Assembly: GCA_012270585.1 (NCBI GenBank) | Contig: JAAXIB010000017.1 | Location: 1-58,898, forward strand | Origin: Nitrospirales bacterium | GTDB taxonomy: Bacteria; Nitrospirota; Nitrospiria; Nitrospirales; UBA8639 | Length of the DNA stretch: 58,898 nucleotides | Direction of reading: 5' to 3' | Shown: piece by piece, positions 1 through 58,898 of the stretch | Layout of the letters: every line of letters begins with the position of its first letter | Numbering within the stretch: the stretch's first letter is position 1 | The notes under the pieces: model-generated | Databases searched by the model: none | What the model was told of the DNA's origin: nothing | What the model saw: only the letters and a program-made list of their open reading frames with translations | Program-made: the position numbers and the translations under genes

Positions 1-205
1 ACATTTTTAATCGAGGATCCAGGGTCTTTGTTTTGTCCCCCTCACCCCAACCCTCTCCCACGATGGGGAGAGGGGGAATCGGGAATGACAAAAGGAGGTT
101 ATTTTCATACCAATGACAGAAAAGGACATCGAGGCTCCAGGAGTTTTGCTTTTGTCTCTTGCGTTGGTGCGCGCGCCATTTCATGACGCCCTCTCGCTCA
201 CCGTG
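1..205. repeat. Intergenic cluster of dispersed palindromic repeats
   Basis: Three repeat types seen elsewhere in the window lie side by side here. A 'taatcgaggatccagggtc' element occupies about 1-30. A CCCTCACCCC...CTCTCCC/GGGGAGAGGG hairpin lies at 37-76. A 'gggaatgacaaaaggaggtt' element followed by 'attttcataccaatgacag' runs from 81 to about 130. The remaining bases up to 205 show nothing recognisable. Confidence 0.7.
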
Positions 206-1276
206 CTAGAGCCTCCAGCGTAAAGCCGTATGCAGACCGATATCGGGAGCGGCGCGATGCATGCCGTCATCTTCGGTGACGGCGATTTCAAACGTCCCGT
301 TCTCGGTAACCTTTACCGTGCCGCCGAAGCCCAGGATGATGACCGGATCAGCGAGCACATCCAGATGCGAGGCCCGATAGGGCGAGGAATGAACATCGAC
401 CTGCACCGTCAGATTCAGTCGGGACAGGGCACGCCAGGTCGCACCCACTCGTCCGAACGCAATGAACGGATCCCCCACGTTCGAAAGTCTCTTCGGAGGC
501 TCGGCGACAACGAAGCCCAGCGTCGCGGCATACAACCACCGGCGGGCCGTGGCCGACCAGGGCAGGGCGCCCGAGGTTTCCGCCCAGAGCGACGTCGAAA
601 AGCGGCCGGACCCCGCCAGCGAGCCGGCGTGACCCGTTGGGATCTTCACGTTGCCCCGGACCGTCAACCCGTCGTTCTGAACCGGCCACTCCGGCACGGC
701 ATACCCGGCGCCGAGCACCAGATCACCCAGCGAGAACACGTCCCGGCGGAGATCGACGCGGGTGCCGGCGCCGTCCGCGTAGAAGACGGCCATGCGATCC
801 CGCGGGGTCTTGTCCCTGCCGCCCTGAGGAAGACCAAAGGTCTGATGCCAACCCTCGATGAACCCATCAAAAAACCCGGCATGGTGCCCGACGACGGACA
901 GTTCCAGGAAATACTCCCAACGCGACCGGAACCCTCGGCGTAGCATGAGGCTGCTGCGGTACGTCTCACCATCAAGCAACAGCCGCTCGGACCCGGAGAC
1001 GGCGGCACTCAGATAAGACGCGGTATCAACGGCGAACGTGAGTTCCGACGAACCCGGTGACAACGTGCGAGTGCCGACGGAAACAGGGACGCCGTAGGGA
1101 ACATGGAAAGGGTTCAAATTGACGAGGCGCAAGGGCATGGCAACCGCGACGTCATCGACCTGACCCGACGTGGCGGCAGACGGCCACAGCACAGGGATGA
1201 CGAACAAACAAAGCAAGGCGGTCGAGATCGCGTGGTGTGGCAAACATAGCAGACGTAACCGTGTCATCATGGGCAT
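206..1276 (-). CDS. DUF3187 family outer-membrane protein
   Basis: A 356-residue protein of the DUF3187 family, whose function is unknown but which looks like an outer-membrane beta-barrel. It has an N-terminal signal segment (about residues 5-37), then the family's conserved blocks: 'LLLDGETYRSSL', a 'GHHAGFFDGFIEGWH' stretch, 'FGLPQGGRDKTPRDR', and repeated alternating-hydrophobic strands up to a C-terminal 'LRWRL'. The reading frame stays open for a further 101 codons upstream, but that extension runs through a dispersed repeat and lacks protein character. I therefore start at the ATG at 1276, just before the signal peptide. A second in-frame ATG lies three codons further in. It is divergent from pabB and not part of an obvious operon. 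The family call rests on recalled conserved blocks. Confidence 0.75.
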   Translation of the reverse strand: MPMMTRLRLLCLPHHAISTALLCLFVIPVLWPSAATSGQVDDVAVAMPLRLVNLNPFHVPYGVPVSVGTRTLSPGSSELTFAVDTASYLSAAVSGSERLLLDGETYRSSLMLRRGFRSRWEYFLELSVVGHHAGFFDGFIEGWHQTFGLPQGGRDKTPRDRMAVFYADGAGTRVDLRRDVFSLGDLVLGAGYAVPEWPVQNDGLTVRGNVKIPTGHAGSLAGSGRFSTSLWAETSGALPWSATARRWLYAATLGFVVAEPPKRLSNVGDPFIAFGRVGATWRALSRLNLTVQVDVHSSPYRASHLDVLADPVIILGFGGTVKVTENGTFEIAVTEDDGMHRAAPDIGLHTALRWRL

Positions 1277-1424
1277 GATCCTTAGAGCGATGGTAATGTA
1301 AGAAAGAGATCTGCTTTCAATTCCGCTGTCGGTCCAGGATTGTGGCATTCCAATAATCAAATGTCCAATCCGGTCTCGACCACTCGTCGATCGATCCTCC
1401 CTGCAACCTGCAAGGACAGGCGTC

Positions 1425-1470
1425 GGGAATGACAAAAGGAGGTTATTTTCACACCAATGACAGAAAAGGA
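1425..1470. repeat. Dispersed repeat copy in the DUF3187/pabB divergent gap
   Basis: A copy of the 'gggaatgacaaaaggaggtt' + 'attttca.accaatgacag' element also found at 81-130, about 4198-4226, 4299-4350 and, inverted, 12278-12310. It lies in the roughly 306-base gap between two divergent genes (1277-1582). I see no convincing promoter motif in the rest of that gap. Confidence 0.7.
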
Positions 1471-1582
1471 AATGCCAGGCAAAGCCTGGACGTCTTCCTC
1501 CACGTTTCTCACGGAGGGGCTTTTCTCCCCTTTCCACTCCCGCTATGATACGCACACAACCATCCGAAACCGTTTCCAAACC

Positions 1583-3070
1583 ATGAGCCAGCCCGTTCTT
1601 TCTTCAGGTTCGTCCACGCATTCCGACACCGGCCGCTTCCCGCTGGTCCGGACCAGGCCTTTTCTTGAAGAAAATCCTTGGGACGTCTACCGGCGCATCG
1701 CTGTTCCGCGCCGGCCGGCCGTCCTCCTGGAAAGCGGGAAACCGCCTTCCGGCCAAGCCCGCTATTCATTCGTGGCCACCGACCCGTACCTGATCTTCTC
1801 CGGAGGCCCGGGCCACTATTCTCTGGAAACGGAACACGGCACGACGCAACATCGCGGGGACCCGCTTTCCTCCTTATTCAAAGTGCTGGGTCCGTGCCTC
1901 GTGCCTCGTTCCGCCGCCCTGCCGCCGTTCATCGGTGGCGCCGTCGGGTACGTGAGTTACGATGCCGTTCGACACTACGAAGTGCTCCCGTCGCTGGCCC
2001 GCCCGGATCTCCCCCTGCCCGATCTGGAGTTTCTGTTTTTCGATCTCGTGGTCGTCATCGATCACTGCACCCGGTTGCTGCACATGGTGTTCACGCCGGC
2101 TCCCGACCGGCTGCTGTCCGAATCCCATGAGGCCTTGCATCGTGAGGGCACCGCCCGGATGGCCGAACTAGACGGCCGCCTGGGTTCCCCGTTTGTGGAG
2201 ACCGACCTATGGGGGTCGCCCATCAAGGCCTCGACCATGGAGGGCACCCATTCTGAACGGGAATACGTCGAGCGCGTGCAACGGTGTCAAGAGTTCATCG
2301 GCGCTGGCGACATCTATCAGGCCAACCTCGCCCAGCGCTTTTCCGTCGCCTTCAATCCGGTGGAGGACCATTCGCTCCACGTCATCGGCCAAAACCTGTA
2401 TCACCGCCTGCGTGCGGTGAACCCGTCGCCGTTTTCCGGCTTGTTTGTGACCGGCAACCTCGCGTTGGTCTCGTCCTCGCCCGAACGGCTCTTCCAGGTT
2501 ACCGGCAACCGGGTGACCACCCGTCCCATTGCCGGCACCCGGCCACGAGGTCGCACCGTGGGTGAAGATCACGAACTCATGGACAACCTCCGGCTCGACG
2601 CGAAAGAACGCGCGGAACACGTCATGCTGGTGGACCTGGCCCGCAATGACCTGGGCCGCGTCTGCGAATACGGGTCGGTCCATGTGGACGAATTCATGAC
2701 GATCGAGCAGTATTCGCACGTGGCGCATTTGGTGTCCGAGGTCGCGGGCACGCTGAGTCCCGCCTGTTCGCCCCCGGACCTCATCCGGTCCGTGTTCCCG
2801 GGCGGTACGATCACCGGTGCTCCCAAGATCCGCTGCATGGAGATTATTGAAGAACTGGAACCCGTTCGTCGCGGGCCCTATACCGGGTCTCTGGGATACG
2901 TGAGTTGGACCGGCGACGCGGACTTCAACATTCTGATTCGCACCATGGTCCTGACGCAGCAACGGGCCTACCTGCAAGTGGGCGCCGGCATCGTCGCGGA
3001 CTCCGAGCCTCATCGCGAATACCAGGAAACTCTGGACAAAGCCCAGGCCTTGTTCGAAGCGTTGCAGTAG
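1583..3070 (+). CDS. pabB: Aminodeoxychorismate synthase component I (PIAGT type)
   Basis: A 495-residue chorismate-binding enzyme of the TrpE/PabB family. It would convert chorismate to 4-amino-4-deoxychorismate for p-aminobenzoate and folate, using ammonia from a glutaminase partner that is not in this window. The C-terminal chorismate-binding domain shows 'GDIYQANLAQRF', 'SSSPERLF', 'RPIAGTRPRG' (Ala317), 'LVDLARNDLGRV', 'FPGGTITGAPKIR' and 'QVGAGIVADSEP'. The PIAGT motif replaces the PIKGT lysine of E. coli PabB. PIAGT is typical of anthranilate synthases but is also known in a PabB subclass. The next gene is a pabC-like lyase 18 bases downstream, which favours PabB over TrpE. The start is the ATG at 1583; an upstream in-frame ATG at 1457 lies in a dispersed repeat. 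Confidence 0.85.
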   Translation: MSQPVLSSGSSTHSDTGRFPLVRTRPFLEENPWDVYRRIAVPRRPAVLLESGKPPSGQARYSFVATDPYLIFSGGPGHYSLETEHGTTQHRGDPLSSLFKVLGPCLVPRSAALPPFIGGAVGYVSYDAVRHYEVLPSLARPDLPLPDLEFLFFDLVVVIDHCTRLLHMVFTPAPDRLLSESHEALHREGTARMAELDGRLGSPFVETDLWGSPIKASTMEGTHSEREYVERVQRCQEFIGAGDIYQANLAQRFSVAFNPVEDHSLHVIGQNLYHRLRAVNPSPFSGLFVTGNLALVSSSPERLFQVTGNRVTTRPIAGTRPRGRTVGEDHELMDNLRLDAKERAEHVMLVDLARNDLGRVCEYGSVHVDEFMTIEQYSHVAHLVSEVAGTLSPACSPPDLIRSVFPGGTITGAPKIRCMEIIEELEPVRRGPYTGSLGYVSWTGDADFNILIRTMVLTQQRAYLQVGAGIVADSEPHREYQETLDKAQALFEALQ

Positions 3071-3088
3071 GACGCCGTGTTGCCTTCC

Positions 3089-3949
3089 ATGTGGGTATAT
3101 CTGAATGACCGGATCGTCCAGGCGAATCGGGCGCGGGTCTCCGTCTTCGATCGCGGGTACCTGTATGGCGAGGGCGTCTTCGAGACCGTTCGGATCCACG
3201 ACGGGCGCCCAGCCTGGCTGGAACGGCATCTCGCGCGACTCGCCGACTCCTGCCGGCAGATCCGGATGCCGGTACCCGAAAAAAACTGGCCCGCGATCGT
3301 TCAGCGGGTGATCGACAAGAACCGTGTGGACCATGCGTTGATTCGCCTGACGCTCTCCCGTGGTCCCGCTTCCCCCGGGACCCGGGAATTCACAATCCCT
3401 GATGCCGGCCCAACGGTCGTGCTGTTTCCGCGACCCCTCCCGCACGTCACACGCTCCCAACGCCGCAAGGGGGTCGGGATCACCTTCGTCACGGTCCGCA
3501 GGCCGTCACTGCGTTCGTATGCGGCCCACGCCAAAACCCTGAACTATCTCAACAATCTGTTGGCCAAACGGGAGGCTGAGGAACGGAGCGCCTTTGAAGG
3601 ATTGATGTTGACCACCGGCGGGCACTTGGCCGAATGCTCGATGAGCAACCTTTTTTTTATCAGGGACAAGACGCTGTACACGCCGTCACTGGCCTGTGGC
3701 GTCCTGCCCGGCATCACCCGGGGAGTCGTGCTGGAAATGGCCCCGACCCTGGGCCTGCAAACCCGGGAGGGCCGCTACCGTCCCGAAGTCCTGTATGAAG
3801 CGGATGAATGTTTTCTGACGAGCAGCGGGGTGGGTATTCTCCCGGTTGCAACAATCGATGGGCATCCCTTCCCCAAGCAAACGTCCCGTTCCTGGGTGGC
3901 AACACTTCACACCCGGTACGAGCACCTGCTGAGAGCACAGAGTCGATAA
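3089..3949 (+). CDS. pabC: Aminodeoxychorismate lyase / class IV aminotransferase
   Basis: A 286-residue PLP-dependent fold-type IV enzyme. As the partner of pabB it would remove pyruvate from aminodeoxychorismate to give p-aminobenzoate. N-terminal 'VFDRGYLYGEGVFETVR' and the central 'HAKTLNYLNN', which carries the PLP lysine, are family hallmarks, as are 'LAECSMSNLFF' and the C-terminal 'DECFLTSSGVGILPV'. An alternative GTG start lies 12 bases upstream at 3077; the ATG at 3089 places 'WVYLNDRIV' at the N-terminus as in homologues. A branched-chain or D-amino-acid aminotransferase cannot be excluded by sequence alone, because the family is hard to split. The position directly behind pabB makes PabC the best call. 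Confidence 0.8.
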   Translation: MWVYLNDRIVQANRARVSVFDRGYLYGEGVFETVRIHDGRPAWLERHLARLADSCRQIRMPVPEKNWPAIVQRVIDKNRVDHALIRLTLSRGPASPGTREFTIPDAGPTVVLFPRPLPHVTRSQRRKGVGITFVTVRRPSLRSYAAHAKTLNYLNNLLAKREAEERSAFEGLMLTTGGHLAECSMSNLFFIRDKTLYTPSLACGVLPGITRGVVLEMAPTLGLQTREGRYRPEVLYEADECFLTSSGVGILPVATIDGHPFPKQTSRSWVATLHTRYEHLLRAQSR

Positions 3950-4386
3950 GGCCTGTCCCGACGCCTGTCCTCGAGGATCCATGGGTTTGTTCTTGCCTTC
4001 GTCCTTATCTGTCATCCTCGACGCCTGTCCTCGACATTTGTAATCGAGGATCCAGAGTCTTTTCTTTGCCTTCGCCCTTTTCTGTCATTCTCGACATTAG
4101 TAATCGAGAATCCAGTGCCTTTTCTTTTCCTTTCGTTTACGAAGAGAACGACTCTGGATTCCTGCTTTCGCAGGAATGACAGTTCGGGGGTGTCTTAGCT
4201 ATTTTCATACCAATGACAGAAAGAGTAATCGGGGATCCAGAGTTTTTGCTTTTTCCCCCTCACCCCAGCCCTCTCCCACGAGGGGGAGAGGGGGAAGCGG
4301 AAATGACAAAAGGAGGTCATTTTCGTATCAATGACAGAGAAAGAGTAATCGGGGAGTTGTCGTCGGGGAAAGAAGGAAAAAGGAAG
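3950..4386. repeat. Dense cluster of dispersed palindromic repeats between pabC and nadB
   Basis: This convergent gap is built almost entirely of repeats. Three degenerate tandem units of the 'ctcgacatt.gtaatcgaggatccag' type lie at about 3971-4125. A perfect hairpin ATTCCTGC-tttc-GCAGGAAT at 4158-4177 resembles the dRS3/REP-type 'ATTCCC...GGGAAT' elements of other bacteria. Two copies of the 'attttcataccaatgacag' element lie at about 4198-4226 and 4299-4350, and a CCCTCACCCC/CTCTCCC hairpin at 4255-4294. No gene is visible. Confidence 0.75.
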
Positions 4387-6009
4387 CTACCCGGCGCGCC
4401 GCCGGGTTTTTGGAGAAGAACGGAGAGAGTCGTCCAGACGGACTTGGCTGTGCGTTTTCCACGCCGCCCCCCGGCAACTCGGGAAGTCTTCCCGGTAATG
4501 CGTCCCCAGGCTGTTCTCCCGCCACAACGCGGCTTCGGTCACACATCGCGCCACCTGAATCATGTTCCTGACTTCGAGGTCGGAGCGCGTCTGCAACGAA
4601 GCCCGGATTTGCGGATCCCACCGGGAAAGTTGCGCCAGCGCCTGGATCAAAGAATCGCCGGTCCTGACCAACCCGACTTTGGTCCACATCAGCCGGCGTA
4701 AGGAGTTCCTGAGTTTTTCGCTGTCTTCCAACGCGCCGACCGGTTCCGCGGCGAACCGTGCAGCCAGACTTTTCAAGTGCGCCCGCTTGGGGCCCGCCGG
4801 AAGGGACGTCGCCGCTTTGGCGGCACGGTATCCGAAGACGAGCCCTTCCAACAAGGAATTGCTCGCCAAGCGATTCGCCCCGTGTACCCCGTTGCAGGCC
4901 ACTTCTCCGGCGGCGAACAGGCCGGGCACGGTGGTCTCTCCATCAATCCCCGCTTTCAGGCCGCCCATGAAATAATGGGCACTTGGAGAAACCGGAATCC
5001 ATTCTTCCGTGATGTCGATGTCGAACCGCAGGCAGGTCTGATAAATCGTCGGGAACCGTTTTTTGATGAAGCCCTTCCCCAAATGGGTGACGTCCAAATA
5101 CACGTGGCGCGACCGGGAAGCGGCCATTTCCGACCAGATCGCCCGGGCGACAATATCCCGGGAAGCCATTTCCGCAGCCGGATGATACCGTGACAGGAAC
5201 AACGCTCCTTTCCGGTTTCGGAGTACCCCGCCTTCGCCCCGCATGGCTTCGGACAACAGAAACGGCGGGCTGGAGGGCAGATACAGCGCCGTGGGATGAA
5301 ATTGAACGAACTCCATGTCTTCCAACACGACACCCGCCCGATAGGCCATGGCCATGCCGTCGCCCGTGGCATTTCCCGTATTGGTGGTCCTCCCGTAAAT
5401 CTGACCTGCGCCACCGGTGGTCAGAATCACGGCCGCGGCCGGGAGGAGCTTCACGTCCCCCGTGGCTTCATTCACCGCAACCGCGCCGCAGCACCGGCCA
5501 TCCATGACCAACAGGTCCTTGGTAAAATGACGATCAAACCATTGAATGTCGGGATGCTGCCTGGCCCGTTCCAGCAGGACGCGAATCATTTCAATGCCCG
5601 TCGCATCCCCCCGGGCCCGCAGAACGCGGTTCCGGCTGTGAGCCCCTTCCTTGGTGAAGGCAAATTTCCCGCCGACCTTGTCGAACTGCGTGCCCCAGGT
5701 GATGAGTTCCTGGATCCGGGTCGGCCCTTCCTCCACCAGGACTCGGGCCGCATCTTCCCGACCGAGCTGATGCCCGGCCCGAATCGTATCGGAGAAATGC
5801 AGGTTCACGTCGTCTTCGACATTCAGGGCGACGGCCACTCCGCCCTGGGCGTACATCGAATTGCTTTCCAGGCGGCTGCCTTTTGTCACGATCAACACCC
5901 GTCCGTATCGACCCAACTCGATCGCGGCACGCAATCCTGCGATCCCGCTCCCGATCACCAGGAAGTCGGCCTCCGGCCCCCAACGATACTGTGTCGTGCT
6001 TTTTTTCAT
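4387..6009 (-). CDS. nadB: L-aspartate oxidase
   Basis: A 540-residue flavoprotein that oxidises L-aspartate to iminoaspartate, the first step of de novo NAD synthesis. The N-terminal Rossmann motif 'VIGSGIAGLRAA' (about residues 18-29) binds FAD. 'SMYAQGGVAVAL' follows at 51-62, with the FAD/substrate blocks 'TTGGAGQIYGRTTN', 'EFVQFHPTALY', 'SAHYFMGGLKAG' and 'HGANRLASNSLLEGLVFGYRAA'. These are diagnostic for NadB over the related fumarate reductase and succinate dehydrogenase flavoproteins, which are larger. It is full length. nadA and nadC are not in the window. The 3' end runs towards the repeat cluster behind pabC. Confidence 0.93.
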   Translation of the reverse strand: MKKSTTQYRWGPEADFLVIGSGIAGLRAAIELGRYGRVLIVTKGSRLESNSMYAQGGVAVALNVEDDVNLHFSDTIRAGHQLGREDAARVLVEEGPTRIQELITWGTQFDKVGGKFAFTKEGAHSRNRVLRARGDATGIEMIRVLLERARQHPDIQWFDRHFTKDLLVMDGRCCGAVAVNEATGDVKLLPAAAVILTTGGAGQIYGRTTNTGNATGDGMAMAYRAGVVLEDMEFVQFHPTALYLPSSPPFLLSEAMRGEGGVLRNRKGALFLSRYHPAAEMASRDIVARAIWSEMAASRSRHVYLDVTHLGKGFIKKRFPTIYQTCLRFDIDITEEWIPVSPSAHYFMGGLKAGIDGETTVPGLFAAGEVACNGVHGANRLASNSLLEGLVFGYRAAKAATSLPAGPKRAHLKSLAARFAAEPVGALEDSEKLRNSLRRLMWTKVGLVRTGDSLIQALAQLSRWDPQIRASLQTRSDLEVRNMIQVARCVTEAALWRENSLGTHYREDFPSCRGAAWKTHSQVRLDDSLRSSPKTRRRAG

Positions 6010-6099
6010 GGAAACCGCAAGTTTTGAGGTTGGACGGCAAAATCGAGAGCATCAAAAATGGGGGTGATCAGCGGCCTCATGAAGAACCAGGAACGGAGG

Positions 6100-6564
6100 C
6101 TACCGGCCGGCCTTTCCGAACGGCATGGCTCCTTCCACGCCAGCCAACAAAATATCCTTCGTGCCACTCCACACCCACACCCCGTGCCCGCGGTCCGTCA
6201 CCGGCGTTTCTTCGGGAGAGCGTTGCCATTCTCCCTCCCATCGCACGTTGACCGCGATCCGTTCTCCTTGAATGTAAATCCGCTCAATCGTGACGTTCAG
6301 GGAAATCGTTGAATACGTGTCGAAGTCCCGCTGGATCTGACCTTCAAGCCGCTGAAATCCTTCTAACGGCAACATCAATTTTCGAATCACGTCGAGCTTT
6401 TGCTGTTCATATGCCGAGCGTAAGGTTTCCACCGCCTGCACGATTCGCTCAAATCGGGCATGGTCTTCGGAAAATTTCTTGTCGCTGGAGAAGAACTGGC
6501 ACCCCGTGAGAATCACGGCGAGGAGCAGGGGCAGACTGAAAAAAAAGACGTGGGATCGAACCAT
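6100..6564 (-). CDS. Small lipoprotein of unknown function
   Basis: A 154-residue protein with a typical lipoprotein signal. A hydrophobic stretch at residues 6-20 ends in the lipobox 'LTGC', so Cys22 would be acylated and the mature protein anchored in a membrane. The mature part starts with a charged helix-rich region ('FERIVQAVETLRSAYEQQK') and ends in beta-rich sequence ('TYSTISLNVTIERIYIQGERIAVNVRWEGEW'). This suggests a nuclear transport factor 2 or SnoaL-like fold, but I cannot assign a family. It lies 90 bases upstream of nadB on the same strand and could be co-transcribed. Function unknown. Confidence 0.7.
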   Translation of the reverse strand: MVRSHVFFFSLPLLLAVILTGCQFFSSDKKFSEDHARFERIVQAVETLRSAYEQQKLDVIRKLMLPLEGFQRLEGQIQRDFDTYSTISLNVTIERIYIQGERIAVNVRWEGEWQRSPEETPVTDRGHGVWVWSGTKDILLAGVEGAMPFGKAGR

Positions 6565-6666
6565 GGGGCCATTATAGCGAGAGCGTGATAAAACCTCAAA
6601 AGCCGTTGACCGGATGAGAAGTTCAGGCGGCGATCTCGCCGGTCAAGTTCGTATCGCTGCCCTTTT

Positions 6667-7062
6667 CTATGCCCTGACTGCCAAGGGATGCCCTACAAGA
6701 TGCCGATCGATGGTCAGGAGTTTGAGACCCTCTTCCTGGGCCTGAACGAGCAGGATTTCGTCAAACGGATCTTTATGGGCGACGGGAATCTCCAGCGACC
6801 GGGCTGCGTGACTCGGGGTCATCGGCAGGAAAATGACATTCTGATCTTCAAGCATGTCAATCACAACGTTCGGGTCGAAGAAACTCTTGCGTCTGCCCGA
6901 TCGGTCCCGGCCCTGGAATTTCAGCCGCATTTCCCAGATCGACACCGCGCTCACATAGAGCTGTATCGCCTGATTTGTGAGAATGAGCCGCTCAGCATCA
7001 GATAAACGCGCGGGTTGCGTCGTTAAGCGATAGAGATATGAAGTGTCAAGCAGAATCCGCAT
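6667..7062 (-). CDS. PIN-domain ribonuclease toxin (VapC-like)
   Basis: A 131-residue PIN-domain protein, expected to be a Mg-dependent RNase that acts as the toxin of a type II toxin-antitoxin pair. The acidic metal-binding residues are in place: Asp6 in 'LLDTSYL', Glu44 in 'SIWEM', Asp98/Asp101 in 'HKDPFDEILL' and Asp119 in 'TIDRHL'. It follows the antitoxin gene by 8 bases on the same strand, so the two are almost certainly one operon. The sequence groups with the PIN subfamily usually paired with Phd/YefM antitoxins rather than with AbrB-type VapB. Confidence 0.85.
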   Translation of the reverse strand: MRILLDTSYLYRLTTQPARLSDAERLILTNQAIQLYVSAVSIWEMRLKFQGRDRSGRRKSFFDPNVVIDMLEDQNVIFLPMTPSHAARSLEIPVAHKDPFDEILLVQAQEEGLKLLTIDRHLVGHPLAVRA

Positions 7063-7070
7063 AATCCAGC

Positions 7071-7325
7071 CTATTCGAGCCCGAGCACCTTGCGGCTGAA
7101 CGCCGGATCATCATATTGCTCGGGCCATTCCCTCTCGTCGTCTTTGATTCCGAGACGATGACGGGCCTCGTTCAGTTTGTCGAAATCAATCCCGCCAGGC
7201 TTGCGGAAGCGCACAAGTTCCACCGCCGGCTCTCCATGCTTCGTGATAACAACGCGCTCGCCGCCTTGGGCAGCGGCGACAAGTTCGGAAAGGCGGGCCT
7301 TTGCCTGCCGTAGTGCAAATTCCAT
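7071..7325 (-). CDS. Phd/YefM-family antitoxin
   Basis: An 84-residue antitoxin of the prevent-host-death (Phd/YefM) family. It would bind operator DNA through its N-terminal half and neutralise the adjacent PIN toxin with its flexible C-terminus. The N-terminal block 'ALRQAKARLSELVAAAQGGERVVITKHGEPAVELV' (given here as its family consensus region, residues 4-38) is typical. The C-terminal third is charged and low-complexity, as expected for a toxin-wrapping tail. It lies upstream of the toxin gene with an 8-base gap. Confidence 0.85.
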   Translation of the reverse strand: MEFALRQAKARLSELVAAAQGGERVVITKHGEPAVELVRFRKPGGIDFDKLNEARHRLGIKDDEREWPEQYDDPAFSRKVLGLE

Positions 7326-7557
7326 AAAAGACCTCCTGAGAATTCACATTGATGACAGTATGTGCCTTTTCGTGTCTACGGTCAAGACTACACTGTCACC
7401 ACAAGTAACCCTCGCCTTTTCTTGACACTTCTTGGGACGCTGTGTTACCTCTGCATTCTTTATAACTGTCTTGATCACGTGGCTCTCGACCGTCAGTGAG
7501 ACCCGGACCGTCGTGCAGTTGCCAGTTTCCGCCTGAGGAAGAAATGAAGGAGTGTGA

Positions 7558-7653
7558 ATGGCGAGTGTAGTGAAAAAACGACGAAAAAAAATGCGGAAGC
7601 ATAAGCATAAAAAACTTCGCCGACGCATGAAATTCGCCCGTCGGCGGAACTGA
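7558..7653 (+). CDS. 31-residue ribosomal protein, bS22 / mS38 (AURKAIP1/COX24) type
   Basis: A very small gene encoding MASVVKKRRKKMRKHKHKKL plus 11 further residues, mostly Arg and Lys. It matches the short bacterial proteins of the AURKAIP1/COX24 family: mycobacterial ribosomal protein bS22 and the C-terminal part of mitochondrial mS38. In known members the small-subunit protein threads into rRNA near the decoding site. Over half the residues are basic and the 'S-V-x-K-K-R-R-K-K-M' N-terminus is the family signature. A strong Shine-Dalgarno AAGGAG (7547-7552) sits 5 bases before the ATG. It stands alone between the Phd antitoxin (divergent) and the ABC exporter. It is easily missed because of its size. 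Confidence 0.82.
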   Translation: MASVVKKRRKKMRKHKHKKLRRRMKFARRRN

Positions 7654-7860
7654 GAGTCACCATTCCAGCACCAGGTGGGCCGGCACCAAGACAACTCATG
7701 GACGAAACGACCGCACCGGCTTTGCGGTACCCAGGCCATGAGGACTGAGCCGGTGAAGGCATCGGCATAGTCCTCCCTTTTGTTTTCGAGCCTGAGACGG
7801 TCCATGGCCACCTGTTTTTCCGCACTCGTTTCCTGCCGCGTCTGACGAATAGCCCTTGCC

Positions 7861-9606
7861 ATGAGTCAATTCTCCCGCCTGGTCCCGTTTGTCCGTCCGT
7901 ATCTTTCTCAACTGGCATGGGCCGGCGTCCTGATCATGGGCGTGGCGGCTCTCAACCTGACGCTGCTGAAACTCGGCGGCACGCTGTGGGATCTCATCAC
8001 GGTTCAACGGAACGTGGAACGCATGACGCAGACGATCCTGCTGTTTCTGGTGATCGCCATCATCCAAAGCGCCTTGACCATGGGTCAGAGCTACCTGACC
8101 ACCCGCCTGTCTCAACTGATCATTGCGGATTTCCGCACCCACCTGTTTCGTCATCTCCAAACCCTATCGCTCAGCTTTTTTGCCAAACGACGAACGGGGG
8201 AAATTCTTTCACGGCTCATGAACGACGTGGGCGTGATCCAGAATCTGGTGACCGAAACCCCCATTGATTCCGCCAAACAACTGGTGACGCTGGTTGGCGG
8301 CATCGCGTTCCTGTTGTTCATGAATTGGAAGCTCTGCCTACTGATCGTCCTGTTGCTTCCCTTCCTGGTCCTGGTGGCCCGGCTGTTCGGAAAGCGGTTG
8401 AAATCCCTCTCCACGCAAATACAGGATCAAACCGCCGCCCTGTCCACGCTCATTGAAGAAGTGATTTCGGGTATTCGCGTCGTGAAATCCTTTGTCCGGA
8501 CGGATCGGGAAGAAGGACGATTCGGCGTCGCGGTGGATTCGCTGGTTGCCGGGACGCTCCGCCGCGCCAAAATCCTTTCCGTATTTATCCCCGTCATCAC
8601 CCTCCTGACGTTTATGATGGCCGGGGTGGTCTTGTGGTACGGCGGCAAGCAAGTGATCGACGGGGCCATGACGCCCGGGGACCTCCTGGCTTTCGTGCTG
8701 TTTGCGGGAATTTTAATCGGTCCGTTTGGAGCGGCGGCCCGAATCTTTTCTCAAATGAAGGAGGGACAGGGTGCCCTGGAACGTGTCTTCGAATTGCTCG
8801 ACACCACGCCGGAGGTAACGGACACTCCGCAAGCCCGACCGTTGCGCGACGTGCAAGGCCATATCAAATTTTCACACGTGAGTTTTGCGTATGACCCGCG
8901 TCACCCCGTGCTGACCGATCTCTCCTTCGAAGTGCAGCCGGGCGAAGTCGTGGCGTTGGTGGGTCCCACCGGTTCGGGAAAAAGTACGATCGCAAACCTC
9001 TTACATCGGTTTTATGACCCGACGGAAGGCTCCGTCACGATTGACCACCAGGACCTGCGGGACGTGCAATTGGCCGGTTTATATCAACAACTTGCCATCG
9101 TGCCTCAAGAAACCGTCCTGTTCGGGGATACGATCCTGGAAAACATTCGATACGGACGGGAAGACGCCTCGGAAGAGGACATTATGGCAACGAGCCGGTC
9201 GGCTCATGCCCATGACTTCATTTCGGCGCTACCGGACGGATATGCCACGCTGGTCGGGGAAAAAGGCGTCAATCTTTCTGGCGGTCAACGGCAACGCATT
9301 GCAATTGCCCGGGCCATCCTCAAAAATCCCCGGCTTCTGATTCTGGACGAAGCGACCTCGGCGCTGGATTCCGAATCCGAGATGCTGGTCCAACGTGCGT
9401 TACAAGGACTCATGGCGGGACGGACGACCGTCGTGATCGCCCATCGCCTCACGACCATTCAGGAAGCCGACAGGATTTTCGTTCTCAACAAGGGCAGGAT
9501 CGTCGAGGAAGGTACGCATACGGCACTCATGCAACGGGACGGCCTCTACCGCCACCTGTATACGCTTCGGATGGTGGAATTGGAAACGCCGGCTTCCGCC
9601 TTCTGA
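7861..9606 (+). CDS. ABC exporter with fused membrane and ATPase domains (MsbA/lipid A exporter type)
   Basis: A 581-residue half-transporter that would dimerise in the inner membrane and export a lipid-like or hydrophobic substrate. Residues from about 10 to 310 form the six-helix type IV exporter domain. The ATPase follows, with Walker A 'GPTGSGKS' (368-375), Q-loop 'IVPQETVLFG', signature 'NLSGGQRQRIAIARAI', Walker B 'LLILDEATSALD' and the switch histidine in 'VVIAHRLTT'. Length and layout fit MsbA and close relatives, but the substrate cannot be read from sequence and no lipid A genes adjoin it. The start is the ATG at 7861; no clear ribosome binding site precedes it. Confidence 0.85.
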   Translation: MSQFSRLVPFVRPYLSQLAWAGVLIMGVAALNLTLLKLGGTLWDLITVQRNVERMTQTILLFLVIAIIQSALTMGQSYLTTRLSQLIIADFRTHLFRHLQTLSLSFFAKRRTGEILSRLMNDVGVIQNLVTETPIDSAKQLVTLVGGIAFLLFMNWKLCLLIVLLLPFLVLVARLFGKRLKSLSTQIQDQTAALSTLIEEVISGIRVVKSFVRTDREEGRFGVAVDSLVAGTLRRAKILSVFIPVITLLTFMMAGVVLWYGGKQVIDGAMTPGDLLAFVLFAGILIGPFGAAARIFSQMKEGQGALERVFELLDTTPEVTDTPQARPLRDVQGHIKFSHVSFAYDPRHPVLTDLSFEVQPGEVVALVGPTGSGKSTIANLLHRFYDPTEGSVTIDHQDLRDVQLAGLYQQLAIVPQETVLFGDTILENIRYGREDASEEDIMATSRSAHAHDFISALPDGYATLVGEKGVNLSGGQRQRIAIARAILKNPRLLILDEATSALDSESEMLVQRALQGLMAGRTTVVIAHRLTTIQEADRIFVLNKGRIVEEGTHTALMQRDGLYRHLYTLRMVELETPASAF

Positions 9607-9610
9607 GGGA

Positions 9611-9650
9611 GGGATCAGGGGTCATTGATCCCCGGACCAACGATCGTTGG
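9611..9650. terminator. Two inverted repeats between convergent genes, possible bidirectional terminator
   Basis: GGGATCA (9611-9617) pairs with TGATCCC (9626-9632) across 8 bases. The perfect 14-base palindrome CCAACGATCGTTGG follows at 9637-9650. They fill the 47-base space between the ends of the ABC exporter and the convergent gene at 9654. There is no long T-run, so termination is inferred from position and symmetry only. Confidence 0.4.
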
Positions 9651-9653
9651 CCC

Positions 9654-10328
9654 CTACTTGATCTTGGAAAAATCCGCTTCAATCGTCACCAATTTCCCAT
9701 CGGGGAAAAACACGACGATATTCGTCTTGGCCTGCGGGTCAAAATCCTGATAGGCAAATCGGGCGGAAAACCGGGACACGAAGTCCGTCTCGGATCCGGG
9801 AATTTTCCGCCCTCGGCTGGGTTTACCTTTATCCACGGCCATGATATTGGTCGACCCTTGTTGCAGCGCCACGTCGGCCCCTTCGGCAAAAAACTCCTCT
9901 TGCCCGCACAGCCCGATTTCCATTTCAAGGTTGGGCATGTTCAAAATTTCCTGGATTTTGGCTTCCGGCATCCGGACTTCCTGTTGCGCGACCTTGGACC
10001 GCCTGCCTTCTTCGCGCCCGAAATATTCGAACCAATAGGTTTTCGTTCGTAAAATCGCGCTGCTTCCACAAGGTTTGGTCGCCGGATCGTCCCCAATGCG
10101 GGAGGTTTTGTCCGCTGCTTTGATGATGCCGAACATTTCTTCATTGGAAGCCGCCTGCTCCATGGGTCCCCGGGCCGCGGCCATGATCTGCATGGCATGC
10201 TCCAAGGTTAGCTCCACGTCGATGGCAAACGCCGGAGAACCCATTCCTCCCAACACGACTCCCAACACGAACGGCAGCATGAGCCCGAGTCCATTTTTCC
10301 GGTGGTGGTATCGTCCATGTGAGCTCAT
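9654..10328 (-). CDS. Exported protein of unknown function
   Basis: A 224-residue protein with a Sec signal peptide: basic N-terminus, hydrophobic residues 16-30, and likely cleavage after 'SPAFA' (residue 35). The mature part is mixed alpha/beta without membrane segments and contains two cysteines about 60-80 residues apart ('KPCGSS' and 'GLCGQEE') that could form a disulfide. It ends with strand-rich 'IVVFFPDGKLVTIEADF'. I do not recognise the family. It probably acts in the periplasm. It is convergent with the ABC exporter and shows no operon partner. Confidence 0.6.
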   Translation of the reverse strand: MSSHGRYHHRKNGLGLMLPFVLGVVLGGMGSPAFAIDVELTLEHAMQIMAAARGPMEQAASNEEMFGIIKAADKTSRIGDDPATKPCGSSAILRTKTYWFEYFGREEGRRSKVAQQEVRMPEAKIQEILNMPNLEMEIGLCGQEEFFAEGADVALQQGSTNIMAVDKGKPSRGRKIPGSETDFVSRFSARFAYQDFDPQAKTNIVVFFPDGKLVTIEADFSKIK

Positions 10329-10487
10329 GCGGTCTCTCCTTTTTCGGTTAGATCGGAATGGATGACGAAGGGCTCAATAAAGGCCACACTGCCAGGCTGA
10401 ATTGTAAGAAACCTCCCTGCCTCTTTTCAACGCCTATCAGATACCCTGTTGTCACACCGGCCTGAGAAACGACGGGCAAGCAAATGG

Positions 10488-10516
10488 TTGACTCATTGTG
10501 GGGCGTAGTGTTAAAT
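10488..10516 (+). promoter_or_regulatory. Putative sigma-70 promoter for the PmtA-like gene
   Basis: TTGACT (10488-10493), a 17-base spacer, then TTAAAT (10511-10516). It lies in the 330-base divergent gap (10329-10658), points towards the methyltransferase gene and leaves a leader of about 135 bases. Nothing else stands out in this gap apart from short imperfect palindromes near 10555-10590. Confidence 0.45.
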
Positions 10517-10658
10517 TTTCCTCCCTATCGTGCCCGCTCCAAGTGTGCCTTCCAGGGGCCGTTGGGCACAACGGGATCACGCCCGTATCACGCCTCCTGA
10601 ACTAGAGTTATTGTAGCCACAACTGAATTGATCCTCAAATAAAAGCAACGGGGGTTGC

Positions 10659-11327
10659 ATGGGAAATGGAATGAATCAACAGGAACAGGCCATGAACCTC
10701 GAAAGTCTCGAGCGGGTCTATACGAATTACTCTTCGGTCTATGACCAAACTTTCGGGAAGGCCTTTGATCAATCGCGCGAATCGGCGGTGAAAGGCCTTC
10801 ACATCGCTCCCGATGATCACGTGCTGGAAGTCGGCGTCGGCACGGGCATGGCCTTGCCCCTGTATCCAACCCACTGTCGAATCGTGGGCATCGACCTTTC
10901 GGAAGGCATGCTGAAAAAGGCCGAGGAGCGCATTGCCAAGCATGGCCTCGAGCACGTCTCGCTCCAGCGCATGGACGCGGGCCAAATGTCTTTCCCGGAT
11001 GATACCTTCGACCTGGTCATGGCCGCCTACGTCGTCACCGCTGTCCCGGATTATCGGAAAGTCGTGTCGGAGATGATTCGCGTCTGTCGCCCCGACGGTC
11101 GCATCGTCATGCTGAATCACTTCAGCAACGGCAACAAATTCATCGCCGCGGTGGAGAAACTGATTTCCCCCATCTGCCAACGGATAGGATTCCGCACGGA
11201 TTTGTCCTTGGATCACGTGCTCGAAGGCACGAGCCTCCAGGTCACAAAACAAGAAAAAATGGATCCCTTCCAGTATTGGTATTTGGTGGAATGCGTGAAT
11301 GCCAAAAACGGCGATTCCCGTTCCTGA
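10659..11327 (+). CDS. SAM-dependent methyltransferase, PmtA-like (phosphatidylethanolamine N-methyltransferase type)
   Basis: A 222-residue class I methyltransferase. Motif I 'VLEVGVGTG' (55-63), the acidic 'GIDLSEGML' after strand 2, 'DLVMAAYVVTAVPD' and 'RPDGRIVMLNHF' define the SAM-binding Rossmann fold. The N-terminal 'YTNYSSVYDQTFGKAFDQSR' and overall length match the Rhodobacter-type PmtA enzymes that convert phosphatidylethanolamine stepwise to phosphatidylcholine at the cytoplasmic face of the membrane. The alternative is a UbiE-like methyltransferase; the 'VYD..FG..FD..R' block favours PmtA. The start is the ATG at 10659; two further in-frame ATGs follow within 12 codons. It is followed 39 bases later by a glutamine amidotransferase gene. 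Confidence 0.72.
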   Translation: MGNGMNQQEQAMNLESLERVYTNYSSVYDQTFGKAFDQSRESAVKGLHIAPDDHVLEVGVGTGMALPLYPTHCRIVGIDLSEGMLKKAEERIAKHGLEHVSLQRMDAGQMSFPDDTFDLVMAAYVVTAVPDYRKVVSEMIRVCRPDGRIVMLNHFSNGNKFIAAVEKLISPICQRIGFRTDLSLDHVLEGTSLQVTKQEKMDPFQYWYLVECVNAKNGDSRS

Positions 11328-11366
11328 TTGCAACGGCTTTAATCCCTTCCTCAACCCGTCGTCCCC

Positions 11367-12044
11367 ATGAAGCAGGCCCTGTGTCTCCAACACGTGCCAT
11401 TTGAAGGCCCCGGCGTGTTTCGGCAGGCGTTGGCGGAACGTCAGTATCGGATCGAAACGCTGCTTGTCCCTCAACAGGACCTTCCCCCCACGCCTCCGGA
11501 TTTCCTGTTGGTCATGGGTGGACCCATGTCGGTGAATGACTCCGATCCTTGGATTGACAAAGAACTGCGGTTCATTCGACACGCGATCGAAGCGGGCGTT
11601 CCGGTGGTAGGCGTGTGCCTGGGCTCGCAATTCATGGCAAAGGCTTTGGGAGGAGAGGTGCGTCCCGGCCCTCGGCTGGAAATCGGGCCTGTCCCGCTCA
11701 CGCGCACCGTCGAAGAAGACGCCGATGCTGTTTTCGGCACGTTTCCGCTCCATTTCACGGTGTTTCAATGGCACGGAGAAGGACTTACCCTGCCACCGGG
11801 CGCGCTCCTGCTTGCCTCGTCCGAATTCTATCCGGTTCAAGCCTTCCGGTACGGGGACCGCGCCTACGGGCTCCTGTTTCATTTGGAATTGGAAGTCGAA
11901 GGCGTCGAAGCCCTCTGCCGCGAATGTGTCACCGACGTGCAACGGGCCCAAACCACGACAGAAGCCTTATTGGCATCGGCGAGTGACGTCCTTCCCGAAT
12001 GCCATAGACTCGCCGCCCGCCTCATCACCCACCTGGCAACCTGA
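11367..12044 (+). CDS. Class I glutamine amidotransferase-like protein
   Basis: A 225-residue stand-alone protein with the GMP-synthase-type amidotransferase fold. The nucleophile elbow 'GVCLGSQ' contains Cys84, and the His/Glu pair is present in 'LLFHLELE' (His172, Glu174). The oxyanion-region 'LLVMGGPMSVND' is also intact, so the triad is complete. It has no fused synthetase domain, so the ammonia acceptor is unknown. Similar free-standing proteins act as gamma-glutamyl hydrolases or transferases, or are uncharacterised. It lies directly downstream of the PmtA-like gene on the same strand and may share its transcript. Confidence 0.78.
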   Translation: MKQALCLQHVPFEGPGVFRQALAERQYRIETLLVPQQDLPPTPPDFLLVMGGPMSVNDSDPWIDKELRFIRHAIEAGVPVVGVCLGSQFMAKALGGEVRPGPRLEIGPVPLTRTVEEDADAVFGTFPLHFTVFQWHGEGLTLPPGALLLASSEFYPVQAFRYGDRAYGLLFHLELEVEGVEALCRECVTDVQRAQTTTEALLASASDVLPECHRLAARLITHLAT

Positions 12045-12117
12045 TCCTCCAACCCCCAGCTAACTCATACGACGGACCTGCTTTGTCCTTGAGACAAAGA
12101 TACCTCTCTTTAGTGTA

Positions 12118-12470
12118 GTGCCTAGCTCTCCATTCGGGACGGCACGGGGGCCGTCCCCTACAGCCGGAGGAGAGCCCATATTTGTAGGGGCAGGCCCCTG
12201 TGCCTGCCCTCCGTCCCGCCATCCGCCAAGGCTTCATTTTCATCTCTTGGGGTGCAGGCGGCCAGCCTGCATGAGAGATTGGTATGAAAATAACCTCCTT
12301 TTGTCATTCCTGTATGTGTTCAGCAATTCGTTGACAGATAAAGCCTCCCGATTGCTTTTTCTGTCATCCTTGCGAACGCGAGGATCCAGGGTCTTTCTCC
12401 TCGCAACCGCAGAAAAAACAACGGCCCTGGATCCTCGATTAAAAATGTCGAGGATGACAGATTGGTACAA
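12118..12470. repeat. Repeat cluster at the left edge of the defence island
   Basis: Four repeats lie in the 480-base gap 12045-12524. Two facing copies of a 27-base element occupy 12136-12163 and 12183-12211; the second reads 'gtaggggcaggcccctgtg' and on. An inverted copy of the 'accaatgacag/gggaatgac' element lies at 12278-12310. Two convergent copies of the 'cgaggatccagggtc' element lie at about 12377-12395 and 12425-12460. Immediately after 12470 the base composition turns AT-rich and the restriction-modification genes begin. Confidence 0.7.
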
Positions 12471-12524
12471 TGTTAATTTATAAAAAGTAATTGCGTTACA
12501 ACAAAAATTATTGACTTCAAGAAA

Positions 12525-13121
12525 ATGGCGAGTTATTTTACTCGTATGCAGGCCTTTCTCAAAGAGATCGCCCAGTTGAGTATGGGCACAAATTTCAGGC
12601 CACACCATGAAGCTGCTGGCTCGGACGGCCTGTTCGTTGTTCAGATGAAAGATCTCGACAACACGTCGGTTAAAATTGAAAACTTGGACAGGCTTGACCT
12701 GAAACCGCCACGCAACGTGACCTTCCTGAAGCCCGGAGACATTATATTCAGGTCACGAGGCCGGACAACAACCGCCGTCATAGTGCCAAGAAACATCGGA
12801 AAGGCGATTCTGTCCGCTCCCCTTTTCCTTATCCGGGTAAAAGATCCATCTTACGTGCTGCCCAAGTACCTGTGTTGGTATATCAATCAAACTCCCTCGC
12901 AGCGATTTCTCTACCAGAGAACTGAAGGTTCAGCCCTGAAAATGATAAACCTGAGGCACTTGGAGGATCTGGAAATTCCGTTGCCTGCTTTGAGTGTGCA
13001 AAGCAAAATTGAAAAAATAGATGCCATGTTGATGAAGGAAATTGCTTTGCTTGAAGAGATCAAACAGAAGCGAGAGAAGTATGTGGAAAAGATCCTGATG
13101 CGAGCCGCTTCCTGGCCTTAA
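12525..13121 (+). CDS. Half-length type I restriction specificity subunit (HsdS-like)
   Basis: A 198-residue protein containing a single target-recognition domain followed by the long coiled-coil spacer helix seen at the end of HsdS domains. 'FLKPGDIIFRSRG' and 'LRHLEDLEIPLPALSVQSKIEKIDAM' are standard HsdS blocks, and 'LLEEIKQKREKYVEKIL' is the helical spacer. Full HsdS proteins carry two such units. A half subunit could dimerise to read a palindromic site, or it may be a leftover of a larger gene. The frame is intact with its own ATG at 12525, and hsdM starts 13 bases after its stop. A second, full-length hsdS lies further downstream. Confidence 0.8.
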   Translation: MASYFTRMQAFLKEIAQLSMGTNFRPHHEAAGSDGLFVVQMKDLDNTSVKIENLDRLDLKPPRNVTFLKPGDIIFRSRGRTTTAVIVPRNIGKAILSAPLFLIRVKDPSYVLPKYLCWYINQTPSQRFLYQRTEGSALKMINLRHLEDLEIPLPALSVQSKIEKIDAMLMKEIALLEEIKQKREKYVEKILMRAASWP

Positions 13122-13134
13122 AGAGGAGTGATAC

Positions 13135-14649
13135 ATGGGTAAAGAAGAAATCAAACAGCAAGACGTTAACAGCGCCGCCTGGAAGGCCTGCGACACTTTC
13201 CGCGGGGTGATGGATGCCACGGATTACAAGGACTACATCCTCGTCATGCTGTTCGTGAAATACATATCGGACACCTGGAAGGCGCATCTCGAGGAATATC
13301 GGAAGCGCTTCAGCGGTGATGACACCAGAATTCGCCGAAGACTGGAACGCGAACGTTTTGTGCTGCCCGAAGGCGCCGGCTTCTACGAGCTTTACGAAAA
13401 GCGTAATGAAGCCAACATCGGCGAGTTGATCAACGTGGCGTTGGAGTCCATTGAAGAAAAGAACAGGACAAAACTGGAAGGCGTGTTTCGCAACATCGAT
13501 TTCAACTCAGAAGCCAAACTCGGCAGGACCAGAGACCGCAATCGGCGACTGAAGCTGTTGCTGGAAGATTTTAACAAACCCGAGCTCGACCTGAACCCCA
13601 ACCGGGTGTCCGAAGACGTGATCGGCAACACCTATATCTACCTGATCGAGCGGTTTGCCTCCGACGCGGGAAAGAAAGCCGGGGAGTTCTATACGCCCCA
13701 CAAGGTATCGGAACTGGCGGCGCGCCTGTGTGCCCCGGAACCCGGTGCCCGTATCTGCGATCCAGCCTGCGGGTCCGGCGGCCTGCTGATTGAAGCCGCA
13801 CGAGAGGTAGGCGACAAAAATTTTTCTCTGTCAGGCATGGAAGTGAACGGCGGCACGTGGGCCTTGTGCCGCATGAACATGTTCCTGCACGGCATGGATT
13901 CGGCCCGGATTGAATGGTGCAACACTCTCACGGGCCCGGCTTTGGTGGAGAAGGACAGGCTGATGAAGTTCGACAACATCGTCGCCAACCCGCCATTTTC
14001 CCTGGATAAATGGGGCGCGGACGAAGCCGCGGACGACAGGTTCAACCGCTTCTGGCGAGAAGTGCCGCCCAAATCCAAAGGAGATTTCGCCTTTATCACT
14101 CACATGATTGAAGTGGCGCTGGAACAGAAAGGCCGCGTGGCGGTCGTAGTGCCGCACGGGGTGTTATTCCGCGGCTCGGCCGAAGGACGCATTCGCCGGA
14201 AGTTGATAGAAGAAAATCTGCTCGATGCGGTAGTCGGCCTGCCAGGGAACCTGTTCCCGACCACGTCCATACCGGTCGCCATTCTCGTCTTTGACCGTTC
14301 CCGAGAAAAAGGCGGCACAAACGAATCACGCAAAGACGTGCTGTTTATTGACGCAAGCAGGGAATACCAGCCTGGCAAAAATCAGAACACATTGCTTGAC
14401 GAGCACTTGGACAAAATCGTTCGGGCGTATCAGAAGCGGGAAAGTATTGAGAAATATGCACATCTGGCCGGCGTTGCGGAGATCGAAGAAAACGACTTCA
14501 ACCTCAACATCCCACGCTATGTAGACACCTTTGAGGAAGAGGAGCCTATTGATATTGATGCGGTGGAGCAGGAAATTGAGCAATTGGAAACCGAGTTGGC
14601 CGAAGTGCGCGGCAAGATGCGAAAAATGCTGAGAGAGATTGAGAGATAA
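13135..14649 (+). CDS. hsdM: Type I restriction-modification DNA methyltransferase subunit
   Basis: A 504-residue N6-adenine methyltransferase that, with HsdS, methylates host DNA and protects it from HsdR. The N-terminal helical domain is followed by 'AGEFYTPHKVSELAARL', the SAM motif I 'DPACGSGG' (209-216) and the catalytic motif IV 'NPPF' (285-288). 'FPTTSIPVAILVFDR' and the C-terminal 'NDFNLNIPRYVDT' are standard HsdM blocks. The C-terminal acidic coiled coil would contact HsdS. The ATG at 13135 has a good ribosome binding site (AGAGGAG, 13122-13128). It has the normal length for the family and no damage. Confidence 0.95.
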   Translation: MGKEEIKQQDVNSAAWKACDTFRGVMDATDYKDYILVMLFVKYISDTWKAHLEEYRKRFSGDDTRIRRRLERERFVLPEGAGFYELYEKRNEANIGELINVALESIEEKNRTKLEGVFRNIDFNSEAKLGRTRDRNRRLKLLLEDFNKPELDLNPNRVSEDVIGNTYIYLIERFASDAGKKAGEFYTPHKVSELAARLCAPEPGARICDPACGSGGLLIEAAREVGDKNFSLSGMEVNGGTWALCRMNMFLHGMDSARIEWCNTLTGPALVEKDRLMKFDNIVANPPFSLDKWGADEAADDRFNRFWREVPPKSKGDFAFITHMIEVALEQKGRVAVVVPHGVLFRGSAEGRIRRKLIEENLLDAVVGLPGNLFPTTSIPVAILVFDRSREKGGTNESRKDVLFIDASREYQPGKNQNTLLDEHLDKIVRAYQKRESIEKYAHLAGVAEIEENDFNLNIPRYVDTFEEEEPIDIDAVEQEIEQLETELAEVRGKMRKMLREIER

Positions 14650-14666
14650 ATCCGCAAATAACACAG

Positions 14667-15683
14667 ATGAGCGTAGACAAAAAAATAGGAGTGAGAAAAG
14701 TGAAAAAGGGAAAGAATGTCAAAGATATTGTCATCTATCAGGCTAAAAGCGGCAAAATTGAATTCCGCGGGGATTTTGAACGCAACACGATATGGGGCAG
14801 CATCAATCAGATTGGAGAGTTATTCGGAGTTCAAAAAGCGGCGGTCTCAAAACATATGAAAAATATTTTTAATGATAAGGAGTTGGATAAGAAGGCAACC
14901 GTTTCCATTTTGGAAACAGTTCAAATGGAAGGAACAAGAAAAGTAAGCAGAAGAATAGAGTACTACAATTTAGACGTGATTCTCTCAGTCGGCTATCGCG
15001 TAAACTCGAAACAAGCCACACAATTCCGCATTTGGGCCACCAGGACACTTAGACAACATCTCCTTGAAGGCTATACCATCAACAAAAAACGCATTGCCCT
15101 GAATTACGAGCACTTCCTGCGGGTAGTTGACGATCTCAAAACACTCCTGCCTAAACATCATACAATCCAGACACAGGACGTTCTGGAACTTGTGGAGGCT
15201 TTTGCCGGCACTTGGTTTTCCCTGGCTGCCTATGACACGCAAAACTTCCCCAAAAGCGGGGCAACCCAAAAAGAGGTAACGTTTACGGCCGATGAATTGA
15301 CTCAAGCATTGCACGAACTCAAGCAGGAACTGATTGTGCGCAAACAAGCAACGGATCTTTTCGGTCGGGGAAAGAGCGAAGATACCATACACGGGATCGT
15401 CGGCAACGTGTTCCAAGCCTTCGGCAAGCAAGACGTGTATCCAACGGTTGAAGAGAAGGCCGCACACCTTCTCTACTTCATGGTGAAAAATCATCCCTTT
15501 GTAGACGGCAACAAACGAAGCGGAGCATTCGCGTTCATCTGGTTTTTACGTAAAGCAGGACTCCTCCGGGCGAACCTCACTCCGGAAGCCCTGACGGCGT
15601 TGACGCTATTGGTGGCAGAGAGTCATACGCAAGACAAGGAAAAGATCATTAGGTTAGTTCAGTTGTTGTTACAGAGAAGATAA
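14667..15683 (+). CDS. RhuM-Fic/Doc fusion protein
   Basis: A 338-residue protein with two parts. Residues about 15-150 form a RhuM-type domain (Virulence_RhuM family: 'NTIWGSINQIGELFGVQKAAVSKHMKNIF', then 'YNLDVILSVGYRVNSKQATQFRIWATRTLR' near 90-125; motifs listed as regions). The C-terminal part is a Fic/Doc domain with the complete active-site motif HPFVDGNKR (276-284), which in Doc transfers phosphate and in Fic transfers AMP to target proteins. The N-terminus is probably DNA-binding or regulatory. Such fusions are often found inside type I restriction loci, as here behind hsdM. No small inhibitory antitoxin is visible next to it. Target unknown. Confidence 0.85.
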   Translation: MSVDKKIGVRKVKKGKNVKDIVIYQAKSGKIEFRGDFERNTIWGSINQIGELFGVQKAAVSKHMKNIFNDKELDKKATVSILETVQMEGTRKVSRRIEYYNLDVILSVGYRVNSKQATQFRIWATRTLRQHLLEGYTINKKRIALNYEHFLRVVDDLKTLLPKHHTIQTQDVLELVEAFAGTWFSLAAYDTQNFPKSGATQKEVTFTADELTQALHELKQELIVRKQATDLFGRGKSEDTIHGIVGNVFQAFGKQDVYPTVEEKAAHLLYFMVKNHPFVDGNKRSGAFAFIWFLRKAGLLRANLTPEALTALTLLVAESHTQDKEKIIRLVQLLLQRR

Positions 15684-15687
15684 AGGC

Positions 15688-16738
15688 ATGAACAACAAGC
15701 CCTCAAAAAGCCTGACCATCCGCAACAGCACTGCGGAATTTCTCATTTTCACTAGCCAGGCTGGTGAGGATGGGATTGAAGTACGTTACCAGGACGAAAC
15801 CATCTGGCTCACGCAAAAACTCATGGCTCAATTATTTGACGTTGAACGTTCTGTCATTACCAAACACCTGCAAAATATCTTTAACGATAACGAGTTAGAG
15901 CAGGACTCAGCATGTGCAAATTTTGCACACACTGCCTCCGACGGTAAAAGCTACAAAACTCAGTTCTACAATCTGGATGCCATCATCTCCGTTGGTTACC
16001 GCGTGAATTCCAGACGCGCCACCCAATTCCGCCAATGGGCCACGCAGATCCTGCGGAAATTTTCCGTCAAGGGCTATGTGCTGGATAAGAAGCGACTCGA
16101 ACATGGAGCGTTCCTTGGCGAAGACTATTTTGAACGCCTGCTTGCTGAAATCCGTGAAATCCGTCTGAGCGAGCGGCGCTTTTATCAGAAAATCACTGAC
16201 ATTTACGCCACCAGCGTAGATTACAACAAGGGCGCCCCGACCACCCGTAAATTTTTCGCCAACGTACAAAAAACTGCATTACGCCATTCACGGCCAGACC
16301 GCCGCGGAACTCATCAAAAATCGTGCGGACAGCAGAGCTAAAAATATGGGGCTGACCAGTTGGGAAGATAGCCCTGATGGAAAGATTCTTAAAACCGATG
16401 TGTCGGTTGCCAAGAATTATCTGTCCAAAGAAGAGTTGGAATTGTTGGGGCGTATTGTCGGCGCCTATCTTGACCTTGCCGAAGACCGCGCAAAACGCAA
16501 AATCCCCATGACCATGGAAGATTGGGCAAAACGGCTTGATCAATTTCTGACATTCAATGAACGCGAAATTTTAAAGGATGCAGGGAAAATCAGTGCCGAG
16601 ATTGCCAAAGATCACGCCGAAAGTGAATTTGAGCAGTATCGCATTATCCAGGATCGCCGGTTTGAATCCGACTTTGATAGAGAGTTCAAGAAACTCGAAC
16701 GGGAAGCGAGCCGAAAAGACGTGGTAAAGAATGAGTAG
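15688..16738 (+). pseudogene. RhuM family gene interrupted by a frameshift
   Basis: A RhuM-family protein of about 345-350 residues is split into two frames. The first part (from ATG 15688) carries 'IWLTQKLMAQLFDVERSVI' and 'YNLDAIISVGYRVNSRRATQ'. It loses homology after 'RKFFANVQK' and would stop at 16341. The continuation 'KLHYAIHGQTAAELIKN' to 'EREASRKDVVKNE' is read in the +1-shifted frame from about 16271 to the stop at 16738. The break lies at a C plus six A run (16267-16273). The downstream frame stays free of stops, so the lesion is recent, a sequencing error in the homopolymer, or a programmed shift. The last 8 bases overlap the following hsdS. Confidence 0.8.
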
Positions 16739-17891
16739 AAAGGCAGTTAAAGACAAAGCGTTGCCGAAGGGGTGGCGAAGGGTGAAGGTTATAGATTTCT
16801 CTCCTCTCCAAAGAGGTTTCGACTTACCCACTGATCAGATTAAAGAGGGAGCTTATCCTGTCGTTTACTCCAATGGCATAAAAAACTACCATTCAGAATA
16901 TAAGCTAAAAGCCCCTGGTGTAGTGACAGGAAGGTCCGGCACAATCGGAGAAGTCACTTATGTAATCCAAGATTACTGGCCACACAATACATCGCTATGG
17001 GTTACTGACTTCAAAGAGAATCAACCCAAGTTCGCATTCTATTCCCTACAAAATTTGAGACTGGATAGATTTTATGCGGGAAGTGGTGTGCCGACGCTTA
17101 ATCGCAACGATGTTCATAAGCAATCTATTCTTGTCCCTCCACTCTCCCAACAAAAAGCTATTACGTCTTTACTCGAAACATGGGACACGGCAATAGAAAA
17201 GACCGAACGCCTCATCGCCGCCAAGGGGAAGCAGTTTAAGTGGTTACTGAAAAGGCTTATTAGCGACCAGCGAAACAACCCTGAATGGCGGAAAGTGAAG
17301 TTAAATGATGTTGGGTTAGTATCCAGTGCAGGAGTAGATAAGAAAACTGTCGAAGGGGAAAATTCAGTCAGGCTGGTTAATTATCTGGATGTGCTGAGAA
17401 AAGATTTTATTTCTTCCGATGATTTAGATCATTGGGTGACTGCACCAGACAGGAAAGTGATTCAGTGTGACGTAAGAAAAGGTGATGTCTTTTTCACCCC
17501 ATCATCTGAAATTCAGGGAGATATAGCGCACTCAGCCGTTGCTGTGGAAGATATAGACAAAGCAGTTTATAGCTACCACATTGTGCGATTCCGGCTAAAT
17601 GAAAACTGGGACACAGTTTTCAGGACTTATGCATTTAAGTCATCACATTTTTATAAACAAGCCTACAGAATGTGTGAGGGCAGCGGACAAAGATATGTAA
17701 TCTCACAAGACGACTTCAGAAACATGACGATTTGTATTCCTAATTTAGAAGAACAAAGAAAAATTGCGCAAACGCTTAGTACTGCTCAAAAGGAAATTGA
17801 CCTGCTCCGACAATTCGCCAAACGATACCGCACACAAAAGCGCGGGTTGATGCAGAAATTGCTGACTGGGGAATGGCAGATAAAAACCTAA
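16731..17891 (+). CDS. hsdS: Full-length type I restriction specificity subunit
   Basis: A 386-residue HsdS with two target-recognition domains, each followed by a helical spacer. The first spans roughly residues 10-130 ('GVVTGRSGTIGEV', 'VPTLNRNDVHKQSILVPPL') with spacer 'EKTERLIAAKGKQFKWLLKRL'. The second spans about 190-345 ('CDVRKGDVFFTPSSE', 'GSGQRYVISQDDFRNMTICIP') with spacer 'LRQFAKRYRTQKRGLMQKLLTGEW'. HsdS picks the bipartite DNA target of the methylase and nuclease. It starts at ATG 16731, overlapping the end of the rhuM frame by 8 bases, which suggests translational coupling. The C-terminal 'GLMQKLLTGE' is a hallmark of complete HsdS. Confidence 0.93.
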   Translation: MSRKAVKDKALPKGWRRVKVIDFSPLQRGFDLPTDQIKEGAYPVVYSNGIKNYHSEYKLKAPGVVTGRSGTIGEVTYVIQDYWPHNTSLWVTDFKENQPKFAFYSLQNLRLDRFYAGSGVPTLNRNDVHKQSILVPPLSQQKAITSLLETWDTAIEKTERLIAAKGKQFKWLLKRLISDQRNNPEWRKVKLNDVGLVSSAGVDKKTVEGENSVRLVNYLDVLRKDFISSDDLDHWVTAPDRKVIQCDVRKGDVFFTPSSEIQGDIAHSAVAVEDIDKAVYSYHIVRFRLNENWDTVFRTYAFKSSHFYKQAYRMCEGSGQRYVISQDDFRNMTICIPNLEEQRKIAQTLSTAQKEIDLLRQFAKRYRTQKRGLMQKLLTGEWQIKT

Positions 17892-17921
17892 TGAAGGTTA
17901 GATAAAAGACAAGATCACATC

Positions 17922-18329
17922 ATGGACGTCACAGAAAAAGTCATAAAGCATCTGGAAATGACCCAAGCCGTTATCAACCGTTTGGGGAACAACTCTTTCC
18001 TGTTAAAAGGCTGGAGCATGACAATCATTGTCACGGCTATGGTTTTAATAGCCAGATATGACTTACAAAACCCCTGTATTATCCTGTCCCTTATTCTCCC
18101 CATCCTCGGGTTTTGGATTCTGGATGGCTACTTTCTCTGGAAGGAAAGATTGTTTCGGGAAATCTACGATGATGTCAGATGTCAATCCGACACCGATTTT
18201 AAAATGGACTTGCTGAAGCATAAAAACAAGCCAAAATGCAGTTGGATATCCGCTATGTTTTCTGTCACGCTCATCATTTTCTATTCGGTAGAGATTGTAC
18301 TGATTGTTGTTGTGTTTTCAATTTTGTAG
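17922..18329 (+). CDS. Small multi-pass membrane protein, candidate effector of the TIR cassette
   Basis: A 135-residue protein with an N-terminal amphipathic helix, a hydrophobic hairpin (about 28-46 and 50-72), a charged cytoplasmic stretch of about 35 residues ('FLWKERLFREIYDDVR' onward) and a last hydrophobic segment at 108-134. I can name no domain. Its stop codon overlaps the AGGAGG ribosome binding site of the first TIR gene, so the two are tightly coupled. Small helical membrane proteins are common killing modules in TIR, CBASS and similar defence systems. I infer, without proof, that this one is the membrane-damaging or sensing partner of the TIR proteins. Base composition is clearly AT-rich compared with the chromosome. 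Confidence 0.7.
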   Translation: MDVTEKVIKHLEMTQAVINRLGNNSFLLKGWSMTIIVTAMVLIARYDLQNPCIILSLILPILGFWILDGYFLWKERLFREIYDDVRCQSDTDFKMDLLKHKNKPKCSWISAMFSVTLIIFYSVEIVLIVVVFSIL

Positions 18330-18338
18330 GAGGACTCT

Positions 18339-18779
18339 GTGAGAAAAGTATTTTTCAGTTTTAAATATAAAGATGATGTTTCAAGAGCAATGGTTGTCAG
18401 AAATAGCTGGGTTACCCAAGGTAAAGAAGCTGCGGGTTTTATAGATGCGGCGAATTTTGAAAAAATTAAACGTCAAGGTGATGCAGCAATCCGGTACTGG
18501 ATTGACAATCAATTAAAAGGCACTTCCGTGACAGTTGTTCTGGTTGGACAACATACATGCAACAGCCGCTGGGTAAGATATGAAATAGAAAAAAGCATTG
18601 AAATTGGCAACGGTCTTTTAGGTATTGATATAAGTAAGATCGAGGATCTCCAGGGAAACACCAGCAAACGATGTGGGGAAATACCTAAAGACTATTCATT
18701 CTACTTATGGAATAAAGACGATGGCTACAACAATATGGGCGAGTGGATAGAAAAAGCCGCCAAGCAAGCGGGCAGATAG
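18339..18779 (+). CDS. ThsB-like TIR domain protein 1
   Basis: A 146-residue single-domain protein of the MTH538/ThsB TIR-like family (formerly DUF1863). In Thoeris defence, ThsB TIR proteins sense phage and turn NAD into a cyclic or modified ADP-ribose signal. N-terminal 'KVFFSFKYKDD', then 'VVRNSWV', 'GTSVTVVLVGQHT' and 'SRWVRYEIEKSI' follow the family exactly. The WxxxE motif (Trp78-Glu82) keeps the candidate catalytic glutamate. The C-terminus 'WNKDDGYNNMGEWIEKAA' is shared with the third copy. The GTG start at 18339 is set by AGGAGG at 18328-18333. The next TIR gene starts 10 bases after the stop. No NADase-type ThsA is nearby. Confidence 0.9.
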   Translation: MRKVFFSFKYKDDVSRAMVVRNSWVTQGKEAAGFIDAANFEKIKRQGDAAIRYWIDNQLKGTSVTVVLVGQHTCNSRWVRYEIEKSIEIGNGLLGIDISKIEDLQGNTSKRCGEIPKDYSFYLWNKDDGYNNMGEWIEKAAKQAGR

Positions 18780-18789
18780 GAGACCGGCT

Positions 18790-19293
18790 ATGCCCAAAAG
18801 ACAGGTTTTTTATAGTTTTCACTACAAACCGAATAGTTGGCGTGCATCGCAAGTTCGCAACATAGGAGTTATTGAAGGCAACAATCCCGTTTCTGACAAT
18901 GAATGGGAAACAATTACAAGGGGAGGCGATAACGCAATTAAGCGATGGATAGATGATCAGATGAAATACAGGTCATGTACCGTTGTTCTCGTCGGGAGCA
19001 AGACCGCAAATAGAAAATGGATCAATTATGAAATAATCAAGTCATGGGATGATGGAAAGGGTGTTGTTGGCATTTACATACATGGATTGAAAGATGAAGA
19101 AGGCCATATATCGCAAAAAGGGGATAATCCTTTTAGTTACATAGGATATGGCAATACTGGCAAAAAATTGTCCTCAATAGTCAAGTGCTACGGTCCTCAA
19201 GGAAACAACAGCAAAGACAGATATGATTGGATTTCAAGGCACTTGGCTAATGCAGTAGAGGAAGCCATCTGTATAAGAAAACAATACGAATGA
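18790..19293 (+). CDS. ThsB-like TIR domain protein 2
   Basis: A 167-residue ThsB-like TIR protein, diverged from its two neighbours. It keeps 'QVFYSFHYKPN', 'QVRNIGVIEG', 'RSCTVVLVGSKT' and 'RKWINYEIIKSW' with the WxxxE pair Trp77-Glu81. Its C-terminal third differs: it contains 'NPFSYIGYGNTGKKLSS' and ends in a longer tail without the 'DDGY' block, closer to the Bacillus ThsB type in this region. Start ATG 18790 with AGGAGA at 18778-18783, which overlaps the stop of TIR 1. In Thoeris loci several ThsB copies often recognise different phage triggers; that role is inferred here. Confidence 0.88.
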   Translation: MPKRQVFYSFHYKPNSWRASQVRNIGVIEGNNPVSDNEWETITRGGDNAIKRWIDDQMKYRSCTVVLVGSKTANRKWINYEIIKSWDDGKGVVGIYIHGLKDEEGHISQKGDNPFSYIGYGNTGKKLSSIVKCYGPQGNNSKDRYDWISRHLANAVEEAICIRKQYE

Positions 19294-19314
19294 ATTTATG
19301 GATGACTCAGATGG

Positions 19315-19580
19315 GAACACAAAAAACTTATCTCCATGGATGGTCGGGGACGCTGTATGGTCCCCATCTTCATCGAACAGCTCTGGCGCTCACTCACGGA
19401 CGAAGCCGTCTCTTGGCACGAGTTGACCAACGGCTTCCAGGCCAAGCCTTCACACAGCGCTCGCTGGCTGGATGCCAGCGGAGGCATGGAGCCATAGCGA
19501 GCCGGTGGGGAAGGCTAGCCCAGCATATCCAACGGTTCCACAAATTGTCTTGACTGTTTTTCGCAACTCCGGGGGCGGCA
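19315..19580 (+). mobile_element. Remnant of an IS3-family transposase (OrfB C-terminus)
   Basis: The frame through the ATG at 19336 reads 'ISMDGRGRCMVPIFIEQLWR' then 'SLTDEAV', the characteristic 'SMDGRGR...(I/V)F(I/V)E(R/Q)LWRSL' block of IS3-family OrfB integrases before the last catalytic glutamate region. It stops at 19497. A second frame then reads 'MPAEAWSHSEPVGKASPAYP', resembling the C-terminal 'TP.EAY...' end of these transposases. No complete element, inverted repeats or OrfA is left. The fragment is GC-richer than the TIR genes on both sides and separates TIR 2 from TIR 3. Confidence 0.75.
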
Positions 19581-19582
19581 TC

Positions 19583-20173
19583 ATGAGAAGAGTATTTTTC
19601 AGTTTTGATTGGGACGACGTGTGGCGAGTCAATCAGGTCCGCAATAGTTGGGTTACAAAAGGCAACTATAAAATAGCAGGCTTTGCAGATGCGGCAGAGA
19701 TAGAAGAAGTCAAGAAACGAACAGACAAAGAAATCCGGAAGTGGATAGATGGGCAGATAAAAGGAACATCTGTTACCTGTATCTTGATCGGCAGCAAAAC
19801 AGATGAAAGTAAATGGGTGAAATACGAGATAGAAAAGAGCATCAAGCAAAAGAAGGGTCTTTTGGGAATTCTTATTCACGACTTGAAAGATGTTGATGGC
19901 AAAACTGATAAAAGGGGAGCCAATCCCCTGGACGATTACAATGAGAATGATTTTGGCGAGACAGTTAAAAGAACTCTGCCTGGAGGGGTCGTTGGGTGGG
20001 GACTTGCGAGACTTGTTTTTCCTCAATTCGTCATTCCGGCAACTCTTTTTGGAGCTGCCCTTGTCCTCCTAGCGTCAAATGACGATTACAGGATTTATGA
20101 TTGGGTTGAAGATGACGGATATAAAAACTTGGGCGCCTGGATAGAAGAAGCCGCTACGCAAGTGGGCCGATAA
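19583..20173 (+). CDS. ThsB-like TIR domain protein 3 with membrane-segment insertion
   Basis: A 196-residue ThsB-like TIR protein close to TIR 1 over the core ('RVFFSFDWDDVWRVNQVRNS', 'GTSVTCILIGSKT', 'SKWVKYEIEKSI' with Trp78-Glu82). It carries about 45 extra residues (roughly 118-167) before the shared C-terminal block 'YDWVEDDGYKNLGAWIEEAA'. The insertion contains a hydrophobic, Gly-rich segment at 133-164 that could span the membrane once or form a hairpin. This would tether the enzyme to the membrane, unlike the two soluble copies. ATG at 19583 with 'GGGGGCGGC' upstream as a weak ribosome site. It follows the IS3 remnant, so it may have lost its original upstream context. Confidence 0.88.
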   Translation: MRRVFFSFDWDDVWRVNQVRNSWVTKGNYKIAGFADAAEIEEVKKRTDKEIRKWIDGQIKGTSVTCILIGSKTDESKWVKYEIEKSIKQKKGLLGILIHDLKDVDGKTDKRGANPLDDYNENDFGETVKRTLPGGVVGWGLARLVFPQFVIPATLFGAALVLLASNDDYRIYDWVEDDGYKNLGAWIEEAATQVGR

Positions 20174-20189
20174 AGAGCGCTACCGCAAA

Positions 20190-20888
20190 TTGGAAAATCT
20201 ATTTGTGAAAACGACAGAACCTACATCTCCGCACAACCTGTATATGTTTGTGGATGAAGGCGGAAATTTCGACTTTTCCCAAAAAGGAACAGCTTTCTTT
20301 ACCCTGACGTGTGTAGCAACCGAGCGTCCTTTCAGGATTTACCAAGAAATTGATAACTACAAATACGATTTAATTGAAAATGGCTTTCCTTTGGAATTTT
20401 TTCACTGCGCCGAGGACAACAAGCACATCAGATCCAAAATGCTGAGTCTTATCAAAAACTATCTATCAAAACTTCGAATTGACAGTTTGATCGTTGAGAA
20501 GCGTAAGACTGCCCCTTCTCTTCAGGAAGCAACAGCGTTCTATCCGCGTATGCTGGGCTACCTCTTGGCCTATGTTTTGAAAAATTATCGATCCGGCCAA
20601 TTCAGCAAAATCGTGATCATCACAGACAGCATGCCGGAAACGAAGAAACGTAAAGCAATGGAAAAATCAACCAAGGCGGTTCTGGAAACCATGTTGCCCA
20701 AAGGTACAAACCATACCATCCTGCATCATGCAGCCAAGTCTCACTACGGTCTCCAGATTGTTGACTATTGTAACTGGAGTATTTTCAGAAAATGGGAGCG
20801 TAGCGATAATGAACACTATAGCCTGATAAAATCAGCTATACGGAGTGAATTTGATATCTTCCTGACTGGAAAAAGAAGATACTACTGA
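20190..20888 (+). CDS. DUF3800 domain protein
   Basis: A 232-residue protein of the DUF3800 family. 'LYMFVDEGGNFDF' near the N-terminus is the family's acidic 'DES/G-G' motif. 'IVIITDSMPETKK' and the C-terminal 'YGLQIVDYCNWSIFRKWE' supply the other conserved acidic positions of an RNase H-like fold. DUF3800 proteins are uncharacterised nucleases or nucleotide-acting enzymes frequent in defence islands and prophages. It begins 16 bases after TIR 3, so it may belong to the same transcript. The start is uncertain: TTG at 20190, GTG at 20205 or ATG at 20244 are all possible. A nested hairpin follows the stop. Confidence 0.8.
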   Translation: MENLFVKTTEPTSPHNLYMFVDEGGNFDFSQKGTAFFTLTCVATERPFRIYQEIDNYKYDLIENGFPLEFFHCAEDNKHIRSKMLSLIKNYLSKLRIDSLIVEKRKTAPSLQEATAFYPRMLGYLLAYVLKNYRSGQFSKIVIITDSMPETKKRKAMEKSTKAVLETMLPKGTNHTILHHAAKSHYGLQIVDYCNWSIFRKWERSDNEHYSLIKSAIRSEFDIFLTGKRRYY

Positions 20889-20905
20889 TGGCAGGGATAA
20901 AAACG

Positions 20906-20967
20906 ACCTCCCCAACTACTCTTCTGTTGCCAGAGAGAGCCCCTTGGGCTCTTGTCATCGGGGAGGT
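20906..20967. other. Nested hairpin downstream of the DUF3800 gene
   Basis: ACCTCCCC (20906-20913) pairs perfectly with GGGGAGGT (20960-20967). Inside it, AGAGCCC (20936-20942) pairs with GGGCTCT (20946-20952) across a 3-base loop. There is no T-run, so a rho-independent terminator is not proven; a structured RNA or a repeat end is also possible. Confidence 0.5.
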
Positions 20968-21051
20968 ACCTTTGTTGGTATATTAAAACGGCAAAAACCC
21001 AAAGTCAAACAAGCATTGATCACAATATCTTCACTTCCATGGCACTTCCAT

Positions 21052-21288
21052 AAAAGCCACCTCCACCACCTGCTCGACTATAAGCAATGGAAGAATTTCA
21101 AAACCGTTATCGATAAAGCAAGAACTGCCTGTGAGATGGCGGGACATCGTGTTTCCAATCATTTTGCCGACGTCGGCAAAACGATGAAAATGCCCAAGGG
21201 AGCGGAAAACCCCATAGATGATTTTATGCTTACCCGCTACGCCTGCTACCTCATCGCTCAGAACGGTGACCCGCGCAAAGATCGTTGA
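21052..21288 (+). pseudogene. Fragment of a dinD-like (DNA-damage-inducible protein D) gene
   Basis: About 78 codons encode the central part of DinD: 'LLDYKQWKNFKTVIDKART', 'NHFADVGKTMKM' and 'LTRYACYLIAQNGDPRK'. In intact DinD the last block continues into 'E.IA.AQTYFA' and roughly 150 more residues. Here it ends after three residues at a stop, and the N-terminus does not match upstream of about 21052. It is therefore a decayed remnant. DinD-like genes often sit in type I restriction loci, and this one lies between DUF3800 and hsdR. The function is presumably lost. Confidence 0.75.
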
Positions 21289-21350
21289 AGAATTGCCAAG
21301 GGCGAACACGCAAGGCCAAATCTTGGACGAGACAAATATGAAAATATTAT

Positions 21351-21412
21351 TTGTTCAATACGTTGAACAAAAATGTTCAGTATCTTGAACAAAATCCGTC
21401 AACGCCCGTTGA
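21351..21412. promoter_or_regulatory. Array of palindromes upstream of hsdR, probable operators
   Basis: Two sites share TGTTCA-N6-TGAACA: 21352-21369, within the longer perfect TTGTTCAA-tacg-TTGAACAA at 21351-21370, and 21374-21391. Their centres are 22 bases apart, two helical turns. A weaker inverted repeat TCAAC-gccc-GTTGA lies at 21399-21412, 23 bases further. The hsdR ATG follows at 21429. Spacing and symmetry suggest cooperative dimer binding by a repressor not encoded in this window. Confidence 0.6.
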
Positions 21413-21428
21413 ATACCGGATACCTTAA

Positions 21429-24400
21429 ATGCCCAGCTTTCAATTCAACGAAAAATACCTCTCCCAAATTCCCGCTCTCCTGGAACTGGTCAATCTCGGC
21501 TACGAATACCTGACACCGGAACAGGCCTTTAAGGCAAGGCGAAAGAAACTCGGCGATGTTTTGCTGGAAACCACCCTGCGCCGGCAAATCAGGAAGATCA
21601 ATCGCATCCACTACAGAGGCCGCGAATACCGGTTCAGCGAAGAGAACATTCAGTCCGCCGTTCAGAAAATCAAGAACATCCAATACGCTGGCCTGCTGAA
21701 AACCAATGAGGCGGTCTATGACCTGCTGACCCTCGGCACCGCCATGGAGCAGTCCATCGAGGGAGACTCCAAGAGTTTTACCCTGAACTACGTTGACTGG
21801 AAAAACCCTTCCAATAACGCGTTTTACGTTACGGCGGAGTTTCCCGTTGAGAGAACGCGCAGCACTGAAACCGCCCGTCCGGATATCGTCCTGTTCGTGA
21901 ACGGCATTCCGTTTGCCGTGATTGAATGCAAATCGCCCGGCGACAAGGTGGAAGCGGCGATCTCTCAGACAATCCGCAACCAGACGGAGGAATATATCCC
22001 CCGGCTTTTCATCTATACCCAATTGTTGATGTCGATCAACAAAAACGACGCCCGATACGCCACGGCTGGAACGGAACAGAAATTCTGGAGCCTTTGGAGA
22101 GAAAAAGAGGACAGCGAAAAAGTCGTGGAGCAGGTCGTCAACAGACCGCTTAAAGAAGAAACGAAAGACGCCCTGTTCTCCGGAGACTTCGCCGCTGCCC
22201 GCCGATATTTCGACGAATTGGGAGCACGGCAGATCACGGAGCAGGACCGGGCCATCTACAGCCTCTGTCGCCCGGAAAGACTGATGGAACTCTCACGTCT
22301 GTTCACGCTTTTTGACGCGGGTAAGAAGAAAATTTCGCGCTACCAGCAGTTTTTTGTCGTGCGCTCCGCTTTGGAGCGCGTCAAGACGTTTGATGACGAG
22401 GGACGGCGAAAAGGCGGCATGATCTGGCATACGCAGGGTTCGGGAAAATCGCTGACCATGGTCTGGCTCGCGCGTCTTCTGGCAATGGATAAGGAGATCA
22501 CCAATCCACGCATCATCATGGCAACGGACAGGAAAGACCTGGACAGACAGATTGAAAAAGTGTTCCGGCAGTGCGGTATCGAGCCGGAACGGGCGGCAAC
22601 CGGACGGGAACTCCTCGAACTGATCAGGTCGAAAACGCCCGTGGTTACAACCCTGGTGCATAAATTCGACAAAGCGTTGAACGCAGGAAGTCTGAGTGAT
22701 GAGGATCCTAACGTCTTTGTGCTGGTCGATGAAAGCCATCGCACCCAGTTCGGTACGCTTGCGGCGCGGATGCGACAGATACTGCCAAGGTCCTGCTACC
22801 TCGGTTTCACGGGAACCCCGCTTACCAATGAGCAGAAAAACAACTTCGTCAAATTCGGGGGGTTGATCGAGCCCTCCTATTCCGTCCGGCAAGCCCTCGA
22901 TGACGAGGCGATTGTGCCGCTCCTGTACGAAGGGCGTCACGTGGAGATGGAGCAGGACAAAGCCGCCGTTGATCTGTGGTTTGAACGATACACCGCCGAC
23001 CTCAGTGAAAAACAGAAAGCCGATTTGAAAAGAAAGTATGCTCGCGCGAATACACTCAACAAGGCGAAGCGGGTCGTCTATATGCGCGCCTTCGACATCA
23101 GCGAACATTATCGCGCCAACTGGCAAAGCACGGGTTTCAAGGGTCAACTGGTTGCGCCGGACAAAGCCACGGCCATTCAATATCATCAGTTCATGAAAGA
23201 AATGGAAGCCGTTTCCTCCGAAGTGGTCATCTCCCCGCCAGATATGCGAGAGGGCTTTGAAGACGTTGATGAAAGGCCGAATTCCGAAGTTCGGAATTTC
23301 TGGGACAGCATGATGAAACGCTTCGGCTCGGAGACCCAATACTCGGAAAACATTATTGAGCGTTTTAAAAGTGCCGAAGAACCTGAGATCTTAATCGTGG
23401 TGGACAAACTTCTGACCGGATTTGACGCTCCGGTCAACACCGTTCTTTACCTTTGCAGAAAACTGCGCGAACACACGCTGCTCCAGGCGATTGCACGCGT
23501 CAACCGACTGCACGAAGGCAAGGACTTCGGCTATATCGTGGACTACGAAGGCATCCTTGGGGAACTGAACACGGCCTTGACGATGTATGACGCGCTGGAA
23601 GGGTTTAACGAGAAGGATTTGGAACATGCGCTGGTTTCCGTCAATGAGCAGATTGAAAAACTGCCGCAGAAACGTTCCCATCTTTGGGACGTTTTCAGAG
23701 AGGTCAAGAACCAAGCCGATGAGGAAGAATATGAACAGCTTTTGGGCGACGATGTACGAAGAGACGATTTTTACAGGCTGCTTGCGGAATATGCCAAAAC
23801 CCTTGCCGTTGCCCTTTCGTCTCACAAATTTTTAACGGACACGGACGAAACAGCCCTGCGGCATTACCGGGAAGATTTGAAACGGTTTGAAAATTTGAGG
23901 AAGTCTGTGAAGCGACGCTACGCCGACACCGTTGATTACAGAGAGCACGAGCCGAAAATCAGAAAACTCCTGGATACCCATATTCAGGCCGACACGGTGA
24001 CGCAGATCAACAAACCGGAGAACGTTTTTCACGGCCTCCCAATGGGCGAAAGTGGCGTGGACGTCGAGTACGGCAGCAAAACCGAAGCCTCACGGGCGGA
24101 CAGCATCGCCCACCTGATGAAGCGCACAATCAGCGAAAAAATGGAGGAAGACCCGGCCTTTTACCAAAAGTTTTCAAACCTGATCCAACGGGTCATTGAT
24201 GAGTTCAGAGCAGAGCGGATCTCCGGAGTGGAGTATCTGGACAGAGTTTCCAGGCTGAAAAAAGACTTCGACAGCCGGGGCAATGAGGACGTGCCCGAGA
24301 AACTGCGTCTTAACAGGGACGCCGCCGCGTTTTTCGGTGTCATTAAACCTGTTTTTGAAACGTCCGGCTGCAATGCCGACACGTGTGATGGGCACTCGGC

Positions 24401-24614
24401 GGATACGGCTCTTGCTCTCCATGAAATTTTGCAACGCCACGGCAAAGTCCATTTCTGGGACGACCCGGATGCGCGAAACAGCGCCATCAACGACATTGAG
24501 GACTATCTGTATGACGAGGTGAAAGCCAAAAGAGGCATTGCACTGAGCAACGAACAACTGGATGAGATTATCGAGCGGACCATGAGGATTGCCCGTAACA
24601 GGATGTACGGATGA
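21429..24614 (+). CDS. hsdR: Type I restriction endonuclease, motor/nuclease subunit
   Basis: A 1061-residue HsdR that translocates and cuts unmodified DNA in complex with HsdM and HsdS. The N-terminal PD-(D/E)xK nuclease core is intact (Asp152 in 'RPDIVLFVNG', Glu166 and Lys168 in 'VIECKSP'). The superfamily 2 motor follows, with Walker A 'TQGSGKS' (Lys340), motif II 'VLVDESHRTQFG', motif III 'FTGTPL' and motif VI 'LLQAIARVNRLHEGK'. A helical C-terminal domain completes the family's normal length. It is separated from hsdS by 3.5 kb of TIR, DUF3800 and remnant sequence and has its own palindromic upstream region, so it is probably transcribed separately. Confidence 0.95.
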   Translation: MPSFQFNEKYLSQIPALLELVNLGYEYLTPEQAFKARRKKLGDVLLETTLRRQIRKINRIHYRGREYRFSEENIQSAVQKIKNIQYAGLLKTNEAVYDLLTLGTAMEQSIEGDSKSFTLNYVDWKNPSNNAFYVTAEFPVERTRSTETARPDIVLFVNGIPFAVIECKSPGDKVEAAISQTIRNQTEEYIPRLFIYTQLLMSINKNDARYATAGTEQKFWSLWREKEDSEKVVEQVVNRPLKEETKDALFSGDFAAARRYFDELGARQITEQDRAIYSLCRPERLMELSRLFTLFDAGKKKISRYQQFFVVRSALERVKTFDDEGRRKGGMIWHTQGSGKSLTMVWLARLLAMDKEITNPRIIMATDRKDLDRQIEKVFRQCGIEPERAATGRELLELIRSKTPVVTTLVHKFDKALNAGSLSDEDPNVFVLVDESHRTQFGTLAARMRQILPRSCYLGFTGTPLTNEQKNNFVKFGGLIEPSYSVRQALDDEAIVPLLYEGRHVEMEQDKAAVDLWFERYTADLSEKQKADLKRKYARANTLNKAKRVVYMRAFDISEHYRANWQSTGFKGQLVAPDKATAIQYHQFMKEMEAVSSEVVISPPDMREGFEDVDERPNSEVRNFWDSMMKRFGSETQYSENIIERFKSAEEPEILIVVDKLLTGFDAPVNTVLYLCRKLREHTLLQAIARVNRLHEGKDFGYIVDYEGILGELNTALTMYDALEGFNEKDLEHALVSVNEQIEKLPQKRSHLWDVFREVKNQADEEEYEQLLGDDVRRDDFYRLLAEYAKTLAVALSSHKFLTDTDETALRHYREDLKRFENLRKSVKRRYADTVDYREHEPKIRKLLDTHIQADTVTQINKPENVFHGLPMGESGVDVEYGSKTEASRADSIAHLMKRTISEKMEEDPAFYQKFSNLIQRVIDEFRAERISGVEYLDRVSRLKKDFDSRGNEDVPEKLRLNRDAAAFFGVIKPVFETSGCNADTCDGHSADTALALHEILQRHGKVHFWDDPDARNSAINDIEDYLYDEVKAKRGIALSNEQLDEIIERTMRIARNRMYG

Positions 24615-25321
24615 GCCGGAGAGCGGAGTCGATCACGTATGGACGGGAGGCGATTGCTTTTGACGTCCTTCCTCTGAAGAGAAAAACCTTGGAGATTGCC
24701 GTTCACCCGGATAAATCCGTTGTTGTGAAAGCTCCGCTGGGAAGCGATCCGGAAGAAATTGTGTGCAGAGTACAGAGACGCGCCGGATGGATTCATCGTC
24801 AGAGGCTTTACTTTGAACAATTTGAGCCGAGAACTCCGCCGCGCCGCCACGTGAGTGGAGAATCCCATCTTTATCTTGGACGAAAATATCGGCTGAAAAT
24901 CAGGAGATCCAAAACCCCGCAGGTTTTGTTAAGGAGCGGATTTTTCCATATTCAATCTCCAACTCTTTCCCCGGACCATATTCAAAAGCTGCTGGAAGAG
25001 TGGTATTTGCAAAAAGCCTTAACCTGCTTCCAGGCCGTCTTTCACCTGTGTTGGGAGAAATTCAAAAACAACGGCGTTACCAAGCCAGATCTGAAAATAG
25101 GAAAAATGAAAGCCCGTTGGGGAAGCCTGTCAAAAAACGGCCGGCTGACGCTCAATCTGGACTTGATCAAAGCTCCGAAAGCGTGCATTGAATACGTCGT
25201 GATTCACGAGCTTTGCCACCTTTCACACCATCATCACGATTCTGACTTTTACAATCTGTTGGACCGCTGCTTGCCGGACTGGACTCAAAGAAAACATACT
25301 CTGGAACTGGCATTGGTTTAG
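24611..25321 (+). CDS. YgjP/M48-type zinc metallopeptidase
   Basis: A 236-residue protein of the YgjP (DUF45, SprT-like) metallopeptidase family. The zinc motif HELCH (199-203) is followed by 'HHHDSDFYNLLDRCLPDW', which supplies the third ligand, and 'KARWGSLSKNGRLTLNLDL' is the conserved block before it. The start codon overlaps the hsdR stop (ATGA), so it is translationally coupled to hsdR. This pairing recurs in other type I loci, but the protein's role there is unknown: processing of the restriction complex, or an independent protease. It closes the defence island; the repeat-containing gap follows directly. Confidence 0.88.
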   Translation: MSRRAESITYGREAIAFDVLPLKRKTLEIAVHPDKSVVVKAPLGSDPEEIVCRVQRRAGWIHRQRLYFEQFEPRTPPRRHVSGESHLYLGRKYRLKIRRSKTPQVLLRSGFFHIQSPTLSPDHIQKLLEEWYLQKALTCFQAVFHLCWEKFKNNGVTKPDLKIGKMKARWGSLSKNGRLTLNLDLIKAPKACIEYVVIHELCHLSHHHHDSDFYNLLDRCLPDWTQRKHTLELALV

Positions 25322-25386
25322 CCAACCGGTGCACGTACCTGCGCGTCATCATTGATTCTCGTGAGGGGAGTGGGTCGTTTTGAATT

Positions 25387-25425
25387 CCCCCCTCACCCCA
25401 GCCCTCTCCCGCAAAGGGGAGAGGG
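25387..25425. repeat. CCCTCACCCC/CTCTCCC repeat hairpin at the right edge of the defence island
   Basis: Same type as the hairpins at 37-76 and 4255-4294 ('ccctcaccccagccctctcc' then 'ggggagaggg'). It lies in the 210-base gap between the island and dapL, where base composition returns to the chromosomal level. Confidence 0.7.
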
Positions 25426-25531
25426 AGCAGATCTTGATTATCGCCTTACCGGTGCAGTAACGTGGATCCTCCGCGTCGTGGAAACGAGCCTCTGAAAACA
25501 TTCGATCATTATTGAAGAAGGAGTGGCAGGA

Positions 25532-26707
25532 ATGAGCGGTGTTCCCATCACTTATGCCGAACGCATCAGGACGTTACCCCCTTATCTGTTTGCGGCCATT
25601 GACGAGATGAAGCAGCAGGCCATCGCTCGCGGGGTCGATATCATCAATTTGGGAATCGGCGATCCCGACCTGCCCACACCCGATCCTATTCTGGAACGCA
25701 TGCAAAAGGCGGTGACCGATCCCCGGCATCATCAGTATCCTTCTTCGAGCGGGATGTTGTCGTTTCGCACCGCGGTCGCCGGCTGGTACAAGCGACGATT
25801 CAACGTGACCGTGGATCCCAAGTCCGAGGTGGTCACCTTGATCGGATCGAAGGAGGGCATCGGCCACGTCCCCATGGCTTTTATCGACCCGGGCGACGCC
25901 GTGCTCGTCCCAAGCCCCGGGTATCCCGTGTATCCGGTGGCTGCCGGCTTTGCCGGTGGCACCGCCCATGAAATGCCCCTGTTGAAGCAGAACGGGTTCC
26001 TTCCCGACCTGGATGCGATTCCCCCGGACGTGGCCCGAAGAGCGAAACTGATGTTTTTGAATTCACCGAACAATCCCACGTCGGTCATTGCGGACGTGGG
26101 TTTTTTCAATCGCGTGATTGCGTTTGCGAAGGAGCATCACGTCATCGTGTGTCACGATGCGGCGTATTCGGAAATTTTTTACGACGGCCACCGCCCCTCG
26201 AGCTTTCTGGAAGCGGAAGGCGCCATGGACGTGGGGATCGAGTTTCACTCGCTCTCCAAGACGTTCAACATGACGGGCTGGCGGCTCGGGTTTGCCGTGG
26301 GTCGTGCCGAAGTGATTGCGGGGTTGAGCCAGATCAAGAGCAATCTGGATTCGGGCCAATTTCAAGCCGTTCAAGAAGCCGGGATCACGGCCCTGGAGTC
26401 CGACGATCGACTCACCGCCGGGCTCCGGGCCATTTACCAGGAACGCCGTGACGTACTGGTCGCGGGCTTGAGAAACCTCGGGCTCGAGTTTGAGACGCCC
26501 TCGGCGACGTTCTACGTCTGGATCGAGGTGCCCAAAGGCTATACCTCCGCGTCCTTTACGGCGCACCTGCTGGAAAAGGCCGGGATCGTGACCACGCCGG
26601 GAAACGGTTTCGGGGCTCCGGGCGAAGGCTACATTCGCATGGCCCTCACCACGACCAAGGAACGATTAGCCGAAGCCGCGGACCGGCTGAAACAAATCGG
26701 ATGGTAA
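25532..26707 (+). CDS. dapL: LL-diaminopimelate aminotransferase
   Basis: A 391-residue class I PLP aminotransferase. It makes LL-diaminopimelate directly from tetrahydrodipicolinate for lysine and peptidoglycan, bypassing the acylated route. 'INLGIGDPDLPTPDPI', 'GSKEGIGHVPMAF', 'NSPNNPTS', 'SLSKTFNMTGWRLGF' (PLP Lys243) and 'GEGYIRMALTTTKERL' are all typical of DapL. A broader aspartate/alanine aminotransferase activity cannot be excluded by sequence. The ATG at 25532 has AAGGAG at 25518-25523, 8 bases upstream; an in-frame GTG at 25523 overlaps that site and is unlikely. It stands alone and is followed by folK-panC. Confidence 0.85.
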   Translation: MSGVPITYAERIRTLPPYLFAAIDEMKQQAIARGVDIINLGIGDPDLPTPDPILERMQKAVTDPRHHQYPSSSGMLSFRTAVAGWYKRRFNVTVDPKSEVVTLIGSKEGIGHVPMAFIDPGDAVLVPSPGYPVYPVAAGFAGGTAHEMPLLKQNGFLPDLDAIPPDVARRAKLMFLNSPNNPTSVIADVGFFNRVIAFAKEHHVIVCHDAAYSEIFYDGHRPSSFLEAEGAMDVGIEFHSLSKTFNMTGWRLGFAVGRAEVIAGLSQIKSNLDSGQFQAVQEAGITALESDDRLTAGLRAIYQERRDVLVAGLRNLGLEFETPSATFYVWIEVPKGYTSASFTAHLLEKAGIVTTPGNGFGAPGEGYIRMALTTTKERLAEAADRLKQIGW

Positions 26708-26773
26708 CCATTCCTCCATCATCGCGTTTGCCGTCACGACGACGGAGAGCCGGGACGTGAATACGGGGAAGGG

Positions 26774-27331
26774 GTGAGCGTCGAAACCGTCTTTATCGCC
26801 TTCGGATCGAACCAGGGGGACCGGCAGGACTTTTGTGACCGGGCCGTGGCCTTGATGAGGCTGCTGCCCCATTCCACGCTGACGGGCGTCTCGTCGTATT
26901 ACGAGACCGAACCCATCGACATGGCTCGCGGGCACGAGGCCACGTGGTTTTATAACGGTGTCGTTCGTCTTGAGACCCAACTCCAACCGGAGCACCTGTT
27001 GGCCATTTGCCTGGAAACGGAACGGGGTCTCGGTCGCGGCCCCGGGCCTCGCAACGTCTCCCGCCCTATCGATTTGGACGTCCTGTTTTATGGACAACGG
27101 ATCATCGAGACTCCGACGGTCACCATTCCTCATCCCCGTCTCCATCAACGGCGATTCGTCCTGGAGCCGATGGTCGAACTCGATCCGGACTGGATCCATC
27201 CGCAATACGAGCAAACAATGCAAGCCCTGCTCGACCGGCTGACGGACACCCATCACGTGCGAAAGCTTGACGTCGTTCCCGGTTCTCATTTCGCCACCCG
27301 ACCGTCGTGCTCGCTTCCTCCCGCTGACTGA
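26774..27331 (+). CDS. folK: 6-hydroxymethyl-7,8-dihydropterin pyrophosphokinase
   Basis: A 185-residue HPPK that transfers pyrophosphate from ATP to hydroxymethyldihydropterin in folate synthesis. The N-terminal 'VFIAFGSNQGDR', central 'YYETEPID' and the signature 'RNVSRPIDLDVLFYGQ' with 'IPHPRLHQRRFVLEPM' are complete. The HPPK core ends near residue 160 and a short tail follows. The start is GTG at 26774, preceded by GGAAGGG; no better ATG is available. Its TGA stop is immediately followed by the panC ATG, so the two vitamin genes form one unit. Confidence 0.92.
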   Translation: MSVETVFIAFGSNQGDRQDFCDRAVALMRLLPHSTLTGVSSYYETEPIDMARGHEATWFYNGVVRLETQLQPEHLLAICLETERGLGRGPGPRNVSRPIDLDVLFYGQRIIETPTVTIPHPRLHQRRFVLEPMVELDPDWIHPQYEQTMQALLDRLTDTHHVRKLDVVPGSHFATRPSCSLPPAD

Positions 27332-28183
27332 ATGCGCATCATCCGAACGACTCAGGCCCTGCGAACCTGGCGACGCCGGCACGATCCGCTCCGAACTTCG
27401 ATCGGGGTGGTGCCGACCATGGGAGCGTTGCACGCCGGCCACCGGTCGTTGATAAAACGCGCGCGTCGCACGTGCCAAACGGTCGTGGTCAGCATTTTCG
27501 TGAACCCGCTCCAGTTCGGCCCAACTGAGGATTACCGTCGCTATCCGAGAGACCTGTCGCAGGATCTCGCATGCTGTCGTGAGGAGAACGTCGATCTCGT
27601 CTTTATTCCGAAAGTGGATACCCTGTACCCTCACGATTTTCAAACGACCGTTGCCGTCAAGTCGCTTGCTCAACGATGGGAAGGAGAATATCGGCCCACG
27701 CATTTTCAGGGCGTGACCACGATCGTGACCAAACTGTTGAACCTTGTCCGTCCGGCTCACGCGTTCTTCGGTCAAAAAGACTACCAGCAATTTTGCGTAA
27801 TCCGGCAATTGGTGAAGGACCTCGACCTCGACACACGGATCACCCTGTGTCCGACCATTCGCGACGCCGACGGGTTCGCCCTGAGTTCACGCAATCACTA
27901 CGTGACGCCATCGCAACGCCAACGGGCACTGGCCCTTTATCAGGCCCTGTCGGCCGGGAAGGCAGCCATCGCCGGAGGGATGCGCCGCGCAGACCTGGTC
28001 GAACAGAAAATGGCGAAGGTCCTCGACGCAAGGCACGGGCTCGCCATCGACTACCTGGCGTGTTGCGATGCCCGCACGCTTGAACCGCTTGCACGTCTCC
28101 GAGGAACCGTCGTCCTACTCGGCGCGATCAGAATCGGAGGAATTCGCTTCATCGATAATCTCATCGTCCGGATTCGACGATAA
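27332..28183 (+). CDS. panC: Pantothenate synthetase
   Basis: A 283-residue enzyme that joins pantoate and beta-alanine with ATP to form pantothenate. The nucleotidyltransferase motif 'PTMGALHAGHRSLI' (HIGH-like) and 'VSIFVNPLQFGPTEDYRRYP', 'FFGQKDYQQ' and 'DADGFALSSRN' (KMSKS-like region) are all present. It starts at the base after the folK stop. The last 69 bases overlap the 3' end of the convergent SUMF1-domain gene. panB and panD are not in the window. Confidence 0.95.
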   Translation: MRIIRTTQALRTWRRRHDPLRTSIGVVPTMGALHAGHRSLIKRARRTCQTVVVSIFVNPLQFGPTEDYRRYPRDLSQDLACCREENVDLVFIPKVDTLYPHDFQTTVAVKSLAQRWEGEYRPTHFQGVTTIVTKLLNLVRPAHAFFGQKDYQQFCVIRQLVKDLDLDTRITLCPTIRDADGFALSSRNHYVTPSQRQRALALYQALSAGKAAIAGGMRRADLVEQKMAKVLDARHGLAIDYLACCDARTLEPLARLRGTVVLLGAIRIGGIRFIDNLIVRIRR

Positions 28184-29110
28184 GGTCCGGGCACACCGGA
28201 ACCCGATGTTAGGCGAACGCGTTGCAGGTGTCGCTCCATTGCGGGTGGCCGTTCGCAGGAGTTGCGGCCGGCTTCGCCACGATCCGCCGCGCACGCTTTT
28301 ATATCGCCCGGCCTCGGGACCCCGTGGATTCCGTTCGGGCATCAGGGGATACGAGTCCGGACCAAACCAATCGTGCACCCATTCCCGCACGTTGCCCGCC
28401 ATGTGATGGAGCCCGTACGGGCTCCGTCCTTCTTCAAAACTGTCCACGGCCGCGACCAATGGGATCTGGTGAACGTGATACAAGCCGAATACCGCCAAGT
28501 CCGGAGTGGGCGGGTCCTGACCCCAGGGGAACACCTGGCCTTCGGTCCCCCGGGCGGCTTTTTCCCATTCCGCCTCGGTGGGCAACCGTTTGCCGCGCGT
28601 TCGACACAATTGATCCGCTTCATCCCACGAGACGTACAGGGCCGGCCACCGCGCCATCACGTAATCCGGAAGAAAATGAACGTCGATCAGATGCCAAATC
28701 AGATGGCGCAGTTTGAGCGGAACCGGCAGACCTTGCCGGTGCAGAAACGCCAGGTACTCGGCCATACTCACTTCGTCACGATCGAGTGCATACGCGTCCA
28801 GCCAGATCCGTCGTTGTGGAAACTCCGTGTCGTCATACTGTGTTGCCAACTCGAACGGATCATCATCTTTGCGCACGGTCCCCATGAGAAACCATCCCGC
28901 GGGAATTTTCGCCATCGGTGATGGTTGAAATAACCCGGCAATCGCCGCCAGATGCTGCTCCAATTCCGGCGGTGGGGCCGGCTCGTTGTTTTCCGGAGCA
29001 GCGCTTTTCAAGCCTGCGACACAACAGAGCAGGGAAACGGTCATAACCCCCAAGGATCGCGAGACGGTGCGGGAGGAAGCCCTGATCGATGGGGCGATCC
29101 GCTCTTTCAC
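28115..29110 (-). CDS. SUMF1/formylglycine-generating-enzyme-fold exported protein
   Basis: A 331-residue protein with an N-terminal hydrophobic export segment ('VMTVSLLCCVAGLKSAAP') and a SUMF1/FGE-sulfatase domain. 'IPAGWFLMGTVRKDDDP', 'LDRDEVSMAEYLAFL', 'RLPTEAEWEKAARG', 'GNVREWVHDWF' and 'SVRGGSWRS...GFRCAR' define the fold. The cysteine pair of true formylglycine generators, expected after 'RGGSW', is absent, so sulfatase activation is unlikely; it may be a binding or structural variant. Start: GTG at 29110, whose GTGA overlaps the stop of the upstream PhoX-like gene. This indicates translational coupling. Its 3' end overlaps panC by 69 bases tail to tail. Confidence 0.8.
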   Translation of the reverse strand: MKERIAPSIRASSRTVSRSLGVMTVSLLCCVAGLKSAAPENNEPAPPPELEQHLAAIAGLFQPSPMAKIPAGWFLMGTVRKDDDPFELATQYDDTEFPQRRIWLDAYALDRDEVSMAEYLAFLHRQGLPVPLKLRHLIWHLIDVHFLPDYVMARWPALYVSWDEADQLCRTRGKRLPTEAEWEKAARGTEGQVFPWGQDPPTPDLAVFGLYHVHQIPLVAAVDSFEEGRSPYGLHHMAGNVREWVHDWFGPDSYPLMPERNPRGPEAGRYKSVRGGSWRSRPQLLRTATRNGATPATRSPNIGFRCARTLSSNPDDEIIDEANSSDSDRAE

Positions 29111-30870
29111 TTGCCGACCCGTTCGGGAACTTCTGCCGGCGGACTCCTGAACAGGATCAGTTGGCCGCCTTCGACCAGCTTGCGCTTTGCGATGATGCCG
29201 TCGCGTATCGTGTGCGCCTGGACCGTGGCCAGCAGCACTCGTTCTCCAACGCGTGCCTCGAAGAGATGCGTGACGTCGAGAATCCCTGACGATTCCCATT
29301 CTCCAATCGCATCGGGTCGTACATCGGTGCTGCCTTTCGGCAGGACGATGGATCGATCGATCCGGGCAATCCGTTGCACCTCGCCCGTGAGAGGATCCAG
29401 ACGCCAAAGCGAGGCCTCCTCGCCCGAATGACTTCCAAACAGCGGCTCTCGTTGTTTTGCCCTGTCTTCCTGGATGTAGATCAAGCCATCCCCCGCCCAA
29501 ACCAGGTTATCCGGGTTGCGAATACCCACGTCGGGATGTGAAAACCGGGCGTCGCCGGCATCATCGCCGTCGTATAAGATTGTGAGCGTGGCCTTCATCC
29601 CCTTCAGATCGACGTCCATCCGGTAAATGGTCCCCCACGCATCATGACCGGGAAATACCGTATCCCGTCCCGTCGAGGCCAGGACTGCTCTCGTGCCGAT
29701 GGACGGATGCGTGCTCACGTCTTCAGGCCGTGAAAATTGAAAGGCGCCACCGGCTTTCGCCTCCCGACGAAGGGTCCATCCCGTTTTATAGCCCAATGGG
29801 TCATACCCTTTTTCCCCGGCCTTCGTCCTGTCCAACACCTCAATCTCTTTCCAGACGCCGGTGAGGGTGGACCCTGTCCCGTTAAATTGTGCCACCGTCC
29901 GCACTCCATGCTCTGCAACAAAGTAATACAATTGCCCCACGAGTAACCCGTTCCGGTTCAGGAACGTCGCGTTTGCCGGGTTAACGCCGGAGGGAAGCGC
30001 TTTTTCAATCGTCTCGGCATTTTTTTTGCCCACGTACAACCACAAGGGCGCCGTGACAAGATGATCAGGAGACGTGTGAAGGTCGGCTTCCTGTCCGGAG
30101 GTCTCTGCTTCATCGGTTTGCGGGATCGTATCGTCTCCGATCAAGAGGGCCACCGAATTGTGCAAGCCGGACAACGGCGTCGTATTTTCTCCAGCCATTC
30201 TTCCCATTGCCGGTACCGCGTGAAGGATCCGGCTTTCCACGTCCAAGGCCCAGATCGTTCCGCCAAACGGATGACCCCGCGGATCCGAGAGTTCTTCATT
30301 AGTGAAGTAGATGGTGTCGACAAAATTGAACGTGCCTTTCTCGACAAATTGGCTCGAACAAAAGCGTGACAAGCCTTGCTCGGTATGAGCGACCTCATTG
30401 ACCTGAAATCCCGTTTCGACGATCCGGCCTTGCCGGTCACGAATGGTTCGATACGCGATTCCGCTGTTGAGAATCTGCAAGGTCCGGCGGTCGATATCCA
30501 GAAAGCTGATGCGAGCCCCCGTCAACGTCGTGCCGTTGTCGAGCCGATACGGATATCCGGCCTTGCCCTCCAACTCATGATTCACCAGCACACGGACGGT
30601 CCCTTCTTCCAACCGATAGGCCCCGAGGCCGTCCGGTTCACCAACGGGTTGATACACCTGATCAATCGAACGCGGGTTCAGGGAAGGCAGATGGTCTCCG
30701 ATCGTCAACAGAGAACGCACTTCCCATTTTCCCACACCATTCATCATGGCAACCGGGGACAGGTCTTTGGACGAGAATCCCGTCAGCACCATCCCAAGGC
30801 AGGCCAGGCATGCAACCTTCAGAACCTGATGCCATGTGCGCAAACTGATCGCCAACACGCCTCTCATCAC
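29107..30870 (-). CDS. PhoX-like (DUF839) exported phosphatase family protein
   Basis: A 587-residue protein of the DUF839/PhoX family, whose studied members are Ca/Fe-dependent alkaline phosphatases exported to the periplasm. The N-terminus has a signal segment (about 15-32). The mature part shows 'VLVNHELEGKAGYPY', 'YFTNEELSDPRGHPFGGTIW', 'FSRPEDVSTHPS', 'GTIYRMDVDLKG' and 'NPDNLVWAGDGLIYIQED', the propeller blades that carry the metal-binding acidic residues. The sequence after the signal is 'LTGFSS': where a lipobox Cys would be expected there is Phe, so it is probably a soluble exported protein. It is coupled to the SUMF1-domain gene. Phosphatase activity is inferred from the family only. 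Confidence 0.8.
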   Translation of the reverse strand: MMRGVLAISLRTWHQVLKVACLACLGMVLTGFSSKDLSPVAMMNGVGKWEVRSLLTIGDHLPSLNPRSIDQVYQPVGEPDGLGAYRLEEGTVRVLVNHELEGKAGYPYRLDNGTTLTGARISFLDIDRRTLQILNSGIAYRTIRDRQGRIVETGFQVNEVAHTEQGLSRFCSSQFVEKGTFNFVDTIYFTNEELSDPRGHPFGGTIWALDVESRILHAVPAMGRMAGENTTPLSGLHNSVALLIGDDTIPQTDEAETSGQEADLHTSPDHLVTAPLWLYVGKKNAETIEKALPSGVNPANATFLNRNGLLVGQLYYFVAEHGVRTVAQFNGTGSTLTGVWKEIEVLDRTKAGEKGYDPLGYKTGWTLRREAKAGGAFQFSRPEDVSTHPSIGTRAVLASTGRDTVFPGHDAWGTIYRMDVDLKGMKATLTILYDGDDAGDARFSHPDVGIRNPDNLVWAGDGLIYIQEDRAKQREPLFGSHSGEEASLWRLDPLTGEVQRIARIDRSIVLPKGSTDVRPDAIGEWESSGILDVTHLFEARVGERVLLATVQAHTIRDGIIAKRKLVEGGQLILFRSPPAEVPERVGK

Positions 30871-31028
30871 TCACGCGGTCGTCCCCAAAATATCGACGGT
30901 TTCATATCTTCGCGGTTTGCGCAACCGTGAAAATGGACTCGTTCAGCACCCGTGAACCAGTCATGTCCGAATCTCCCGTTAAGACGGCTCATTACAAAGA
31001 CGATTTCTCGTGTTTCTCGCCGGTTCCC

Positions 31029-31068
31029 TTGACAGATCATTCCATGTATGGCAATGATTATCATAATC
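31029..31068 (+). promoter_or_regulatory. TTGACA promoter element overlapped by a Fur box
   Basis: TTGACA at 31029-31034 is followed 18 bases later by AATGAT (31053-31058). The -10 region is covered by GGCAATGATTATCATAATC (31050-31068), which matches the 19-base Fur consensus at about 16 positions. It lies 85-100 bases before the HD-GYP start codon, in the 282-base divergent gap shared with the PhoX-like gene (30871-31152), and could serve either. Confidence 0.6.
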
Positions 31069-31152
31069 ATAATTATAAACAAGCATGGGAACGCGCGACG
31101 GTTCCATCATTCGAGAAAACCCGTGCGGAAGAGAACAAAGGAGGACGCATCA

Positions 31153-31830
31153 ATGAAAGGTTCCTATACCCTGACGCTTCGACAACCTGCCTCTCCCATT
31201 CCCAATAAAGAAAATCCGTTTTGTCTTGTTCGAGGATTTCTGCAACTCATGGAAAGCCAGGACCCGCTTATTGTCGGCCATTGCGAACGGACGGCCCAAT
31301 TTGCCCTGGCCCTTGGACATGCCATCGAGTTAGCCGACCAGGAACTTCTCCAGCTTCATTATGCCGCCCTGTTACACGATCTGGGAAAATTTTCTCTCCC
31401 CCCTCGCGTTCGAACCGGCACCAATTTATCGCCGGAAGAAGAGATGAAACATCAATGCCACCCTCGGGTCGGTACCGCCATTCTTCAACAATGGCCCAGT
31501 CTCAATACCGCGTCCGTCCTGATCGCTCACCATCATGAACGATGGGACGGCTATGGTTATCCATATGGACTTCGGGGAACGCTAATCCCGCTTGGATCCC
31601 GAATTCTGAGTATTGCCGACGCGTTTGATAAATTGACTTCTCCTTGTCCTCATGGAGAAGGACAACCCTTTGAAAAAGCCGTCCAGGTTCTCAAGGGGGG
31701 CTCCGGCCTGCGATTCGACCCGGACTTAACGGAACAATTCCTGCTCCTCATTCCCAATCTCTTCAACGTGGGAAATGAGCTCGAATTTTCCCTGTCTCAC
31801 TATTCCCCGATCGGCAATTTGGTAAGCTGA
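31153..31830 (+). CDS. HD-GYP domain protein (putative cyclic di-GMP phosphodiesterase)
   Basis: A 225-residue, domain-only HD-GYP protein. It keeps the conserved first His ('GHCERTAQFA'), the HD pair in 'LLHDLGKFSLPP' (His75-Asp76), 'CHPRVGTAIL', 'LIAHHHERWDGYGYPYGLRG' with the GYP triad (135-137) and 'RILSIADAFDKLTS'. All metal ligands are present, so it should be an active cyclic di-GMP or cyclic GMP-AMP hydrolase. No receiver or sensor domain is attached. Start: ATG 31153 with AAAGGAGG at 31137-31144; an upstream in-frame ATG at 31048 lies inside the Fur box and is rejected. The Fur box makes iron control plausible. Confidence 0.88.
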   Translation: MKGSYTLTLRQPASPIPNKENPFCLVRGFLQLMESQDPLIVGHCERTAQFALALGHAIELADQELLQLHYAALLHDLGKFSLPPRVRTGTNLSPEEEMKHQCHPRVGTAILQQWPSLNTASVLIAHHHERWDGYGYPYGLRGTLIPLGSRILSIADAFDKLTSPCPHGEGQPFEKAVQVLKGGSGLRFDPDLTEQFLLLIPNLFNVGNELEFSLSHYSPIGNLVS

Positions 31831-31837
31831 CGCGCCT

Positions 31838-32407
31838 ATGCTACAATTTGATCCGCCCAAACGGCCGGTGAACATGCCTTCAACCATTTCCCACGCGTTC
31901 CCTTCAAGAAGCCACGTTCGACGCGATGCCGTATCCTATTGCGTCATGCAGAGCCCCGTCGGCAGGATCCTCCTGGCAGGGAACGCCCGTGCATTGACGC
32001 ACCTCTCGTTTCAGGATGGCCGGCATCCGATCGACCCGGACCCCCGGTGGACCTATTCCGAAACGCCATTTCAACGACCTATCCGCCAACTCAAAGAATA
32101 TTTTTCCGGAAAACGGAAAGCGTTCACGATCACACTGGCCCCGCAGGGAACTCCGTTTCAACTACGAGTATGGCAGGCCCTTCAGACCATCCCCTATGGA
32201 CGAACGCTGTCGTACGGACAAATTGCGAAAGCCATTGGCCAGCCCAAAGCCGCCCGCGCCGTCGGAGCGGCAAACGGGCAGAACCCCATTTCGATCATCG
32301 TCCCCTGTCATCGAGTCATCGGAAGCAACGGGAAACTTGTCGGCTACGGCGGCGGGATCTCCATTAAAGATGCCTTGCTGGTTCACGAGAGCAATCACCA
32401 ACCCTAA
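31838..32407 (+). CDS. ogt: Methylated-DNA-protein cysteine methyltransferase
   Basis: A suicide DNA-repair enzyme of about 177-189 residues that removes O6-methyl groups from guanine. 'GTPFQLRVWQALQTIPYGRT' and 'SYGQIAKAIG' form the helix-turn-helix, and the acceptor Cys157 sits in 'IIVPCHRVIGSNG', followed by 'LVGYGGG'. The start is uncertain: ATG 31838 gives 189 residues, ATG 31874 gives 177 and looks closer to homologues. It follows the HD-GYP gene by 7 bases and may be co-transcribed with it. It has no AraC-like N-terminal domain, so it is Ogt-type rather than Ada. Confidence 0.92.
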   Translation: MLQFDPPKRPVNMPSTISHAFPSRSHVRRDAVSYCVMQSPVGRILLAGNARALTHLSFQDGRHPIDPDPRWTYSETPFQRPIRQLKEYFSGKRKAFTITLAPQGTPFQLRVWQALQTIPYGRTLSYGQIAKAIGQPKAARAVGAANGQNPISIIVPCHRVIGSNGKLVGYGGGISIKDALLVHESNHQP

Positions 32408-32447
32408 TGCCCGGGCATGGTCGTCATGATGGGTTATGGACGACCTC

Positions 32448-32840
32448 TCACCGGCTCGACGATGACCGTCTCCGCTGCCGTTCGAGAATGGGCACAATGC
32501 TGGCTGGTGAATAGGTCGGCGGTTTGACCCACTTGCCGTCGTCTCGTTTGTACCCGCCCACCTTGCTCATGTTTGATCGCTGCACTTCCCGGAACACCGG
32601 CGCCATGTCGATCCCATAGGAGACGGCCGTGCCGTATACGACGTAGAGAAGATCGGCGAGTTCTTTCGCGATATCGGGAAGGTGCTTCGCTTTCATGGCT
32701 TTCTTTAATTCGTCAAACTCTTCCTGAATGAGCCGCTCACGCAAGGCCGTTGTCTTCGGATCCGGCACACCGGGGCTCTTCGCGATGTGGATGTCGAACT
32801 CCTTGTGGAATTCCCGAACCATTTTTTGCGCTTCGTACAT
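32448..32840 (-). CDS. MazG-like nucleotide pyrophosphohydrolase
   Basis: A 130-residue all-helical NTP pyrophosphatase-fold protein. The acidic pairs 'LIQEEFDELKKAM' and 'DIAKELADLLYVVYGTA' supply the EExxE...ExxD metal site typical of MazG-like and phosphoribosyl-ATP pyrophosphohydrolase-like proteins. 'VQRSNMSKVGGYKRDDGKWV' near the C-terminus is found in a subgroup often annotated as phosphoribosyl-ATP pyrophosphatase-like. No his genes are near, so a house-cleaning role is more likely. The substrate is not known. Confidence 0.8.
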   Translation of the reverse strand: MYEAQKMVREFHKEFDIHIAKSPGVPDPKTTALRERLIQEEFDELKKAMKAKHLPDIAKELADLLYVVYGTAVSYGIDMAPVFREVQRSNMSKVGGYKRDDGKWVKPPTYSPASIVPILERQRRRSSSSR

Positions 32841-32866
32841 TCCCCATCCTTTCGGTCAAGCGTTGC

Positions 32867-34210
32867 TTACAAGGCCAGAATCATATAGACGTCGTTCACG
32901 TTCGTGCCGGTCGGTCCGGTGACGATGTGTCCACCCGTCAGGCGAAAAAAACGATAGCTGTCATTCTCCCGAAGCGTCGCTTCATGGTTCACCCCCTTCT
33001 CCTTGGCCCGGCTGATGATTTTCCCATCCACGATGGCCCCCGCGGCCGGCGTGGGGCCATCGGTCCCGTCGGTGCCAACCCCAACCACAAACACACGAGG
33101 TACCCCTTCGATCGAAGGAGCGGCAGCCAAGGCAAATTCCTGGGCGCGCCCTCCCATCCCCTTCCCTTTCACGGTCACGGCAAGTTCGCCACCGGCCAGA
33201 AGGCACGCCGGAGGTTTGACGGGGTTTCCTGAAACGTGCATTTCTTTCGCGAGATCCCCAAAGAGCTTTCCGATATCACGCGCTTCCCCGGACAAGGTCG
33301 TGGTCAGGATCAGGGGACGGAGTCCCAGCGCCTTGGCACGTTTAGCCATCCGTTCGAGTACAGCGTGGTTGTTGCCGATCACGTGATGCCGGACCCGGGA
33401 AAACAGCGCCTCACCGGGTTTGGGCGTCTCGGGTATGCGTCCCTGGACTCCACGGTCCACGTGTCGTCGAACGGCCGGTGGAACTCGGTTTCGGAGCCCA
33501 TACGTGTCGAGCACCCTTTTCGCATCTGCAAACGTCGAGGGGTCCGCAGCCATGGGGCCCGAACCAATCGTCCCCGGATCATCGCCCGGCACGTCCGAAA
33601 GAACGAGCGTAATGACCGTGGCAGTCGTGGCACCCGCAAGGCGCCCGCCCTTGATCCCGGACAGATGTTTTCGCACCGTGTTGATCTCTTGAATGGTGGC
33701 TCCACTTCGGAGCAATAACCGGGTGGTGAGTTGTTTCTCCTTCAAGGTCAAGCCGGCGGCCGGGGCTGCCAACAGGCTCGATGCTCCGCCGGACAGCACC
33801 ATCAGGACCAGATCGCGGTTCGTCAAGGACCCAAGAAGGCGAACCATCCTTCGCGCGGCCCTTTCACTGCGATGATCGGGAACCGGATGCCGCGCTTCGA
33901 GCAGTGGGATCCTTTTCGTTTTCCCGGCATGGCCTTCGTTGACCACAACCAGGCCCCCGTCCAACCGCGACCCGAATTGTCGTTCCAACGCGGCCGCCAT
34001 GGCACCCGAGGCTTTCCCTGCCCCGATGCACACGATGCGCGAAAATCCGGCGAGGTCGTATTCCCGCGTTCCCACCCTGAGGCTGTTGTTCCTGATCCGG
34101 ACGGCACGTTGTATCGCCGATTCGGGATCGGCGGCACCCAGCCCCGCGAGGAGCAGGTGTCTGAAAATCCTTCGGGCGCTTTTGTCGGGGCAATAGATAC
34201 GGACTGGCAT
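32867..34210 (-). CDS. Glycerate 2-kinase (MOFRL/DUF4147 family)
   Basis: A 447-residue kinase of the DUF4147/MOFRL family that phosphorylates D-glycerate to 2-phosphoglycerate. The N-terminal half has 'RIVCIGAGKASGAMAAALE', 'NEGHAGKT' and 'MVLSGGASSLLAAP'. The C-terminal MOFRL domain has 'LLAGGELAVTVKGKGMGGRA', 'FALAAAP' and 'GVGTDGTDGPTPAAGAIVDG'. It is complete, of normal length, and starts at ATG 34210, 35 bases from the divergent uracil-DNA glycosylase gene. It could link to glycine/serine or glyoxylate metabolism. Confidence 0.9.
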   Translation of the reverse strand: MPVRIYCPDKSARRIFRHLLLAGLGAADPESAIQRAVRIRNNSLRVGTREYDLAGFSRIVCIGAGKASGAMAAALERQFGSRLDGGLVVVNEGHAGKTKRIPLLEARHPVPDHRSERAARRMVRLLGSLTNRDLVLMVLSGGASSLLAAPAAGLTLKEKQLTTRLLLRSGATIQEINTVRKHLSGIKGGRLAGATTATVITLVLSDVPGDDPGTIGSGPMAADPSTFADAKRVLDTYGLRNRVPPAVRRHVDRGVQGRIPETPKPGEALFSRVRHHVIGNNHAVLERMAKRAKALGLRPLILTTTLSGEARDIGKLFGDLAKEMHVSGNPVKPPACLLAGGELAVTVKGKGMGGRAQEFALAAAPSIEGVPRVFVVGVGTDGTDGPTPAAGAIVDGKIISRAKEKGVNHEATLRENDSYRFFRLTGGHIVTGPTGTNVNDVYMILAL

Positions 34211-34245
34211 GTATTTCCCGGCTCGTTCGTTATGGTACGATTCCC

Positions 34246-34932
34246 ATGATGCGCAGCCTCAGGGTTTTACATCAGACTATCGCCGATTGCACGCGGTGTC
34301 CACGCTTGACCGCCTACCGTCGAGAAGTCGCCGCCACGAAGGTGAAACGGTTTCAGGAATGGGAATACTGGGGACGGCCCGTTCCCGGGTTTGGTGATCC
34401 CCGTGCGAGACTCTACGTCATTGGATTGGCTCCGGCAGCGCATGGTGGGAATCGGACCGGACGCGTGTTCACCGGTGACCGAAGTGGAGACTGGCTCTAT
34501 GAGGCCCTGTTCCGATTCGGATTCGCCAATCAGGCCGAGTCTATCCATCGGGGTGACGGGCTGCGGTTGACGGATTGTTACGTGGGTGCTGCCGTGCGCT
34601 GCGCTCCACCGGGCAATAAACCATCGAGAGAAGAATTCGAAACATGCCGGCCTTACGTCCTCGAAGAACTCCATTTGTTGAAACGAATCGCCGTGGTCGT
34701 GGCCCTGGGGAAAATCGCCTTCGATGAATATTTGACGGTCGCCGGACCGCCGGGACGCGTCAGCGGCAAACCCACGTTCGGGCACGGAACCAGCTATGCC
34801 ACGGCCTGGGGAGTCACCCTGTTAGGGTCCTATCACCCCAGCCAACAAAACACTTTTACCGGAAAACTCACCCGCCCCATGTTTCATCGCGTGTTTCGGC
34901 GCGCCCGGCAGTTGGTGGACAGGCTGCCCTGA
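34246..34932 (+). CDS. udgB: Uracil-DNA glycosylase family 5 (UdgB)
   Basis: A 228-residue family-5 uracil-DNA glycosylase. It has the iron-sulfur cysteines starting with 'CTRCPR' (Cys15, Cys18), then 'VIGLAPAAHGGNRTGRVFTG', 'RCAPPGNKPSREEFETC' with the other two cysteines, and the C-terminal 'LLGSYHPSQQNTFTGKL'. Alanine in place of Asp/Asn in motif A ('GLAPAAHG') distinguishes UdgB from UdgA (family 4). It removes uracil and hypoxanthine from DNA. Start ATG 34246 (or Met2), divergent from glycerate kinase. Confidence 0.9.
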   Translation: MMRSLRVLHQTIADCTRCPRLTAYRREVAATKVKRFQEWEYWGRPVPGFGDPRARLYVIGLAPAAHGGNRTGRVFTGDRSGDWLYEALFRFGFANQAESIHRGDGLRLTDCYVGAAVRCAPPGNKPSREEFETCRPYVLEELHLLKRIAVVVALGKIAFDEYLTVAGPPGRVSGKPTFGHGTSYATAWGVTLLGSYHPSQQNTFTGKLTRPMFHRVFRRARQLVDRLP

Positions 34933-34937
34933 CGGGG

Positions 34938-35591
34938 TTACCCTTTCGGCGCGTTTCGGGCTTCCCAATCGGCCAGGAATTTCTTGAGTCCGATATCCGT
35001 GAGCGGATGCTTGGCCAATTGTTGAAAGACTCCATAGGGCATGGTGCAAATGTCACCTCCTGACAACGCGGCGTCCACCACGTGCTGGGGATGTCTCACG
35101 CTTGCCACAAGCACCAGGGTGGGAAAATCGTAATTGTGAAAGATAGTCACGATTTGCCGGATGAGTTCCATGCCGTCACTGCTCACGTCATCCAAGCGGC
35201 CGATAAACGGCGACACGCACCACGCACCGGCTTTGGCGGCCAGCAAGGCTTGAGTCGGCGAAAAACACAACGTGACGTTCACGCGAATGCCTTCACCGGC
35301 CAAGCGTTTGGTTGCAGCCAGGCCTTCCGGAATCAAGGGACACTTGACCACGACGTTGGGGTGAATGCGGGCCAATTCCCGACCTTCCTTGACCATGGCC
35401 TCAGCCTCAACGCTCACGACCTCCGCACTGACCGGGCCATCCACGAGTTGACAAATTTCCAGGATCAAGTCCTTGAATTCCCGTCCCTCTTTGGAGACCA
35501 ATGACGGGTTGGTCGTGACTCCGTCCAGAATCCCCATCCGAGCGGCTTCGGCAATTTCTTTGATATTACCGGTATCCAGGTAGATTTTCAT
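34938..35591 (-). CDS. tal: Transaldolase (small, Fsa/TalC subfamily)
   Basis: A 217-residue class I aldolase of the short transaldolase subfamily. '[13 protein letters not shown]', '[17 protein letters not shown]', the Schiff-base lysine Lys83 in '[12 protein letters not shown]', '[19 protein letters not shown]', 'SPFIGRLDD' and '[21 protein letters not shown]' are all characteristic. It works in the non-oxidative pentose phosphate pathway, and a 6-phosphogluconolactonase gene lies 0.7 kb away on the other strand. A fructose-6-phosphate aldolase activity is a known alternative for this subfamily. The 281-base gap behind its start (35592-35872) shows nothing. Confidence 0.93.
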
Positions 35592-35872
35592 CGTCTTCCT
35601 CCCTCATCACGTTGGTGGTGCTTTTTTACCCGGTCACATGGATGTTGCACGGCACCATGGGCTCCCTTCCAAACCGTCTTCAACGCGTGTATTGTAATTG
35701 AGCCTGTAGAACGTTGACAATCGGAAACACCCTCCGTGGGTTAAGAGGTGCCCCCATTCCTTCATTTGACTGAATACCGCACCAGGGTTACGATTTTGCG
35801 AGGCGCTCAGGGCATTCAACGCGTCAAGGTTCTCCGGCCCTTTCCTCTCGCCTCTCTGAAAGTTGAGTGAAG

Positions 35873-36211
35873 ATGCCCCTCGAAACCTTCATGAAGGCCT
35901 CGACGTCGCTCCTTTGCTTGCTGCTTCTCGGTGCGTTGATTACAGGTGGCTGCGGCACTCCTCCTCTTCAGGAGGCTCCGCCTGCCTCCGCCGAAATCAA
36001 AGGAAAATCTCAATCGTGGTTTCAAGAACATTGGGGCAAGCCCGGTGCCAAATCCAAGCGGTTCTTCGGAGGCGAGACCTGGGTGTATTTCCGCCTTGGC
36101 GACGATAAATCATCCTTCCCGTTTTCCAATATGGCTCCCGCCGAATGCCAAATTCGTCTGGACTTCGATAAACAGGGCAAACTCGAAGATTCAGGCCATT
36201 CCGGCTGCTGA
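35873..36211 (+). CDS. Small lipoprotein of unknown function
   Basis: A 112-residue predicted lipoprotein. A hydrophobic stretch ('SLLCLLLLGALITGGC') ends in a lipobox with the acylated Cys at about residue 27 from ATG 35873. An in-frame GTG two codons earlier (35867) is also possible. The mature part 'SQSWFQEHWGKPGAKSKRFF', 'ETWVYFRL' and 'CQIRLDFDKQGKL' looks like a SmpA/BamE-type small fold: a short helix pair followed by strands, with the common 'W...G.P......GGETWVY' pattern. Family membership is inference. It is followed 37 bases later by pgl on the same strand. Confidence 0.65.
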   Translation: MPLETFMKASTSLLCLLLLGALITGGCGTPPLQEAPPASAEIKGKSQSWFQEHWGKPGAKSKRFFGGETWVYFRLGDDKSSFPFSNMAPAECQIRLDFDKQGKLEDSGHSGC

Positions 36212-36248
36212 CCACATGGCCATGGGTTCACCTTCCTAACTCTGTCGC

Positions 36249-37010
36249 ATGCCTTCTTCTCAACGGGACATACACGTCTACCCGACGTCCCAGGCTTTGC
36301 TGGAAGCCGCGGCACAACACCTGCTTGAGCATGCGCGTCAGGCCATCGCGGCACGGAACTCGTTTACCCTCGCCCTTGCCGGGGGCTCCACCCCGAAAGG
36401 CCTCTATGCGAGACTTGCCGACCCCCCGTTCCACGGTCAATTGGATTGGACGAAAGTCCGGCTTTTTTGGGGAGATGAACGTCACGTCCCGCCGGATCAT
36501 GCGGACAGCAATTATCGAATGGCCCATGAAGCGCTTCTCAGCCGGGTGCCCATTTCCATGGCGCAGGTTCATCGCGTGCCGAGCGAACTCCCCGATGCCC
36601 AAACCGTTGCCGACCAGTATGAAGCCGTGCTGCGGAAGCAATTCGACGTCTCCGAACCGGACATCCCCCGTTTCGATTTCGTCCTGTTGGGCATGGGGCA
36701 GGACGGTCATACCGCTTCCCTGTTCCCGGGCACCCAGGCCGTTCAGGAGACGAGCCGGCTCGTTGCCGCCCCCTGGGTCGAAAAATTTCAGACGTCCCGG
36801 ATCACTTTCACCCCGGTTCTTCTCAATCACGCCCGGCAGGTCACGTTTCTCATCCATGGCCGCGCCAAAGCCGAAACGCTGCATGCCGTGCTTGAAGGAC
36901 CTTTTCAACCTGACACGCTCCCTGCGCAAATCATTGGACCACGGGCCGGGACCTTGACGTGGTTCGTGGATCAGGAGGCCGCCGGTGCACTGATCTTCCT
37001 GCCACGCTAG
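36249..37010 (+). CDS. pgl: 6-phosphogluconolactonase
   Basis: A 253-residue DevB/Pgl-type lactonase of the oxidative pentose phosphate pathway. 'FTLALAGGSTPKGLYARL', 'FWGDERHVPPDHADSNYRMA', 'FDFVLLGMGQDGHTASLFPG' and 'RITFTPVLLNHARQVTFL' are complete family motifs, the 'GDERHVP' and 'GMGxDGHTASLFPG' blocks being diagnostic over glucosamine-6-phosphate deaminase. zwf and gnd are not in the window. Confidence 0.93.
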   Translation: MPSSQRDIHVYPTSQALLEAAAQHLLEHARQAIAARNSFTLALAGGSTPKGLYARLADPPFHGQLDWTKVRLFWGDERHVPPDHADSNYRMAHEALLSRVPISMAQVHRVPSELPDAQTVADQYEAVLRKQFDVSEPDIPRFDFVLLGMGQDGHTASLFPGTQAVQETSRLVAAPWVEKFQTSRITFTPVLLNHARQVTFLIHGRAKAETLHAVLEGPFQPDTLPAQIIGPRAGTLTWFVDQEAAGALIFLPR

Positions 37011-37201
37011 GGTCGCATTTCGAGACATGCCGCCCGGAGAAGAACGCCCTGCGGCTTTTTGAAAACCCTACCTGTGGTACAATGGATTGAGGCCACCCGT
37101 TCTCCGGTTCGTTCTAGCCCTTGCTCAACGGACTCCGGCCTTGTTACAAATACTGCTTTACTTATGTGACGTTCTTTCCATTCACGAATACGCGGGTAAG
37201 G

Positions 37202-38182
37202 ATGCCACCTCTTCCTGTGCTCCCGAGTCTCTTTTCACAAACCCTGACTGAACATGGGATGCTCCCCCTCCGCGCCAGGACCATTCACACGTTGCAGGTG
37301 AACGTCGGGAAACTCTGCAACCAAACCTGTCATCACTGTCACGTCGACGCCGGCCCTTCCCGCACGGAAATTATGAGCCGGGAGACGATGGAGAGCATTC
37401 TCACGGTCCTTCGGCACCATCCTGAAATCACCACCGTGGACGTGACCGGAGGGGCCCCGGAAATGAATCCGCACTTTGAATTTCTCGTTTCGGAATCTCG
37501 TGCCCTCGGGAAAACGGTGCTCGACCGCTGCAATTTGACGGTCTTTTCCGTCAAAGGGAAATCACACCTTCCCCGATTTCTGGCTGATCACCAGGTGGAG
37601 ATCATCGCTTCCTTACCCTGCTATCTTGAGGAGAACGTGGATCAGCAACGGGGCAAGGGAGTCTTTACACGGAGCCTGGCTGCCTTACGCCAATTGAACG
37701 GGTTAGGCTATGGAAACGAGGACACGGGCCTGGTATTGAATCTCGTCTACAACCCGTTGGGACCGACCCTGCCCCCCGATCAACGGGAATTGGAGGCAGC
37801 CTATAAGGATCAACTTCTCTCGCGTTTCGGTATCAGGTTCAATCAACTGTATACCATCACCAATATGCCCATTAACCGTTTTCTGAACGACCTGTACACC
37901 CAAGGCAAATATGAAGCATACATGAGCCTTCTTATCGAAAGCTTCAACCCGCACTTGGTCGAAAACGTGATGTGCCGAAGCTTGCTCAGCGTGGGATGGA
38001 ACGGACGACTGTACGATTGTGATTTTAACCAGATGCTCGATTTACCCGTCAGCCGCGACCTGCCACAAACCATAGCGGCGTTTGATTTCGAGGCTTTGGC
38101 CCGGCGCTCTATCATCATTGGCCAACATTGTTCCGGGTGCACGGCCGGTGCAGGATCATCCTGCGGCGGGGCGCTTGCCTGA
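37202..38182 (+). CDS. arsS: Radical SAM protein ArsS (arsenosugar biosynthesis)
   Basis: A 326-residue radical SAM enzyme of the ArsS family, which in cyanobacteria and others builds the sugar part of arsenosugars from methylated arsenic. The cluster motif CxxxCxxC is at Cys39-Cys43-Cys46 ('KLCNQTCHHCHVDAGPS'). 'VDVTGGAPEMNPHFE', 'RCNLTVF', 'LVYNPLGPTLPP' and the C-terminal 'HCSGCTAGAGSSCGGAL', which carries extra conserved cysteines, match the family. The frame extends 27 codons further up, but I start at ATG 37202, which gives the family's usual length. The arsM methyltransferase that usually accompanies it is not in the window. Confidence 0.88.
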   Translation: MPPLPVLPSLFSQTLTEHGMLPLRARTIHTLQVNVGKLCNQTCHHCHVDAGPSRTEIMSRETMESILTVLRHHPEITTVDVTGGAPEMNPHFEFLVSESRALGKTVLDRCNLTVFSVKGKSHLPRFLADHQVEIIASLPCYLEENVDQQRGKGVFTRSLAALRQLNGLGYGNEDTGLVLNLVYNPLGPTLPPDQRELEAAYKDQLLSRFGIRFNQLYTITNMPINRFLNDLYTQGKYEAYMSLLIESFNPHLVENVMCRSLLSVGWNGRLYDCDFNQMLDLPVSRDLPQTIAAFDFEALARRSIIIGQHCSGCTAGAGSSCGGALA

Positions 38183-38222
38183 TATCTCTTTGTCGCTCTC
38201 AAGGGACTTGCCTCCCCCGACC

Positions 38223-38474
38223 CTATCCGGACATATAGCTTTTGAATTTATGGGCACATTCGTTGCTGCAAAAGTGATAATGCTGCCCCCCGATTTTTTC
38301 AACCACCGCGGAACCCGCCGTGATATACAGTTTGCAGACGGGATCCTGGACCATCATGTCTTTAGAGGGCAAGGAGGGATCGTCGGATTTGGGGCTTCGA
38401 AAATCGCGAATGGATTTCCGGATCATCAAAAACAACACAATCAGAAGAATTAAAATGATGATGATGCGCCACAT
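38223..38474 (-). CDS. Membrane-anchored YHS/TRASH-like metal-binding protein
   Basis: An 83-residue protein with one N-terminal membrane helix (residues 3-19) and a cysteine motif domain: 'DPVCKLYI' and 'HYHFCSNECAHKFKSYM', a Cys-...-Cys-x3-Cys pattern of the YHS/TRASH (PP0621-like) type that binds a soft metal ion. The 'MVQDPVCKLYI' block is shared with small proteins annotated as PP0621 family. It would face the cytoplasm or periplasm depending on topology; metal sensing or trafficking is inferred. It is convergent with arsS. Confidence 0.78.
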   Translation of the reverse strand: MWRIIIILILLIVLFLMIRKSIRDFRSPKSDDPSLPSKDMMVQDPVCKLYITAGSAVVEKIGGQHYHFCSNECAHKFKSYMSG

Positions 38475-38661
38475 GTTTGCGACAGGTCTAGTGGTGGTTG
38501 CCGGTCCGGGACTGCCGTCAATCCAGTATACTGATTTCTTTTCCCCTGGCCAATGCCCCGACTCGGCCCATCCTGCCTCTCACGCCCGATTGCCGGATGG
38601 ATGGGAATCCTGATAGGATGGTATGGAATCAACCCTGCCTTGCCGTCCTCGAGTGTTCCGG

Positions 38662-39456
38662 ATGAAACTCCTCATTTTCACGTTGGCCATTCTTTGCCCG
38701 TTGACGGGGCACGCAACTCCCCCTCCACAGATTATCGACTTAACCCATGCTTTCGACGAACACACCGTTTATTGGCCCAAAAACAAAAATTTTTCACGCG
38801 ATGACACCGCGAGAGGTCTGACCTCACGAGGGTATTGGTATGCTTCCGGTGCGTTCTCCGCATCGGAGCACGGCGGGACGCACCTTGACGCTCCGAATCA
38901 CTTCGCAGCTTCCGGAAGAAGTATCGACGAAATACCCGTTGAACATCTTATGGGTTCGGCCATGGTCATTGATGCTCAATCGGCTTGTGCGCACAATTCG
39001 GACTATATGCTCACGGTCAATGACATCAAACAGTGGGAGGCTCAGCATGGACCCATTGAGCCACAATCGTGGATTTTTCTCCGGACCGGCTGGGGCAAGA
39101 AGTGGCCGGATAGAACCGAATACCTGGGAAGCCCAACGCCCGATGATCCTTTATCCCTTCATTTCCCTGGGTTTTCCCCGGAAGCCATAAATTTTCTTGT
39201 TCACCAACGATACGTTTGGGGAGTGGGAATCGACACTGCCAGCATTGACCCCGGACAGGCCAGGGATTTCTTCGCGCATCGGATTCTGAGCGAAGCCAAT
39301 CGTTATGCTCTGGAAAACGTGGCTTCTTTGGAAAAACTTCCGCCTCGGGGCGCGATGGTGTACGCACTGCCGATGAAAATCAAGGAAGGAACCGGCGCAC
39401 CCGTACGAATCATTGCCGTGATCCCTTCACCTTTGAGTTCGCCTCGAGCAGAATGA
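38662..39456 (+). CDS. Exported cyclase / metal-dependent hydrolase (kynurenine formamidase fold)
   Basis: A 264-residue cyclase-family protein with a signal peptide ('MKLLIFTLAILCPLTGHA'). The metal motif 'HGGTHLDAPNHF' (70-81) gives His70, His74, Asp76 and His80, the Mn/Zn ligands of the kynurenine formamidase-like fold. 'IIDLTHAFDEHTVYWP', 'FLRTGWGKKW', 'GVGIDTASIDPG' and 'LENVASLEKLPPRGAMVYALP' follow as in the family. Substrates vary (N-formylkynurenine, isatin, cyclic amides), and export suggests none of the cytosolic ones. The start is set at 38662 because of the signal peptide; the frame opens 13 codons earlier. Confidence 0.88.
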   Translation: MKLLIFTLAILCPLTGHATPPPQIIDLTHAFDEHTVYWPKNKNFSRDDTARGLTSRGYWYASGAFSASEHGGTHLDAPNHFAASGRSIDEIPVEHLMGSAMVIDAQSACAHNSDYMLTVNDIKQWEAQHGPIEPQSWIFLRTGWGKKWPDRTEYLGSPTPDDPLSLHFPGFSPEAINFLVHQRYVWGVGIDTASIDPGQARDFFAHRILSEANRYALENVASLEKLPPRGAMVYALPMKIKEGTGAPVRIIAVIPSPLSSPRAE

Positions 39457-39539
39457 CCAAAAAGCCAGTGGCCCGTTCCGGCTGAACCTCCGGGTCCGGA
39501 TCACCACGTCACCCTGTTGAAACAAAAGAGAGGTTGTTA

Positions 39540-39815
39540 ATGGTCACCATAACCCTTATGGGAAATTTAGAAACATCCGACGGCGAACGAAGCTTGTCCT
39601 GTGAACTCGAAGATCCCCTTTCGGTGAAACAACTGATTAAGCAGCAGGGGCGCAAACTTCGACAGGTGACCAGACTATTACGAGAAAATAAGGTGATGGT
39701 GACAATTAATCGACGAGTGGCGAGCGAAGACACATCCGTACACGATGGAGACGAAATCAGCCTCGTGGCTCACGATGGAATGAGTACGAAAGGGTTGGGG
39801 GCTTCGTTTTATTAA
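39540..39815 (+). CDS. MoaD/ThiS-like beta-grasp protein without C-terminal Gly-Gly
   Basis: A 91-residue beta-grasp (ubiquitin-like) protein. 'VTITLMGNLETSDG', 'LEDPLSVKQLIKQQG', 'VMVTINRRVASEDTSVHDGD' and 'ISLVAHDG' follow the MoaD/ThiS pattern, 'VHDGDEISLV' being especially typical. Active sulfur carriers end in Gly-Gly; this one continues past the usual end to 'MSTKGLGASFY', so thiocarboxylation is impossible unless the tail is trimmed. Start ATG 39540, preceded by GAGAGG. It stands alone. Role unknown. Confidence 0.75.
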   Translation: MVTITLMGNLETSDGERSLSCELEDPLSVKQLIKQQGRKLRQVTRLLRENKVMVTINRRVASEDTSVHDGDEISLVAHDGMSTKGLGASFY

Positions 39816-39925
39816 AACGAAAACTTCGTGCTATCTATTGCGAAGAGAAAACACCCCTGCGGCAAGGAGGCTTTGTGAGTGACTCTTTCCGTTTTTCTGA
39901 AAGGAACTGCTAACTCGCTGACAAT

Positions 39926-40213
39926 CTACTTCTTGCCTAAAATGGAATCTTTCGCGACTTTGGCTACCCGAAACTTCACCACTTTCTTTGCTGGAATTTT
40001 GATCAGTTCACCGGTTTGGGGATTTCTTCCGGTTCGAGCTTTTCGATGAGACAGCACTAACTTTCCAAGTCCCGGCACGGTAAAAGAGTTCTTCGCTTCT
40101 TTATAAGCCAGGGTAGCCAAGTTATCGAGAATTTCACTCGTGATCTTCTTTGTCACTCCAGACTTTGTCGTCAATTGATCAACGATCTGAGACTTAGTCA
40201 TAGCTTTGGCCAT
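39926..40213 (-). CDS. HU/IHF-family DNA-binding protein
   Basis: A 95-residue histone-like protein. 'MTKSQIVDQLTTKSGVTKK' begins the dimerisation helices, and 'PGLGKLVLSHRKARTGRNPQ' followed by 'TGELIKIPAKKVVKFRVAK' is the DNA-clamping beta-arm region with its intercalating proline ('RNPQTGE'). The start is ATG 40213 because a strong GAGGAGG site lies directly upstream; an in-frame ATG six codons earlier overlaps that site. The C-terminal Lys-rich tail is short. The 294-base gap upstream (40214-40507) shows nothing clear. Confidence 0.92.
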   Translation of the reverse strand: MAKAMTKSQIVDQLTTKSGVTKKITSEILDNLATLAYKEAKNSFTVPGLGKLVLSHRKARTGRNPQTGELIKIPAKKVVKFRVAKVAKDSILGKK

Positions 40214-40507
40214 GAGAAACCTCCTCTTCAAAAAGGAACCGTGTCAGTAGGATAAAGCACGTGCGGAATCGCGCTTATTAACTGGAAGATAATTGAAACG
40301 CCTAACGGCCTCTGAATAGAAAAAAGCATCCCACAAAGATGGGAACGAGTCTACCGAAAGCATCATACCCTGTCAACTACAAAACTCTTTTATGATGCGA
40401 GAAATCACCGAACTCTCCCGGAACAACCGATTGGTTTCCTTGAAGCCTGGGCTCTGACCACGGTAGAGTGTGCGTCATCTGAATGATTCAATTGAAGGGG
40501 AACGCCC

Positions 40508-41089
40508 ATGGGAAGAGAATTATCCGTCATTTCATTGACAAAATCCGATGACGAGGGAAACGAGTTTCTCTATTCGCGGGTTTTTTGCCAACGCAAGGAC
40601 CCTCCTCCGCTCCGCTTGTTGTTGGATTTTTTGAAATCGAAAAACCAAGTGCCCCTCATACCTCAAATGGCTCCTGAAGTGCTGGATGAATATTCATGGG
40701 TCCAGGTGGCTCTCGGGTATCACCGTGAGAAGAAACCTCTTCAATTGTTTTGCATTCGTCATGAAGGCACCTATCAAGACGTCTTCGAACATGAACAGAC
40801 GGGATTTTCCGCGCAACTGTCCGCTTTTGGTGACGTGGAGGCCGAACTCGCGAAAGAATTCGTCGTGCGAGCCCACTTTATTCTCGCGACTCGACTCCTC
40901 AAAAACGACATCACCGAGGAAGGCTATGATTTCAACGGGTGGATCCTGGAGTTCTTCCAGGACAACTGTAATGGGATTGTCCAGATTGATGGACAGGGCT
41001 TTTTCTCGCCAAAAGGGGAACTCGTCGTGGACTTGCAAGACGACCCGGCACAGCACGACTTCTCCAAGCCGGAAATCCAGCCGTCCTGA
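40508..41089 (+). CDS. Hypothetical protein
   Basis: A 193-residue soluble protein I do not recognise. It has no signal peptide or membrane segment, and an acidic, mixed alpha/beta composition ('SWVQVALGYHREKKPLQLFC', 'EFVVRAHFILATRLLKNDI', 'WILEFFQDNCNGIVQIDGQG'). The last 70 residues look like a small strand-rich domain ending in an acidic tail. The ATG at 40508 follows GAAGGGGAA, a fair ribosome site, and the stop is 5 bases from the end of a convergent amidohydrolase gene. The well-kept frame supports a real gene. Confidence 0.65.
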   Translation: MGRELSVISLTKSDDEGNEFLYSRVFCQRKDPPPLRLLLDFLKSKNQVPLIPQMAPEVLDEYSWVQVALGYHREKKPLQLFCIRHEGTYQDVFEHEQTGFSAQLSAFGDVEAELAKEFVVRAHFILATRLLKNDITEEGYDFNGWILEFFQDNCNGIVQIDGQGFFSPKGELVVDLQDDPAQHDFSKPEIQPS

Positions 41090-41094
41090 CCTTC

Positions 41095-42411
41095 TCAATT
41101 CTCAGGCTGTTTGGAAGAAGACACCGCGAGCACTTCGTCCACTCCGGAACGAAAGGTTTTCTGGGGCACTCCGGTCAGAGACCCGCGATAGCCGATACCG
41201 TCTTTGATCACTTCCACCAACGCCCCTTGGTCGAACAAGTGCGGTTCGGTAATCACGTCACCCCGGCAGAACAGGATATCGGCCCGATACCCCGGTGCCA
41301 ATTTACCGGTATCGTCTTGTCCAATGCGCTCGGCAGCGAGCCCCGTCCCGCTGTACCACGCTGCCAGGGGAGGCAAGCCATCCTTGATCAGGGAGACCAT
41401 CTCCATATAATTCCGGCCGTGCATATGGGGGAGGATAGGGTCGGTTCCCGTGATCATGTTGAGACCGCTTGCCTGCGCGATTCTGACCGCTTCGGCATGG
41501 GCCTGAGTCACCCGTTGCACTTTCTCGGCGATAAAAGGAGAGAGGTTATCAACCTTGGGCAACTCATAATTGATCCACGACGTTGGGGTCACTGTACACC
41601 CTTTGGCATAGGCTTTTTCCGCCAAAGGTTCATTGAGAAACGAGATATGCTGAATGTCATGCACCCCGCAATCAATGGCCAATTCGATTCCGTGCCGACT
41701 ATGGGCATGGGCCGCGACCATCATGCCGCGACCGGCGGCTTCGTCACAAATCGCTTCGATTTCCGCTTGCGTGAAATCCCGATGCTCCAATTTATCCGAG
41801 GGAGACACGACCCCGGGGCTTGTACAAATTTTCACCAGGTCGCCGCCACAAGCGGCGATTTCACGCACGCGCTTTCGACATTCCCAAGGCCCGTCCACAA
41901 TGCTCGAGGGACGACCGGGGCCCGAAGGCCATAAACGGGAAACCGTGTCATGGCACCGGTCCGTGCCTCGAAAATCCGCATGACCGCCGGTTGTGGACAG
42001 CATGCAAATGGCAATCTTCAAACGAGGCCCAATGATGACCCCTTCCTCCACCAATCGTTTGACCACGTGTGTTGCCCCTCCCACGTCACGAACGGTCGTC
42101 ACGCCGCCACGGACCAACGTGGCATAGAGAATTCGCTCGGTATAGAGCAGACCAGCGGGTCCGTTCATGGCAGCCAGGTCTTCGTCGCGGATGCCCAACA
42201 CGGTGACGTGCCCATGGCAGTCGACGAGCCCCGGGGTCGCGGTGAGCGAAGAACAATCAACGTAGCGAACGTCGTGACCAGGCCGGGTCTGATGCGGTTT
42301 CACCGCTTCTATCTTACCCCCTTCTACCCACACATCGACCCCTTCATGCACCGCGGCACCGGTGCCTGAGGTTCCGTCATACAATTTTTTGACGTTGGAG
42401 AAAATGATCAT
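41095..42411 (-). CDS. Amidohydrolase (imidazolonepropionase/prolidase-like)
   Basis: A 438-residue metal-dependent amidohydrolase. The first metal site is in 'GLVDCHGHVTVLG', the bridging carboxylated lysine is likely in 'GGDLVKICTSPG', further ligands are in 'MVAAHAHSRHGIELAI' and 'HDIQHISF', and the catalytic Asp is in 'MITGTDPILPHMHGRNYMEM'. 'KLAPGYRADILFCRGD' closes the barrel. Family members cleave dipeptides (Xaa-Pro), imidazolonepropionate or arylamides; the substrate cannot be told. The frame continues 55 codons upstream, but 'MIIFSNVKKLYDG' at ATG 42411 is the natural N-terminus. Confidence 0.85.
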   Translation of the reverse strand: MIIFSNVKKLYDGTSGTGAAVHEGVDVWVEGGKIEAVKPHQTRPGHDVRYVDCSSLTATPGLVDCHGHVTVLGIRDEDLAAMNGPAGLLYTERILYATLVRGGVTTVRDVGGATHVVKRLVEEGVIIGPRLKIAICMLSTTGGHADFRGTDRCHDTVSRLWPSGPGRPSSIVDGPWECRKRVREIAACGGDLVKICTSPGVVSPSDKLEHRDFTQAEIEAICDEAAGRGMMVAAHAHSRHGIELAIDCGVHDIQHISFLNEPLAEKAYAKGCTVTPTSWINYELPKVDNLSPFIAEKVQRVTQAHAEAVRIAQASGLNMITGTDPILPHMHGRNYMEMVSLIKDGLPPLAAWYSGTGLAAERIGQDDTGKLAPGYRADILFCRGDVITEPHLFDQGALVEVIKDGIGYRGSLTGVPQKTFRSGVDEVLAVSSSKQPEN

Positions 42412-42798
42412 TGTGTCACCCCGCGTGAGAGCCGGAAGGCCTCTTGTGTACCGGAACCTCGAGAATTTCTCAAGCAACAAAAAGCAGGTTTTTCGACGAC
42501 GTGTGGGATGAGGGACTGCGAGATTCCGAAACGACGCGGCGCGACGACGGTCGGCAAGAACGCCCGGCGTTTTCAAAGGAGTGCCTTTCGATGCCGGATA
42601 CCGTCTTCCCGGATTGAAAAATGCTGAAATATCTGGATAATGTGGGTTGGCTTTTCTCCCGTTTTTATATCCCTTTCCCTCTGATCACGAGGCAACCAGC
42701 GTCATGCGCCGCGAAAACATCAAAAAAGGAAATTCCAATGCAACGGTGCGGCGTTTTGCCCGTCTTGGCCGACACCCGGTGTAAAAAATTCTGATCGT
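42412..42798. other. Intergenic region without recognisable features
   Basis: A 387-base divergent gap between the amidohydrolase and the ATP-grasp gene. It contains short imperfect repeats ('ccggata' near 42594 and again as 'cccggatt' near 42608) and a T-rich tract near 42652-42672. I see no convincing promoter, RNA or gene. Confidence 0.4.
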
Positions 42799-44223
42799 AT
42801 GGCTGACTATAAGAATTTCGACGAAATGTTCGGCACGGGCGAAAAGCATCGCGAGCCCTATCGTGACTATCACCAATGGCTTGAGTCCCAGGACGCGGCG
42901 TGGCTGCATCGGAAGTCGGATGAAGCCGAGACCGTGTTTCGCAGGATCGGGATCACCTTCAGCGTGTATGGAGAGGAGGAAGCCAGTGAACGACTGATCC
43001 CGTTCGACGTCGTGCCGCGCATCATTTCCAGTCGTGAATGGTCACGGCTGGTTCGCGGGATTCGGCAGCGCGTCCAGGCGATGAATGCCTTTTTGTACGA
43101 CGTGTATCACCGCCAGGAAATCTTTCGGGCGGGTCGCATTCCGATCGAGTTGATCGCTGAAAATGATGCCTTTCTCCCACAGATGATCGGCGTCTCGCCA
43201 CCGGGTAACGTCTACACCCACGTCGTCGGCGTCGATATTGTCCGCACCGGCGAAAACGAATTCCACGTCCTGGAAGACAATGCCCGCACGCCGTCCGGAG
43301 TGTCCTACATGCTGGAGAATCGGGAAATCATGCTCCAGATGTTTCCGGAACTGTTTGCGCAGATTAACGTGCAGGCCGTCGGCAACTATCCCAAAAACCT
43401 GCGACGCTCGCTCGGGAACTGCGTGCCCCGTTCGTGTAAAGGGCAGCCGGTCATCGCAGTGCTGACCCCCGGCATTTACAATTCAGCCTATTTTGAGCAC
43501 GCGTTCCTTGCCGGCCAAATGGGCGCAGAACTGGTCGAAGGTCATGATCTGCGCGTGGTGGATGGACGCGTCGCCATGCGTACCACCCAAGGGTACGCAC
43601 CCATTGACGTCATTTACAGACGCGTGGACGACGGTTACCTGGACCCGCTCAACTTCAACCCGCAGTCACTTCTGGGGGTGCCGGGCATTTTCGACGTTTA
43701 CAGGGCCGGGGGCGTCACCATCGCCAACGCCCCCGGCACGGGCATTGCCGATGATAAGGCCGTCTATTCGTATATGCCGGAAATCATCGAGTTCTATACG
43801 GGCGAAAAGGCGCTGCTGAACAACGTGCAAACCTGGCGTTGCTCCGAGCCTGATGCGCTACGCTACGTGCTGGACCACCTGTCCGAGTTGGTCGTCAAGG
43901 AGGTGCATGGTTCCGGCGGGTATGGCATGCTGGTCGGGCCGACCGCAAGCCACGAGGAACTCGTCGCTTTCCGGAACAAGTTGGAAGCAAGCCCCGGCAA
44001 ATATATTGCCCAGCCCACCCTGTCGCTTTCAACCACGCCGATTCTGACCAAGAACGGCCTGGATCCGCGCCACGTGGACCTGCGTGTCTTTGTCCTGGTA
44101 TCGCCGGAGGAAATCCGCATGACTCCGGGCGGGCTGACCCGCGTGGCGTTGAACAAAGGGTCGCTTGTCGTCAATTCCAGCCAAGGCGGTGGCACCAAGG
44201 ACACCTGGGTCCTGGAGGAATAA
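42799..44223 (+). CDS. Circularly permuted type 2 ATP-grasp protein
   Basis: A 474-residue protein of the circularly permuted ATP-grasp type 2 family (formerly DUF404/DUF407). 'VLEDNARTPSGVSYMLENRE', 'ADDKAVYSYMPEIIEFYTGE', 'LVVKEVHGSGGYGMLVGP' and 'HVDLRVFVL' supply the nucleotide-binding pieces. It is the first gene of a widely conserved trio with an alpha-E protein and a transglutaminase-like protein (next two genes, gaps of 5 and 4 bases). The trio is thought to make or modify a peptide-like product, but the reaction is unknown. The ATG at 42799 lacks a clear ribosome site. Confidence 0.9.
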   Translation: MADYKNFDEMFGTGEKHREPYRDYHQWLESQDAAWLHRKSDEAETVFRRIGITFSVYGEEEASERLIPFDVVPRIISSREWSRLVRGIRQRVQAMNAFLYDVYHRQEIFRAGRIPIELIAENDAFLPQMIGVSPPGNVYTHVVGVDIVRTGENEFHVLEDNARTPSGVSYMLENREIMLQMFPELFAQINVQAVGNYPKNLRRSLGNCVPRSCKGQPVIAVLTPGIYNSAYFEHAFLAGQMGAELVEGHDLRVVDGRVAMRTTQGYAPIDVIYRRVDDGYLDPLNFNPQSLLGVPGIFDVYRAGGVTIANAPGTGIADDKAVYSYMPEIIEFYTGEKALLNNVQTWRCSEPDALRYVLDHLSELVVKEVHGSGGYGMLVGPTASHEELVAFRNKLEASPGKYIAQPTLSLSTTPILTKNGLDPRHVDLRVFVLVSPEEIRMTPGGLTRVALNKGSLVVNSSQGGGTKDTWVLEE

Positions 44224-44228
44224 CCCCG

Positions 44229-45170
44229 ATGCTCGGGAAAACCGCCGACGGTCTGTTCTGGATGTTTCGTTACCTTGAACGAAACGAGAACACCGCGCGC
44301 CTGCTCGACGCTGGTTTTCGCATTGCCCTGACCCGCGCCGCCGACGCTGAGAACGAGTGGGCTTCCGTGCTCACCACGGTCGGCGTCAAGCAGGCCTTTC
44401 AGGAAAAATACGAACGGATGGAGACGGCTCACGTCATCGATTTCCTGTTACGCGACCCCTCCAATCCTTCCAGTGTCATGTCGATGATTCAGTCCGCACG
44501 CGACAATGCCCGGCTCCTGCGCACCGCACTGACGCGCGAGTTGTGGTCGGCAACCAATGAATGCTGGCTGACCCTCAGGGAATTGATGGCCCGTCCCGTG
44601 CGAGAACGGGAGTTGCCCTTTGTCCTGAGCACGATTCAACAGCAAAACGCCCTGCTCGGCGGCACGCTCCACGGCACCATGATGCGAAACGAGATATTCA
44701 ATTTCGCCCGTCTCGGCACGTTCCTGGAACGGGCTGACAACACGGTGCGCATCCTCGACGTCAAGTACTATTTGCTGTTGCCGTCCGTCTCGTTAGTCGG
44801 CAGTTCTTTGGATAACGTCCAGTGGGAAACCATTCTCAGGTCGGTGTCGGCCCAACGCTCCTACCACCGGCTCCATAAAGGTGACGTTCGCCCAAGAGAG
44901 ATCGCGAATTTCCTGATGCTCGATCTCCGGATGCCGCGTTCGCTCGCCTTCTGCTATTCAAAGATCGTGGATAATCTCACGCATCTCGCCAAAGATTACG
45001 GGGTTCGCCAGTCCTGCTTCGATCAGGCGGAAACGGTGTTCGCCAGGCTGACGGACCGCTCCATCGACGACATTTTCGAATCCGGATTGCACGAATTCAT
45101 CCAGGACTTCATCCGGGACAACAATGCCCTGGGGCGGCAGATTGAAAAAGATTACCGCTTTTACGGATAG
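44229..45170 (+). CDS. Alpha-E domain protein (DUF403)
   Basis: A 313-residue, almost entirely helical protein of the alpha-E family. 'MLGKTADGLFWMFRYLERNE' at the N-terminus, with 'FLERADNTVRILDVKYYLLL' in the middle, carries the repeated 'R..E...N..R' pattern that gives the family its name. It sits second in the conserved ATP-grasp/alpha-E/transglutaminase trio, 5 bases behind the ATP-grasp gene. In some bacteria these two are fused, which supports joint action. Reaction unknown. Confidence 0.9.
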   Translation: MLGKTADGLFWMFRYLERNENTARLLDAGFRIALTRAADAENEWASVLTTVGVKQAFQEKYERMETAHVIDFLLRDPSNPSSVMSMIQSARDNARLLRTALTRELWSATNECWLTLRELMARPVRERELPFVLSTIQQQNALLGGTLHGTMMRNEIFNFARLGTFLERADNTVRILDVKYYLLLPSVSLVGSSLDNVQWETILRSVSAQRSYHRLHKGDVRPREIANFLMLDLRMPRSLAFCYSKIVDNLTHLAKDYGVRQSCFDQAETVFARLTDRSIDDIFESGLHEFIQDFIRDNNALGRQIEKDYRFYG

Positions 45171-45174
45171 CAGG

Positions 45175-45975
45175 ATGAGACTGAACATTTCCCATTTCAC
45201 GAAATACGAGTACGACAAGCCCGTCCACTATGCCTTGCAACAGGTTCGCCTGACACCGAAGTCGCAGGCGTCGCAGAACGTGTTATCGTGGGGCATTACG
45301 GTTGAAGGCGGTCGCAAACAGCTCGAGTTTACGGATCAGCACCACAACCTGGTCACCCTGATCAGCCTCGATGAAGAGCAGTCGAAGCTCAACATCCATT
45401 GCAAAGGAGAGGTCGAAACGATCAAGCAAAGCGGGATTGCCGGCCAACAGTACGGCGACACGCCGTTGTGGTATTTCAAACGATCGACTGCACTCACCAA
45501 GCCGGGTGAACAGATTCACGATCTCGTCAAATCCCTGGTCGATGACGACCGGGACGACCTGACGAGACTGCACGCGCTCTCCGGTCTCGTTGCGAAGGCC
45601 GTTTCCTATAAGAAAGGAGTGACCAACTCCCAAACCACGGCGGAAGACGCGCTGGAGGCAGGGCACGGTGTTTGCCAGGACCATACGCATATTTTTCTCA
45701 GTGGGGCACGACTCCTTGGCTTCCCGGGTCGATACGTCAGCGGGTATCTCATGATGGACAACCACGTGGAACAGGACGCAAGCCATGCCTGGGCAGAAGC
45801 ATGGATCGAGAACCTGGGATGGACCGGGTTTGACGTGTCAAACGCTATCTCGCCGGATGAGCGCTACGTGCGCGTGGCCACGGGTCTCGATTATAAAGAC
45901 GCCGCGCCCATATCCGGCATTCGGATAGGAGAAGCCAAAGAGTCCATGATCGTCACCGTCCACGTGCAGCGGTAA
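45175..45975 (+). CDS. Transglutaminase-like cysteine peptidase
   Basis: A 266-residue protein with an N-terminal beta-sandwich ('MRLNISHFTKYEYDKPVHYA') and a transglutaminase-core domain. The catalytic triad is Cys167 ('GHGVCQDHTHIF'), His204 ('DASHAWAEAWI') and Asp220 ('GWTGFDVSNA'). Such enzymes hydrolyse or transfer amide bonds in peptides. It is third in the trio with the ATP-grasp and alpha-E genes; a build-and-cut peptide pathway is a reasonable inference. Start ATG 45175, 4 bases after the previous stop, with GGATAGCAGG upstream. The 228-base gap that follows shows no glycine riboswitch ahead of gcvP. Confidence 0.9.
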   Translation: MRLNISHFTKYEYDKPVHYALQQVRLTPKSQASQNVLSWGITVEGGRKQLEFTDQHHNLVTLISLDEEQSKLNIHCKGEVETIKQSGIAGQQYGDTPLWYFKRSTALTKPGEQIHDLVKSLVDDDRDDLTRLHALSGLVAKAVSYKKGVTNSQTTAEDALEAGHGVCQDHTHIFLSGARLLGFPGRYVSGYLMMDNHVEQDASHAWAEAWIENLGWTGFDVSNAISPDERYVRVATGLDYKDAAPISGIRIGEAKESMIVTVHVQR

Positions 45976-46203
45976 GGCTCCCTGACGACGGCAGATAACT
46001 TGGCAGGGTCCGGGAGACCATGATAGGGTTAAAACTGACGTCGAGAACGCGTGCGATCGGTTACGAACGCCTGCCACCGCCGCATCAACCTTTTCATGGT
46101 CGTTGAACGCAATCGCATGTACTGTCTCTTTTCCCGACTTCGCACTGAAAAGACCATCATGAACCGCTTTCATCCAGATTGAGCCTCGTTCTTTCCTCGC
46201 TCC

Positions 46204-49083
46204 ATGACCGATCGCACCCCACAGAATTGGTTGAGGCCCGCGAAGACGTTCCTTGATCGACACACAGGGCCGACGGAGGCCGAGATTCTGGAGATGCTGA
46301 ACGTCCTCGGGTTCCCGTCGCTGGAGACGTTGGTCCACGCCACGGTCCCCGAGGACATTCGCCTGCATGAGTCACTTAACTTGCCGGCACCACGGAGCGA
46401 GGAGGAGGTTATATCCGACCTCCGGCGCATGGCCCGAAAGAATCACGTGTTCCGTTCGTTTATCGGGATGGGGTATTACGATTGTCACACGCCCCCCGTC
46501 ATTCTCCGGAACATGTTGGAAAATCCGGCGTGGTACACCCAGTACACTCCCTACCAGGCAGAAATTGCCCAAGGAAGACTGGAAGCCCTTCTCAATTTTC
46601 AAACGATGGTGGCTGACCTCACCGGCCTCCCGTTGACCAATGCGTCCCTTCTGGATGAAGGAACCGCCGCGGCGGAAGCCATGGCCATGTGCAAAGCCAT
46701 CACCGGCCGGCAGGCGTTTTTCGCTTCGGAAGGGTGTCACCCGCAAACGCTGGCTGTGGTCCGGACTCGCGCCGCGACGCTCGGTCTCCATTTGGATATC
46801 GGCACGGTCGATGAGATCGACTGGGAACGGGCGTCGTATGGCGGGCTCCTCCTGCAATATCCCACCACGGACGGCACGTTTCGCAACGACCACGATCTGG
46901 TTCGTAGAGCCCATGACGCGGGCACACAGGTCGTTGTGGCCACGGACCTGCTCGCGCTCACCCTCTTCAAGCCACCGGGAGAATTCGGTGCGGATATCGC
47001 CGTGGGTTCCAGCCAGCGCTTTGGGGTGCCTTTGGGATTCGGAGGCCCGCACGCCGCGTTCCTAGCCACGCGCAAAGATTACAAGCGCCAAATACCCGGA
47101 CGCATCGTCGGCGTTTCCAAAGATAGTCAGGGGCGGACGGCTTACCGGCTGGCGTTACAGACCCGGGAGCAACACATTCGTCGCGACCGGGCCACGAGCA
47201 ACATCTGTACCGCTCAAGTGCTGTTGGCCAATATTGCCGGCATGTATGCCGTGTATCACGGACCCGACGGGCTCAAGCGCATTGCCGAACGCGTCCACGG
47301 CTTGACCCTTGTCCTCGCCGAGGGGTTGACCCGTTTCGGGTGTCGCGTTCCGGACGAACTCTTTTTCGATACCTTGCGGGTGTCTGCCGAGGGGCTCCCT
47401 GCGGACCGGATCCGCGACCGAGCGGAGCAGCATCGCCTCAACCTGCGAGAATTTGCAGACGGGTCCTTCGGCATCGCATTGGATGAAACGACGACCACGG
47501 ATGACGTGGAGACCCTCTGGAAGACCTTTGCAAAAGACGGCCAGGTGTGGTTTACGGCAAAAGAACTCGCGGAAACGTGTTCCGTCTCGCTCCCAGCCCT
47601 TTTTGCCCGCACGACGCCCTTTCTGACTCACGAAGTCTTTCACCGGTATCATTCCGAACACGAGCTGCTCCGCTACATGCATCGTCTCCAGTCGCGAGAC
47701 CTTTCGCTGGTCCATTCCATGATTCCCCTGGGCTCCTGCACCATGAAACTCAACGCGACGGTGGAAATGCTACCCGTGACGTGGCCGGAATTCAGTCACC
47801 TGCATCCGTTTGCCCCTTCGAAACAAACGGAAGGGTACACCCAATTGTTCCGGGAACTGGAGACCTGGCTCTCCGAAATCACGGGGTATCCGGCAATCTC
47901 GCTCCAGCCCAACGCCGGATCCCAAGGGGAATATGCCGGGCTGCTGGTTATTCGGGCGTATCACGAGAGCCGCGGACAAGGGCACCGGAACACGTGTCTG
48001 ATCCCGGTGTCGGCTCACGGGACCAATCCCGCGAGCGCGGTGATTGCCGGGCTGCAAGTCGTTCCCGTGGCCTGTGACAAACATGGGAATATCGATCTTG
48101 AGGATTTGCGCGCCAAGGCCGACCGCCACCACAAGACGTTAGCCGCGCTCATGGTGACGTACCCGTCGACGCATGGAGTCTTTGAAGAAACGATTCAGGA
48201 AATCTGCCGGGTCGTACACGAGCACGGCGGCCAAGTCTATATGGACGGCGCCAACATGAACGCCATGGTCGGGTTGTGCCGGCCGGCCGACATCGGAGCC
48301 GATGTCTGTCATCTCAACCTGCACAAGACCTTTTGCATTCCCCATGGCGGGGGCGGACCCGGGATGGGGCCGATTGCCGCCGCCGCGCACCTGGCCCCGT
48401 TTTTGCCCGGACATCCGATCCGCGACACGGGTGGGACACAGGGCATCGGGCCGGTCTCCGCGGCACCCCAGGGGAGCCCGAGCATCCTGCCGATTTCCTG
48501 GGCCTTTATTGCGCTCATGGGCGCAAAGGGGTTGACCCGGGCCACCGGCGTCGCGATTCTCAATGCCAATTACATGGCCAAGCGATTGGAAAAGGACTTT
48601 TCCATCCTGTACACCGGAAGGGGCGGCCTGTGCGCCCATGAATTTATTCTGGATTTGCGACCGTTCAAGAAGTCCGCCGGCGTTGAAGTGGAAGACGTCG
48701 CCAAACGCCTCATGGACTTTGGATTCCACGCCCCGACCATTTCATGGCCCGTGGCCGGCACGATGATGATTGAACCCACGGAAAGCGAATCCAAATCGGA
48801 ACTCGATCAGTATTGCGATGCGCTTTTGACGATTCGAAAAGAAATTACGGATATTGAAGAAGGGCGACTCCCGCGAGACGACAATCCCCTGAAACATGCC
48901 CCGCATACGATTGAAGACGTCACAAAGCCGGACTGGAATCATCTCTACGACCGCGAGCAGGCGGCCTTTCCCCTGCCGTGGCTCCGGGACTCCAAATTCT
49001 GGCCCGCCGTCTCACGCATTGACAGTGCGTATGGAGACCGTCACGTCGTCTGTACGTGTCCTCCAATCAATCATGATCCATAA
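46204..49083 (+). CDS. gcvP: Glycine dehydrogenase (decarboxylating), P-protein
   Basis: A 959-residue single-chain P-protein of the glycine cleavage system, which decarboxylates glycine with PLP and passes the aminomethyl group to lipoylated GcvH. Both homologous halves are present ('[19 protein letters not shown]' and '[17 protein letters not shown]' in the first; '[14 protein letters not shown]' and '[14 protein letters not shown]' in the second). The PLP lysine is Lys708 in '[20 protein letters not shown]'. The full-length fused form is complete. gcvT lies about 6.7 kb downstream on the other strand; gcvH is not in the window. Confidence 0.96.
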
Positions 49084-49123
49084 CCACTCAACGCCCTGAT
49101 GACAGGGTGCAACCGAAGGAACC

Positions 49124-50383
49124 ATGAAAGCCGAATCACCAAACACGCTGCTGTGGGCCATCCTGACGGGCATTATGTCCGGAACGATCCTTGGGGGAAC
49201 CTTGCCGGAAGCAGGACATTCCGTTGCGTTCCTGGGGGAACTGTTTCTTAAAGCTCTATTCGTCCTCGTGGTCCCCTTGGTCATGAGTTCCATCATCGTC
49301 GGGGTCACCAGCCTCGGCGACGTCCGGCGACTCGGCCCCTTGGGAGGTCGAGCGGTCCTCTATTTCATGACGACTACGGGGATCGCGGTCGTCATCGGGC
49401 TGGTCCTGGTCCTGCTGATCCAGCCGGGGACCCCGGGATCGGCCGAATCCCCTGCCGGCGACATGTCATCCGTCTCGGAACGATTGGAAGATAAACCCGA
49501 CAGCGTGCCCGAGCTGCTCCGGACTATCCTGACCGGGCTCATCCCCAAGAATCTGTTTTCCGCCATGGCCAACGCCGACGTCCTGCCGTTGATCATTTTT
49601 TCCTTGGTGTTCGGCGGAATCCTGACGACGGTGGGAGAACGGGGCAGGCTCGTGATTCAAGTCGTCGAAGGCGTGAACGAAGCCATCATGGCCATGGTCC
49701 ATTTGCTGATGTGGGCCGCGCCTGTGGGAATCGGCGCGTTGATTGCCGGCCGTTTGGGCGAGGCGGGAGGGTTCAGCGGCTTTTGGCCGCAATTGGTGCA
49801 ACTGGGAGCCTATGCCGGCACCGTCATTCTGGGTTTGTTGATCCACGGCTTGATCGTGATTCCCCTGCTCCTTCACTTCATCGGGAAACAGAACGTCTTC
49901 ACGTACGCAAGGAACATCGGGACTGCCCTGACAACGGCGTTCTCCACCAGTTCGAGTTCGGCGACGCTTCCGCTCACCATGGAAGCCGTCATCGAGGAAA
50001 ACCGGATTTCGCCACGAACCGCGCGTTTTGTGCTCCCCGTAGGCGCGACGATCAACATGGACGGCACGGCCCTCTACGAGGCGGTGGCTGCCGTGTTCAT
50101 TGCACAATCCTATGGCATCGAACTCGGATTCACCCAGACGGTGATCATCGTGCTGACGGCGACCTTGGCCGCGGTCGGCGCGGCCGGGATCCCCGAAGCC
50201 GGTCTGGTCACGATGGTGATCGTGCTCAAGTCCGTCAACCTGCCCATCGAAGGCATTGCCCTCATTCTGGTGATCGACTGGTTCCTGGACCGCTGCCGCA
50301 CCACGGTCAACGTCTGGGGAGACGCGGCGGGATCGGCGGTGATCGACAGGTTGGAGAACAAGGCCCGAGGCGGAAGCGGGTGA
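49124..50383 (+). CDS. Dicarboxylate/amino acid:cation symporter (DAACS family)
   Basis: A 419-residue inner-membrane symporter of the glutamate/C4-dicarboxylate family. The re-entrant loop 1 serine-rich tip is 'FSTSSSSATLPLTMEAV'. The unwound helix motif is 'NMDGTALYEAVAAVFIAQ'. The second hairpin is 'AAVGAAGIPEAGLVTMVIV', and helix 8 contains 'DWFLDRCRTTVNVWGDAAG', the substrate-binding Asp/Arg region. It would take up glutamate, aspartate or C4-dicarboxylates with Na+ or H+. The Arg in 'DRCRTT' favours acidic substrates. ATG 49124, 40 bases behind gcvP, so possibly co-transcribed with it. Confidence 0.93.
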   Translation: MKAESPNTLLWAILTGIMSGTILGGTLPEAGHSVAFLGELFLKALFVLVVPLVMSSIIVGVTSLGDVRRLGPLGGRAVLYFMTTTGIAVVIGLVLVLLIQPGTPGSAESPAGDMSSVSERLEDKPDSVPELLRTILTGLIPKNLFSAMANADVLPLIIFSLVFGGILTTVGERGRLVIQVVEGVNEAIMAMVHLLMWAAPVGIGALIAGRLGEAGGFSGFWPQLVQLGAYAGTVILGLLIHGLIVIPLLLHFIGKQNVFTYARNIGTALTTAFSTSSSSATLPLTMEAVIEENRISPRTARFVLPVGATINMDGTALYEAVAAVFIAQSYGIELGFTQTVIIVLTATLAAVGAAGIPEAGLVTMVIVLKSVNLPIEGIALILVIDWFLDRCRTTVNVWGDAAGSAVIDRLENKARGGSG

Positions 50384-50417
50384 ACGCACCTCGTGGCTCG
50401 CCCGGTCCTCGGGCAAC

Positions 50418-51299
50418 CTAAAACCCGTACCGGAGTCCGACACCCACGTAATTTCCGGATATACTGGCGTTGAAATCCCGTCTACTTGTATATCCCGTGA
50501 AAGTCGGCTCACCGGCATCGAAGTATCGGTAGTCCAGGCTGACGGTGATCGAACGGTCCTCCGGCAAGGGGAACTCGTACCCGACGCCTCCACCCACCTG
50601 ATAAGAGAACACGGTATCATCATCGTCAACAAGCAAAGTGCCTGTGGTGGCCGAGTTCACCTCCACGGAAATCTTCGTCAACCCAATGCCGCCACCGACG
50701 TAAGGTTTCCACGCGAAACCCAGATCAATATCATAAAAAGCATTGACCTTGAAGGTCACCGCCTGAAAATCGCCGGTGAGAGGGTGGGGGCTTGCTGCGA
50801 TAGTTCGCTGTTCCAATCCATTTTTCAGCTCCGGGTTTGCTGCAGCGGCCGCAAGGTAGGCATCCGGTCCCTGAGGTTGATTATTGGCTTCTGCCCAAAC
50901 GTCATACGCGTTAAGGACAAAGGTACCCGGACTCCTGACATCCATTTCGTCCAGATTGTGCTTCCGGTAGCTGATCTCGCCTTCGACGCGAAAACCGTTG
51001 GCAAAGGCCCAGCCCACCGCGCCTTTCACTTTATACCCGGTATCGGTCTTGGATGTGGCGTCGAGCGGGGTAAACTGGGGCTCGGCATACTGTGCCGTGA
51101 CGTCGGCATCGTTCAGAAGGTTGACCCCTCCCCCGATCGCGACGTAAGGCCCCTCGCCGGCATAGACGCTCGTGGCGAATGAGACGAACACTACCGCGAG
51201 GGTGGGCAACACACCTGTTGTAGCCTTCGAAAAACGCCGCAAGCCGCGCAGCCACGCCGGTTCGCAGGAAACGACCGTCAATAAGGGATCAGTGCGCAT
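50418..51299 (-). CDS. Outer-membrane beta-barrel protein (OmpA/OmpW-like, 8 strands)
   Basis: A 293-residue protein with a long N-terminal export segment ('TTGVLPTLAVVFVSFATSVYA') and a beta-barrel. Strands begin at 'GPYVAIGGGVNLL' and close with 'YVGVGLRYGF', ending in the terminal Phe that the Bam machinery recognises. 'KVNAFYDIDLGFAWKPYVGG', 'IGLTKISVEV' and 'VSLDYRYFDAG' are typical of OmpA-like small barrels and of adhesin-type outer-membrane proteins. The start is ATG 51299 with GAGGAGG upstream; the frame opens 24 codons earlier without support. Function unknown. Confidence 0.85.
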   Translation of the reverse strand: MRTDPLLTVVSCEPAWLRGLRRFSKATTGVLPTLAVVFVSFATSVYAGEGPYVAIGGGVNLLNDADVTAQYAEPQFTPLDATSKTDTGYKVKGAVGWAFANGFRVEGEISYRKHNLDEMDVRSPGTFVLNAYDVWAEANNQPQGPDAYLAAAAANPELKNGLEQRTIAASPHPLTGDFQAVTFKVNAFYDIDLGFAWKPYVGGGIGLTKISVEVNSATTGTLLVDDDDTVFSYQVGGGVGYEFPLPEDRSITVSLDYRYFDAGEPTFTGYTSRRDFNASISGNYVGVGLRYGF

Positions 51300-51401
51300 C
51301 ACCCGTTCCTCCTCGCTGAAAAATGTGGGGCGTGCTTTATCAAAAACGCCATCGGAAGTCTCGCACACCATACCCGTTCCCCTATGCTATAATCAATACA
51401 G

Positions 51402-53069
51402 ATGAGCACGTCGCACACCATAGGATCCCTGGTTCTCGATCGCTTGCACCGGCTTGGGCTGAAGCACATTTTCGGCATTCCGGGCGACTACGTCCTCTCG
51501 CTCTTTCAATTGATCGAAGAATCGCCGATCGAGCACGTCGGGACGACCCGTGAAGATTGCGCCGGGTTTGCGGCAGATGCCTATGCACGGCTCCATGGCA
51601 TAGGTGGGGCGTGTGTGACGTATTGCGTGGGCGGCCTGAATATCGTCAATGCCATTGCCTGCGCCTATGCGGAGCGGTCGCCCGTCGTACTACTCTCGGG
51701 TTCGCCCGGACTGGCGGAACGACTGACCACTCCCTTTCTTCATCACATGGTTCGGGATTTTTTTACCCAACGCGACGTGTTTGAAAAAGTCACCGTGGCG
51801 TCCGTGATTCTGGACGACCCCCTCACGGCCGAACGGGAGCTCGATCGAGCCCTGACCGCCTTACTGAAATTCAAACGGCCAATCTACTTGGAAATTCCTC
51901 GGGACATGGTCTTCGCCCCCGTCCGGGTTGCTTCCCCCACGCCTCCCACGACGACGACCTGTGAAAGCAATCCCGTCGCGTTAAAGGAAGCCATCGCCGA
52001 AGTGCGTGGCATTCTTTCAAGCTCGGAACGACCGGTGATTCTGGCCGGCGCGGAAATTTACCGGTTCGGACTCCAACACGAACTCACGGCGTTGGTGGAA
52101 CGCATGGGCGTCCCCGTGGCAACGACGTTGCTCGGTAAATCGGTCATTCGGGAAGATCATCCCTTGTACATCGGCGTGTACGGCGGTCTCGTGGGTCGTG
52201 ACGAAATCCTGGAATTTGTGGACCAGGCCGATTGCCTGCTGACGTTGGGCACGCTCCTGACCGACGTTGAAGACGTCAAAGTCCATTCCACGCTCTTGGC
52301 CGACGGACGGACGATCCATGCAACGGCCGATTCGATTGCCATCAAACACCACCACTACGAAGGCGTTCGATTCGAGGACTTCATCCGGGCGCTTTCGACG
52401 GCCCCGCTGCCCTCGTTTCTGCCTCGTCCCCTGCCCACTCGTGATCGCGGCACGTTTGAAGCGCCGTCGCCGGACACGCCCGTCACCCTTCACAGTATGT
52501 TCGGCTACCTGGACGGGCTGCTGAACGAGCACACCGTGGTGATTGCCGACGTAGGCGAATCACTCTTCGCCTCCGCGGATCTGCACGTGCGAAAAAGCGC
52601 CGAGTTTCTTTCTCCGGCCTACTATACGTCCATGGGATTCAGCGTCCCCGCCGCGCTTGGCGCAGGCTTTGCCGACCCGTCCCTGAGACCCCTGGTCCTG
52701 GTCGGCGACGGCGCGTTTCAGATGACCGGGACCGAACTCGCGACCTGTCTCCGGCACCGGCAAAACCCCATTATCATCATTCTCAACAACCGCGGCTATT
52801 CCACCGAACGGGAAATTTTGGAAGGCCCGTTCAATGACATTCACGAATGGCACTATGACAAAATCTGCACGTTACTCGGCGGCGGTATCGGTCACCGGAT
52901 CGAGACGTTCGGGGCCTTTGTACAGGTCCTGAATTCGGCCATGGCGGATTCCGAACACCTGTACGTCCTCAACGTAATCCTCGACCCCAAGGACCGCTCC
53001 ACCGCCATGACCCGGGTCGCACGTCGATTAGCCAAACGCCTGGCTGAGCAAACTCCCCAACGTCCTTGA
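51402..53069 (+). CDS. Thiamine diphosphate-dependent 2-oxo acid decarboxylase (pyruvate/indolepyruvate decarboxylase-like)
   Basis: A 555-residue ThDP enzyme of the pyruvate/indolepyruvate decarboxylase group. The activating glutamate is Glu51 ('TTREDCAGFAADAYAR'). The double-histidine motif of this group is kept in 'TPFLHHMVRDFF'. The cofactor-binding 'GDGAFQMTGTELAT...NN' motif is at about 440-470, and 'YTSMGFSVPAALGAGF' precedes it. The HH pair points to decarboxylase rather than acetolactate synthase or benzaldehyde lyase activity. The preferred oxo acid is unknown. It stands alone, divergent from the barrel gene. Confidence 0.88.
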   Translation: MSTSHTIGSLVLDRLHRLGLKHIFGIPGDYVLSLFQLIEESPIEHVGTTREDCAGFAADAYARLHGIGGACVTYCVGGLNIVNAIACAYAERSPVVLLSGSPGLAERLTTPFLHHMVRDFFTQRDVFEKVTVASVILDDPLTAERELDRALTALLKFKRPIYLEIPRDMVFAPVRVASPTPPTTTTCESNPVALKEAIAEVRGILSSSERPVILAGAEIYRFGLQHELTALVERMGVPVATTLLGKSVIREDHPLYIGVYGGLVGRDEILEFVDQADCLLTLGTLLTDVEDVKVHSTLLADGRTIHATADSIAIKHHHYEGVRFEDFIRALSTAPLPSFLPRPLPTRDRGTFEAPSPDTPVTLHSMFGYLDGLLNEHTVVIADVGESLFASADLHVRKSAEFLSPAYYTSMGFSVPAALGAGFADPSLRPLVLVGDGAFQMTGTELATCLRHRQNPIIIILNNRGYSTEREILEGPFNDIHEWHYDKICTLLGGGIGHRIETFGAFVQVLNSAMADSEHLYVLNVILDPKDRSTAMTRVARRLAKRLAEQTPQRP

Positions 53070-53099
53070 CCCTCCCCATTCCGTTCCCTTACCCTTCGA

Positions 53100-53350
53100 G
53101 AAACGCCGCTGGATTCCCGATTATGACTGCGGGAAGGGGACAGGAAAGTGGAAAAATTCTTGCTCGACGGTTGGAATGCTTCCTCTTCTGTCATTCTCGC
53201 GGCACGGGTATCAAATGGGTTGGCACTCGCAACGCGGGAATCCATCCCCCACGCGTTTTGTGCCTGATAAAACAACAGACGGAAGAAACCTGGATTCCCG
53301 ATTAGATCCTCGATTAAGAATGTCGAGGACAAGCGTCGGGAATGACAGGA
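53100..53350. repeat. Dispersed palindromic repeats between the decarboxylase and the 2OG oxygenase
   Basis: The 317-base gap 53070-53386 holds degenerate 'ctggattcccg....cgggaa' units (53108-53136, and in two halves at 53192-53243) and an inverted 'ctggattcccgattagatcc' plus 'tcgattaagaatgtcgagga' unit at about 53289-53330, ending in 'gtcgggaatgaca' (53335-53347). They match the clusters at 1-130, 3970-4350 and 12370-12460. Confidence 0.7.
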
Positions 53351-53386
53351 GGGGGAAAGGTCGTCATGCCGGCGTGAGGTTCGTTC

Positions 53387-54046
53387 GTGAAAGCGCAGTT
53401 TCATCAATTCAATCCAAAAAAATTCTCTTTTCGGAAAGACCCGGTGCTGGTGCTGGAGAATTTTTGGACCGAACAGGAAATGGAAACCTTTCGAGCGGGG
53501 ATGACGTATTCGACCTGGACGGGCCTGCGGGACATGCCGGCGGTGTCCCGGGCCTTTCCCCATTCAGGCAATTGGCTGAAAGCCGAAATCGGTCCTCGCG
53601 AGCGGCAACTCTTTCTCGACAAATTGTCACTGCCGTGCATTGCGAATTACATGGAATCCTTTCCCAACATCAGGCAACGGCACGTGAATTTCAATTACTA
53701 TTCCTATGGCGCCGGGGACTGCCTGCCGACGCATGATGATACGGATGAAGCCTATGCCGCCAATCCTCACCGCCCACCGCCTCTCCGACGTCTGGCCCTG
53801 GCGACCTACGTCCATTCCGAGTGGAACACCGATTGGGGCGGGGAACTCATCATCTATCATGCCAGGAAGGACCCCCGCGGGAACCGTGTCCTGGAAGTGG
53901 CGCAATGCATCGCCCCGCAACCGGGATCGCTCGCCCTCTTTGCCGTGCCGCGATTCCATCGCGTGTGCCGGGTGGATGCGCTGGCGGGTGACCACAAACG
54001 GCTTTCGATCGCCGGTTGGTTCATGACCGAACAGTACGCCTCATGA
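53387..54046 (+). CDS. 2-oxoglutarate/Fe(II)-dependent oxygenase (prolyl-hydroxylase type)
   Basis: A 219-residue 2OG-Fe(II) dioxygenase. The iron triad is His116 and Asp118 ('LPTHDDTDEAY') and His191 ('VPRFHRVCRV'); the likely 2OG-binding Arg205 follows in 'HKRLSIAGWFM'. 'WNTDWGGELIIY' and 'PGSLALF' complete the jelly-roll. This layout is closest to prolyl hydroxylases of the Tpa1/OGFOD/P4H type that act on proline in proteins or free amino acids. The next gene, 68 bases downstream, is a trans-3-hydroxyproline dehydratase-type enzyme, which fits hydroxyproline chemistry. Start is GTG 53387; no good ribosome site is seen. Confidence 0.82.
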   Translation: MKAQFHQFNPKKFSFRKDPVLVLENFWTEQEMETFRAGMTYSTWTGLRDMPAVSRAFPHSGNWLKAEIGPRERQLFLDKLSLPCIANYMESFPNIRQRHVNFNYYSYGAGDCLPTHDDTDEAYAANPHRPPPLRRLALATYVHSEWNTDWGGELIIYHARKDPRGNRVLEVAQCIAPQPGSLALFAVPRFHRVCRVDALAGDHKRLSIAGWFMTEQYAS

Positions 54047-54070
54047 ATGCTCACTCCCTTCTTCTCTTTT

Positions 54071-54107
54071 CCTCCCCTTTGTAAGGGGAGGGCAGGTGGG
54101 GTAGAGG
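54071..54107. repeat. Repeat hairpin between the oxygenase and the racemase-family gene
   Basis: CCTCCCCTTTGTAAGGGGAGG folds into a perfect hairpin at 54071-54091, followed by 'caggtggggtagagg'. It belongs with the C-rich repeat hairpins at 37-76, 4255-4294, 25387-25425 and 56880-56916. Confidence 0.65.
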
Positions 54108-54114
54108 AACGGGC

Positions 54115-55113
54115 ATGCACACCATCACCACCCTTGACTGTCACGTTGCCGGCGAAGCGCTTCGGGTGGTGACGGCGGGATTCCCCGAACCTTCGGGGTC
54201 CACCATCCTGGACAAACGCCGGTATTGCCGGACACACCTGGACCATCTTCGCACGGCGCTCATGTGGGAACCTCGAGGCCACCACGCGATGTATGGATGC
54301 CTGTTGGTTGCCTCCGCGAACCCACAGGCCGACACCGGAGTGCTGTTTTTTCATAATGAAGGCTACAGCACGATGTGTGGGCACGGGATCATCGGGCTTA
54401 CGACGGTCATGCTGGAGCAGGGGTTGTTTCCGACTTCCGGCCCGACCACCACGATCCGGTTCGATACCCCCAGTGGCCTGGTGACGGCAAAGGCTTCCAT
54501 CGATGAAGGCAAAGTCCGAAGCGTGGCGTTTCTCAACGTACCATCCTTTGTTCTTGCCGTGGAGCAGACGGTCCGGGTGCCGGGCATCGGTTCGGTGGAT
54601 TATGATCTCGCCTTTGGCGGGGCGTTCTACGCCTTTTGTCAAGCGGAGGCGCTGGGTCTCACCCTCGAACCCAAACACGCACCACGACTCCAGGGCCTGG
54701 GGCTCGCCATCAAACAGGCCATCATGGCCGAATGCACCATTTCCCACCCCACGGAGCCGGAACTTGGCTACCTCTACGGCACGATCTTCGTCTGCCCTCC
54801 ACACTCATCCGAAGGGGACCTGCGGCATACGTGTATCTTTGCCAATGGCGCATTGGATCGATCACCAACCGGAACCGGGGTCAGCGCACACCTGGCGCTC
54901 CTCCACGCCAAAGGAGACCTGCGGGTGGGACAAGCCCTCCGGTTTGAAAGCATTTTGGACACGCGGTTCGGAGGAAAAATCGTGGAAGAGACGCAACTGG
55001 GCCGCTACCCGGCAATTATTCCGGAAGTCGAAGGCCACGCCTACCTCACGGGGCGTCACGAATTCATGATCGACCCGGACGACCCACTTAACAACGGGTT
55101 TCTGTTGGGGTAG
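54115..55113 (+). CDS. Trans-3-hydroxy-L-proline dehydratase type (proline racemase superfamily)
   Basis: A 332-residue proline racemase superfamily enzyme. The first catalytic Cys88 is in 'GYSTMCGHGIIGLTT'. The second catalytic position, Cys in racemases and 4-hydroxyproline epimerases, is Thr252 in 'LDRSPTGTGVSAH'. Cys/Thr is the known signature of trans-3-hydroxy-L-proline dehydratase (human L3HYPDH), which makes 1-pyrroline-2-carboxylate. The call therefore follows the residue pair, not just the fold. It lies behind the prolyl-hydroxylase-like gene on the same strand. The ATG at 54115 follows 'gaggaacgggc'. Confidence 0.85.
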   Translation: MHTITTLDCHVAGEALRVVTAGFPEPSGSTILDKRRYCRTHLDHLRTALMWEPRGHHAMYGCLLVASANPQADTGVLFFHNEGYSTMCGHGIIGLTTVMLEQGLFPTSGPTTTIRFDTPSGLVTAKASIDEGKVRSVAFLNVPSFVLAVEQTVRVPGIGSVDYDLAFGGAFYAFCQAEALGLTLEPKHAPRLQGLGLAIKQAIMAECTISHPTEPELGYLYGTIFVCPPHSSEGDLRHTCIFANGALDRSPTGTGVSAHLALLHAKGDLRVGQALRFESILDTRFGGKIVEETQLGRYPAIIPEVEGHAYLTGRHEFMIDPDDPLNNGFLLG

Positions 55114-55175
55114 GGTTTCCGCGAGGGTGTTATAAGACCCTGGATGCGGCAGCGACTGAACCGTTTTGATCTCCG

Positions 55176-55691
55176 TCATCGATCCTGCAATCGAAGACAA
55201 ACCGCCTGAAGGCCGATGATGGTCTTGGCATCCTGGATCACGCCGTCATTGATACGGTCAATGGCTTGGGCAAGCGGTATTTCGACGATCTCCAGGACTT
55301 CATCCGCCCCCAGGTTTTGCGTGCCCGGAGAGAGGTCGCTCCCCACAAAAATGTGAATGATCTCATTGGTGAAGCCCGGCGTGGTGAAAAAGCTCAGGAT
55401 CGGCTCCAACCGGCCGACCTTGTAGCCGGTCTCTTCTTCCACTTCCCGAACCGCGCAATCCCTGGGGTCCTCGCCGGGATGCAGCTTACCTGCGGGGATT
55501 TCATGGATGAAGCTTCCGACGGCATGGCGATATTGCCGGACCAAAACCACCGTCCGGTCGTCTTTCATCGGCACCACGGCCGCGGCTCCGGGATGGATGA
55601 TGACCTCAAGCTCGGCCGTGGCCCCGTTCGGCAGGGTCACCGTCTCCACGGACAGATCGATGATTTTTCCCTTATAAATCGGTTTTTTCAT
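55176..55691 (-). CDS. Nudix hydrolase, ADP-ribose pyrophosphatase type
   Basis: A 171-residue Nudix protein. The complete Nudix box runs from Gly68 to Tyr90 ('GKLHPGEDPRDCAVREVEEE' then 'TGY'), matching Gx5Ex7REUxEExGU. 'VVLVRQYRHAVGSFIHEIPA' before it and 'FFTTPGFTNEIIHIFVG' after it are the ADP-ribose pyrophosphatase (NudF-like) surroundings. It would split ADP-ribose or related sugar nucleotides. It lies 43 bases behind gcvT on the same strand and may share its transcript. Confidence 0.9.
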   Translation of the reverse strand: MKKPIYKGKIIDLSVETVTLPNGATAELEVIIHPGAAAVVPMKDDRTVVLVRQYRHAVGSFIHEIPAGKLHPGEDPRDCAVREVEEETGYKVGRLEPILSFFTTPGFTNEIIHIFVGSDLSPGTQNLGADEVLEIVEIPLAQAIDRINDGVIQDAKTIIGLQAVCLRLQDR

Positions 55692-55734
55692 CGGGAACCT
55701 CCCCTTCCAGTCATGGAAGGAACGCGGTTCTCAC

Positions 55735-56838
55735 TCATGCCGGCGGCTTGGGCTTTTTATAAAAGGGAAGGGCGACCACCCTGGCGGGTATTCGCTTGCC
55801 TCGAATCTCGACGTCGAAAGCCGTGCCAGCCGTGGCATGGGCGGGGTCCACGTACCCCAAACCAATGCCTTTTTGCAGGATGGGAGACAGGTTCCCGCTG
55901 GTCACCGTCCCGATCGATTTGTCCTGAGCAAACAATTTCATATCGTGACGGGGCACGGCTTTTTCCAACAATTCGAACGCCACCAGGCGTTGGGGTGGTC
56001 CCTCCTGCAGTTGTTGTTTGAGGACGGGCTCGCCGATGAAGGCGCCCTTGGCAAAACTCACGACCCATTTGGCGTTAGCCTCGATAGGGGTGATCGCTTC
56101 GGTCAGGTCATTGCCGTACAACAAATACCCCATGTCGAGCCGCAGCAAATCCCGCGCGCCCAACCCGGCGGGCTTCAGGCCGAACTCCTCTCCGGCCTGC
56201 ATCAATAGATCCCACACCCGGGGAACCTGCGTCGCCGGCACGTACAATTCATACCCGAGTTCTCCGGTATAGCCGGTTCGCGTAATCAGACACTCGACGC
56301 CGCCCACCGTCTCTTGAAGACATTGTCGCGGTTTCAGCCCATCGAGCGATGATTCCACGTGCGCCTGCAACACCGACTTCGAAGCAGGCCCTTGCAGAGC
56401 CAGTTGGGCCAACTCTTCCGATCGATCCTCGATGCGAAGATTCCCCTGTTCGTCACCCTGCTGTTGGAAAAGCCAGCTTCTGATCTTGTCGAGATTCGAC
56501 GCATTCACACACAGAAGAAACTCCTCCACACCCAACCGATACAGGAAAATGTCGTCTTTGACGCCCCCGACAGGGTTGCAAATCATCGAGTACTGAGAAC
56601 TCATCGGCTCGACCCGTTGCACGTCATTGGTGGTCACCCGCTGAAGGAACGGCAAGGCCCCGGGGCCCTCGACGTGAAGGCGCCCCATGTGACTCACGTC
56701 AAACAACCCGGCCGTGGTGCGGACCGTATGATATTCATCGAGGACACCCGAATACTGGAGGGGCATGGCCCAGCCGGCAAAATCCACGATTTTGGCCTTC
56801 CGGGCCACGTGGGCCTCATGCAGGGAAGTCTGTTTCAT
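55735..56838 (-). CDS. gcvT: Aminomethyltransferase, T-protein of the glycine cleavage system
   Basis: A 367-residue T-protein that moves the aminomethyl carbon from lipoylated GcvH to tetrahydrofolate. 'KQTSLHEAHVARKAKIVDFA' opens the protein. 'TAGLFDVSHMGRLHVEGP' and 'TNDVQRVEPMSSQYSMICNP' carry the folate site with its catalytic Asp ('GGVKDDIFLYRL'). 'TRTGYTGELGYELYVPA', 'GARDLLRLDMGYLLYGNDL' and 'TSGNLSPILQKGIGLGYV' follow. It pairs with the gcvP in this window. ATG 56838 is chosen; the frame opens 17 codons upstream in repeat-rich sequence. Confidence 0.95.
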   Translation of the reverse strand: MKQTSLHEAHVARKAKIVDFAGWAMPLQYSGVLDEYHTVRTTAGLFDVSHMGRLHVEGPGALPFLQRVTTNDVQRVEPMSSQYSMICNPVGGVKDDIFLYRLGVEEFLLCVNASNLDKIRSWLFQQQGDEQGNLRIEDRSEELAQLALQGPASKSVLQAHVESSLDGLKPRQCLQETVGGVECLITRTGYTGELGYELYVPATQVPRVWDLLMQAGEEFGLKPAGLGARDLLRLDMGYLLYGNDLTEAITPIEANAKWVVSFAKGAFIGEPVLKQQLQEGPPQRLVAFELLEKAVPRHDMKLFAQDKSIGTVTSGNLSPILQKGIGLGYVDPAHATAGTAFDVEIRGKRIPARVVALPFYKKPKPPA

Positions 56839-56879
56839 CAGCGAGGGCAATCGGAAGTCGGGCCGACGAATACCTCTAC

Positions 56880-56916
56880 CTCCCCTCACCTCTCCTTACA
56901 AAGGAGGGGAAGGGAA
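56880..56916. repeat. C-rich repeat hairpin upstream of gcvT
   Basis: 'ctcccctcacctctccttac' faces 'aaaggaggggaaggga', another member of the CCCTCACC/CTCTCC repeat type, in the 136-base gap between gcvT and the FKBP gene. Confidence 0.6.
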
Positions 56917-56974
56917 GAGCGGCAATTGTCAGCGAATAAGTGAACATTTACATCCCGTGAACAAGAACGACACC

Positions 56975-57412
56975 TTATCGGAGATCCAGAAGTTCCACTT
57001 CAAAAATCAGCGTGGCGTTCGGTGGAATGATGCGACCCGCACCACGACTGCCGTATCCCAGATGGGGCGGAATGGTCAACTTGCGCTTCGTGCCGATTCG
57101 CATGCCCACAACCCCTTCATCCCAGCCCTTGATGACGCGACCGGCACCCAACCGAAAAGAAAACGGGTCCCCGCGATCCACCGAACTATCGAACTTCGTT
57201 CCATCTTCCAGCCACCCCGTATAATGGACGACCGCGGTTTCTCCCACGTGAGCCTCCCGACCATCGCCCGTCACCAGGTCCACGTATTGTAGCCCGGAAG
57301 ACGTTTTGACGGGTTCAAGTTCGGCTCCTAAAACCGCTCCAGGCCCTTGAAGAAAGAACAATCCACTCACTACAACGACCCCTATCCATGTCCTGACGTT
57401 TTTGAACGGCAT
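56975..57412 (-). CDS. FKBP-type peptidyl-prolyl isomerase, exported
   Basis: A 145-residue FKBP with an N-terminal export segment ('[21 protein letters not shown]') and a single FKBP domain: '[20 protein letters not shown]', '[20 protein letters not shown]', '[17 protein letters not shown]' and '[16 protein letters not shown]'. All residues of the FK506-binding pocket typical of active enzymes are present (Tyr in 'VHYTGW', Phe/Asp in 'TKFDSS', Trp in 'IKGWDEG'). It would catalyse proline isomerisation in the periplasm. Start ATG 57412 with AAAGGAAC upstream. Confidence 0.93.
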
Positions 57413-57484
57413 GTGTTTTCGTTCCTTTCGTTTCGCTGATGGATTCACTCCGTTGAAGCTTGTCCTCGAGGTCTCCACAGACCT

Positions 57485-58702
57485 TTAGTGGCTATCGGGG
57501 AGCGGCTCGGCAAATAACGCCACACTCGCGGTATACCCATGGATAAAGTTTTTCCCGCCCACCGGCCCGATTTCTCCTGCGGCAAAAAATCCCGCGACCG
57601 GAATCCCTTCGACCTGTCGTTGGAGGGCTGCAATATCATGGTTCGGTTCGGCGAAGAATCGCCGGCCCCGGCCGTTGCAACTGAACAACAGGGCGCCCTT
57701 GAGAGGAGAATGCGGGTAGTCCAGGCGATCCTGCGCCAGCAATAAATTGAAATCTTCACTGGCGGCCCTCGGATCCCTCACGTGAAATTGAATCGTCTGC
57801 CCTTCTCTCACGATATCGGAAATCGCCACGCCCCCGGATCGTTGATCCGCTCCCAGCAACCCGCGAATGAGAAAATCTCCCCGATCAAACCGCTCGCGTT
57901 GTTCATCAAACGCCACGCCGACCTGCACCGCCATGGCGACCTGTTTTCCCCGTTCCGGTCCCAAGCCTTGGAGCGTCTCCTGGAGCCGTTCCAGGGTCGG
58001 CACGCCGCCCAACTCATACATGATGTTTCGTTCGGCCTTCGTCACCACGTAACGCTCCCCGATGGGTTGGCAGCCCTGCGACACCAGGGTTCGAATCCAT
58101 ACAGGTCCCCACAGGGCCACTCCGACGAGGCCTTGCTTCACGATATTGCCGTTGAACACCAACCGATTTTCACCCAGATCCGTCCCCCCGCTCGCAACGC
58201 CCCCGATCGCAGGGGCACCGGGACAGCGTTCCTCCATTTTCTCGAACACGTCTTCGATGGGCGTGGAAAAGGGATCGGCAAAGATCAGGAACGTCGGCCG
58301 CTCCGACAGCGATTCCAATTCCTGCGGCCATCCCTCAAGGCCCGTCCCGGGCTGTGGCCCGGGAACGGGGGATTGTGAGTCCTCTTCATGGAACGTCAAA
58401 TGAAGAGGGGCCATCCGTATCGCCGGCAGATGTGCCGCCCACAAGGTCACCACCGACGTGTTTTCGTATTCCTCAAACGGCCCGATCACGCCCTCGCCCA
58501 TACAACCGACCATCACGCGCGGGGACAATTGCCGGTGGAGTGTCTCGACTAATTCACCTGAGGCGTTCGCAAAATGCGGTGAAAAAAACAGGCAGATCAA
58601 ATCAGGGGACGTCCGGCCGAACGCATCACGGACGGACGTGATTAACACCTGCGCCGCCTGCTCTGCGCCAGACTCACGAGCTATGGCTACATGGAATTGC
58701 AT
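57485..58702 (-). CDS. FIST domain protein (FIST_N and FIST_C)
   Basis: A 405-residue protein made of the two FIST domains, which in signalling proteins are thought to bind small ligands such as amino acids. The N-terminal FIST part includes 'MVGCMGEGVIGPFEEYENTS' and 'GAPAIGGVASGGTDLGENRL'. The C-terminal part includes 'DFLIRGLLGADQRSGGVAIS', 'GALLFSCNGRGRRFF' and 'PVAGFFAAGEIGPVGGKNFI', the last being the family's signature. It has no output domain or membrane helices, so it is a stand-alone sensor or enzyme of unknown role. It is first on a minus-strand run with FKBP, gcvT and nudix. Confidence 0.88.
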   Translation of the reverse strand: MQFHVAIARESGAEQAAQVLITSVRDAFGRTSPDLICLFFSPHFANASGELVETLHRQLSPRVMVGCMGEGVIGPFEEYENTSVVTLWAAHLPAIRMAPLHLTFHEEDSQSPVPGPQPGTGLEGWPQELESLSERPTFLIFADPFSTPIEDVFEKMEERCPGAPAIGGVASGGTDLGENRLVFNGNIVKQGLVGVALWGPVWIRTLVSQGCQPIGERYVVTKAERNIMYELGGVPTLERLQETLQGLGPERGKQVAMAVQVGVAFDEQRERFDRGDFLIRGLLGADQRSGGVAISDIVREGQTIQFHVRDPRAASEDFNLLLAQDRLDYPHSPLKGALLFSCNGRGRRFFAEPNHDIAALQRQVEGIPVAGFFAAGEIGPVGGKNFIHGYTASVALFAEPLPDSH

Positions 58703-58898
58703 GGGGTCCCTCCAAAAAGTCTAACAGCGGGTCCATACGAATGTCTACAGAAACACCCCGCTTGTTTGTCCTCCCCACTTGCGAATGCGGGGCGTCCTCC
58801 CCCGGTATCTGTTCGGAGCTACAAACTGGCCTGAGGGGTGTTCTACTCCTGCTCGGTGCAAGCCGGGGGGCCCGGACTCACCTTATGACAAGCGACGC
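58703..58898. other. Window edge without an assignable gene
   Basis: A reading frame from ATG 58741 stays open to the end of the window (52 codons) but shows no recognisable motif. The sequence 'ctcggtgcaagccgggggg' near 58853 superficially recalls a cobalamin riboswitch core, without the rest of the conserved boxes. Left unassigned. Confidence 0.3.

Follow-up and report, generated by a model that had tools for sequence, protein, structure and literature searches.

TIR 3, encoded in a 58,898-nucleotide stretch of Nitrospirales DNA (contig JAAXIB010000017.1 of assembly GCA_012270585.1, the window below), is a genuine ThsB-family TIR protein with an unusually hydrophobic linker ahead of its C-terminal block. 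We consider the chances about even that it is the ThsB-type enzyme of a Thoeris-like module in which the small membrane protein M50A replaces ThsA, and that the linker acts as a membrane hairpin or docking element next to this effector. The parts of the protein referred to below are as follows.

19583..20173, plus strand: TIR 3, ThsB-family TIR protein of 196 aa, with F5 and E82 as the predicted catalytic pair
19979..20080, plus strand: hydrophobic linker of TIR 3, residues 133-166
20081..20170, plus strand: C-terminal block of TIR 3, residues 167-196 (DDYRIYDWVEDDGY...), a strand and a helix completing the TIR fold

The reading frame of TIR 3 (19583-20170, plus strand) encodes 196 residues. 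A mechanical list of open reading frames gives an alternative start upstream, at 19472; orthologues use the ATG at 19583. An earlier note made from the DNA letters called the protein ThsB-like, and sequence, family models and structure all bear this out. TIR 3 scored 83 bits (2e-23) against the Pfam ThsB_TIR model, well above the curated cut-off of 21.2 bits, and matched the PADLOC models ThsB (1e-59) and PDC-M50B (1.5e-56). The closest structural matches to its AlphaFold2 model (mean pLDDT of 78.9) were B. cereus ThsB and EcThsB, with VIA Z of about 19, followed by a group at Z of 12 to 14. Superposition on B. cereus ThsB (6LHY) gave a VIA Z of 19.3 over 139 residues, with an rmsd of 3.1 and 45% identity in the structural alignment. 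Both F5 and E82 are invariant across 53 aligned homologues. In the numbering of the structural alignment, F5 corresponds to F6 of B. cereus ThsB, and the pair is equivalent to F6/E81 of staphylococcal ThsB2, mutation of which abolished immunity (PMC11312562). NAD+ is the probable substrate. Alignment also confirmed the resemblance to TIR 1 at both ends, including the DDGY..(L/M)G.WIE.A block. Phage records contained no match to TIR 3, and a single distant viral contig was the only viral hit.

Residues 144-166 of TIR 3 form a run of 23 residues without any D, E, K or R, and the highest 19-residue Kyte-Doolittle mean (KD19) of the protein is 2.02, the usual mark being 1.6. This value was reached in 361 of 20,000 whole-protein shuffles (1.8%); composition alone makes such hydrophobicity uncommon, not impossible, and conservation is the stronger evidence. 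The linker is present in two further Nitrospira genomes, G011 (locus L024) and G006 (locus L030). The orthologue in G011 is 78% identical to TIR 3 across the whole protein, and the gene in G006 is frameshifted near residue 90. The genes in the window and in G011 are intact, with the catalytic residues present. A VFPQ..IPAT.FGAAL core recurs in the linker of the orthologues, and linker dN/dS was 0.13 to 0.41 in the three orthologue pairs (33-34 codons, small counts). Judged from these sequences, the hydrophobicity is real and under purifying selection.

The earlier note had described the segment as a membrane-segment insertion. The hydrophobic stretch itself stood up, but the insertion site is not new. 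It counts as inserted in comparison with TIR 1 (146 aa) alone; B. cereus ThsB, at 193 aa, can be aligned with TIR 3 over the whole length and has a segment of similar length ahead of its YRVYDWVxDDGY block, which in the crystal structure is an antiparallel beta-sheet, beta5-beta9 (PMC7272460). Across the ThsB family, linkers of about 12 to about 60 residues occur. The linker of TIR 3 is odd in being hydrophobic rather than in where it sits, and TIR 1 is the short version. Among 108 strong ThsB homologues, only the Nitrospira orthologues from the three genomes are hydrophobic at the linker position. The sole other protein of the 108 with a KD19 above 1.6 is from a Halorhabdus plasmid, and its helix follows the C-terminal block. 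The insertion thus does recur among ThsB homologues, but narrowly: outside the window we saw it only in the other two Nitrospira genomes. The linker motif was absent from viral contigs, a plasmid search with the linker plus C-terminal block matched the block alone, and no ThsB carrying a membrane segment was found in open-access papers. The linker is a variant specific to its lineage, local to three related genomes.

In the AlphaFold2 model, most of the core (residues 41-120, pLDDT 85-95) and the C-terminal block (residues 171-196, pLDDT 87-95) form one domain. Residues 121-170 were modeled as three short helices with pLDDT of 46 to 59, and the model does not pack the linker into the fold with confidence; such packing is what the earlier note had named as counting against its proposal. 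If this fold is right, a single-pass membrane helix is excluded topologically, since the core and C-terminal block belong to one domain and the chain enters and leaves the linker on the same side. Two ordinary crossings would need a longer hydrophobic part, and two prolines lie in the middle of this one. Its insertion energy, prolines included, was estimated at about +1 kcal/mol, slightly unfavourable; this value is approximate and a guide only, obtained with a published scale without its Trp/Tyr edge terms. On this model, a membrane-dipping hairpin or a docking element appears likelier than a single crossing, a soluble role is possible too, and placement of TIR 3 at the membrane by its linker is plausible.

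TIR 3 belongs to a module flanked by hsdS and hsdR within a type I restriction-modification locus; the same placement is seen in two relatives, G001 and G011.

13135..14649, plus strand: hsdM of the enclosing type I restriction-modification locus (family match, relatives)
16731..17891, plus strand: hsdS-like gene, also part of this locus (relatives have homologues in the corresponding position)
17922..18329, plus strand: PDC-M50A (M50A), 3-TM protein of 135 aa, proposed effector partner (PADLOC PDC-M50A, 3e-38; 66 non-redundant homologous ORFs; AF2 pLDDT of 86)
18339..18779, plus strand: TIR 1, short ThsB-family TIR of 146 aa with a GTG start (reading frame, Pfam, PADLOC)
18790..19293, plus strand: TIR 2, ThsB-family TIR of 167 aa (reading frame, Pfam, PADLOC)
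19294..19554, no strand: unrelated filler DNA separating M50A-TIR1-TIR2 from the TIR3 part (homology breaks; single copy in genome)
19555..19586, plus strand: scar left by a lost M50A gene, namely its 3' end, with a stop that overlaps the start of TIR3 (ATGA; homology to L024/L030)
20190..20888, plus strand: DUF3800 protein, also found after TIR3 in relatives, 84-87% identical (family matches, relatives' loci)
21429..24614, plus strand: hsdR of the type I restriction-modification locus (family match, relatives)

Between hsdS and hsdR, G001 carries M50A-TIR1-TIR2 and G011 carries M50A-TIR3-DUF3800, and the window module looks like the sum of the two arrangements. Homology to G001 ends at 19290, 264 bp of unrelated DNA follow, and homology to G011 and G006 starts at 19555, inside the last M50A codons. 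The filler (about 19294-19582) was considered as a repeat or insertion sequence and rejected, as it occurs once in the genome. The start of TIR3 overlaps the stop of M50A in the relatives. Because homology resumes within the last M50A codons, TIR 3 evidently came together with an M50A of its own, or once had one, and this gene has since been lost. The gene at 17922, the sole M50A match in the genome, is likely the common partner of all three TIRs. Two halves of a RhuM gene (15688-16341 and 16346-16738) are broken in the window and form a single frame of ~371 aa in L024 and L157; a RhuM-type N-terminal part is fused to a Fic domain at 14667-15683, within the restriction locus, and is conserved in relatives. 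A Bro-N fragment lies ahead of hsdR at 20944-21288, and the several Bro-N fragments found around the module in relatives too suggest repeated insertion and decay there.

Four residues of M50A (R20, D68, E75 and R76) are invariant in its family. The AF2 model comprises a long helical hairpin, whose two helices exceed their hydrophobic parts, and a third TM. Its fold had no confident match or clear relative in the PDB or among viral models. A likeness to K+ channels and helical bundles (Z of about 8) was set aside as being at the level typical of unrelated helical models, and assignments to 8xMP (octameric membrane protein) or DUF3278, which matched below curated cut-offs only, are not claimed.

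The earlier note suggested that the signal could be made next to a membrane partner, and this neighborhood extends well beyond the window. Homologues of M50A are found beside ThsB TIRs in Poribacteria, Latescibacteria, Patescibacteria, Armatimonadota, Proteobacteria, Bacteroidota, Firmicutes, actinobacteria, cyanobacteria and haloarchaea. It was found within 1.5 kb of 62 of 108 strong TIRs, a count that includes some loci fetched with M50A as the query; in 43 of these 62 cases the two genes share a strand and are <60 bp apart. Among loci retrieved with a TIR query, 28 contained M50A only, 21 contained SIR2-ThsA only, 1 contained both and 8 contained neither (Fisher p = 4.5e-8). The sole locus with both partners, L062, may represent two systems, since its two TIR genes lie on different strands. 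On a tree of 111 TIRs, about 15 changes between M50A and SIR2 were counted; the tree is a quick one of moderate support, its loci are non-independent, and short contigs can hide a partner. No thsA, either SIR2-SLOG or TM-macro, was found beside thsB among the window neighbors scanned, and M50A stands in its place. From these gene arrangements, M50A may be read as an alternative Thoeris effector. SIR2-ThsA effectors are activated by 2'/3'cADPR (PMC11204291). Since close relatives of SIR2-linked TIRs serve M50A, the M50A systems may well use the same type of signal.

Several loci of the survey have features of their own. On a Halorhabdus tiamatea plasmid (L092:3998-4657), a ThsB-family TIR with a C-terminal membrane helix is encoded by a gene that overlaps an M50A gene; it is a second case, after TIR 3, of a membrane-type segment in an M50A-linked ThsB. 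In a related TIR from Natrinema (L152:2998-3783), the C-terminus is extended by a portion that includes a weakly hydrophobic, Gly-rich stretch. The two membrane-bearing TIR lineages both belong to M50A systems, and two are too few for an association test. Genes for HIT-domain (nucleotide hydrolase-like) proteins, which could process the signal, adjoin M50A-TIR pairs in haloarchaea and actinobacteria (L152, L153, L069 and L085). Enterobacterial plasmids have a distant M50A homologue ahead of another TIR protein; on a conjugative Klebsiella pneumoniae plasmid (L102:4001-5306), the homologue (33%) comes before a TIR protein of 287 aa, and M50A homologues occur in 117 plasmid records, many of them from Klebsiella and Escherichia.

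In the mechanism that we propose, TIR 3, like TIR 1 and TIR 2, would sense a phage component and convert NAD+ into an ADP-ribose-derived signal. The signal would cause M50A to permeabilize the membrane, and the infection would be aborted. The linker of TIR 3 would form a membrane-dipping hairpin or dock on the M50A helices, holding the catalytic domain at the cytoplasmic face beside its effector. We infer the identity of the signal, the action of M50A as a pore and the membrane contact of the linker. What counts against the proposal is that the hydrophobic linker occurs in just three closely related genomes, one of which has a frameshifted gene; the linker is therefore dispensable for the system in general. 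The slightly unfavourable insertion energy and the low AlphaFold2 confidence for the linker also weigh against it.

The same linker could instead be a soluble element, lying against the TIR surface or serving in TIR-TIR assembly or autoinhibition. In ThsB, extensions and inserted loops are frequent and have been proposed to keep the proteins from self-associating until infection (PMC11204291), the corresponding position in B. cereus ThsB holds a soluble beta-sheet, and the insertion energy of the linker is marginal. We regard this as somewhat unlikely: AlphaFold2 gives no confident packing of the linker on the core, and 23 uncharged residues with a KD19 of about 2 in three orthologues exceed anything found at this position in all other homologues. 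Another reading has the linker drift under weak constraint, as a segment particular to this lineage, while TIR 3 as a whole decays; we find this quite improbable. The narrow distribution of the linker, the loss from the window of TIR 3's own M50A, recorded in the deletion scar, and the frameshift in G006 would all be expected from such drift, but dN/dS of the linker is well below 1 in all three pairs, its core motif recurs, and the genes of the window and of G011 are both unbroken and retain the catalytic residues.

The role of M50A can also be turned around, so that it serves the TIR as a membrane receptor or activator, and NAD+ depletion by the TIR is the effective step. Many TIR domains are NADases, and the conserved charged residues of M50A would equally fit a protein interface. 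Such an arrangement is unlikely given that M50A alternates almost exclusively with SIR2-ThsA and that closely related TIRs swap between the two. The effector slot is the simplest reading for M50A, because the TIR in SIR2 systems signals and does not kill.

Taking M50A as an effector, a wider proposal can be made, tentatively and with less confidence than that for TIR 3: minimal, 3-TM, signal-gated M50A proteins would form a further class of ThsB effectors, exchanged with SIR2-ThsA many times in bacteria and archaea, and some of the TIRs would have a membrane tether (in Nitrospira a hairpin within the fold, in Halorhabdus a C-terminal helix), with the signal made at the effector. If this is right, Thoeris TIRs are a plug-in module that leads either to depletion of NAD+ or to damage of the membrane through a protein of only ~135 residues. 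Near relatives of one TIR would sit on both sides of the swap, making it testable whether one cyclic ADP-ribose signal serves both effectors, and the tethered proteins would provide a natural experiment on whether fixing the signal-producing enzyme at the membrane alters defence.

The PDC-M50 gene pair is not new. PADLOC lists PDC-M50A and PDC-M50B as candidate genes, and proteins of the window match both models within one operon. Our search of open-access papers found none naming or testing PDC-M50, no biochemical data for any M50A system and no description of the effector-replacement evidence; this evidence and the hydrophobic linker are additions to the PADLOC listing. A TIR gene beside a SLATT membrane effector was predicted earlier to form an ADPr-regulated permeability system (PMC9503650). 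In these pairs, from Firmicute phages, a TIR likewise adjoins a small membrane protein with proposed control of permeability by an ADPr derivative, whereas M50A has a third TM and no SLATT family was listed among the Pfam matches (E up to 0.1) of 35 of its members. Thoeris systems with TM-macro ThsA, as in E. coli CFT073 and B. amyloliquefaciens, combine a TIR signal with a membrane effector (PMC11204291), as proposed here. Unlike TM-macro ThsA, M50A is built of membrane helices and a helical hairpin within about 135 aa, with no macro domain found by Pfam, and the active site of TIR 3 has Phe rather than Tyr. With B. cereus ThsB (6LHY/9B7D), TIR 3 shares the fold, the catalytic Phe/Glu, the C-terminal YDWxxDDGY block and a similar total length. 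The two differ in the variable segment, which is hydrophobic in TIR 3 and a soluble beta-sheet in B. cereus ThsB, and in the partner, which is M50A rather than the SIR2-SLOG ThsA of B. cereus Thoeris.
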